Origin: a virus
DNA: 33,476 nucleotides
Direction: 5' to 3' (one strand)
Virus record (IMG/VR): IMGVR_UViG_3300048573_000141
Location: 1-33,476 of that record
The notes beneath the pieces are model-generated. The model was given only the letters and a program-made list of their open reading frames with translations. It did not search any database and was not told the DNA's origin. This document shows, one piece after another, positions 1-33,476 of the stretch (positions are counted from its first letter, which is position 1; every line of letters starts with the position of its first letter). The position numbers and the translations under genes were made by a program.

Positions 1-120
1 CTCTGGGGTTGATTTACCATAGGTCTGACGAAGGTAATTGTCTTGCTCAAAATGCCACGTAGCTAACGCTACGGCAGATTCTTTTGTATGAGTAGTGTTG
101 GTGAATGCTAGTGTTTGCAT
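1..120 (-). CDS. hypothetical protein, N-terminal 40 residues only
   Basis: An open frame runs from an ATG at 120 to the left edge with no stop, so the gene is cut by the window. It begins MQTLAFTNTTHTKESAVALA and continues with mixed polar residues. The ATG is preceded by a strong ribosome site (TAGGAGCAATT). No family is recognised. The first nine codons, the ribosome site and the 5' UTR are almost identical to the leader at 23168-23247, so this gene shares its translation start region with the early control region. It is the last gene of the leftward block in this window. Confidence 0.75.
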   Translation of the reverse strand, partial: MQTLAFTNTTHTKESAVALATWHFEQDNYLRQTYGKSTPE

Positions 121-156
121 AATTGCTCCTAAAGTTGATGATGTTGGTATTGTATA
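95..156 (-). repeat. leader repeat, left copy (direct repeat of 23184-23247)
   Basis: About 62 bp match the segment 23184-23247 in the same orientation, with two substitutions (121 and 152) and a two-base indel next to the ribosome site. It covers a -10-like element (TACAAT), an untranslated leader containing ACATCATCAACTTT, the ribosome site and nine codons. The copy at 23 kb has a clear -35 box (TTGAAT). Here no good -35 is seen, so this promoter may be weaker or need help. Confidence 0.9.
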
Positions 157-182
157 GTAAAAAACAAGAAAAGAACAGGCTG

Positions 183-410
183 TTAAGTTACTTCTTCCCA
201 TAAAATAACCTTAGACCAAGCAACAGGATGATACACCTGTTGATCGCTGGTTTCACAGTAAGAATACATCCCATCAATATGCCTGAACAGAAACAACACT
301 TCAGGCTCTTCCACATGACTAACAACCATGTCACGGGATAAGCAGAACAATTTGTGTACCTTGCCTGTAGAACGGTATGCTTTGGCTCTGAAATAACGGT
401 CTTCGCTCAT
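183..410 (-). CDS. hypothetical protein (75 aa)
   Basis: No family is recognised. The ATG at 410 was chosen because AGGAGTTTAAC precedes it at normal spacing; a longer frame from 455 would overlap the upstream gene and has no such site. The start lies one base after the stop of 412-813, so the two are likely translationally coupled. The protein is mixed alpha/beta-like with a basic N-terminal half and an aromatic C-terminus (VAWSKVILWEEVT). It has no signal peptide or membrane segment. Confidence 0.75.
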   Translation of the reverse strand: MSEDRYFRAKAYRSTGKVHKLFCLSRDMVVSHVEEPEVLFLFRHIDGMYSYCETSDQQVYHPVAWSKVILWEEVT

Positions 411-411
411 G

Positions 412-813
412 TTAAACTCCTGTGTGGTTGATTGGAAGCAATCGGTCGATTGCATCTGTTTTCAATCCATGATTAACAGCTAGATTGTACAAACGAATAA
501 ACCAGTCACTAGGTTGAGTATTGTCGTGTATTTGTTGCATGTTTCTCAGCAGTCGAGTTGTGGTTTCTTCTAGTCGAGTCCCTAGTGTTGCTTCAACTCT
601 ACTGCGCACCTCGTGAGAGCTGACGGTCTTATCCTCAATGGTTGGGCAGTAATTTTCATCTGAAATCAAGCAACCAACAGCGCATTTTAAACCGTTATCA
701 CCACGGTAAGCACACATTTTATATCGCATTGAACGTTTCATCTGTGTAAGCATGTGAGTTGCTACACGGTTGAATACTTCCTGTTTTTGATTTGGTGTTG
801 TTTCTAAATTCAT
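412..813 (-). CDS. conserved phage protein with CAYRG-x3-GLKCAVG motif (133 aa)
   Basis: The stretch CAYRGDNGLKCAVGCLISDE (residues about 34-53) is of a type common in uncharacterised phage proteins; no function is known to me. The two cysteines spaced around GLKC could bind metal or be structural, but this is a guess. The N-terminus is helical and the C-terminus resembles a small helical bundle. The start is well supported by TTTTAGGAGCAGAT before the ATG at 813. It lies between two other small genes of the same leftward block. Confidence 0.8.
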   Translation of the reverse strand: MNLETTPNQKQEVFNRVATHMLTQMKRSMRYKMCAYRGDNGLKCAVGCLISDENYCPTIEDKTVSSHEVRSRVEATLGTRLEETTTRLLRNMQQIHDNTQPSDWFIRLYNLAVNHGLKTDAIDRLLPINHTGV

Positions 814-821
814 ATCTGCTC

Positions 822-1241
822 CTAAAACGGTTTTAAACTAATTACAGCAATTACTCTTCTGTTAGGATTGTTGTCAAAAGTATCAACAACATTTCCATCA
901 ACTACAGCAAGAGCATGACGAGAGTATAACACCATAAATCTACCTCTTGGGTAGGTTTTCAGAAAAGTTTTCAACGTAATTCCTTTGTGTGTACCTAGTT
1001 GTAGTCTACCACGGTACATGGTTCTGTTACCAAAAAATACTATGTTTTTAAACCCAAGTTCATGAGCAGCGTTGACTACTGCGACCGGACTAGCTCCGTT
1101 GTTTACTTTGTAACCATGTCTCAGAAGCACTTCTTCTGTTTCATCGTAGTCCATTAACAGTACGTTAGCAAAAGCACGAACAGCACAATCCTTAGTTTTA
1201 CCAAGACGGTATTCGCCAGCAGAAATTGAAGGTATTTTCAT
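822..1241 (-). CDS. putative papain-like/C39-like cysteine peptidase-fold protein (139 aa)
   Basis: A DCAVRAFANVL segment (Cys19) near the N-terminus and a late RHALAVVDGNVVDTFDN segment (His109 followed by Asp residues) give the Cys...His...Asp/Asn order seen in papain/C39-like peptidases. Small phage proteins with this DCxVRAxA...HAxAVxDG layout are widespread and mostly uncharacterised. The sequence shows the order of residues; catalysis is inferred and the fold could be enzymatically inactive. The ribosome site before the ATG at 1241 is poor (TTTTTAATTAGC), yet no better start exists. Confidence 0.7.
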   Translation of the reverse strand: MKIPSISAGEYRLGKTKDCAVRAFANVLLMDYDETEEVLLRHGYKVNNGASPVAVVNAAHELGFKNIVFFGNRTMYRGRLQLGTHKGITLKTFLKTYPRGRFMVLYSRHALAVVDGNVVDTFDNNPNRRVIAVISLKPF

Positions 1242-1262
1242 GCTAATTAAAAACAGTAGTTT

Positions 1263-1556
1263 CTAACACACCATCCCCCAGTTCATGAGCAGTTCTCTTG
1301 TTCGTGCAACATGTTCTGCTCTAACTACTGATAAAACTTCTTCTGCTTTGTAGCGATCTACTACTATAAAATCAGGTGACTGAGTATAGTTCTTGTTCTT
1401 AGCTACATCACCCCAATAAACCTCGTTCGAGTAAATTCCTAGTTTATCAAACATATCACGAGCAATAGCTAGACACGTTGAATGTGTAATGAATGTTAGA
1501 CCAGCTAAACCAATCCGTTTAGCACCTACTTTTTTAGTTGCGATATAAGTAAACAT
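1263..1556 (-). CDS. hypothetical protein (97 aa)
   Basis: No family is recognised. The N-terminal half is basic and hydrophobic (KKVGAKRIGLAGLTFITHS) and the middle contains a SPDFIVVDRYKAEEVLSVV segment that looks like a beta strand followed by a helix. There is no convincing membrane segment. The start at 1556 has a good ribosome site (AAAGGATAAA). It sits in the small-gene run downstream of the promoter at 1829-1857. Confidence 0.7.
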   Translation of the reverse strand: MFTYIATKKVGAKRIGLAGLTFITHSTCLAIARDMFDKLGIYSNEVYWGDVAKNKNYTQSPDFIVVDRYKAEEVLSVVRAEHVARTRELLMNWGMVC

Positions 1557-1600
1557 TTTATCCTTTGGTTTAAGTGATCAAGCAATTAAGCAAAATGCCT

Positions 1601-1798
1601 TCATTCAGTTTCATTACCCCAATCATCTACTTTTATACTAGGATCAGCAAACTCTATATCAAACACAACACGAGGCTTTACTCGAACAATCTTACCACAG
1701 CAATATATAATTGTATGGCACGATTTAAGACATGTTTCCATGTTTCTGACAGCATTGTCAGGAATTTCTAGTTTTCCGTTGCAGTTCGGGCACAGCAT
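1601..1798 (-). CDS. small zinc-ribbon-like protein (65 aa)
   Basis: The protein opens MLCPNCNGKLEIP, a CxxC knuckle, and has further cysteines (CLKSCH and CCGK) about 20 residues later, fitting a small zinc ribbon. The ATG at 1798 was chosen because AAAGGAGTTATC precedes it; an upstream frame from 1846 begins inside the terminator hairpin and lacks a ribosome site. It is the first gene after the nrdA terminator and would be read from the promoter at 1829-1857. Partner and function are unknown. Confidence 0.75.
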   Translation of the reverse strand: MLCPNCNGKLEIPDNAVRNMETCLKSCHTIIYCCGKIVRVKPRVVFDIEFADPSIKVDDWGNETE

Positions 1799-1828
1799 GA
1801 TAACTCCTTTGTTGTTTAAGATAAGCAG

Positions 1829-1857
1829 AGTATACACCAAAAACAAAACCCCTGCAA
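1829..1857 (-). promoter_or_regulatory. sigma70-type promoter inside the nrdA terminator
   Basis: On the minus strand TTGCAG (1857-1852), a 17-base spacer and TATACT (1834-1829) form a good -35/-10 pair. The -35 hexamer lies in the 3' arm of the terminator hairpin at 1846-1879. It would restart transcription for the small genes from 1798 leftward. Confidence 0.55.
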
Positions 1858-1879
1858 GAACTTAATCTTGCAGGGGTTT
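1846..1879 (-). terminator. Rho-independent terminator after nrdA
   Basis: A perfect 14-bp stem (1846-1859 with 1866-1879) with a six-base loop is followed on the minus strand by TTTTGTTTTT. It sits just downstream of the nrdA stop at 1895. The opposite strand also carries a T-rich tail (GGGGTTTCTTTATTT), so it could work both ways, but no plus-strand gene leads into it. Confidence 0.9.
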
Positions 1880-1894
1880 CTTTATTTAATTACT

Positions 1895-3592
1895 TTATTG
1901 ACACGCTTCACATTCGCCTTTACTAGCCTGTACACCTGCTTGTGTATACGTATAATACAACGCAAGTATGTTGGGGTCTTTAAAGGCTTCCTCGTGTACT
2001 TCAGAAATCCATTGTGGAGATTCATCAGCAGCGAAGAAAAGGTTTAAACTTTGCCACTGATCAATATACTTGCTACGTGCAGAAGCCATACGTAGTATTG
2101 CTTTCTGATTGATTTCAAACGCGGTCTTAAACACTTCTTTTTGAACGTCTGTCAACCATTCTACATGTTGTACACTACCTTGCTTGTCCGTAAGCTCTTG
2201 AAGGTGTTTTCGTGAACTAACTCCTTTTTCCTTCATGAGAGTAAGAAGCACAGGGTTTACTCTGTTAATTTCTCCAGCAGAAGTAGTCTGCACAAACGTC
2301 ATAGCAGGATCAGGGTTTACCCCCTCTGAGACACCACCCATCAACAACGCAGTGTTTTTCGTAGGAGCAATGGCTATCAGATGCGTATTGCGTACTCTGT
2401 ACCCTTTACACCACTCCGGTTCACCTAGGTGAACAGCCATGTCTTTTGTAGCATTTCGAGCATGTTTCCAGATTGTACTTTGAAGCTCTTGAGATAACAT
2501 GTGTGCATCATAGCTCTCAAACGGAAGCATGTTCTGCATAAACAACGTATGTAGACCACACACACCTAGACCTAACGATCTTCCCTTCTCGGTATAACGA
2601 ACAGTCTTTTCTAATCCTGCAATTCCTTTTGCTTTTTGGATAAATTCTTCAGCAACACAATCAAGAAAAACCGTTGCCCAATATGCTGCATCTGTGTCTT
2701 TCCATTCAGGATATTTTGCTGCATTCATTGATGAAAGTACGCAAGAGTAAGTGTGGTCTTTATCGTTGAAAAGCATTATTTCAGAACACAGTTGCGAGTT
2801 TTTGATGTACATGTTTTTATCCACATACATCTGAGGTCTTTTTGCGTTTGCTTTATCAATGAAGAAAAAATAACCCTTGCCAAGAATCATCTTTGCTTTC
2901 ATCATTTTCTGAAAACGACTAACTGACTCTGTTTCACCTTCTTCTAGTTTGTTGATGAAGGAATCAGCTATAGTCCACCCTATGTTAAAATCGTCAGGGT
3001 CGGTCATCAACAAATTCATGACCTCGTGAAAATCACCATGTTCTACATTCAGGTATGCAGCCCATGAACCTCTGCGTGTATTACCTTGAGAAACCGACCT
3101 CATTGCGTTGACATGCTCTTTTATAACAGGTACAACACCATTGGCTTTTCCACCAGCACTAATTGGTGTACCTCTAGGTCGAATATACGAAAGATCAGAT
3201 GCTGTACCAAAGCCGTTCTTCGTGAGCATTGCAACCTCGTGCAAGTTACTGTAGAAACCATCAATGGAATCCTCTACTACTGTTCCAGAACAAGACACAG
3301 GCATTCCACGGTCTGTACCCATATTAGCCAACACAGGTGTGCTAGGAGATAACCAACCTTTCCAGAGCAAATCAAAGAACTGTTGTTCTGCGTCAGGAAA
3401 CACATGATCCACATGTCTTGCAGCAGTCTTTGCTATGCGCTCAAACTGGCCTCTAACCGATCTACCTTTAGTTTCGTACTCGTATTTTGACTTGAACATC
3501 TGGTATCCACCAGTAGTGTACCAATCAGGTACTAGACCTTTTTGTTGCAGGTCTTTTCTCTCCTGAGACAGCTTTGTATATAAATTATCCAT
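1895..3592 (-). CDS. nrdA: class I ribonucleotide reductase, large (catalytic) subunit
   Basis: This subunit reduces ribonucleotides to deoxyribonucleotides together with NrdB. At 565 residues it is shorter than cellular NrdA (roughly 750) and lacks an N-terminal ATP-cone. Visible landmarks are Cys101 (VSCSGT) and Cys284 (YSCVLSSMN) as the redox pair, Cys269 in NSQLCSEI as the thiyl-radical cysteine with Glu271, the LYYTYTQAG tyrosine pair near the C-terminus, and a C-terminal CEACQ tail for re-reduction. The residue two before Cys269 is Gln, where the family normally has Asn. The ATG at 3592 overlaps the end of nrdB by eight bases, indicating coupling. A terminator follows the gene. Confidence 0.95.
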   Translation of the reverse strand: MDNLYTKLSQERKDLQQKGLVPDWYTTGGYQMFKSKYEYETKGRSVRGQFERIAKTAARHVDHVFPDAEQQFFDLLWKGWLSPSTPVLANMGTDRGMPVSCSGTVVEDSIDGFYSNLHEVAMLTKNGFGTASDLSYIRPRGTPISAGGKANGVVPVIKEHVNAMRSVSQGNTRRGSWAAYLNVEHGDFHEVMNLLMTDPDDFNIGWTIADSFINKLEEGETESVSRFQKMMKAKMILGKGYFFFIDKANAKRPQMYVDKNMYIKNSQLCSEIMLFNDKDHTYSCVLSSMNAAKYPEWKDTDAAYWATVFLDCVAEEFIQKAKGIAGLEKTVRYTEKGRSLGLGVCGLHTLFMQNMLPFESYDAHMLSQELQSTIWKHARNATKDMAVHLGEPEWCKGYRVRNTHLIAIAPTKNTALLMGGVSEGVNPDPAMTFVQTTSAGEINRVNPVLLTLMKEKGVSSRKHLQELTDKQGSVQHVEWLTDVQKEVFKTAFEINQKAILRMASARSKYIDQWQSLNLFFAADESPQWISEVHEEAFKDPNILALYYTYTQAGVQASKGECEACQ

Positions 3593-4550
3593 TGTTTACA
3601 CCTTTCCAAACAAACGAGGTTTCATCCCAGTTTCTATGATACTCTGAACCTGCCCCTGAAAAGAAGTCATTGAAGTGGTAGTCATTGATGCCTTTGTAAA
3701 ACCATTGAGCAATCTCATTGTTATTAATCTTGTAAACCTTTTTCAACCCCATGTCTTTAAAACACTCATTGATTCGAGACTTGACAAAGTTCTCCAACTG
3801 ATGAGCAGTGATACCCTCGATCTTTCCCTTGGAGAATAGTTTTGCAATAATCGCCTGCTCATGCTCGAACAACAGAGCAGCAACAGTCAGTAGTTTCTCA
3901 CGCACATCGTTTAACTGCACTGCGGACATTTCTTTTGACTTGACTTGGAAAGCATATGCTGCTGCTTTTGAATGCAAGTTCTCGTCTCGTACACTAAAGT
4001 TCAAACCACGAACTACGTTCATAAGTTTGTTCTTACCTTCAGACTGGTAGTGTTTTAGAAAAGCAAAATTACTATAAAGAATCACTCCTTCAACCATGCA
4101 AAACCCACCTAGAGCAACTAAGTCGTCTGCTTCGTTGATGATAGAGTCAATGTGCGCTACACGTTGTTTTAATACAGGATCATATTGGTAAGAACTATAG
4201 AACTCAGGTGTGTTGATATATAAAAGTTCGTTGATCTTGTTGTAGAACACAGCATGAACAGCTAATTCAAACATACTGAAAACGCTAGCCATTCTATGCC
4301 AGTCTGCTGTGTCAAACATCTGCTTGAATCGCCCAGACCACCATTCATCACCTATGTGTGTCTCGTAGATACTAAACAAACGAAGTGTTTCAATCACTGC
4401 GTGTTTCTCTGCCTCAGAGAATGTAGTCAAAACATCTTGAATATCTTTTTCTACTTTGATCTCATCTGCTGTCCAAAAAGCGTGTAATTGATCATCGGCA
4501 AACTTAATAACTTGTGGATCGGTATAAACAGGTACTAAATAACCCTTCAT
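3585..4550 (-). CDS. nrdB: class I ribonucleotide reductase, small (radical) subunit
   Basis: This is the 321-residue ferritin-like subunit that makes the radical used by NrdA. Likely metal ligands and radical residues are in four helices: ETHIGDEWW (63-71), FELAVHAVFY (Glu95, His99, Tyr103), MVEGV (Glu154) and RDENLH (Glu190, His193). Tyr103 lies four residues after His99, as the radical tyrosine does in E. coli NrdB. The first Glu-His spacing is ExxxH rather than ExxH. The start overlaps the stop of 4547-4936 as ATGA, and the end overlaps nrdA, so the three genes form one translational unit behind the promoter at 4984-5012. Confidence 0.95.
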   Translation of the reverse strand: MKGYLVPVYTDPQVIKFADDQLHAFWTADEIKVEKDIQDVLTTFSEAEKHAVIETLRLFSIYETHIGDEWWSGRFKQMFDTADWHRMASVFSMFELAVHAVFYNKINELLYINTPEFYSSYQYDPVLKQRVAHIDSIINEADDLVALGGFCMVEGVILYSNFAFLKHYQSEGKNKLMNVVRGLNFSVRDENLHSKAAAYAFQVKSKEMSAVQLNDVREKLLTVAALLFEHEQAIIAKLFSKGKIEGITAHQLENFVKSRINECFKDMGLKKVYKINNNEIAQWFYKGINDYHFNDFFSGAGSEYHRNWDETSFVWKGVNNG

Positions 4551-4936
4551 TGAATTTCTTTCTGTACATCTTCATCTGCCCAAACACCCGCTAGACGGTC
4601 TGTGCTCAATCCCTTATTGCGGTATAGGTCAACCAGTAAACGACTGCCCTTGGCCTTATCCTTGGCTTCCTGAGAGGCATAACCAGAGTTTAGCCACTCT
4701 TCATCTGTTCGTTCACACCCTACCCAACGTGAACCTGTGTATATTTTGTTCAAACTGTTCCTATGCGGAAGAATTTGGTGTTCATAGGTCTGGTTGGTAT
4801 CTATACCAAGACCGTGTAGCAACTGCTTTAGTTTTTCCGTGTTGTATTCACTGATTGATTTTTCAGTGAAAGAATTATCCATGTGATGTAGCTCGGACAA
4901 GCTAATAACCCGTAATGCGACAATTTCTGCCTTCAT
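4547..4936 (-). CDS. hypothetical protein leading the nrdBA operon (129 aa)
   Basis: No family is recognised. It is the first gene after the promoter at 4984-5012 and overlaps nrdB by ATGA, so it is co-expressed with the reductase. The ribosome site (AAGGAGAATAA) is strong. The central part (SLNKIYTGSRWVGCERTDEEW, about residues 61-81) is charged and aromatic; the rest looks helical and soluble. A role linked to nucleotide reduction is only an inference from position. Confidence 0.75.
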   Translation of the reverse strand: MKAEIVALRVISLSELHHMDNSFTEKSISEYNTEKLKQLLHGLGIDTNQTYEHQILPHRNSLNKIYTGSRWVGCERTDEEWLNSGYASQEAKDKAKGSRLLVDLYRNKGLSTDRLAGVWADEDVQKEIQ

Positions 4937-4983
4937 TTATTCTCCTTTTTGTAAAGCTGTTATAATAAAACTAATGGAATAGT

Positions 4984-5012
4984 ATTATACCACGGATACC
5001 TCACGTATTCAA
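4984..5012 (-). promoter_or_regulatory. sigma70-type promoter of the nrdBA operon
   Basis: On the minus strand TTGAAT (5012-5007), 17 bases, then TATAAT (4989-4984) followed by AC. The -35 hexamer overlaps the stop codon of thyX. The same TTGAAT-N17-TATAATAC arrangement occurs at 23240-23268. The leader to the first ATG at 4936 is about 40 bases. Confidence 0.7.
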
Positions 5013-5929
5013 ACGAAAACGTAGGGATTGGTATATGCTTTCGAGTTATTTGGGATAAGCTGACGGTATTGAACCCAGTGCTTGAAGTTACCTGAGAACC
5101 ATTCACCTTCTTGGTTCATGTGTGTTACCCCTTCAGGCCATTCTTGACCTTGTTTTATTCCGGATATTGTGCAAGCAACGTGTTCAAAAGCAGAAGCGTG
5201 TACTGGTTCGGATTGCACTAACCTGTTGTACAAATCATCCGCTTTCTCCAACGATTTATCTAACTTCCGATAAGAGACTTGCGCACACGAGCTACAACTT
5301 ATCTTGATTGCTTGTTCTAGGGTAATTGGTTCTGAATCTTCGTCAAAGTAATACTGTTGATTACTGATTATTTTTGTTTCGACGTATGGTAAATGCCAAA
5401 AATCATCTGAGAGCAACACCTGTGGTTTGTTTGTATCTAGCAAATAGCACATGAGTTTTGCAAGTTCACGTATCTCTGGTTGTGCGTCTTTGTGATCACG
5501 CAACCATAAGAAGTTATCGAAGTCAGTGCTTGTAAGTACTACTTTTATTGTTTGATACGGCTCTAGTACACGATTAACCCATTGCTTGTGCCCTTCTACG
5601 GCTAACATTCGTTCAGCAATATCAGCAGCATCTTTCGCAGCTAACATCCAAAGGTCTTTTGCACGTTGCAGTTTTTCACCTTCTAATTGCACATGTGCCT
5701 GCATTCCGTTTTGTTTCTTCCCCCAGTGCAACGGTGTTGCAGGATTGTTGCGTACCTGTTCTATTATCTTTTCTACAGGTATTGCACGACTACTAGCGGA
5801 GTTCCTACTGAACAAGCGATGTGTTAGTAATTCAGCGTGTATCGCACGCCAATACTCCAACTCGAACGTAGTTATTCGTTGACCTAGGCTATTGATGGAG
5901 TCTTTGATTATTTTTACTTTTGAAGTCAT
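5009..5929 (-). CDS. thyX: flavin-dependent thymidylate synthase
   Basis: ThyX methylates dUMP to dTMP using FAD and methylene-tetrahydrofolate. The signature is THRLFSRNSASSR at residues 36-48, the phage form of the RHRxxSxNxxSxR motif with Thr in place of the first Arg. A later SCSSCAQVSYRKLD segment also matches phage ThyX proteins. Length is 306 residues. The start at 5929 follows the stop of the upstream gene by six bases and has no strong ribosome site, so translation is probably coupled. It supplies dTMP next to the reductase and, on the other strand, the deaminase that could make dUMP. Confidence 0.9.
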   Translation of the reverse strand: MTSKVKIIKDSINSLGQRITTFELEYWRAIHAELLTHRLFSRNSASSRAIPVEKIIEQVRNNPATPLHWGKKQNGMQAHVQLEGEKLQRAKDLWMLAAKDAADIAERMLAVEGHKQWVNRVLEPYQTIKVVLTSTDFDNFLWLRDHKDAQPEIRELAKLMCYLLDTNKPQVLLSDDFWHLPYVETKIISNQQYYFDEDSEPITLEQAIKISCSSCAQVSYRKLDKSLEKADDLYNRLVQSEPVHASAFEHVACTISGIKQGQEWPEGVTHMNQEGEWFSGNFKHWVQYRQLIPNNSKAYTNPYVFV

Positions 5930-5935
5930 TTTTTT

Positions 5936-6466
5936 TCACAACGGTTTATAAGCAACAATATCACTACCATTTTGGAGATGCGCCCAGCGGTAGTATCCTG
6001 CTGTTTTGTAGTCCAGAGTTTCAAACCCATAACGGAATCTCAATTTAACAGACCTATCAAAACGGACAGGACTAGCTCCACCACCCCATACTATCCAGTC
6101 ATCATCAGTAACCTTAGTTTGTGGAGTTTCCTCTGGTTTGACCACTGGAACAACCTGTCGCTTCTCAAGTAGTGTTTCAAGAAAAGCTAGTGATCGCCAA
6201 GCTAGTTTAGCTGCGTGTAGAACACCGTCAGTGTCTACTGAATATCTATCAATCAAGTGACGTGCTATGCAGTCAGCGTGATCTGTAGATTTAGTCTTAT
6301 CCCAGTGCAATGGTTCACCTTTGTTGTGCTGCTCATTACCTTGGAAACTGCACTTGGCTACCTCTGCCATTGCTAGTGGGAAGTAGTCTAATACACCTGT
6401 AGTAATAGGGGTTTGTTTTCGTTCTTTTGTGTTTGTTGTTAGTTTCATTTTAACGGGATTACTCAT
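5936..6466 (-). CDS. DUF5664-type protein (dATP/dGTP diphosphohydrolase N-terminal-like)
   Basis: Residues about 17-90 carry the pattern seen in the Pfam family described as dATP/dGTP diphosphohydrolase, N-terminal: KQTPITTGVLDYFPLAMAEVA, GNEQHNKGEPLHW, DHADCIARHLIDR and a LAWRSLAFLETLL helix. The C-terminal 60 residues (DDDWIVWGGGASPV...YRWAHLQNGSDIVAYKPL) form a second small domain common at the ends of phage proteins. Biochemical function in this phage is inferred from family naming only; no PurZ is present to suggest a diaminopurine genome. The start overlaps the stop of the upstream gene by four bases and the end nearly touches thyX. Confidence 0.75.
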   Translation of the reverse strand: MSNPVKMKLTTNTKERKQTPITTGVLDYFPLAMAEVAKCSFQGNEQHNKGEPLHWDKTKSTDHADCIARHLIDRYSVDTDGVLHAAKLAWRSLAFLETLLEKRQVVPVVKPEETPQTKVTDDDWIVWGGGASPVRFDRSVKLRFRYGFETLDYKTAGYYRWAHLQNGSDIVAYKPL

Positions 6467-6873
6467 TGTTTCTCCTTTTGTAGTAGCGCTCCGATTAACA
6501 ATTCATTGGCTTTGTCTCGTTTTTCTGCGGCGAGATATACACGCCCAGAGTCAAGAAACTTCACGTCTTGACTGTCACCATTCCAGCAACAAAATTGCGG
6601 GCTCAAAATAAAAAGCGGGTAATAATATGTGTTCAACGCTGGCGCTTGCGTCTCAGGATACGGGAAGTCGTCGATAACTAATGGCGTTACCACTTGCTTG
6701 ATGCGCCACGACAATTCAGGCGATGTCAGTGGGTTTATGCGTTCATTAGCATAATACTTAATCGGTTTATCGTCAGCGTCAATGCCGCATATATGCTCTA
6801 CAGCATTAAAGCCGTGATTGGCCATGTGCTTAAGCACGGCTGCGTGGGATAGTTGTTTAGATAGTTCAATCAT
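6463..6873 (-). CDS. hypothetical protein, GC-richer than neighbours (136 aa)
   Basis: No family is recognised. The protein appears soluble, with an N-terminal helical part (SKQLSHAAVLKHMANHGFNAVEH) and a middle rich in proline and tyrosine (PLVIDDFPYPETQAPALNTYYYP). The codons are visibly richer in G and C than in adjacent genes (31 of 60 bases at 6661-6720 against 23 of 60 at 7021-7080), which suggests recent acquisition. The ribosome site is weak (AAAGCGATACAAA). It overlaps the next gene by ATGA. Confidence 0.75.
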   Translation of the reverse strand: MIELSKQLSHAAVLKHMANHGFNAVEHICGIDADDKPIKYYANERINPLTSPELSWRIKQVVTPLVIDDFPYPETQAPALNTYYYPLFILSPQFCCWNGDSQDVKFLDSGRVYLAAEKRDKANELLIGALLQKEKQ

Positions 6874-6906
6874 TTTGTATCGCTTTCTTTTAATTTACAC
6901 TTTGTA

Positions 6907-7191
6907 TTACATCAACATATTGACAGAAAAGTATCGGTAAACACCGCAGCCACCACCTTGAGTGTAATGTTCCGGTGATCGTCCCGTAGTTGGGTCTATT
7001 TCGTGCAACGTGTTTCGGTAGAAATGCACTATTTCTGGTAGTGCAAGGTAAGCGTTTGCTGCTTTAATTAGTTGTTCTCTTGATGCTCCTTGGAACAACA
7101 CTGTTGTAGTAGGTTCTTCCTGCCACGAGCTATCATTTGGTTCAAAGCTGTCGGAGACTCTGCGTATATGTTCTGTTAATGCAAATGTCAT
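6907..7191 (-). CDS. hypothetical protein (94 aa)
   Basis: No family is recognised. The protein is acidic and probably soluble, with a helical middle (REQLIKAANAYLALPEIVHFYRN, cut here to its core near residues 38-60) and a glycine-rich C-terminal part (TQGGGCGVYRYF). The ribosome site (GAGGATTAATT) before the ATG at 7191 is strong. It starts two bases after the upstream stop, so it is coupled to 7194-7436. Confidence 0.7.
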   Translation of the reverse strand: MTFALTEHIRRVSDSFEPNDSSWQEEPTTTVLFQGASREQLIKAANAYLALPEIVHFYRNTLHEIDPTTGRSPEHYTQGGGCGVYRYFSVNMLM

Positions 7192-7193
7192 AA

Positions 7194-7436
7194 TTAATCC
7201 TCAATCTCTTCTGTAGGTAATTCTCTCAAATACCACCACCTGTAGTCCCAGTTTACACCTTCGATGATTCTACCACCACCGTTCAGAACATGCTCGATTC
7301 TGTTTTGATCAACACCGTAGTGCATAAGGTCTTTATGTGTTGGTTTTTTAGACCACACAGCTAAGAAATACTCTCCGTGCTGGTCGTAGTCATTGTATTC
7401 ACTGGTAAGCACCCATACTCTGTTGGCTTTAGTCAT
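7194..7436 (-). CDS. conserved phage hypothetical protein, VWVLTSEYNDYDQHGEYF type (80 aa)
   Basis: The opening VWVLTSEYNDYDQHGEYF is typical of a small uncharacterised protein found in many phages. The ATG at 7436 was chosen because this motif begins right after it; the longer frame from 7535 would overlap the upstream gene by more than 50 bases. The ribosome site is only moderate (AGAAAAGAAATT). The C-terminus is aromatic and acidic (WDYRWWYLRELPTEEIED). Function unknown. Confidence 0.75.
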   Translation of the reverse strand: MTKANRVWVLTSEYNDYDQHGEYFLAVWSKKPTHKDLMHYGVDQNRIEHVLNGGGRIIEGVNWDYRWWYLRELPTEEIED

Positions 7437-7479
7437 AATTTCTTTTCTAGTTTCTTTGCTTCCACTACAGCACTCCAGT

Positions 7480-7671
7480 CTAGCAGCACATAGAGCGGTC
7501 TTCACCGAACTTTGCCATGGTATGTAAGTCGTCATTTATGGGAGACCAGTAGCCACCTGTTTTCAGTAGCGACCCTCTACGCTTATCCAAAAAATCTTCA
7601 AATTTTTTAGGGTCTTGTAGTGTCATAGCGTTGTTCACACTATCTAGTAGATCAAAGTAGGCTGCTGTCAT
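7480..7671 (-). CDS. hypothetical protein (63 aa)
   Basis: No family is recognised. The ATG at 7671 follows the upstream stop by one base and has AGGGGTGTAAA as ribosome site; a longer frame starting at 7710 would lie inside the upstream gene. The protein is short, helical at the N-terminus (TAAYFDLLDSVNNAM) and ends in two cysteines (SMCC). Confidence 0.65.
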   Translation of the reverse strand: MTAAYFDLLDSVNNAMTLQDPKKFEDFLDKRRGSLLKTGGYWSPINDDLHTMAKFGEDRSMCC

Positions 7672-7672
7672 T

Positions 7673-8398
7673 TTACACCCCTGCTTTCGCAGGGTCGTCT
7701 GTCCAGCCATGGGCTAGACCAACTACTCTATAGGCGTTGACACCAACAATTGTACTTAAATCTCTTGCGTGCATTGACCGACCTAGACTGTCAGTCACCC
7801 GGTACTCGATAACCAAGCCCTCACAAACAGGTGGTTGCTTCCTATCTTGAACGGCTGTCCATTTTTCTGTATTAATAAGACGCAGAAGTTTAGGGTCTAT
7901 GTGTTTAACTCTGAACCCATCAAATACAACTACATACTTCATCGCGGTAGCCCAACCAGAGATAACACCACAATCGGTCAACGTACCAATCGGTGCTTGT
8001 TCCCAATTAAGCAGCTTTATCGCAGGCTTGAGATTATCAGGGTGTAGGTTGGTTTTGCTGATTATGTGGGTTGAGCCAACATGCCACTGATTGTACGTAG
8101 TCGGAACTACCTCAAATTGACCGTGGCCTACAGCTATCCGCAAATCATAGTATCCCCGCTCGACAGCCTTACTTGCTTTGTGTGCTTCCCATTGTTCCCA
8201 TATCGCGTAATGGGGGTGCTTTATAGCTGGCTCATAGAGATACACGCTCTTGCAGCTAAATGCAGGGGCGTCTACTTGTATGCCGTTGAAATACCAGTTC
8301 CAATAACCAGCTTCACGTTCGCCGCTGGTATATTGCCGCAAGTATTCTGTCGCTAAGATGATGTGTGATTGCAGTGGTTTCTTTAACGTATCAATCAT
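7673..8398 (-). CDS. hypothetical protein with moron-like context (241 aa)
   Basis: No family is recognised. The protein is tryptophan- and histidine-rich in its first half (AGYWNWYFNG, KHPHYAIWEQWEAHK) and looks soluble, with no signal or membrane segment. The ribosome site (AAAGGTAAACC) is strong. Its base composition is richer in GC than the surrounding genes (31 of 60 bases at 8161-8220) and a TATAAT element lies in the 103-base gap before it, so it could be an independently expressed, recently gained gene. Confidence 0.75.
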   Translation of the reverse strand: MIDTLKKPLQSHIILATEYLRQYTSGEREAGYWNWYFNGIQVDAPAFSCKSVYLYEPAIKHPHYAIWEQWEAHKASKAVERGYYDLRIAVGHGQFEVVPTTYNQWHVGSTHIISKTNLHPDNLKPAIKLLNWEQAPIGTLTDCGVISGWATAMKYVVVFDGFRVKHIDPKLLRLINTEKWTAVQDRKQPPVCEGLVIEYRVTDSLGRSMHARDLSTIVGVNAYRVVGLAHGWTDDPAKAGV

Positions 8399-8475
8399 GG
8401 TTTACCTTTCGTATAAAGTTGAATAAATGTTTTCAGCATGTTTTACTACATCTGTGTTTGTGTGTTGTGACAGTA

Positions 8476-8503
8476 ATTATACATCAAGATTTCTTTAAAT
8501 CTT
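8476..8503 (-). promoter_or_regulatory. candidate promoter with small hairpin before 7673-8398
   Basis: A perfect TATAAT (8481-8476 on the minus strand) lies in the 103-base gap 8399-8501. No good -35 hexamer stands 16-18 bases upstream, so this is weaker than the promoters at 4984 and 23240. Just upstream a perfect 7-bp AT-rich inverted repeat (AAGATTT-N4-AAATCTT, 8486-8503) overlaps the stop of the preceding gene and could be an operator or a weak hairpin. The remaining leader of about 70 bases shows nothing else recognisable. Confidence 0.35.
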
Positions 8504-8867
8504 ATCCGTTCATTGCCTCGTTAAAATCAAAGCTAGCGTTTGCTCTTTTTATAGCAAATTGTTTATCGTTTGTAAGACAATACTTGTTCACATGAGCAGC
8601 CAAAGACCATTCGTAAAAATCGGCAACATACACCATGTCCACGAACCCTTGGTCTGTTTTCACCATATAGTTGTCACCTACTTTAATCAGCTTATATCCT
8701 TTAGGTAAACCGTCATTTTGTTTTTGTTGCTGTGTGCAAGGTTTTTGTTTTTCTTTGCTCCAGTAGCGAAGCAATACTAGGATTGGGTAGCACATTGCTA
8801 GGAAGCAACCCACCAACAAAAGAACTAAAGCAAGCCCGAAAAAGACTGTTATCGAAAAATTACCCAT
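8502..8867 (-). CDS. small membrane protein (121 aa)
   Basis: The N-terminus is a long hydrophobic stretch (about residues 5-33, including FFGLALVLLLVGCFLAM) that forms one or two membrane segments, followed by a positive region (RYWSKEKQKP) and a soluble C-terminal domain of about 80 residues. This predicts an inner-membrane anchor with the tail in the cytoplasm. The ATG at 8867 was chosen because AAGGAG lies seven bases before it; two ATGs further upstream would overlap that site or the terminator. It is the first gene after the terminator at 8896-8937. Function unknown. Confidence 0.7.
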   Translation of the reverse strand: MGNFSITVFFGLALVLLLVGCFLAMCYPILVLLRYWSKEKQKPCTQQQKQNDGLPKGYKLIKVGDNYMVKTDQGFVDMVYVADFYEWSLAAHVNKYCLTNDKQFAIKRANASFDFNEAMNG

Positions 8868-8895
8868 GAACATACTCCTTACTAGAACAAACAAC

Positions 8896-8937
8896 AAAAA
8901 AAAAAAAGAACCTAGAGGATTTCTCCAGTAGGTTCTT
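8896..8937 (-). terminator. strong Rho-independent terminator ending the replication block
   Basis: On the minus strand a 9-bp stem (8929-8937 with 8906-8914), a short internal loop and three more pairs are followed by a run of twelve T. It lies 20 bases after the stop of the metallophosphoesterase gene at 8958 and separates the replication block from the small genes to the left. Confidence 0.92.
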
Positions 8938-8957
8938 ATTGTATCACAGTTTCGTGC

Positions 8958-9905
8958 TTATTTATATTTTTTATTAAGATAACCAAGCGACACAGGCATT
9001 AGATCAAAAGCACCATCTTTTACTTCGTGAAGCATTAGCACACCCCTCCAGTGCTTGTTTCCTTGAGAACTCATGTAGTCTTCGTTATGCTCATAGAAAC
9101 TGCCACAAATCAGAGACGTTAACGGTTGACCATCTGCACGATACGCAGTAGCGATCTGCAATCCCTGTTGGTGTCCTGCAATACAACTCATGTGCTTTTT
9201 AGCTAGTTGTGCTGATGCTGTAGCAGCAGGTCTACCTGCCAGTCCTGTGGTGAAGTAATGCGAGAAAGCAATACCATCTACTACGATAACATCAAGGAAA
9301 GGCACTGTCTTCCAACCAAACTCTTCATAACCTAAATCTTCCAACGATAGAACTCCATCTAACTTCGGATCATCGTTTACTGCTCTGTTGATTCTGTGCT
9401 CGTGGTTACCGTATAGCATGATCATTTCAGGGTTGTACTCTGGATTGATGCAGTTATAGTTCCATAGGGGTTCTAGAAGACTAAGCATCGCTTCTCTAGC
9501 TGCTGCTACATCCAGTCTGTACCTACGACCTTCAAAAGTCTTCTTGCCTACGTCATACGAACTCAGACTAGGCATATCTGCGAAATCACCTAGACAGATA
9601 ATCTTATCAGGTTGTTTCTCCACGATGTACTGTCCAAGTTTGTTCAAGAAAGAAAAATCGTGTCCGTGTTTGGCTTGTACATCTGGTATCACCAGAATCT
9701 TACTACCAGAGCGTGTTGTGTTGACCAGAGGTTTTGTAGTTTTCTTTGATTTTTTCCAACTGGAGTAACCTTCGTATCCTGCGTTCGCTAGTGTGTAGTT
9801 CACACCAGACTTAGACAACCCTAGCTCTTTCGCAATCTTTCTACCAGATAACCCATAGTCACAAAGCTGTCGAATACGCTTTTTTAGTTCGTTTGTGTAT
9901 TGCAT
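8958..9905 (-). CDS. calcineurin-like metallophosphoesterase with N-terminal HTH
   Basis: Residues 5-42 look like a resolvase/homeodomain-type helix-turn-helix (IRQLCDYGLSGRKIAKELGL). Residues 70-310 form a two-metal phosphoesterase: DVQAKHGH (Asp75, His80/82), LGDFAD (Asp107), YGNHEHR (Asn167, His168), SHYF (His216) and AGHQQG (His245). The family hydrolyses phosphomono- or diesters; substrate here is unknown, but a DNA- or RNA-binding module points to a nucleic-acid substrate. The ribosome site (AAAGGAAAAA) fits the ATG at 9905. It is the last gene before a strong terminator. Confidence 0.88.
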   Translation of the reverse strand: MQYTNELKKRIRQLCDYGLSGRKIAKELGLSKSGVNYTLANAGYEGYSSWKKSKKTTKPLVNTTRSGSKILVIPDVQAKHGHDFSFLNKLGQYIVEKQPDKIICLGDFADMPSLSSYDVGKKTFEGRRYRLDVAAAREAMLSLLEPLWNYNCINPEYNPEMIMLYGNHEHRINRAVNDDPKLDGVLSLEDLGYEEFGWKTVPFLDVIVVDGIAFSHYFTTGLAGRPAATASAQLAKKHMSCIAGHQQGLQIATAYRADGQPLTSLICGSFYEHNEDYMSSQGNKHWRGVLMLHEVKDGAFDLMPVSLGYLNKKYK

Positions 9906-9913
9906 TTTTTCCT

Positions 9914-10306
9914 TTAGTAAGTTTTACCACCAACTCCGCTTCGAGCACTGGCTTTGTGATCTGCACGTTCTACGTTGTACTGTAGTTTTTCATCCAATGC
10001 GCCAGCTAAATCTAAGTCATATGCTCCAGCTAAATCAAATATACGAATCACTGCATCAGCTAGCTCTACTTCTCGTGCTGAGCGATGCGGTAAGTGATCA
10101 TCGTTGGATGCTTTCCGATCTCCTTCCATAGCTTCACTGATTTCACTGTGAATCAAGCATAGCTTGTTGGAGAAGCAATACAGGTTGTCACGAGGGTCGT
10201 TGTCTGGTGTTCCCCACCAACCACCCGTAGAAGCAGCAGTATGGCAAACATGCTGTATATGGTTTACACTTTCTCGAAGGAGAGTATTTACGTTAAATGT
10301 TTTCAT
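9914..10306 (-). CDS. MazG-like nucleotide pyrophosphohydrolase
   Basis: The helical core carries the metal-binding pattern of all-alpha NTP pyrophosphatases: SEISE (Glu55, Glu58) and ELAD (Glu81, Asp84), within KLCLIHSEISEAMEGDRK and EVELADAVIRIFDLAG. Phage relatives share the DDHLPHR segment between the two motifs. Such enzymes convert (d)NTPs to monophosphates, either to clean up pools or alter host signalling. ATG at 10306 is used; a GTG one codon upstream is possible. It overlaps the upstream stop by one base, so coupling is likely. Substrate is not visible from sequence. Confidence 0.85.
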   Translation of the reverse strand: MKTFNVNTLLRESVNHIQHVCHTAASTGGWWGTPDNDPRDNLYCFSNKLCLIHSEISEAMEGDRKASNDDHLPHRSAREVELADAVIRIFDLAGAYDLDLAGALDEKLQYNVERADHKASARSGVGGKTY

Positions 10307-10554
10307 CACAAACTAAGAGTATCACTTGAAGAAAACGTTTGTCCAAACCAATCATCAGTAAGAACCTCATCATTGAGTCTAATACTGTTTTCGTTTAATA
10401 GAAAACCATTGCCTTTTAGGAAATAAACAAACTCCTGAATCGCAGGAATCCAACTTTCTGCTGTGAACGTAGTTGTGCGCAGATTACCCTCGCAGTCTGT
10501 TCTGGCAAACGTCCATGTGTTAGCACCACTAACTTCTTCGTTGTCGTTAAACAT
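10306..10554 (-). CDS. hypothetical protein (82 aa)
   Basis: No family is recognised. The protein is acidic, with a beta-like N-terminal half (NTWTFARTDCEGNLRTTTF) and a helix (WIPAIQEFVYFLKG) before a serine-rich end. The ribosome site (AAAAGGAGTAAAT) is strong. Stop overlaps the start of the MazG-like gene by one base. Confidence 0.7.
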   Translation of the reverse strand: MFNDNEEVSGANTWTFARTDCEGNLRTTTFTAESWIPAIQEFVYFLKGNGFLLNENSIRLNDEVLTDDWFGQTFSSSDTLSL

Positions 10555-10556
10555 AT

Positions 10557-11054
10557 TTACTCCTTTTGTTTTTCAATAATTAATTTTAATTCAGGGTAAC
10601 CAAACTGCCTAGACAGTATTGCTTTCTTGAACATGTTTTTCCTAGCTAAACCGTTCGGTTGCTTGTCGTAACCTAGGTTAGTTAAAACGTCATCTTTTTG
10701 CTTTTCTTTCAGGGTGTTGAACTTCGTCTGTATCTTTTTTATCCAACCCGAATGGTGTGGATTATGAGAATAATCTTTTTCTAAGTAATCAGCAAGATTT
10801 CTAAGAACCTCAGGCAAGGGTTTATCACACACCCATTTAATACATCTTTTGTAGGCATTGAAAACCAATCCCTCAAAAGCATTAGACTGTCTGTGCAACG
10901 CCGCCCTGATGTGTTGTGACTCGTGACTATGATCACAAACCGCTTCAGAGTCTGATATGAGTATCTTCAAAATCGGGTCAATTCCATTTTGTAATCTCAG
11001 TAGTCTTTGTTTCTCGTGTGCAATCTCCTTCGATGTGTACAAATCTTTTGTCAA
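10557..11054 (-). CDS. endonuclease VII-like / His-Me finger nuclease
   Basis: Residues 39-64 hold VCDHSHESQHIRAALHRQSNAFEG, matching the D-H-x-H...IRxxLHRxxNxxEG pattern of recombination endonuclease VII-like phage nucleases that resolve branched DNA. The following LRNLADYLEK helix is also typical. The zinc-binding CxxC pairs of T4 endonuclease VII are absent. The start is TTG at 11054, with GGGGAG nine bases upstream inside the previous gene's end; no ATG exists early enough to keep the motif in context. It sits with exonuclease, SSB, helicase and polymerase. A free-standing homing role cannot be excluded. Confidence 0.75.
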   Translation of the reverse strand: MTKDLYTSKEIAHEKQRLLRLQNGIDPILKILISDSEAVCDHSHESQHIRAALHRQSNAFEGLVFNAYKRCIKWVCDKPLPEVLRNLADYLEKDYSHNPHHSGWIKKIQTKFNTLKEKQKDDVLTNLGYDKQPNGLARKNMFKKAILSRQFGYPELKLIIEKQKE

Positions 11055-11057
11055 GTA

Positions 11058-11306
11058 TCAATTCTCCCCGTAGTAATGAACATCAAGGTAATCCACCTCG
11101 CTTTCAAGATGAAGTATCCTCAATGCAGCTTCTTCTAATAGCTCTGATAATCTATCAGTTTCCCCGCGTTGTAAAGATTTTCTAGTTGTACTACTTTTAC
11201 GTATCTCTGCACGTTTTTTCAAGCGGTACACAAGCGATTGATCTTCGTACAATAGGTCAGATTCATCGAGTATTTGCTCTAGGCTTATCACTGATCTTCG
11301 TTCCAT
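11058..11306 (-). CDS. hypothetical helical protein (82 aa)
   Basis: No family is recognised. The sequence is highly charged and mostly helical, with a heptad-like end (RLSELLEEAALRILHLESEV) and a tail HYYGEN, so a coiled-coil or dimeric small protein is likely. The ATG at 11306 follows GTGAAAAACA, a weak ribosome site; translation may be coupled to the 24-codon frame 11288-11362 that ends inside it. Confidence 0.65.
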   Translation of the reverse strand: MERRSVISLEQILDESDLLYEDQSLVYRLKKRAEIRKSSTTRKSLQRGETDRLSELLEEAALRILHLESEVDYLDVHYYGEN

Positions 11307-11362
11307 TGTTTTTCACAAGTCAAACAGGTTGTCTTTTCTTTGATTTGCTTAACAGATTTCAT
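11288..11362 (-). CDS. candidate microprotein with a CxxC pair (24 aa)
   Basis: The ATG at 11362 overlaps the exonuclease stop as ATGA and is preceded by GGAGTAGAAAT, a good ribosome site. The frame encodes a basic peptide containing TTCLTCEK and stops 19 bases inside the next gene. It may be a real small protein or only a coupling device that carries ribosomes to the weak start at 11306. Confidence 0.4.
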   Translation of the reverse strand: MKSVKQIKEKTTCLTCEKQWNEDQ

Positions 11363-12333
11363 ATTTCTACTCCATATTTGTTGAATAAATCAAAACAATC
11401 AAGTTTATCATCACTGCTTCGCATCATTCTTGCGCATCTGTAATACAACCGTATCATTGTCTCCCAGTCTGCTTGTTGCTTATTACCAAACCAATCAGTG
11501 TACTCGAATTTCTCTGGGTAAAACTTCTTGAATTGCGATACTACTGCTTGCAGGACTTCGGTTTCTGTTTGACAATCTTTCAACAACTTATAAGCAGACT
11601 TAGCACCGAACTTTACACTACTAGCTTCATAGGCACAGTAAGTATCAACAGGATCGGAACAAACCCACTGGTAAGCTAGGAACTTCAACCCAAGACCTTT
11701 TACTGCATCTTTTTCTAAACGCAACTCCCCCAGTTCTGGTACTTTCTCGTATTCAAACTTATCGTCGTCGTAGAGCAAAGTAACACCGTCAAGTTGGTAC
11801 TGGTCTTTTTCATAGAAATACATCACAGCTTCTTTACCTGCGCGAACAGCGTTGTACGCAGCTATACTACAAGCATCATCTACCTCGTAACCAAAAGCTT
11901 TCTTTGCGCTGTACTTTTTCTGTAAGTACTCTTTTGCTTCTACTAAGTGAACAGGTCGAATACCTTTTCTATTGCCTTTATACTCAGACGGTAATGTTAG
12001 TTTTTTTCTGAAGTTGTCCTCTTCCCCTGCAAATATTACAACCTCGGATGGTTTTACTTCTTCAACAACACGGTTGATGTGGTTCTTGATAGTATTGAGA
12101 ACATAAGCAAGAGGTTCAGGTTTCTGTACATCAGAAACTTCGTAGTCTTCAGTTATAGTTTTAGATTTTTCAAGCATGTACTGCTTGAATGCAGTCCTGT
12201 GTTTGAATGACTTCTCAATACCAGTAGGTGAGTGTCTTACTAGCACAGATCGCTCTTCACCAGCGGCACTACACCTAAAAGCAATTGAATCACCATCTAG
12301 TATCAGTACACGGTCAGTCACGACTTTGTTCAA
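11359..12333 (-). CDS. 5'-3' exonuclease, T7 gp6/FEN-like
   Basis: The protein begins VLILDGDSIAFR (Asp13, Asp15 as metal ligands), has SEYKGNRKG as the basic helical-clamp part, FGYEVDDACSIAA as a further acidic site and a late SDPVDTYCAYEA plus AKSAYKLLKD like the DNA-binding region of T7 exonuclease relatives. It removes RNA primers or degrades DNA from 5' ends. The longest frame starts with TTG at 12333; GTG at 12321 is an equal candidate, since neither has a clear ribosome site and both overlap the upstream gene. At 324 residues it is close to T7 gp6. Confidence 0.85.
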   Translation of the reverse strand: MNKVVTDRVLILDGDSIAFRCSAAGEERSVLVRHSPTGIEKSFKHRTAFKQYMLEKSKTITEDYEVSDVQKPEPLAYVLNTIKNHINRVVEEVKPSEVVIFAGEEDNFRKKLTLPSEYKGNRKGIRPVHLVEAKEYLQKKYSAKKAFGYEVDDACSIAAYNAVRAGKEAVMYFYEKDQYQLDGVTLLYDDDKFEYEKVPELGELRLEKDAVKGLGLKFLAYQWVCSDPVDTYCAYEASSVKFGAKSAYKLLKDCQTETEVLQAVVSQFKKFYPEKFEYTDWFGNKQQADWETMIRLYYRCARMMRSSDDKLDCFDLFNKYGVEI

Positions 12334-12535
12334 TCAGTAGTTGTGTAGTTGCTGCTTTTTCTTCTAGAGCATCTACCTTGTCTGCAACAACAGCTTTTGC
12401 TACAGCAGATACGATTGCAGAATCACCACCAGCTTCTTTGATTGCTGTTTTGATTGCTTTTTCTTGTTCTGTAAACTCTTGCATATTCGTGTAAAGCAAC
12501 ACGAGTTCTGCGATAAAATTCTTCATGTTTTGCAT
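12314..12535 (-). CDS. hypothetical alpha-helical protein (73 aa)
   Basis: No family is recognised. Nearly the whole chain is predicted helical and alanine/glutamate-rich (EFTEQEKAIKTAIKEAGG, AKAVVADKVDALEEKAA), so it may form a coiled coil. It follows the SPFH lipoprotein gene by one base and overlaps the exonuclease start by about 20 bases. A second ATG three codons in is also possible. It could be a small partner of either neighbour; this is inference from position. Confidence 0.65.
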   Translation of the reverse strand: MQNMKNFIAELVLLYTNMQEFTEQEKAIKTAIKEAGGDSAIVSAVAKAVVADKVDALEEKAATTQLLIEQSRD

Positions 12536-12536
12536 T

Positions 12537-13331
12537 TTATTTTCCCATCATCAACGAGTTAAAGTTAGAAGGTACAACAATAGTTTGAACTTTTCCGTTC
12601 TTGATACCTTCGCTAATGTTTAAAGCAGCCTGAGCCTGCATGAACGCGATACTACTGCCTGAGTTGTTAGACAAAGCAGCCATTCGACGAGATTCTGCCT
12701 CTGCGGTCTTTACTTCGATTTCTTTTTGTTTCAACTCATTCTTCGACCGCACGAGTTCGTTTGAGCTTGCCACCACAATATCTGCTGGTGTTATGTTCCT
12801 CACAAGTACTTGACTGATTGTAACCGATGCAGCCAACCCTTCTGCTAACAAATTACGGGTGATCTCATCTTTCACAAAACCTTCGATCAATACACGATTG
12901 TCTGCCATATCTAGTGCCTCGTATTGCCGTGCTGCTTTGTATAGAGCGTTTCTGGTATTTTGAACAATATAGTTATACATTAGATAGGTGTCACCTTTAT
13001 CGGTAACATGGAAACTTCGGTTCTTTGTCGAATAAAGCTCTGATACTTGTTGTGGATTGATGTTGTAGACAACAAGTAAATCTAAATCCTTCATCGTACT
13101 GTTGTCTTTTGCAACAGGTGTCATGTTATCAATAGACACACTCACATCTTTCACTGGAAACGTGAGAACGTCTCCTATTAGTGTTTGGTAAATGTTACCT
13201 GCTGATAACTCTCCTTGCTGAACTTGTTTGAAGAAGTCCACGCGAACACCAACTTCACCAGTTTCGATACGAGTGCATCCTGAGAAAAATAGACTAAGTG
13301 CAAGTAGCAACGCTGTTAAAAACTGTTTCAT
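12537..13331 (-). CDS. SPFH/prohibitin-like domain lipoprotein
   Basis: The start was set to ATG 13331 because AAAAGGAATAAA precedes it; an upstream TTG would add ten residues. The N-terminus is a lipoprotein signal: KQ, a hydrophobic run and FSGC, with Cys19 as the lipidated residue and Thr after it, which in enterobacteria favours the outer membrane. The rest is an SPFH (band 7) domain: GEVGVRVDFF, TMKDLDLLVVYNINP, IVQNTRNALYKAAR, DEITRNLLAEGL, then a long charged helix (KNELKQKEIEVKTAEAESRR) and IVVPSNFNSLM at the end, as in prohibitin/HflC relatives. These form ring-like membrane scaffolds. Such a gene inside a phage replication block is unusual. Confidence 0.85.
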   Translation of the reverse strand: MKQFLTALLLALSLFFSGCTRIETGEVGVRVDFFKQVQQGELSAGNIYQTLIGDVLTFPVKDVSVSIDNMTPVAKDNSTMKDLDLLVVYNINPQQVSELYSTKNRSFHVTDKGDTYLMYNYIVQNTRNALYKAARQYEALDMADNRVLIEGFVKDEITRNLLAEGLAASVTISQVLVRNITPADIVVASSNELVRSKNELKQKEIEVKTAEAESRRMAALSNNSGSSIAFMQAQAALNISEGIKNGKVQTIVVPSNFNSLMMGK

Positions 13332-13357
13332 TTTATTCCTTTTCTTCGGGTTTTGTT

Positions 13358-13693
13358 TCAAATAACTACTTCTGAGTGTTTGTATTCAATAGAATCAACA
13401 TAATAATAGGTTTTGTCATGTCTGTTATATTCTGGTGTTGCGACACACAAGAAGTTTTTACCGTTTACGGAATACTCGCAAAGATACTCGTCCAGACCAC
13501 GGTTATACGAGCCTTTGCAATCGTTGTTTGCAAGGTCTTCTAGCAAACCTTCTACTCTGTGTTCGGCTTCTTTCTGATCAGAATACGTGTTGTATTCCCT
13601 CGACAATTTGAGTGCTCGTTTGGTTTCTTGCAAAGATTCAACATCTTTCTTTAGTTTTGCAATTTCGTTGTTGATTTCGGCTAGTGTTTTCAT
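13358..13693 (-). CDS. hypothetical protein with N-terminal coiled coil (111 aa)
   Basis: Residues 1-35 form a clear coiled coil (EINNEIAKLKKDVESLQETK). The C-terminal half is beta-like and tyrosine-rich (YNRGLDEYLCEYSVNGKN, HDKTYYYVDSIEYKH). No family is recognised. The ATG overlaps the stop of 13690-13866 as ATGA, and the gene is followed by the SPFH lipoprotein gene, so the three may act together. Confidence 0.7.
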   Translation of the reverse strand: MKTLAEINNEIAKLKKDVESLQETKRALKLSREYNTYSDQKEAEHRVEGLLEDLANNDCKGSYNRGLDEYLCEYSVNGKNFLCVATPEYNRHDKTYYYVDSIEYKHSEVVI

Positions 13694-13866
13694 GATTTTC
13701 GATACGTCCTTGTGTTAGTCATTAAACTGCTTGTTGCTACTGCAACTAACCACAGCAACCCTCCCCAGCACAAAAGCAAAGGGAGGATTACCACGGCTAG
13801 TGTAAACAACAAAGCAAGAAGAGGAATTAAACACAGTAAAATTCCAAATGCTTTGATTAGTTTCAT
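13690..13866 (-). CDS. small hydrophobic membrane protein (58 aa)
   Basis: The frame starts at ATG 13866, nine bases after the SSB stop, and overlaps the next start as ATGA. It encodes MKLIKAFGILLCLIPLLALL, then a second hydrophobic run with VVILPLLLCWGGLLWLV, and a basic tail (TNTRTYRKS), so two membrane helices are expected. The ribosome site is weak (AACCAACAACT). The near-perfect packing between two genes supports it as real. It sits beside an SPFH lipoprotein, whose relatives often pair with small membrane proteins. Confidence 0.65.
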   Translation of the reverse strand: MKLIKAFGILLCLIPLLALLFTLAVVILPLLLCWGGLLWLVAVATSSLMTNTRTYRKS

Positions 13867-13875
13867 AGTTGTTGG

Positions 13876-14511
13876 TTAGAACGGAGCATCGTCGTCCATA
13901 TCAGCAAAACCTGTGTCGGGTTTCTTAGGAGCGGGTTTCTTTGGTTCAACAACAGTTTTCTTAGCTTCTGGTTTTACAGAAGGTTTAGCTGTGTTCTTCA
14001 CAGCAGGTGAAACCAAGCCAAACTCACTACCCAACACTGTATTAGTTTCCACATACTCTACCAGATCGGTCACTAGAATGTTTTTCAAGCGTGCTACTGC
14101 ACCAAGTTTTGCATCATAGTGGTCAACTGAAATCTCACCAATTGAACCATTGCCGACTAAAACAGAGCTTGTTACATCCTTGTATTCACCGTCTTCAGAC
14201 ATAATGACCTTAGGTTGGTAAATATCTGGTACAGGGTTACCATTGGCAAGAAGAGTATTCTTGCGTAACGTGACGATGAACTGCTTTCGCTCATTGGGGA
14301 ACGGTGCAGGTATTTTATAGGTAGCCTCAAAGTCCTCGGTTTTGATTCGTTTAGCTGGTTGCTTGTTATACAACTCTTCCCACAAGTCTGCTGTGTCTTC
14401 GTCGACAACAATACTCGCTTTCCACTCAAGCCCTTTTTCTTGTTCGTAGCATTTTACTGGTTTTTGTAGTGATACATACAACAAAGTACCCTTTAGTTTA
14501 TCAATAGCCAT
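13876..14511 (-). CDS. single-stranded DNA-binding protein (T7 gp2.5-like architecture)
   Basis: The 211-residue protein has an N-terminal OB-like domain (KLKGTLLYVSLQKPVKCYEQ, later FIVTLRKNTLLANG, GEISVDHYDAKLGAVARLKNILV), a flexible lysine/proline linker (PSVKPEAKKTVVEPKKP) and an acidic tail ending DMDDDDAPF-like with a final Phe. That tail is the hallmark of phage and bacterial SSBs that dock polymerase and helicase. The start has a ribosome site AAAAAGGATTGAACA. It lies just downstream of the tRNA genes and upstream of the exonuclease. Confidence 0.85.
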   Translation of the reverse strand: MAIDKLKGTLLYVSLQKPVKCYEQEKGLEWKASIVVDEDTADLWEELYNKQPAKRIKTEDFEATYKIPAPFPNERKQFIVTLRKNTLLANGNPVPDIYQPKVIMSEDGEYKDVTSSVLVGNGSIGEISVDHYDAKLGAVARLKNILVTDLVEYVETNTVLGSEFGLVSPAVKNTAKPSVKPEAKKTVVEPKKPAPKKPDTGFADMDDDAPF

Positions 14512-14581
14512 TGTTCAATCCTTTTTGAATAAACGCAATACGCGCGTTTTATGTTTTCCGTTAAAAGCAACGGACAGCTTT

Positions 14582-14658
14582 TGGTAGGATGCACAGGACT
14601 TGAACCTGCACCGTATGAATTATGAGTTCACCGTACTAACCAATTATACTAACATCCC
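14582..14658 (-). tRNA. tRNA with CAT anticodon (Met or Ile-CAT)
   Basis: The minus strand folds into a 77-nt cloverleaf: acceptor GGGATGT/GCATCCT, D-arm GTAT/GTAC, anticodon stem GTGAA/TTCAT around loop CTCATAA, T-arm GCAGG-TTCAAGT-CCTGT, discriminator A and an encoded CCA. The anticodon CAT would read AUG, or AUA if the host converts C34 to lysidine; sequence alone does not settle which. Confidence 0.93.
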
Positions 14659-14662
14659 GTGT

Positions 14663-14739
14663 TGGTACATCCAGAGGGGATCGAACCCCCGACCCACAGC
14701 TTAGAAGGCTGTTGCTCTATCCGACTGAGCTATGGACAT
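14663..14739 (-). tRNA. tRNA-Arg (TCT anticodon)
   Basis: The minus strand folds into a 77-nt cloverleaf: acceptor ATGTCCA/TGGATGT (two wobble pairs), D-arm GCTC/GAGC, anticodon stem ACAGC/GCTGT around CTTCTAA, T-loop TTCGATC, discriminator A and encoded CCA. It reads AGA/AGG arginine codons, which are rare in many enteric hosts. It lies four bases from the second tRNA, so both are probably cut from one transcript. Confidence 0.95.
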
Positions 14740-14753
14740 GTTTTTGTTTGTTT

Positions 14754-15098
14754 TTAAGCTCTGAAATACTCTGTGACGGTCACTGATTTAGGTGTTACGA
14801 AATACCAATCATCGTATTCACTTCCTCTGTACGATTGGTAACTTCCATCGAACTTCACAAACAGTTCTTCATTACCGTTACAGAACGAGTAGATTCTATA
14901 GAAGTCCTCACCTTCGCCTTCGCCACCATGTTCTTCGACTTGTGTGTAAGAAAAAGAGCAAGCCTGTAGTTCATCTAGGAACTCATTCGTGAGATCATCG
15001 TTGTAATCGAATCGTTCAAGCTCTTGACTAAAAAATTCATTCAATACGCTTTTGTCAGCGTTGTTAAGTAATTCGAACAATTGTTCTCTAAATATCAC
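14754..15098 (-). CDS. conserved phage hypothetical protein, acidic (114 aa)
   Basis: The centre reads GGEGEGEDFYRIYSF...LFVKFDGSYQSYRGSEYDDWYF, a layout common in small uncharacterised phage proteins. The start is GTG at 15098, with AAAGGAACTAT before it; an ATG overlapping this site is followed at once by TGA and cannot serve. The protein is strongly acidic and soluble. It lies between the nucleotidyltransferase gene and the tRNA genes. Function unknown. Confidence 0.75.
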   Translation of the reverse strand: MIFREQLFELLNNADKSVLNEFFSQELERFDYNDDLTNEFLDELQACSFSYTQVEEHGGEGEGEDFYRIYSFCNGNEELFVKFDGSYQSYRGSEYDDWYFVTPKSVTVTEYFRA

Positions 15099-15113
15099 AT
15101 AGTTCCTTTCATT

Positions 15114-15917
15114 TCATACTCTACAAACAGGTGATGTTGTTATTTCAAATTTATATCTCTCGAAGTCTGCTGCGTTATACTCAGCGACAACCAAAGGGTA
15201 GTTATCAATAGCAAAATCCCTAAACCAACCACTGCAAAGCGTGGTACATACTTTCTCTAGCGCCTTCATGTAAGCAATTCTACTCATAATCACCCATCCC
15301 CGAGGTACTAGAAATCTTTCAATTGCAATTACTTTAGTTTCCTCAGCAACGCATTTTATCTTATCCTCGAAAGCAAGATTATACCACAAATCTTTGTCGC
15401 ACCATGCTTTTGTTGAATCTTTTTGTAGTTTCGTATATAATGGTTTGTCATAATAAGCAACTACCTCATGTAGCCAATCATGGTTGTATGTCTTGACTAC
15501 AGCATCATCGAAGAAATCACTTACGCTTTTATTAAGATTGGGTTTCCATTGCTTGAACGCTTCGTAAGACAAGGCTAATCTTTGTTGGTAAAGCTGGTTA
15601 TCTACAAAATATCTTGACAAGCCTTTCCGATGGTAATGCAATATGTGTTTATCGAAACTTAAAGCTCTCCAGAGGTGACTTCGTTTAATAATAGCTAACC
15701 CTTCCATGCTTACAACAGACAGAGCTACACCAGAAGGTGACGCAACTGTATGATTGGTGCAATACGTCTCACAAACAACCTTGTTGTTTAGAAACAAAGG
15801 ATTGTGCTGCTCAGTACCTTCTAGTTCTGTATCGGAAACAACATCCCAATCTGCGTCGGGTTTGTTTTCTTCCTGCAACCAGTAGTTCATTGCACGCGAA
15901 CCAATAAGATAGTTCAA
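15114..15917 (-). CDS. nucleotidyltransferase-fold protein
   Basis: The N-terminus IGSRAMNYWL (Gly6-Ser7) followed by DADWDVVSD (Asp pair near residues 22-26) is the GSxA...DxD signature of the polymerase-beta-type nucleotidyltransferase fold. The C-terminal part is helical, with HDWLHEVVAYYDKPLY and CVAEETKVIAIERFLVP, as in a phage family of unknown role. The start is TTG at 15917 with AAAGGAAAAGAC upstream; the next ATG would delete the GS motif, so TTG is required. The substrate could be a tRNA, protein or small molecule. It sits two genes upstream of the tRNAs. Confidence 0.78.
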   Translation of the reverse strand: MNYLIGSRAMNYWLQEENKPDADWDVVSDTELEGTEQHNPLFLNNKVVCETYCTNHTVASPSGVALSVVSMEGLAIIKRSHLWRALSFDKHILHYHRKGLSRYFVDNQLYQQRLALSYEAFKQWKPNLNKSVSDFFDDAVVKTYNHDWLHEVVAYYDKPLYTKLQKDSTKAWCDKDLWYNLAFEDKIKCVAEETKVIAIERFLVPRGWVIMSRIAYMKALEKVCTTLCSGWFRDFAIDNYPLVVAEYNAADFERYKFEITTSPVCRV

Positions 15918-15931
15918 GTCTTTTCCTTTGC

Positions 15932-16243
15932 TTAGTTGGGTAGCTTGAGAACAGCGTAAAACAATTGCTCTACTGTAGGTAGGTTGTATTTTCCATTGCT
16001 CGGATGCCTGCTTTGTGTATAGAAAATCAAATCTTTTTTAGGGATTTTTAAAGGAGTTGTTATTGTTGCTAGCACAACTCCTTTGCTTTTGCAATACTGA
16101 TCAGAAGGAGAACATGTACTGTATCGTACCAGTACATCGCGCGAATCAGGTGCAAGTGATAAAACCCATGTAGTACCAAACACACCTTGCTTGCGCTGCT
16201 GCGCATCTGTGGGACAATGAATTACAATAGTAGAAAATAACAT
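15932..16243 (-). CDS. hypothetical protein (103 aa)
   Basis: No family is recognised. The chain is beta-rich at first (FSTIVIHCPTDAQQ, TTWVLSLAPDSRDVLVRY), then basic, and ends in a helix (TVEQLFYAVLKLPN). It contains a Cys pair (STCSPSDQYC) of no known type. The ribosome site (GAAAGGAATAAT) is good. It lies between polymerase and nucleotidyltransferase genes. Confidence 0.7.
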   Translation of the reverse strand: MLFSTIVIHCPTDAQQRKQGVFGTTWVLSLAPDSRDVLVRYSTCSPSDQYCKSKGVVLATITTPLKIPKKDLIFYTQSRHPSNGKYNLPTVEQLFYAVLKLPN

Positions 16244-16276
16244 ATTATTCCTTTCAAATTTTGTTTAGATGCTGAA

Positions 16277-18457
16277 TTATATCACAAGTTTTGCGGCTTC
16301 AGCAATATAGTATTCAAAATTTATATCACCGTCAAAATTCACCATATCATTGCAGGTTTTTACTTTCCAACCAACTTCAATACCTAGTCTACGTTCACCG
16401 TCTTCTTCCTTGCCTTCCAGCGCAGGCATTATTTTAATTAGACTACCACCATGATTACTTGGATAATAACGACAAATGTTCTGTTGTTTTTCAACCCTAC
16501 CGTCTTCAAACTCCAACACAAGTTTTGAACTACGAGGTACTTTTGTTCGGAGCATGAAATCAAACACATTCCCTTTTTTGAACCAATCAACAATAAAATC
16601 AGAAAGCTCTGTGTTATATAGCATCTTTGCTTCTGCTGCCATTGGAACAACCAGCGCTGATTGGTTTTTGTGCCACTCAAGGTCTTTGTATTGATACGCA
16701 CCTTTTCGTTTAATCTTTCCGTTCGTGTATACACTCAAATAATTATTCACATCTCTTATGTGCATTTTAGAATAGTCAGCACGTTCCATTTGCAGCTTGG
16801 TAAGTTTTTCCCACTGTCTAACCACCAACATCGCTTTTTCATCGTCTTCACGTTTGATACAGAAAGTCAAACCATCTGTGTTAATTGCAACCATTTTATA
16901 ACTAATACCAGACTGCGTGAACATGTCAACCAATTGACACAACAACAGTTGACCGTTTACACAAATAGACATTGTATATGCTGAATCATAGAACACACTA
17001 TACTGATTGTTAGAATCACCGTAGACGCTATTCAAGGCAAGTTTCAACATTGCGTTTTCTGGAGAACTTTTGGGATAAGATTTTCGTTGTTCAAACACAT
17101 CTTGATAAATCTCACAGAACTGAGCACCCAAGTGTTCCGGGTAAATCTTGTTTGCAATTGCAAGATTCGGATAATAACTAGCAACATCAAGATCAACAAC
17201 ACCCCAAGAATTGTTTTCTATTACTACTTTGTTTGAGAGACTACCGTGGATACCGCCAACACCGTAATCGTATTTAAAGCCGTTTACAACTACGTTTAAA
17301 GTTTCTGCAATGTTGTAGCAACCCCAGTAAGACTTCTTCGGTACACGAACCTTCTTTTGCTTTTTTGTTAAATCGGGACACCCTTCCGAATCTAAAGGAT
17401 GCCGCATGACATGATTCCCGTTTGCATCAAAAAGATATTCCATTGCCTTCAGTTCTTCTTCTTCAACCCAACCCAATGGGTGTTCTTTTTTAAACTGCAA
17501 CAACTCTTGTTCAGTTGGTTTTTGTTTGAACTTCTGTTTCTTCTTTTGCAATTCAGCATACTTCGCTACATCACCAAGTTCAGCTTCATCTATATCAGTG
17601 AAAACTCCTTTGGTTTCACTGATTTTCTGCTGTGCAAACCAGTTTTTAATTGCGATGAAAGCAGGTTCTTTGAAGTCATAATAATTAAACAGACATGTTC
17701 CAAGGTCAATTTTATATCGCTTGGTTTGGTTCATTACACGTTGTCCGTTCTTGTGTGTATACAATTGCACACCGAACTCTTCCAATCGCATTTGAAAGTA
17801 ATCTTTACCTATTTTACCGTCGTTGTGATTGAGGAAGTTTCTGTTGTATTTTACAGTAAGCGCTTTTCTAAAATCAATTGCGGATTTTGATTCGTTAAAA
17901 AATCGCAAAGTAGCTTGTACATCGTGGTTGTTGTAAGCAAGAATTTTATCAATATCTGCATCAAACAATACAGCGTCAACTGCAAAAGGCAAGTCCTCGA
18001 TGTTCTGCATACGCATGTTGAACTCAAGCATCTTCAGACTGGTTGACTTAGCTTTGTTATCAAAGTGGTGTATTTTATACAAATCAACTTGTCTGATTTT
18101 TTCATCTGATGACTTAATTGTAGAACCAAACTGATTGTTGGTTTTGAACGAATCAATCTGCTTTTGTGCAAGTTCATAAACATAGTTTGCCAACGCTTTA
18201 CCAGACTTGGGTAGTTTGTCTCGTTTGTTAAGTATCTGGTGCAGAATAGGATAATCAAAACCTGTGTTATTAAACCCAACCATCTCACAACCGTTGTCCA
18301 TCAAATAATCTAAACAAGTCAAAATGCTATCAATTTCATTTTTACGAGAAGAAACCTCCCAACAGCGTTGTAGCTTTCCATCGGAACGGACGATTGAAAA
18401 ACTAAACAATTCCTTGAAAGTTTCTAAATCATACACAAAAGTTTTGCTATTATCCAA
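16277..18457 (-). CDS. family B DNA polymerase with 3'-5' exonuclease domain
   Basis: This is the replicative polymerase (726 aa). Exonuclease motifs are YDLET (Asp10, Glu12), NNTGFD (Asp68) and YNNHD (Asp179). A YGVGG element (near 399-403) precedes the palm, as in YxGG of family B enzymes. Palm motifs are DVASYYP (Asp424, motif A), KLALNSVYG (Lys472, motif B) and NTDG (Asp528, motif C), where the usual first Asp of DTD is Asn526. A basic insert lies at about 304-375. The start is TTG at 18457 after AAGGAGAAATT. It is followed by the small gene at 15932 and preceded by primase-helicase. Confidence 0.93.
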   Translation of the reverse strand: MDNSKTFVYDLETFKELFSFSIVRSDGKLQRCWEVSSRKNEIDSILTCLDYLMDNGCEMVGFNNTGFDYPILHQILNKRDKLPKSGKALANYVYELAQKQIDSFKTNNQFGSTIKSSDEKIRQVDLYKIHHFDNKAKSTSLKMLEFNMRMQNIEDLPFAVDAVLFDADIDKILAYNNHDVQATLRFFNESKSAIDFRKALTVKYNRNFLNHNDGKIGKDYFQMRLEEFGVQLYTHKNGQRVMNQTKRYKIDLGTCLFNYYDFKEPAFIAIKNWFAQQKISETKGVFTDIDEAELGDVAKYAELQKKKQKFKQKPTEQELLQFKKEHPLGWVEEEELKAMEYLFDANGNHVMRHPLDSEGCPDLTKKQKKVRVPKKSYWGCYNIAETLNVVVNGFKYDYGVGGIHGSLSNKVVIENNSWGVVDLDVASYYPNLAIANKIYPEHLGAQFCEIYQDVFEQRKSYPKSSPENAMLKLALNSVYGDSNNQYSVFYDSAYTMSICVNGQLLLCQLVDMFTQSGISYKMVAINTDGLTFCIKREDDEKAMLVVRQWEKLTKLQMERADYSKMHIRDVNNYLSVYTNGKIKRKGAYQYKDLEWHKNQSALVVPMAAEAKMLYNTELSDFIVDWFKKGNVFDFMLRTKVPRSSKLVLEFEDGRVEKQQNICRYYPSNHGGSLIKIMPALEGKEEDGERRLGIEVGWKVKTCNDMVNFDGDINFEYYIAEAAKLVI

Positions 18458-18483
18458 AATTTCTCCTTAAAAACAACATTATA

Positions 18484-20187
18484 TCATTGATTGTTTAACC
18501 AATCGTCTAAATCATGAAGTGTGTGAGTTTCGTTGTCGTAATAAAAAGCACCTGCACTACCAGTGATTCCGCAGACCCTGTTCTTTGGTACGGAAACAGT
18601 AGTAGTGTTCCGAACAATAGGGTCTTCCGCTAGCTTGTCCCGCTTCAGTATAATGTTGGCTGCTGCTGATTTAATGATGGTACTAGAACCCATGATGTCC
18701 ATTTCACCGCTGTTGTCGCTTTTACGCATGTGGTTTATAAAAACAAAACTAACACCGTGTGATTTTATGAACCCCTTAGCCCACTTCATGAACAGTGATT
18801 GTTCTTCGTTCGATAGACCATCAAGAAGGTCTTGCAGTGGATCAAGCACAATTACCTTACAACCACAGGAAACAACCAGTTCTTCAATTGTATTTTCTAT
18901 TTCTTCAATACTACCATCACGATTATCCAACAAATAAAACCTGTCAGAACCATCGGTGTTTTTCATCAATTCATTCGATTTTTGCCTAATGAAATCGCTA
19001 CCAAGATATTCAAGTTTTTCAGTAAGATTGGGCATCAGTGCTAGTTTGCGAGAAACGTGTCTTGATAACAAGACTTCACCATATTGACCAGCATCCAATT
19101 CCATTGAAACAATACCAATTTTGTGTGGACTGTGAAAAATCCAATAGTAAATCATTTCGTTGACATAAGTGGTTTTACCAACACCAGTGTCTGCTGCAAG
19201 GTTAAAAATATAACCAAGTGGCATTCCACCGATAAACATTTCGTTTAGTTTCTTCATAAACGGTGGAAACGGTATTTTTGCAACCTCGTTTTGCTGAACA
19301 ATCCTGTCATATAAACCACTCGAAGGTAACACCCCAACAGGGACAAATTCTTTCGCGTTGTAGAAGTCGGAAACAAATTCTTTTTGTTTTCCATTTGTCA
19401 AGTATTCGTTCGGGTCTTTATATCGAAGCGTAGCTACTCTAACTTTACCTTTTGGTAGATACTTAATCAAATCCTCAGAAGCCTCTTTACCTGCTTTATC
19501 GTTGTCATACATCAGAACAATGTTATCAAATGAATCAAGGAATTTGTATTGTGCGGCTATTTGCTTTTTAGAGTTAGCTCCAGTAGTTGGACTAACAGCA
19601 GCCGTTTCGAAATCACTCTTTTTAGAGTTGTTGTAATCCAAGAGCATCTGATAGGCCGACAACGAATCCACTTCCCCTTCACAGATAATTACATACTTGC
19701 CCCCACGGTTGAATTTAAACTGCATAAATAGCTCACAATCAGCACCAGTTCTACCCTTGGAGCGAAAATCCTTTGGTACTTCTCGAATTTTATAACCACT
19801 AAGTTGACCTTCTTGTGTCACTGGATAATACTGTTCTGTAACTTCACCTTCAATCAAGGTGTGACGAACACCAAACATCTTATAAACTTCATCCCTTATA
19901 CCACGAAACTCGTTGGCTTGAATTGTTGTTCGTGTTTTTATTTCGTTGTTCTCTTCGTCAGAAATCGCTGGTTTCGTGCTTGGTTTTATTTCCATATCTT
20001 CTTTGGTTCTTTCAAAAACTTTTTCAGGTTTAATTTTGTGTTTTGTTTGCAGTTCTGTTTTATATTCTTCGCTTATGGATTTATAACCACAATGACTGAA
20101 ACAAAAGTAACTACCGTCTTCGTAAATAGCAAGATTGTCCTTACTTCCACAGTTCGGACAACTCGAATGTTTAATGAAATTTGCCAA
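18484..20187 (-). CDS. primase-helicase, T7 gp4-like
   Basis: One protein primes and unwinds at the fork. The N-terminus has a zinc-binding motif (CPNC at 10-13, CFSHC at 29-33), then a TOPRIM primase core (CEGEVDSLS near 169-177; MYDNDKAG with Asp228 and Asp230) and a RecA-like helicase with Walker A (ADTGVGKTT near 332-340), Walker B (VIVLDPLQD, Asp449) and FVFINHMRK (His486). The start was set to TTG at 20187 because AGAAAGGATA precedes it and the zinc motif follows directly; GTG at 20226 has only a badly placed AGAGG. Length 567 residues equals T7 gp4 size. Confidence 0.93.
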   Translation of the reverse strand: MANFIKHSSCPNCGSKDNLAIYEDGSYFCFSHCGYKSISEEYKTELQTKHKIKPEKVFERTKEDMEIKPSTKPAISDEENNEIKTRTTIQANEFRGIRDEVYKMFGVRHTLIEGEVTEQYYPVTQEGQLSGYKIREVPKDFRSKGRTGADCELFMQFKFNRGGKYVIICEGEVDSLSAYQMLLDYNNSKKSDFETAAVSPTTGANSKKQIAAQYKFLDSFDNIVLMYDNDKAGKEASEDLIKYLPKGKVRVATLRYKDPNEYLTNGKQKEFVSDFYNAKEFVPVGVLPSSGLYDRIVQQNEVAKIPFPPFMKKLNEMFIGGMPLGYIFNLAADTGVGKTTYVNEMIYYWIFHSPHKIGIVSMELDAGQYGEVLLSRHVSRKLALMPNLTEKLEYLGSDFIRQKSNELMKNTDGSDRFYLLDNRDGSIEEIENTIEELVVSCGCKVIVLDPLQDLLDGLSNEEQSLFMKWAKGFIKSHGVSFVFINHMRKSDNSGEMDIMGSSTIIKSAAANIILKRDKLAEDPIVRNTTTVSVPKNRVCGITGSAGAFYYDNETHTLHDLDDWLNNQ

Positions 20188-20302
20188 TACTATCCTTTCT
20201 TGTTTTTTGAGGATAATACAAAGCACCCTCTAATTTACACTGCTCTACGGTTTTGTTAGTAGGTGATTCGTGCGTGAACCCTGTTTTAACTTTTACAGTC
20301 AT
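20171..20302 (-). CDS. small hypothetical protein (43 aa)
   Basis: The frame runs from ATG 20302 to TAA 20171, overlapping the 3' end of the upstream gene and the 5' end of the primase-helicase gene by about 17 bases each. It encodes MTVKVKTGFTHESPTNK and a lysine-rich end. GGAGAG lies ten bases before the ATG, slightly far. It fills the otherwise empty gap before the helicase and could hand ribosomes to its TTG start. No family is recognised. Confidence 0.5.
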   Translation of the reverse strand: MTVKVKTGFTHESPTNKTVEQCKLEGALYYPQKTRKDSIGKFH

Positions 20303-20516
20303 GTGTGTCGTTCTCTCCGATTATGTGGGCGTCGTTAATAATCAACCCATCTGGTACTGCACCACGCACCAAATGTTGTCGGATACCATCGGGAAGGTGT
20401 CTATCAGCTATTACCCAGAATCCTCTCCAAAGAACAGGTTTCAAGTATTCCCACGGTTCAACATCTTCCAGTTTATAGTACCACTGTTTTGTTGGATTAT
20501 ACCACCAAGGTTTCAT
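20286..20516 (-). CDS. hypothetical protein, tryptophan-rich N-terminus (76 aa)
   Basis: No family is recognised. The first half is rich in Trp, Tyr and Pro (MKPWWYNPTKQWYYK, PWEYLKPVLWRGFW); the second half is soluble and acidic, ending THDCKS. It starts one base after the RNA ligase stop and so is probably coupled to it. The ribosome site is moderate (AGAAAGAATAAC). Confidence 0.7.
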   Translation of the reverse strand: MKPWWYNPTKQWYYKLEDVEPWEYLKPVLWRGFWVIADRHLPDGIRQHLVRGAVPDGLIINDAHIIGENDTHDCKS

Positions 20517-20517
20517 G

Positions 20518-21525
20518 TTATTCTTTCTCTTTCATTAGATATTCATTGCTGATTATCTTGAAGCTGAATGATCCGTCTGTAGCCTTCATAACCAACCCTT
20601 CACGGCTCTGTTTAGAGTTAAGGGTAGACTTACCATCAGCAGATACTACAAGAGCTTCTACTGTGTCTGGAAGGCTACATTCTGTACACAAAATAGGTAC
20701 ATGTTTCAACGACAACGAATCTGCAACTGAACAACGATCTCTTGCTGACATATATTTTTGCGCATCGATATCAAACACATCGTAAACATAATAATCAAAA
20801 TCAGGAATATCGTAGATATTACCTTGAATACCTGCACCAACAAGCTCTCCTTGGATTGCAATGTTCAACCCCATATCAGTCATGTTTTCGTGCATGTAAT
20901 ACTTTTTCACAGCCTTCCAAAACGTGTTCCCTTCGGTTTCTTTTAGTTCTAAGTTACGAGAACAAAAACCAAACTCACCGTTGTTATAAAACACAGTCAA
21001 ACTAGAACCTTCTAGTTTTTCAGTAACCTCAAAAACCTTGTCTTTGAACTCTGAGTATTTCGAGGTTAAATTTTGTACACGTTCTTGATTAGTTTTACGA
21101 ACAAAAGAAGGGAAGTTACCTTTAGCTAACGCTCTTAATACGAGAGGTACTTCTTGTTCCCAGAGTTGTACACCAAGAAAGGTTGTGATGTCTTCTTCTT
21201 GATACATCAACCCAGTTGTTTTATCAGTTAGCACAGAAAGAGGTAATAACAATCCTTGTGATAAGGTGTTTTTCAACCGAACACTCCGTAGTCTCTCACC
21301 TTTAACACCTTTGTATTCCCGAGGCTCTCTACCCTTGCTTAGAAACGGAGCAAGTTCATGCGGAATCCAAGAGTCTGTCTCAAGGTAGACAACTTCATCA
21401 CCTACTTTGTATTTTCCTACTTGGTCTACAACCTGCCAACCGTCAACCATGTACGCACATATTTTATCTGCATCAGGGATATATCTAACTTTGTTAATTT
21501 TTCGTATTGTTGCTAGTTTGCGCAT
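20518..21525 (-). CDS. RNA ligase, Rnl5/DraRnl-like
   Basis: The N-terminal 95 residues look like an OB-fold domain (KLATIRKINKVRYIPDADK, KYKVGDEVVYLETDSWIP), as in Deinococcus-type RNA ligase. The nucleotidyltransferase domain follows: motif I KLEGS with Lys170 as the adenylated lysine, GELVGAG (about 226-232), motif IV EGLVMK (309-314) and motif V SFKII (Lys323). These enzymes seal 3'-OH/5'-phosphate RNA ends. Length is 335 residues. The ribosome site (AAAAGGAAAACAAAT) is good. It may repair tRNAs cut by host defence nucleases, but that role is inferred. Confidence 0.88.
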   Translation of the reverse strand: MRKLATIRKINKVRYIPDADKICAYMVDGWQVVDQVGKYKVGDEVVYLETDSWIPHELAPFLSKGREPREYKGVKGERLRSVRLKNTLSQGLLLPLSVLTDKTTGLMYQEEDITTFLGVQLWEQEVPLVLRALAKGNFPSFVRKTNQERVQNLTSKYSEFKDKVFEVTEKLEGSSLTVFYNNGEFGFCSRNLELKETEGNTFWKAVKKYYMHENMTDMGLNIAIQGELVGAGIQGNIYDIPDFDYYVYDVFDIDAQKYMSARDRCSVADSLSLKHVPILCTECSLPDTVEALVVSADGKSTLNSKQSREGLVMKATDGSFSFKIISNEYLMKEKE

Positions 21526-21546
21526 ATTTGTTTTCCTTTTCTGTAT

Positions 21547-21984
21547 TCAATCATACAAGTTTTCTAGGTTTAATTCGTTTTCGATATAAAGAATACAATC
21601 ATCTACTCCTTTTCCTAAGCAGCTAAACGTCTTGCTGTAGATATACTCCCCACAATTTTTATCAAAGATAAACAACATTAAGAAATCGTGCAAGCGATAG
21701 ACATGAAAACTCCTGTGCTCAATGGTAAAACTATGGCAATCACGGTGGTACAGCCGTTCAATTTCTGTTTTCTCATCTAAAGGTACAGTAATGCGTTTAA
21801 CACTAGCTTGAACTGGCTCTCGCTCGTAGTGAAAGTGCTTTCTTGCACATGATTCTTCACCATCCAGAGTATCATAACAGCCTTTTAAACTTGTATTAAA
21901 CATACACCAATCGCAACCAAATCGCCCGTCATCTGGAACGGTGACAACACGAATACCCTGAATTGTATATACTTTATTTTCCAT
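21547..21984 (-). CDS. hypothetical cysteine-containing protein (145 aa)
   Basis: The start at 21984 has AAAGGTAGAACT before it; a longer frame from 22056 would cover the small gene at 22022-22165 and has no ribosome site. The N-terminal part holds FGCDWCMFNTSLKGCYDTLD and later ESCARKHF, giving a C-x2-C...C...C layout that could bind a metal. The C-terminal half is mixed (SFHVYRLHDFLMLFIF). No family is recognised. Confidence 0.72.
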   Translation of the reverse strand: MENKVYTIQGIRVVTVPDDGRFGCDWCMFNTSLKGCYDTLDGEESCARKHFHYEREPVQASVKRITVPLDEKTEIERLYHRDCHSFTIEHRSFHVYRLHDFLMLFIFDKNCGEYIYSKTFSCLGKGVDDCILYIENELNLENLYD

Positions 21985-22021
21985 AGTTCTACCTTTCGTT
22001 TTTAGTAGTTTCGATAGTAAA

Positions 22022-22165
22022 TCAAACCAGTTTATGCAATACAGCAAGAAACGCATTGATCCCTTGTATGAATACTTGCTGTTGTTGTGCGTTCAAGTTC
22101 TTCCACTCACGTTCATCATTGTAGTGCTTACGTACAGCGTTCCATAAAAGTTCTGTTTCACTCAT
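22022..22165 (-). CDS. small hypothetical protein (47 aa)
   Basis: ATG 22165 is preceded by AAAAAGGAATCAAC, a strong ribosome site, and lies 12 bases after the upstream stop. The frame opens MSETELLWNAVRKHYNDERE and continues through a glutamine run (NAQQQQVF) to a helical end (NAFLAVLHKLV). All-helical, soluble. No family is recognised. It fills a gap of about 190 bases between neighbours. Confidence 0.75.
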   Translation of the reverse strand: MSETELLWNAVRKHYNDEREWKNLNAQQQQVFIQGINAFLAVLHKLV

Positions 22166-22177
22166 GTTGATTCCTTT

Positions 22178-22396
22178 TTAAGTTTGTTCATCATCCCATG
22201 CTCCGCAGACACAACTGCTTGTGTCATTCGCTGAACATACACAGACTCGCTTATTGAAACTTAGCGTATCAACATCAAGAAAGTAACCACCGACGGTTTG
22301 TCCGTTGATTTTCAGCACCAGTAACGGGTAGCGTGGGTCTTCTATGACGAAATTTGCTTCGTATACAGGATCAAGGTTGTTTTCTGTTTTACTCAC
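22178..22396 (-). CDS. hypothetical protein with C-terminal cysteine cluster (72 aa)
   Basis: GTG 22396 was chosen because GAGGAAGATT precedes it with proper spacing; it overlaps the stop of the upstream gene. An ATG at 22408 lacks a site. The protein begins MSKTENNLDPVYEANF, has a beta-like middle (YPLLVLKINGQTVGGYFLDV) and ends with CVCSANDTSSCVCGAW, two CxC pairs that could bind metal. No family is recognised. Confidence 0.68.
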   Translation of the reverse strand: MSKTENNLDPVYEANFVIEDPRYPLLVLKINGQTVGGYFLDVDTLSFNKRVCVCSANDTSSCVCGAWDDEQT

Positions 22397-22745
22397 AATC
22401 TTCCTCATCTTTTGTGTTAATGATAATATTTCCAAACGTGAATACACCGTTTTCAATCTTGATACGAGGCTGATCTCGAAACACGAACACGTTACCATCA
22501 TCACAAGAGTAACCATCTTTTGGCTCGAAAGAGTCGTCCAGTTTAACAATTCCAATAAGTCCTGCGTCAACGGGATATTCATTCCCAACGTTGTCAAGAT
22601 ACAAACCATCTCCATAGGCCGTACTGCCCCAAGCGAAAATAGTACCATTGCTTGTCTTGTTCCACTGGTTTTCTTCAGATGCTATGCACTCTGCGTAGTC
22701 ATCATCTGAAAGAATGTAGCACAGATCGCCTATGTAGTATTTCAT
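22389..22745 (-). CDS. hypothetical protein, YYIGDLCYILSDDDYAE type (118 aa)
   Basis: The opening KYYIGDLCYILSDDDYAE and the later FAWGSTAYGDGLY...YPVDAGLIGIV resemble small phage proteins whose function is unknown. The protein is acidic and probably all-beta. The ribosome site (GGAGTAATAC) also contains the stop of the upstream gene, so the two are coupled. Confidence 0.75.
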   Translation of the reverse strand: MKYYIGDLCYILSDDDYAECIASEENQWNKTSNGTIFAWGSTAYGDGLYLDNVGNEYPVDAGLIGIVKLDDSFEPKDGYSCDDGNVFVFRDQPRIKIENGVFTFGNIIINTKDEEDCE

Positions 22746-22748
22746 GTA

Positions 22749-22943
22749 TTACTCCAAAAAGTTAGAAAAAAGGATTGTAGCACAAATAAGCACCGTAAAC
22801 AAGACAGCAACCAAAAAAGGTGATATTCCTTTTAGTTCGGGTTTTTCAAGCCAACTAGCGTATTCTGCATCACGGAAAGCTGTTATAGCACTACGGTAAG
22901 CCACAGCAGGTTTGTAGAACGGGTCATAAGTTACTTTTTTCAT
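22749..22943 (-). CDS. small C-terminally anchored membrane protein (64 aa)
   Basis: A soluble, aromatic N-terminal half (DPFYKPAVAYRSAITAFRD) is followed by one hydrophobic helix at the end (FLVAVLFTVLICATILF), so the protein is probably tail-anchored in the inner membrane. The ribosome site is weak (AAAAGATTACAA). No family is recognised. It lies in the first minus-strand operon read from the control region at 23240-23268. Confidence 0.68.
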   Translation of the reverse strand: MKKVTYDPFYKPAVAYRSAITAFRDAEYASWLEKPELKGISPFLVAVLFTVLICATILFSNFLE

Positions 22944-22953
22944 TTGTAATCTT

Positions 22954-23157
22954 TTATTTTACAATCATTAGAACCTGTTTTGACTCTATGGTGTAAAAAT
23001 CGTTCCTTGATATATCATGTATATATAAGCCTAATGTGTAACCTAGTTCTGTAAACCCCTTGATTACACCAAAACTCAACTGTCCTATCGTGTTTTCAAA
23101 AACTATTTTATCACCTATGTTGTATTCACTGAATATCTTGAGTTTTTTACAAAACAT
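22954..23157 (-). CDS. hypothetical protein, first full gene of the leftward operon (67 aa)
   Basis: The protein starts MFCKKLKIFSEYNIGDKIVF and is mostly beta, resembling a small SH3-like barrel (DKIVFENTIGQLSFGVIKGF, LGLYIHD); this is only a shape guess. The ribosome site AAAGGAAAAACA overlaps the stop codon of the 13-codon leader at 23168-23209, so it is likely coupled to leader translation. Confidence 0.68.
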   Translation of the reverse strand: MFCKKLKIFSEYNIGDKIVFENTIGQLSFGVIKGFTELGYTLGLYIHDISRNDFYTIESKQVLMIVK

Positions 23158-23167
23158 TGTTTTTCCT

Positions 23168-23209
23168 TTATTTTGTGTAGGTTGTGTTGGTGAATGCTAG
23201 TGTTTGCAT
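23168..23209 (-). CDS. 13-codon leader peptide MQTLAFTNTTYTK
   Basis: ATG 23209 is preceded by CTAGGAGCAATC, a strong ribosome site, and the frame ends at TAA 23168. The first nine or ten codons equal those of the gene at 1-120. The stop overlaps the ribosome site of 22954-23157 (TAAAGGAAAAACAATG), so ribosomes ending the leader would stand at the next start. Whether the peptide matters or only its translation is unknown. Confidence 0.5.
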   Translation of the reverse strand: MQTLAFTNTTYTK

Positions 23210-23247
23210 GATTGCTCCTAGAAAGTTGATGATGTTGGTATTATATA
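23184..23247 (-). repeat. leader repeat, right copy (direct repeat of 95-156)
   Basis: This copy matches 95-156 over about 62 positions with two substitutions and a two-base insertion beside the ribosome site. It runs from the -10 box of the promoter at 23240-23268 through the leader and nine codons. Beyond the repeat the sequences diverge: the downstream frame here stops after 13 codons. Confidence 0.9.
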
Positions 23248-23268
23248 TCAGGTTTTGAGAACATTCAA
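23240..23268 (-). promoter_or_regulatory. sigma70-type promoter of the leftward early block
   Basis: On the minus strand TTGAAT (23268-23263), 17 bases, then a perfect TATAAT (23245-23240) followed by ACC. It would drive the leader peptide and the long run of minus-strand genes down to about 8.9 kb. The layout matches the nrdBA promoter at 4984-5012. Confidence 0.75.
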
Positions 23269-23273
23269 ATAAT

Positions 23274-23300
23274 TGTTGTAGTTGACGTAATTTAACAACA
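23274..23300. promoter_or_regulatory. inverted repeat in the divergent control region
   Basis: TGTTGT (23274-23279) and ACAACA (23295-23300) form a 6-bp inverted repeat with a 15-base spacer containing TTGACGTAA. It lies just upstream of the leftward -35 box and between the two divergent starts, a fitting place for a regulator. It is short and could be chance. Confidence 0.3.
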
Positions 23301-23332
23301 TTATGAAAACAAAATCTATATTCATAGAAACA

Positions 23333-23341
23333 TGCTACAAT
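23333..23341 (+). promoter_or_regulatory. candidate extended -10 promoter for the rightward island
   Basis: TGC followed by TACAAT gives an extended -10 element about 30 bases before the ATG at 23372. There is no convincing -35 box, which extended -10 promoters can lack. No better plus-strand promoter is seen in 23210-23371. Confidence 0.4.
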
Positions 23342-23371
23342 CTAGTCACCGACAACTTTATAGGAGAGAAC

Positions 23372-23635
23372 ATGGCTGACTACTTAACCGCCGCTACCAC
23401 AAGAGAATATGCTCAAAACACAAAAGCCCTTGAGGGAGCGTACCTTAAAAGAGAAACAATTGAATTACTCAATCAAGTTACTGAAGCAGCTAAAAGAGGG
23501 GGAGATTCTTTTGTTTGGAAAGGTAAGTTATGCGGTAACGAAGTAATTCATGCACGACTTAGAGAGTTAGGCTACAAAATATTTTACGAACCCGCAGAAT
23601 ACAATCGTGAGTCCTATCTACAAGTTTCGTGGTAA
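23372..23635 (+). CDS. hypothetical protein (87 aa)
   Basis: The start at 23372 follows TATAGGAGAGAAC, an excellent ribosome site; a longer frame from 23303 has none. The protein begins MADYLTAATTREYAQNTKAL, is basic and helical, and ends with a beta-like segment (LGYKIFYEPAEYN). The LRELGYKIFYE part recalls small proteins that pack a helix on a strand, but no family is recognised. First gene of the plus-strand island. Confidence 0.75.
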   Translation: MADYLTAATTREYAQNTKALEGAYLKRETIELLNQVTEAAKRGGDSFVWKGKLCGNEVIHARLRELGYKIFYEPAEYNRESYLQVSW

Positions 23636-23676
23636 AGTATTTGATAAGGAAACAAAACCTATGACAAGGCACTAGA

Positions 23677-24108
23677 ATGAAACTAGAACAACAACAAGTC
23701 TATATGCAAACTGCCCGTTTGTTTGCAACGCTTTCTAAAGCAAAACGAGCAAAAGTAGGTGCAATCTTAGTCACAGAAACAGGTGTAACAATATCTGGAG
23801 TGAATGGTACACCTTCTGGTACAAACAACATCTGTGAAAACACACAACTGAATCATCTAACCAATTCATACGAGCTTGTGACAAAAGAAGAAGTAATCCA
23901 TGCCGAATTGAACTGTATATTAAAAGCAGCAAAAGAAGGAGTTAGTGTAATTAACAGCGATTTGTTCGTCACGTTATCACCGTGCTTATCTTGTGCGGCT
24001 ATGATAAAACAGGCAGGGATTAGAAAAGTTTACTTCCGTGAGCAATATAGAGACAATTCTGGTGTACAATACCTTCGAGACACTGGTATCGAAGTTTCAA
24101 AAATTTGA
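23677..24108 (+). CDS. dCMP/cytidine deaminase-family protein
   Basis: Zinc ligands and catalytic Glu are visible as HAELN (His75, Glu77) and SPCLSCA (Cys103, Cys106), with the usual alpha-beta spacing and a LVTETGVTISGVNG strand pair. The most likely activity is deamination of dCMP to dUMP, feeding ThyX; the length (143 aa) fits. The ribosome site is AAGG eight bases before the ATG. It is one of the few genes read rightward, separate from thyX and nrdBA on the other strand. Confidence 0.88.
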   Translation: MKLEQQQVYMQTARLFATLSKAKRAKVGAILVTETGVTISGVNGTPSGTNNICENTQLNHLTNSYELVTKEEVIHAELNCILKAAKEGVSVINSDLFVTLSPCLSCAAMIKQAGIRKVYFREQYRDNSGVQYLRDTGIEVSKI

Positions 24109-24118
24109 AAGGAAACAT

Positions 24119-24319
24119 ATGTCAGAAATTAAACTCAACGATACATACAAGGTTGAAATCACAGAACATGAACGAGGTTGGGGTTCTAAAATTGACGAAG
24201 TAAAGTACTTTGACTCTGAACTCTCAGCTAAAAGTTTTGTTTCGCATTACAACAAAAACAATACACTTGATGTTGTGCCTGCTTGGTATATGGTTGCTCG
24301 ATACGTTGGAAAGGTTTGA
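24119..24319 (+). CDS. hypothetical protein (66 aa)
   Basis: The ATG at 24119 follows AAAGGAAACAT; a longer frame from 24038 would lie inside the deaminase gene. The protein starts MSEIKLNDTYKVEITEHERG and is a small mixed alpha/beta domain with YFDSELSAKSFVSHYN as a likely helix. Phage proteins of this look are common and uncharacterised. It starts ten bases after the deaminase stop. Confidence 0.72.
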   Translation: MSEIKLNDTYKVEITEHERGWGSKIDEVKYFDSELSAKSFVSHYNKNNTLDVVPAWYMVARYVGKV

Positions 24320-24320
24320 T

Positions 24321-24521
24321 ATGTACTACGAGTTTGTTATAGAGTTTAAAAACGGTACACGAGCTTGGATAGACCCTGTTTCATTAGACAGTGTCACAGA
24401 AAACGACGACATAATCACTGTGGTTTCAGACAACGGTCATTCGTTCGATTACTGTAAAAATCTTGTGAGTAAATACAAAATCAGAGAGTATTCACCGTAC
24501 ACTACTTTTCTTAAAATTTAA
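24321..24521 (+). CDS. hypothetical protein (66 aa)
   Basis: The ATG at 24321 has AAAGGTTTGAT upstream and starts one base after the previous stop, so the two are coupled. The protein is beta-rich with hydrophilic ends (MYYEFVIEFKNGTRAW, DDIITVVSDNGHSFDY). No family is recognised; it may be a small beta-barrel. Confidence 0.72.
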   Translation: MYYEFVIEFKNGTRAWIDPVSLDSVTENDDIITVVSDNGHSFDYCKNLVSKYKIREYSPYTTFLKI

Positions 24522-24532
24522 AGGAAAGTAAC

Positions 24533-24883
24533 ATGACCGACTATGAATTTATCATGTCATTAGCAGAAGCTGAATTAGGCTCGGAATCTGATTTCAGGCG
24601 TAAAACAGGTCATCGTTTGGTGTCTATCGCAGAGCGTTTAAGAGAAACAGAGTGGCAACCTATTGAAACTGCACCAAAGATAAGTGGTTGTTCAATTTTG
24701 TGCTGGCATGGTGAAGTAGCAGAAGCAGTGTGGACAAACCAATCTAGCTGTTATCCTCGTGAATATAAATGGTGTTCCAGTAATTATGATAGTAACGGAG
24801 AATACTGGGAAGAAATAAAAGGCATAACGCACTGGATGCATATGCTAAAACCACCAAAGACTGAAGATACCAATACAAGGTAA
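24533..24883 (+). CDS. DUF551-type protein (116 aa)
   Basis: Residues 43-110 follow the DUF551 layout: EWQPIETAPKISGCSILCWHG, a central AVWTN, and ITHWMHMLKPP. This small domain is frequent in phage and prophage genes and has no proven function. The N-terminal 40 residues form a helix pair (YEFIMSLAEAELGSESDFRR). The ribosome site (AAAGGAAAGTAAC) is strong. Confidence 0.85.
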   Translation: MTDYEFIMSLAEAELGSESDFRRKTGHRLVSIAERLRETEWQPIETAPKISGCSILCWHGEVAEAVWTNQSSCYPREYKWCSSNYDSNGEYWEEIKGITHWMHMLKPPKTEDTNTR

Positions 24884-24888
24884 CAACA

Positions 24889-25188
24889 ATGAAGCAATCA
24901 AACAATTCCATGAATGAAGTTCTATTGGTGGATGGTTTTGCAAAATGGTCTGTCTATGCTGTGGTAAACACAGACTATATAGATATTGAAATACCACCCC
25001 CTGTGTTGGATTTTTCGTTTAAACAACAGTATTATACAAGGACAAGGATTCAATACAAGATAGTAGTTTTCGTGATAAACAGTAAAACCTATCAGATAGC
25101 CCACTCTGAGGAACTTCCCTGTGACTTATCTGAAATTTCAGAAAAAGTAATAGAACAGCAACTACTTCCTTTTAGACATTTCTCATAA
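24889..25188 (+). CDS. hypothetical protein, last of the rightward island (99 aa)
   Basis: No family is recognised. The sequence is beta-rich (WSVYAVVNTDYIDIEIPPP, KIVVFVINSKTYQIAHSEE) with a helical end (EISEKVIEQQLLPFRHF). The ribosome site is AAGGTAACAACA. A second ATG at codon 8 is possible. The bidirectional terminator at 25219-25251 follows. Confidence 0.7.
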   Translation: MKQSNNSMNEVLLVDGFAKWSVYAVVNTDYIDIEIPPPVLDFSFKQQYYTRTRIQYKIVVFVINSKTYQIAHSEELPCDLSEISEKVIEQQLLPFRHFS

Positions 25189-25218
25189 TAAACAATATCT
25201 GGTCACTCACCAAAAGAA

Positions 25219-25251
25219 AAACCCCTCACTACCGCGAAGTAGGAGGGGTTT
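25219..25251. terminator. bidirectional Rho-independent terminator
   Basis: A 9-bp stem (25219-25227 with 25243-25251), a single bulged A and a 4-bp inner stem (29-32 with 39-42 of the same block) enclose a CGCGAA loop. Both flanks are T-rich in their own reading direction (GGGGTTTCTTG on plus, GGGGTTTTTCTTTT on minus). It stands between convergent genes ending at 25188 and 25263. Confidence 0.92.
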
Positions 25252-25262
25252 CTTGTCGTAGG

Positions 25263-25901
25263 TTATTGAAAATCTTTTAACGCTTCTATCGCAATCTTGT
25301 ACCGCCTAAGACGGTCATCTAGTCCGTTTGTACCACCGTTGATTACTTTCGTTAAACCAACAATATCCCCCTTGTCCGCAAAAGCAGAACAGTTGTTCTT
25401 ATCCCAAAACCAAGCAGCACTGACAGAAGACCACAGAGGATGCTCCAAAAGCTCAGGAGAGCTTGTAAAATCAACACCGAAGGTACTAGATAGTAGCTTG
25501 TAGTTTGCAGCCCCTGTAAGCTGTTTTAAGCCTCTCCCGCGATACTTCCAACCATCACCTGATTGTTCTGTACCGTTAGCCATTCTGTCAGCATAAACTT
25601 TATTAGCTATTTTCTCAGGGTTGCGATGGTAAGGTTGTGCTATCGCTAAACTCGGAAAACGTTTAGGCCATGTTTGAGTCAAACCTTTCGCAGAGTAGTT
25701 CAAGTTCTCTACAATAGCAGTCAAGTTCTGCGACTCATGCCCTACTTGACTCAGAAAACCAGCAAGTCTTTGCTTTGAATTAATACTATATGCTTGGCAA
25801 GCACCTAGCATATACGGGTAATACTTTTCAGCATTAAACAACGTAGCGGAAGTACAAGCCTGAAACTGCTCTATTGTAAGCGCAAGTTTTTGCTCTTGCA
25901 T
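25263..25901 (-). CDS. endolysin, glycoside hydrolase 19 (chitinase-like)
   Basis: The 212-residue protein is one GH19 domain that cuts peptidoglycan glycan strands. Visible landmarks are VGHESQNL (Glu56, catalytic acid), VENLNYS (Glu65, second carboxylate), YRGRGLKQLTG and the late DKGDIVGLTKVINGG. There is no signal peptide, so it depends on a holin for release. It starts one base after the holin stop, with AGGGCGG as ribosome site, and is the last gene of the lysis cassette. Confidence 0.92.
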   Translation of the reverse strand: MQEQKLALTIEQFQACTSATLFNAEKYYPYMLGACQAYSINSKQRLAGFLSQVGHESQNLTAIVENLNYSAKGLTQTWPKRFPSLAIAQPYHRNPEKIANKVYADRMANGTEQSGDGWKYRGRGLKQLTGAANYKLLSSTFGVDFTSSPELLEHPLWSSVSAAWFWDKNNCSAFADKGDIVGLTKVINGGTNGLDDRLRRYKIAIEALKDFQ

Positions 25902-25902
25902 A

Positions 25903-26403
25903 TCAACCGCCCTGAACAGCTTTGACTAGCTCTTGAGTTTTATCTTTAGATGATTGACTTGAACCGAAGAAAAAGTTCATTATTGTTGCCACAATAGTAC
26001 CAAGCAAAAAGCCTAGGATTGTGTCAGCAAAGCGAACGCTCTCTGGTGGTATTCCTGCGAAAGTAATCCCGATTATGTAAAGCGCTGTAAATAAAGACCA
26101 ACCGATTGCAAGATAATACACAAACCGTTTACTAAACAAATCGTTTTGTTGTAGTGCAACCTTTTGCATATCCCTTGCGTCTGCTGTGTCTTTGTATGCT
26201 TGTTCTATTTTAAATTCTTCGTGTTTTTGTGCTGCGATTTGAATTTCAGCTACTTTTTCAGCAGACATCGTAGGCTCTAGTTTTAGACCTAGTTTGTCTT
26301 CTACGTACTCCAATCCCTTATCAGCAACAGCTTGCGCTACTTTTGGTAGATTTGATGCAACCAATGAGCTGATAATACTTGATATGATTAATGGTATTGC
26401 CAT
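25903..26403 (-). CDS. holin, GTA 3-TM type
   Basis: The C-terminal half matches 3-TM holins of the gene-transfer-agent type: FVYYLAIGWSLFTALYIIG, ILGFLLGTIVATIMNFFFG and the tail GSSQSSKDKT. The N-terminus (PLIISSIISSLVASNL) is the first hydrophobic segment, followed by a long charged helix. It would form the pore that lets the endolysin out. It ends one base before the endolysin gene. The ribosome site is weak. Confidence 0.85.
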   Translation of the reverse strand: MAIPLIISSIISSLVASNLPKVAQAVADKGLEYVEDKLGLKLEPTMSAEKVAEIQIAAQKHEEFKIEQAYKDTADARDMQKVALQQNDLFSKRFVYYLAIGWSLFTALYIIGITFAGIPPESVRFADTILGFLLGTIVATIMNFFFGSSQSSKDKTQELVKAVQGG

Positions 26404-26411
26404 AATAGTTT

Positions 26412-26771
26412 TTATTTTAAAAGTTCTTTTACAGAAGTTATTGCTTGATCTGGGTCTTGGTCTGTTCTTTTCCTAATCCAATTAGCGGAGAAGTAAAACA
26501 CTCCTACACTAGTGAATCCAATCACAAAACCACCGCTTAGAAGCAAGTCTAGTGTATGCACCGAGTAGCCAAGCCAATAAAGGAAGGTTGTACTGAATAC
26601 AAACCCTGCTGTAGCGCTTACACCACCTGCAATAAACGCACTCACAGATTTACCCTTATCCGCTAAGCTCTTAGGAGTCCAGAACATGAAAAGAGTCATG
26701 CCGCCAAGTAAAGCAGCTACTGTTGGAGCTATTTTACTCACCAACCATGATGTTATTGTTTCAGTTATCAT
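26412..26771 (-). CDS. three-TM membrane protein of the lysis cassette
   Basis: Three hydrophobic segments are clear (about 8-31, 42-65 and 73-95; for example FVIGFTSVGVFYF), with a charged C-terminal tail (KRTDQDPDQ). Its place just before the GTA-type holin suggests a second holin, an antiholin or another lysis factor. No family is recognised with certainty. The start at 26771 is three bases after the metallopeptidase stop. Confidence 0.8.
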   Translation of the reverse strand: MITETITSWLVSKIAPTVAALLGGMTLFMFWTPKSLADKGKSVSAFIAGGVSATAGFVFSTTFLYWLGYSVHTLDLLLSGGFVIGFTSVGVFYFSANWIRKRTDQDPDQAITSVKELLK

Positions 26772-26774
26772 TTG

Positions 26775-27131
26775 TTAGACTTTCTCTAGTAATTGTGTTG
26801 CCTGCTCAATTGTGAGCCGTGAGCCGTCAGCGTTTGTAATATAGTACTTAGTAAGCATACGCGCTGCTTCACCGATGTATAGCCCATGCGCTACGCTCAC
26901 TTTGTAAGCCGCTACCTCGTATGCAAGGCGCTCTTTCTGATCGGTCAGATAACGGCGCATAAATGTAAACCAACCATCACGGCGCATCTGCTCGACGTGG
27001 CACAGCTCGTGCGGTATCAAGTGCCTGCGCTGAGATTCGCGGACTTCCCAGCGAATCAGCACAAGCCACGGGCAGACGGTTAACCCATCACCGAACATCA
27101 TAATTAACGGAACGCGAAGTACTGTCGTCAT
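26775..27131 (-). CDS. HExxH metallopeptidase-like protein
   Basis: The centre reads IPHELCHVEQM (His41, Glu42, His45), the HExxH zinc site, with Glu72 in LAYEVAAY as a likely third ligand. Small phage proteins of this kind are known, and their substrate is unknown. The start overlaps the tailspike stop as ATGA, and the base composition is GC-rich (33 of 60 at 26881-26940) like the distal tailspike. A role in lysis or in tailspike maturation is possible. No signal peptide is evident; the N-terminal half is hydrophobic. Confidence 0.78.
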   Translation of the reverse strand: MTTVLRVPLIMMFGDGLTVCPWLVLIRWEVRESQRRHLIPHELCHVEQMRRDGWFTFMRRYLTDQKERLAYEVAAYKVSVAHGLYIGEAARMLTKYYITNADGSRLTIEQATQLLEKV

Positions 27132-29047
27132 ATTGCGGGACTCACTAACGACACTCGTGCGGTAAACCAGTCAGTCTCCGCAACATGAGCGCTTCCAGTT
27201 GTTGCACGATGCCACCCAAATATTGACATGTTATTCCCGTCTTTTGCGGGGGCGGATCTCCGTACAAAAAACCCCGCAGGCCAGCTCCCATTTGCTGGTT
27301 GTGCAGTTGCAGTGGAGTAGCCTGTAATGTTGTTCCACTCCATACCACCTGTCATGCCATCAATCCCTACAACAAACGAAGGGTATTTAGACACGTCACA
27401 ATTACTCAAAATGCAACTTGCAAATACCATCAAATCAGTCGGTTCGTTTCTATAGCCTCTAGCATTTAAGCCGTCGTACGGGCAATCTACCGCATACTTA
27501 ACATTTGTTTGCGTAATACCTCTCGATAAATTACGTGTTTGCACGGCGAAGGTATTCGATGAAGATGTAGCCCCGCACACACTCCCCCCAATTGAGCTAT
27601 CAGACACCCCTATAGTTCTAATGCCAACAGCAGAATAGGCGCTAACTATTACATTGATATTAGATTTGCGCACCCAACCTGAATAGCCGATAAGCGCGCC
27701 ATATTTAGCTCGACAAACCGCCACATCAACAACGCCTTGTTTACACCTATCAACTAGTAAACCAGAGCCGAAATTAACCGAAGCAGTGCCCGCCACACCT
27801 CTCAACGTCAAGTTCACGCATCCTGTTATTAGAACTGCATAATGACCATCTGAGGCGGCAGTATTGGTATTTAAGCTATCCACCCACCCGACGCTAACAT
27901 TACTTATGTTGTAATTTTCTGCTCCATCATCCTTGCCGATCACCCCAAAACACCCCGAGCCAGCACTGCGAATATATGCGCTCGCAACGTGAACACCGTC
28001 AACAATCTGGTACATAAAATTGGGCTCTATATCCAGCCCACCAGGCTGTCTGACACCCCCAACAATACCACCGATCCCAATGCTCTTAAAATCAGATACT
28101 GTAATGTTGTAGCCAGCGATTATGCTTAATAGATTTCTTCCGTCTTCAACCGAATTAATCCCTTGCAAAAAGCCAAAGGTTACGTTTGTCGGGTTTACGC
28201 TAGATGCTGTTAAATCTGACTGGCTTAAATAGAAACCATCCCCTCGAATTTCGCGGAAACGTGTATCAGGTGCATAAAAGTTGGACACCCCAGCAAGTAC
28301 GACGCAGTGTGTTTGCTCTCTGTCCTGCTGTGCGGTTCTGTTGCCGTTAAAGTTGCCGCGAATAGTACAACGGTCAACTAAATGAAATGCAAAACCACAC
28401 CAAACCGACTGAAAGTTATTACCCCCCAGAGTCAGCGAAGGCTTCAGCACAAACTCCCCCTGTATATCTAAACTCGTGCCGTTATAAGCTGCTCCGCTTA
28501 AAATAACACCTTGCGCTAAATAGGTATAACCGCTGGGGAACAAAATGTTTTTACCTTTGTTGTCATCAATACACGCTTGAATGGCGTTTGTATCCTCGGT
28601 CACTCCATCACCAACAGCGCCATAATCTTTTACAGATACAGTCTCACGCAGCTTGGTTTGTACTGTGCGTGGCACAGCGCCTGCACCCGCAGCAACGTGT
28701 ACTAAAAGAGATTCAGGTATATTTCCTGTTAGTTTTGAAGAACCGAGAGAAACCAACCAAACAGGGTTTGCATACGACACGGTACTGTATAAACCATTAG
28801 ACACTGTTCCAGCGTTTCCAGAAATATTAATTGCATAATTTGTGGATTTCTCCACCCACGATGTACCATTCCATTTTTCATCTCTGTTTAAAGCAGAGTT
28901 CCATCTAATAGTATTTGTCGGAACGTTACTAGCGGATGTGTAAGCAGGGTCAAAATTTCTCGAAAGATCATCCAACCTTCCACTGATTCGACTTGTCAAA
29001 AGAGTAGCATAATTTTCTGATGTTAGTAAAGGGGCGTGATCTGCCAT
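27128..29047 (-). CDS. tailspike, right-handed beta-helix receptor-binding protein
   Basis: The N-terminal 125 residues likely attach to the tail. From residue about 134 VSVKDYGAVGDGVTEDTNAI marks a pectate-lyase-type beta-helix, with many NxT/V turns through the middle. The C-terminus (GSWPAGFFVRRSAPAKDGNN) would be the trimer or receptor end. It probably binds or cleaves a surface polysaccharide. The start has AAGGAAAAACA. GC content seems higher from about 28650 leftward (30 of 60 at 27661-27720; 26 of 60 in the N-terminal part at 28921-28980), so the distal part may have been exchanged. Confidence 0.9.
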   Translation of the reverse strand: MADHAPLLTSENYATLLTSRISGRLDDLSRNFDPAYTSASNVPTNTIRWNSALNRDEKWNGTSWVEKSTNYAINISGNAGTVSNGLYSTVSYANPVWLVSLGSSKLTGNIPESLLVHVAAGAGAVPRTVQTKLRETVSVKDYGAVGDGVTEDTNAIQACIDDNKGKNILFPSGYTYLAQGVILSGAAYNGTSLDIQGEFVLKPSLTLGGNNFQSVWCGFAFHLVDRCTIRGNFNGNRTAQQDREQTHCVVLAGVSNFYAPDTRFREIRGDGFYLSQSDLTASSVNPTNVTFGFLQGINSVEDGRNLLSIIAGYNITVSDFKSIGIGGIVGGVRQPGGLDIEPNFMYQIVDGVHVASAYIRSAGSGCFGVIGKDDGAENYNISNVSVGWVDSLNTNTAASDGHYAVLITGCVNLTLRGVAGTASVNFGSGLLVDRCKQGVVDVAVCRAKYGALIGYSGWVRKSNINVIVSAYSAVGIRTIGVSDSSIGGSVCGATSSSNTFAVQTRNLSRGITQTNVKYAVDCPYDGLNARGYRNEPTDLMVFASCILSNCDVSKYPSFVVGIDGMTGGMEWNNITGYSTATAQPANGSWPAGFFVRRSAPAKDGNNMSIFGWHRATTGSAHVAETDWFTARVSLVSPAI

Positions 29048-29063
29048 TGTTTTTCCTTAGATA

Positions 29064-29087
29064 CCCTAACTCTGTTTAGAGCTAGGG
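29064..29087. other. 10-bp hairpin between tail-tip and tailspike genes
   Basis: CCCTAACTCT and AGAGCTAGGG pair over ten positions (one G-T wobble) with a GTTT loop. On the minus strand no T-run follows, so it is not a normal terminator for the tail genes. On the plus strand GGGGTTTTAATT does follow, but no plus-strand gene leads to it. Confidence 0.7.
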
Positions 29088-29094
29088 GTTTTAA

Positions 29095-32000
29095 TTAATA
29101 TCCTGATATATCAAGCGAAACAGTACGAGAAACGCGAGTACCAGATGAGTCAAACACGTAAACGCGACAAGACTCTGGATAAATCAAGCAGTTTCCTGTT
29201 GTGTCTGCTGTTGTCATTGCTACAGTGAAGGTATTTGTTGTATCTGTTGTTATCATATAAACACCCCCAACACCTCCACCACTGCTTGTACCGAACTGTA
29301 TTTTTTGGCCTGCTATAAACCCATGAGAAACATAGGTGATGGTGCAAACATTCGATGTTACCGAGTAAGTTGCTGACAAAACAGAGTCCTGAAAGTCAAC
29401 CACAGTATTTACAGGTGTTGTCCCAAAAGGAGTAGCCTGAATACTTTGCACATCAATAAACTCTCGACCAAAGTTAGCGATTGTCCCTAGCGTATCAGTA
29501 GACACTGCGTTGATTCGCAGAGCGTCATAGTTCTTCTTCGTGTCAAGCCGCACCACAAGCTGATTCAATCTGTACAGAGCTTTCAAATCAGGACTGCTTA
29601 CTGTAATTTTGACTTTAATGTATCTGAAAACTGTCGCAAAAATTGCAGTTGTTCTTAAATAGTTTTGATAAGTCACACCGTCAGCAGATAAACCAATATC
29701 AACTGAAACATCAGGAAGTCCAAACACATCGAAACCGTTGTAGCTCAGAGTAACTTTACTGCTTGCTAAAATAGTACCGTAGTCAAACACTTCTTCATAG
29801 TAGCCTGTAGACAACGCAGGTTGAATATAAACAGGATTACCAGAAGATATTTGATTCTGTACAGTAGACCAACTGTTGTCTGTGAAATGCTGTGCCCACG
29901 TATCGGTAGTCTCCACAGGTAATACAACACCTGTCGGTTCTAGGATCGCGTTTGACAACGTACCAGTAAACGTGGAATTAAACTCACCAAAGAATTGGAA
30001 ATCCGGAGGCTCATTTACGTTTACGGTAAGACTAACAGGAGTGCTTTCGTTGTTATCCGTGTCTACTGTAGCAGCCCAGTAAGTGAACTCACCAGCAACT
30101 AATTCAAACAACGGTGCAAACTCCGTCTTAATCAAACCTACATCGTCAGCAGTAGTCCAAGTTGAACCCTTTTTAATTAGTACATGGTCAATTGGTAAAG
30201 TAGTCCTATCAGGTAGAGTCCAAAACAACATTACCGAGTTATCAATAACCTGTGATCTGTAGTTGATTAAAGGATTAGGCGGTAACTTAGTAATATTGAA
30301 AACAAGACCACTTGATGAGTGCCCTAAAATGTCTACTATAGTAAGCGTGTAGGCTCTGTCACCGAGCCAATCAGCAGGGAGAGTAACACTATCTGACTTT
30401 GAACCATACGACAACGCATCATATTCTACTTTGACATAAGCAATTGCAAAAGTAGTTGAAGGGTTTGTCCAAGACAAAGAGATACTTGCGCTAGTCAAGG
30501 AATCGTCAGCAAACGAGTGCGTCACAGCAGAAACTTCTGAGACTATAAGAAGCGTATAAACCACGTTTGCAATCGAACTAGAGTAGTTGTTGTTGTAGTC
30601 AATCGCACAAATATAGTAAGTAACAGAAGTACCTGTTGAACTTGGTGGATTAGCGTAACATGTTAAACCTTCCGTAATTGTAATCAACCCAGTAGCTGCA
30701 CCAAAATTTGTATCAGTACGCACCTCGTATTTTGCAATATCCGGTTCACGGTTTGCAGTCCATACAAGGTTTATCTTACCTAGAGAAAACTCAGGGGTAG
30801 CTGTAAAACCTTGCACTGCTTCAGGCTGTGTTCGTTTACCGATAACAGTATGGGTAGAGTAATCTGTCCACAACCCACATCTACCATCGCTAGACACATA
30901 TCGCAAACGAACCTTGTACTCTTCACCTTCGATCACGTCTTTGATTTTCACAGTACCAGAAGCGTATTCAGCACGGGAAAATTTAGAGTTAACTGCATCA
31001 GCGACAGCAGAAATATCATACTCTGCTTCTACCCAAGCTGTGCTTGGAGGTAAGTCTGCTGCGTTAACAAAAGACACGTTTATATTATTTCTAAACACAC
31101 CTTTTGAAATAGTCTCCATTACAGATTCATCAGAAACAAACCTTGTAATTTCAGGCTTCTTCAGTGAGTAAGATTGAAATAACGCTGTCGGAGGTAGTGT
31201 AATCTGTGTCTCAAAAACAGAAGTTGCCGTTTGATCTGCGTACTGTGTGAACAGGTTATAGGTAGGTGTAACTCCGTAGTCAACAAACATAAGTTTTGCT
31301 GACATGTTTTCAGAAGGTTCGATACCAATGACAATCAAGTCTTGTGACTCTTGGTTTAGTTCACCAAACATTACCAGATCACCAGCATCTGCTTCACTAA
31401 CAGACGTTGACGTTGTTAGCGTAAACGTGGAGTAATACCCTGTTGTACCTACTGGTGTGATGTTACGCACCGTACTTATACCAGTCTTACCTCGAATACG
31501 TACAGTATATGTAGTACCTGACTGCATGTAGAAGTCTTCATCAAGGGTTAGAACCGTTCCCGATACCCGTTCCTTGATTCGCCCACTACCGATACCCCAC
31601 AAAGGTACGTCGTGCATCACCTTTACTCTATCACCTCGGTTACAGATGAGGTATTCAATGTCAGTATTCAGCGAGTAGGTTTCAGGTCTTAACTTACCCT
31701 GTGCGAACTGCCAACGAATAGCATCTACCACTAGAGCACTCTTGGTCACACCGGGTAAACTAATGCTCTCGAACAGACTAGCGTTACTTGAGTCGTAACC
31801 TGTGTTGTACACAATTATTTCTGACTCTTGATAACCTTGTAGTTCATCAAAGTATTGTGCCTTCATTCCGTGTGGTATAACAGGTAGCGCTTTTACAGCT
31901 TCAAACCCCCAACTATTGTGAGGTGTGAAGTGCTGCACTACGCTCTTTTCCTCGTCAATAATGACAGTATCTTTACTGTCCTTTATGGTAGGAGATGCAC

Positions 32001-33476
32001 GACCAGCGGCAGCTATATCTTTCAATACTTCAGTAAGGCTTCTCTGAGTAGCCAAGACAGCGTTGTATTCAAAACCACGAGAAAAACAATAGTTGTAAAA
32101 GTTAGCAAATTCAGTCCAGTTTATTTGTTCGCTTGTTCTACGCTTCGGATTCGCTGGATGCGTAAGAACATACAGCATCAATGAAGCAGGGTTGTTAGTA
32201 GGAACATCCATCCATGCTGAACCAGTCCACACAGGTGCAATTGTCTGCACAACAGCATTGAACCCTTCAAGATTACCATTTACCTGATCGGTAGCTTTTA
32301 TTTTTATAACACTCTTAGCTATCTTACAATTAGGTGGATCAATCGAAGGAGATATATTGGTTATGAACGTGGCTAGTTGGAACAACACAGAATGATAGTA
32401 ACGGTAGTCTGGATTATCTTCTGCGTTATCGCCTGTTTCTCTACGGACACGTATAAACCTCAACCAGTTAGGATCGGAGTTGCTATATGTTTTTGTTATC
32501 GTGAAAGCATCTTTTTTAGGTATAGGCTCAGATACTGGTGTCAGTATAGTAGCAGAGGTCATAAAACCAAAGCCGTCATCTTCTTGCACAACACTACTAA
32601 CTACGCGGCTAACAGAAGTAGAGCAACTAAACGCATCCAATTCACTCCAAGTCACTCCGTTAGAGCTTCGCTCAACACGAAGTACAACATCTGCACCAAG
32701 CGCTTCACCTGAGTTATCACCTCTAATTTTTATTCTTCGCAATCCCTCGGGAAAGTGAAAAGATAAGGTAACCCTGTCAGATGCTTGGAGAGTAGAAGTC
32801 TCTATCCAAGACCCCGGTGTTACCGCAGTCTCAGGGTTTCCATCGCAGACCAGCAAAGTCTGGAGAACTTTCTGGTCAACATCTTTACCATATAACGAGT
32901 CAAATTCTCGCTTCTGATCATCTGAGAACTCGGTAACTCTGTCTTGTGTAATTAATGTGTAATCAGAGAAATTATTTAAAGGAACTTCACCAAACTTGTA
33001 GGTGTTTGTGTCTATACTGAGAGGTCCAAATCCCCATTCGAGAAGCATAGACAAATAGCTGTCACGTTCGTTTTCATAAGTCAAATAATTCTGAGCACCA
33101 AGAACAGGTGTTACTCTGACTTTGCCCAGTATCACTGGTTTTGCACCATATGGATTAGCTCTATTGGCTGCACCTGATACCATCAATTGACGTTCAGAGC
33201 TGCCAGCATCACGAGGCTCTGGTGGAGGTCTTTGGCTACCTCTCAATAGCGCTAATGCAGTTAAGGTGATAGCTCCTTTTGCTACTGCTAGAAACGTAGT
33301 TGCTGTACCAAACACACTAACAGCAGAGGCTACACCTACGGTGCTCAATAACGCTGCTGATAACTGAGGTGCAAAGATGAGCGCAACAATAGCAAACACC
33401 TTAACAGCGTCGTCACCGGGAAGACATCTATATTCTATCGAATCGTGCTCTTTAACTAGAGTAGTCTCCCATTTAT
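29095..33476 (-). CDS. tail-tip (lambda gpJ-like) host-specificity protein, 5' end cut
   Basis: A single frame is open from the right edge to TAA at 29095, over 1,450 residues. GTG at 33399 is inside the frame: codons upstream read LPGDDAVKV without a stop, so the true start lies beyond the window. The N-terminal part is hydrophobic (FAIVALIFAPQ), then comes the gpJ-like region (LLEWGFGPLSIDTNTYK), and several fibronectin type III-like repeats between about 30.0 and 31.1 kb (VQGFTATPEFSLGKINLVW). It forms the central tip of a flexible tail that contacts the receptor. Confidence 0.92.
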   Translation of the reverse strand, partial: KWETTLVKEHDSIEYRCLPGDDAVKVFAIVALIFAPQLSAALLSTVGVASAVSVFGTATTFLAVAKGAITLTALALLRGSQRPPPEPRDAGSSERQLMVSGAANRANPYGAKPVILGKVRVTPVLGAQNYLTYENERDSYLSMLLEWGFGPLSIDTNTYKFGEVPLNNFSDYTLITQDRVTEFSDDQKREFDSLYGKDVDQKVLQTLLVCDGNPETAVTPGSWIETSTLQASDRVTLSFHFPEGLRRIKIRGDNSGEALGADVVLRVERSSNGVTWSELDAFSCSTSVSRVVSSVVQEDDGFGFMTSATILTPVSEPIPKKDAFTITKTYSNSDPNWLRFIRVRRETGDNAEDNPDYRYYHSVLFQLATFITNISPSIDPPNCKIAKSVIKIKATDQVNGNLEGFNAVVQTIAPVWTGSAWMDVPTNNPASLMLYVLTHPANPKRRTSEQINWTEFANFYNYCFSRGFEYNAVLATQRSLTEVLKDIAAAGRASPTIKDSKDTVIIDEEKSVVQHFTPHNSWGFEAVKALPVIPHGMKAQYFDELQGYQESEIIVYNTGYDSSNASLFESISLPGVTKSALVVDAIRWQFAQGKLRPETYSLNTDIEYLICNRGDRVKVMHDVPLWGIGSGRIKERVSGTVLTLDEDFYMQSGTTYTVRIRGKTGISTVRNITPVGTTGYYSTFTLTTSTSVSEADAGDLVMFGELNQESQDLIVIGIEPSENMSAKLMFVDYGVTPTYNLFTQYADQTATSVFETQITLPPTALFQSYSLKKPEITRFVSDESVMETISKGVFRNNINVSFVNAADLPPSTAWVEAEYDISAVADAVNSKFSRAEYASGTVKIKDVIEGEEYKVRLRYVSSDGRCGLWTDYSTHTVIGKRTQPEAVQGFTATPEFSLGKINLVWTANREPDIAKYEVRTDTNFGAATGLITITEGLTCYANPPSSTGTSVTYYICAIDYNNNYSSSIANVVYTLLIVSEVSAVTHSFADDSLTSASISLSWTNPSTTFAIAYVKVEYDALSYGSKSDSVTLPADWLGDRAYTLTIVDILGHSSSGLVFNITKLPPNPLINYRSQVIDNSVMLFWTLPDRTTLPIDHVLIKKGSTWTTADDVGLIKTEFAPLFELVAGEFTYWAATVDTDNNESTPVSLTVNVNEPPDFQFFGEFNSTFTGTLSNAILEPTGVVLPVETTDTWAQHFTDNSWSTVQNQISSGNPVYIQPALSTGYYEEVFDYGTILASSKVTLSYNGFDVFGLPDVSVDIGLSADGVTYQNYLRTTAIFATVFRYIKVKITVSSPDLKALYRLNQLVVRLDTKKNYDALRINAVSTDTLGTIANFGREFIDVQSIQATPFGTTPVNTVVDFQDSVLSATYSVTSNVCTITYVSHGFIAGQKIQFGTSSGGGVGGVYMITTDTTNTFTVAMTTADTTGNCLIYPESCRVYVFDSSGTRVSRTVSLDISGY

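Follow-up and report, generated by a model that had tools for sequence, protein, structure and literature searches.

A segment that opens a gene near the left end of the window (the whole stretch of DNA analysed here, 33,476 bases) was found duplicated at the head of a leftward run into replication genes, where the copied reading frame ends after 13 codons. Minus-strand positions 79-156 and 23168-23247 aligned over 80 columns at 88.75% identity with one 2-base gap (self-BLASTN, E 1.8e-22), and self-BLASTN returned this pair as the sole long repeat in the window (repeat family D2). The match is far above chance, with a score of 112 compared to a best self-match of 50 in 60 simulated windows that were matched for composition and dinucleotide make-up. 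The near-complete match between 95-156 and 23184-23247 described in the initial annotation was therefore confirmed, and extends to the wider limits given above. The interpretation that we consider probable, although well short of certain, is that recombination duplicated a start segment, that the copy now provides the replication operon with a promoter and leader, and that the 13-codon stub was carried along as a passenger, perhaps coupled in translation to the gene that follows.

The window, an IMG/VR virus record, covers 33 kb of a phage genome with replication genes resembling those of Limnohabitans phage DC31, and over half of the genome probably lies outside it. The genes present include primase/helicase, DNA polymerase, ribonucleotide reductase, dCMP deaminase, RNA ligase, thymidylate synthase, endolysin and a lambda-J-like tail gene, and the primase has its closest match in DC31 (63% identity). 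Relatives of the window primase were retrieved from 79 environmental loci, and a primase search of genome contigs yielded no confirmed relative. One near-identical contig (L077) spans window positions 12092-18958 and reaches neither copy of the repeat, while another (L083), found via a gene near the left copy, ends near window position 450, approximately 300 bases short of that copy; none of the close relatives retrieved covered either copy. Between the small left genes and those for ribonucleotide reductase lies a terminator-like hairpin (1845-1880). At 8898-8965 (minus strand), upstream of a TTG open reading frame at 8502-8897, a -10-like box TGTGATACAAT adjoins a hairpin and long T-tract AAGAACCTACTGGAGAAATCCTCTAGGTTCTTTTTTTTTT, a region that was read as a terminator with a possible overlapping promoter.

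Features of the two copies and of the leaders related to them were as follows:

1-120, minus strand: left gene, first 40 codons (MQTLAFTNTTHTKESAVALATWHFEQDNYLRQTYGKSTPE), truncated by the window end (translation).
79-156, minus strand: left copy of the repeat, from the -10 box to codon 13/14 (self-BLASTN).
126-130, minus strand: left ribosome-binding site AGGAG (sequence).
149-154, minus strand: left -10 box TACAAT (sequence; absent from the promoter-scan listing).
1796-1834, minus strand: fourth leader, TATACT...AACAACAAAGGAGTTATCATG, just past the terminator at 1845-1880 (promoter scan, pattern).
22954-23157, minus strand: next gene, 67 amino acids, no family in PHROGs or Pfam (gene-start listing, sequence).
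23168-23247, minus strand: right copy of the repeat, from the -10 box to the stop (self-BLASTN).
23168-23209, minus strand: 13-codon stub open reading frame MQTLAFTNTTYTK, with stop TAA at 23170-23168 (translation).
23215-23219, minus strand: right ribosome-binding site AGGAG (sequence).
23240-23268, minus strand: predicted right promoter TTGAAT-17-TATAAT, 10/12 (consensus match only).
23336-23374, plus strand: third, diverged leader, TACAAT...CAACTTTATAGGAG...ATG at 23372, at a divergent gene start (pattern, gene-start listing).

On the minus strand the left copy reads TATACAATACCAACATCATCAACTT--TAGGAGCAATTATGCAAACACTAGCATTCACCAACACTACTCATACAAAAGAA and the right copy TATATAATACCAACATCATCAACTTTCTAGGAGCAATCATGCAAACACTAGCATTCACCAACACAACCTACACAAAATAA. 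Both share without change a 17-base UTR core, the AGGAG that lies 5 bases upstream of the ATG, CAAT and the first 26 coding bases; mismatches occur at approximately 9 of the 80 columns and the longest identical run is 26 bases. Beyond the 26 identical coding bases 4 of 13 differ and the frames then part, so that the match fades past codon 9. The repeat reaches from the -10 box to codon 13, where GAA on the left stands opposite TAA on the right; the left frame runs on as GAATCTGCC..., and the right one terminates. Of the four coding differences, three fall at third codon positions, a bias that would be compatible with selection on the peptide but could equally be due to chance (p ~0.11 by hand).

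No match between the copies was found upstream of the -10 box, in line with the initial description of a -35 that was not conserved; that description needs correction in one respect, as the right copy alone has a good -35. There, the TATAAT at 23245-23240 is preceded across a 17-base spacer by TTGAAT, which comes from the right copy's own flank. At the left copy no more than 2 of 6 -35 positions matched at 17-18 spacing (by eye), and the promoter scan listed no promoter. The initial annotation had also stated that the left copy opens a normal gene, and its frame does continue; only 40 codons are visible, however, and to call the gene normal goes beyond them. These 40 residues had no relative in phages (tblastn), in 29 related records or in Pfam.

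The right copy heads the run into the replication genes, and this run is bounded by the divergent gene. As initially reported, the right frame stops after 13 codons at the next gene's ribosome-binding site: the TAA abuts the AGGA of an AAGGA that serves the gene starting at 23157, 10 bases past the stub stop. A scan for minus-strand terminators found none at 22900-23210. No relatives of the genes adjoining the stub were found in IMG/VR, and exact and degenerate searches of IMG/VR for the leader or stub peptide returned nothing, although very near records may be missing from the search set. A search for the element's DNA in named phages gave chance-level matches only.

The two copies follow a plan that is used more widely, consisting of a -10 box, 4-14 bases, (T/A)CAAC, AGGA and ATG, which occurs at four sites in the window, 154 (-), 1834 (-), 23245 (-) and 23336 (+), with the (T/A)CAAC motif having been picked after inspection of the same data. 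All four leaders stand at the heads of presumed transcription units. The plus-strand leader bears on the start of the divergent gene, which very likely lies at 23372 (MADYLTAATTREY...), with a -10/AGGAG leader in front of it, rather than at 23303 (+), a mechanical open reading frame start without a ribosome-binding site. With 5-11 bases allowed between the -10 box and (T/A)CAAC, ten relatives (whole or nearly whole genomes, with G010 and G020 taken to 80 kb) had 34 sites with the plan, against about 2 expected from simulated sequence, and the window had its four against 0.0. Reuse of a genome's own promoter-leaders at several of its gene starts was seen in DC31 (W01), G010, G022, G005 and L072, for example as GTATAATCAAGGCTTCAACACTAGGAG and GTATAATTGAGGCTTCAACACTAGGAG in DC31, with comparable pairs in G010, G022 and G005. 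A profile built from 13 leaders of relatives gave no useful score for either of the window's copies; as a pattern of use the leader plan is therefore firm, but it does not prove common descent, and part of the resemblance could be convergence on good start signals.

A scan of IMG/VR for ATCATCAACTT...AGGAG...ATG returned 16 stretches. In three of these (L134, L137 and L139) ATCATCAACTT lies 9-10 bases past a TATAAT, as in TATAAT...ATCATCAACTTCAAGGAGCAATCATG, a leader almost identical to the window's, and before a small protein unlike that of the window; in L126 it precedes a protein similar to that of the other three and the TATAAT is farther upstream. Several other stretches lay within genes or in the gaps between them and had no such box. 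The arrangement in L134, L137 and L139 (and L126) reads TTGACC...TATAAT...ATCATCAACTT..AGGAG before the small protein M(L/S)Y(T/S)FAGTS(V/I)LKG..., of which the L137 copy had no PHROG match; these proteins are possibly a family of early genes.

Comparable start-associated elements are known from other phages. In T4-type phages, promoter-early stem-loop (PeSL) cassettes combine a promoter with a stem-loop and are reused between genes by recombination; the reuse of promoters is shared with the window, whereas the stem-loop is without counterpart in the window leaders, as the RNA fold of both leader transcripts was no better than that of shuffled sequence (z -0.30 and +0.75). Among the DC31-like phages (Limnohabitans phage DC31, PQ492658, and IMG/VR relatives), a -10 box, short CA-rich UTR with TCAAC, AGGA(G) and ATG likewise occur at several genes per genome, but these leaders stop at the ribosome-binding site or start codon, in addition to the failure of their profile to find the window copies. 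Promoters are not mentioned in the paper that describes the DC31 genome.

Citrobacter phage Mordin (Ounavirinae, KT363872) carries a published start-associated repeat of 20-30 bases with a ribosome-binding site before many non-structural genes (PMC4611695). It is the closest published parallel, and its placement directly ahead of start codons resembles that of the window element. In the Mordin sequence from 8.7 to 15.6 kb, however, the repeat at most of 17 gene starts ends at the ATG, the following codons differ and no stub open reading frame occurs at the starts read, whereas the window repeat spans the -10 box to 26-39 coding bases. Cluster K mycobacteriophages possess Start-Associated Sequences (SAS), a 13-bp GGGATAGGAGCCC present 11-19 times and usually 3-7 bp ahead of the start codon, which contain AGGAG and for which a role in translation initiation was proposed (PMC3203893). 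These too are gene-start repeats with AGGAG, but differ in their remaining sequence and have no described tie to a -10 box. Two near-identical and two diverged copies of the window element were counted in 33 kb of what is only a genome fragment. As the consensus sequences differ (GGGATAGGAGCCC in cluster K and CCAACAATCCTAAACTGGAGAATCTA in Mordin versus CATCAACTT(TC)TAGGAGCAATYATG in the window), the window element can be said to work like the SAS repeats, not to be a member of them. Within Mordin (L142, KT363872; 8700-15600), CCTAAACTGGAGA or a close form was observed at most of the 17 starts, in comparison to the 8 reported by its authors (PMC4611695), and several starts had a longer shared block, AAGCCCCAGATAAAGAGCTTTACCAA, upstream.

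Leader reuse in the relatives and the repeat published for Mordin together indicate that the -10, UTR and ribosome-binding site portion of the duplication is ordinary. What is unusual is the extension of the copied segment into codons and, at one of the two sites, its ending in a stub whose stop touches the next ribosome-binding site. Across 272 -10/leader/start sites in 11 genomes, open reading frames shorter than 30 codons were present at 36, and the right copy was the sole case in which one of 5-29 codons abuts a gene with its own ribosome-binding site; the stub is thus no recurrent device in the relatives examined. No other duplication with a comparable codon stretch behind a -10 box and ribosome-binding site was found in 92 sequences of this phage group (1.9 Mb, a set in which loci and larger contigs overlap in part). 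Other promoter-leader duplications in this set end at or just past the start codon, and the remaining coding repeats are of other kinds.

On the interpretation that we favour, the shared block would comprise a -10 box of the sigma-70 type, a 5' UTR that is short and unstructured, a strong ribosome-binding site and the left gene's first codons. Recombination would have placed a duplicate of this block in front of the leftward replication genes, the source being either the left gene or a third copy that is not visible here. Host RNA polymerase would start the operon mRNA at the right copy using the local -35, and the first 9-13 codons would have been carried along as a passenger that became the 13-codon stub. 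The stub is probably translated because its ribosome-binding site is strong, and ribosomes finishing it could pass on to the next gene through translational coupling of the ordinary kind, which is possible because the stop abuts the next ribosome-binding site. Counting against this account are the left copy's want of a good -35, the failure of the relatives' leader profile to find the window copies, the choice of the TCAAC motif from the data in which it was then counted, and the third-position bias, which leaves room for selection on the peptide. A recent duplication that left a stub, one of two possibilities raised initially, fits the evidence well.

A different history would be duplication of the entire left gene, followed by deletion of all but the start of the second copy, which would survive as the stub. 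The frames match to codon 13 and the 3'-ward decay (0/26, 4/13, then different) resembles a decaying edge, yet the next gene begins 10 bases past the stop with a ribosome-binding site of its own, and tblastn of the 40 visible codons of the left gene found a match at the right locus limited to the 13 codons, which makes such a deletion seem unlikely to us. Misjoining of a metagenomic contig through the repeat is scarcely credible: the left copy does lie 78 bases from the contig end and the near-identical L083 also breaks nearby, but the copies differ from each other and each has separate sensible flanks, and a longest identical run of 26 bases is short for a false join.

Two further readings would give the stub a function. 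As a working leader peptide, the 13-codon open reading frame would tune the replication operon through coupling or as a nascent-peptide or starvation sensor, for which its strong, well-spaced AGGAG, the stop touching the next ribosome-binding site, the 26 identical coding bases and the concentration of differences at third positions would be suitable. We nevertheless regard this as improbable, given a single instance among the 272 sites, the lack of a stable structure or of a terminator immediately after the stub, codons that do not form a series of like ones as in classical attenuators, and an adequate ribosome-binding site at the next gene. The proposal of a translated RNA element or undescribed control device was unsupported for similar reasons, namely the fold scores, the uniqueness of the stub and the fact that reuse of start leaders is already known. 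Quite improbable as well is a mobile gene-start cassette (promoter, leader, ribosome-binding site and first codons) that places operons under early, high-translation control, with the stub as a natural bicistronic leader insulating or feeding the next ribosome-binding site. In the account given in PMC5995908, bicistronic-design leaders of synthetic biology place a short translated leader open reading frame ahead of the target gene; those are engineered, whereas the window offers a single natural instance known from sequence alone.

Should the stub belong to a moving cassette and be translated, it would show that start segments can travel in nature along with codons, and would hint at how phages rewire operons by short recombination. 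Otherwise the duplication still illustrates cleanly how freshwater phages reuse promoter-leaders. The significance is modest either way, resting on one sequence-based instance.

Repeats of other kinds were observed in the related genomes. A palindrome TAATATAGGTTATAATATAGATT... of 70-84 bases with 81-86% self-complementarity is present in G013 (40018-40100), G016 (74262-74343) and G017 (34794-34863), and is perhaps a replication origin or operator. In G005, tandem 49-base repeats GTTCAAATAAGCTAACGCTTATATAAGCTTGCACTTATATAATACGCAC occupy both contig ends (1-126 and 79771-79995), which indicates that this record is probably circular and was broken within the array.
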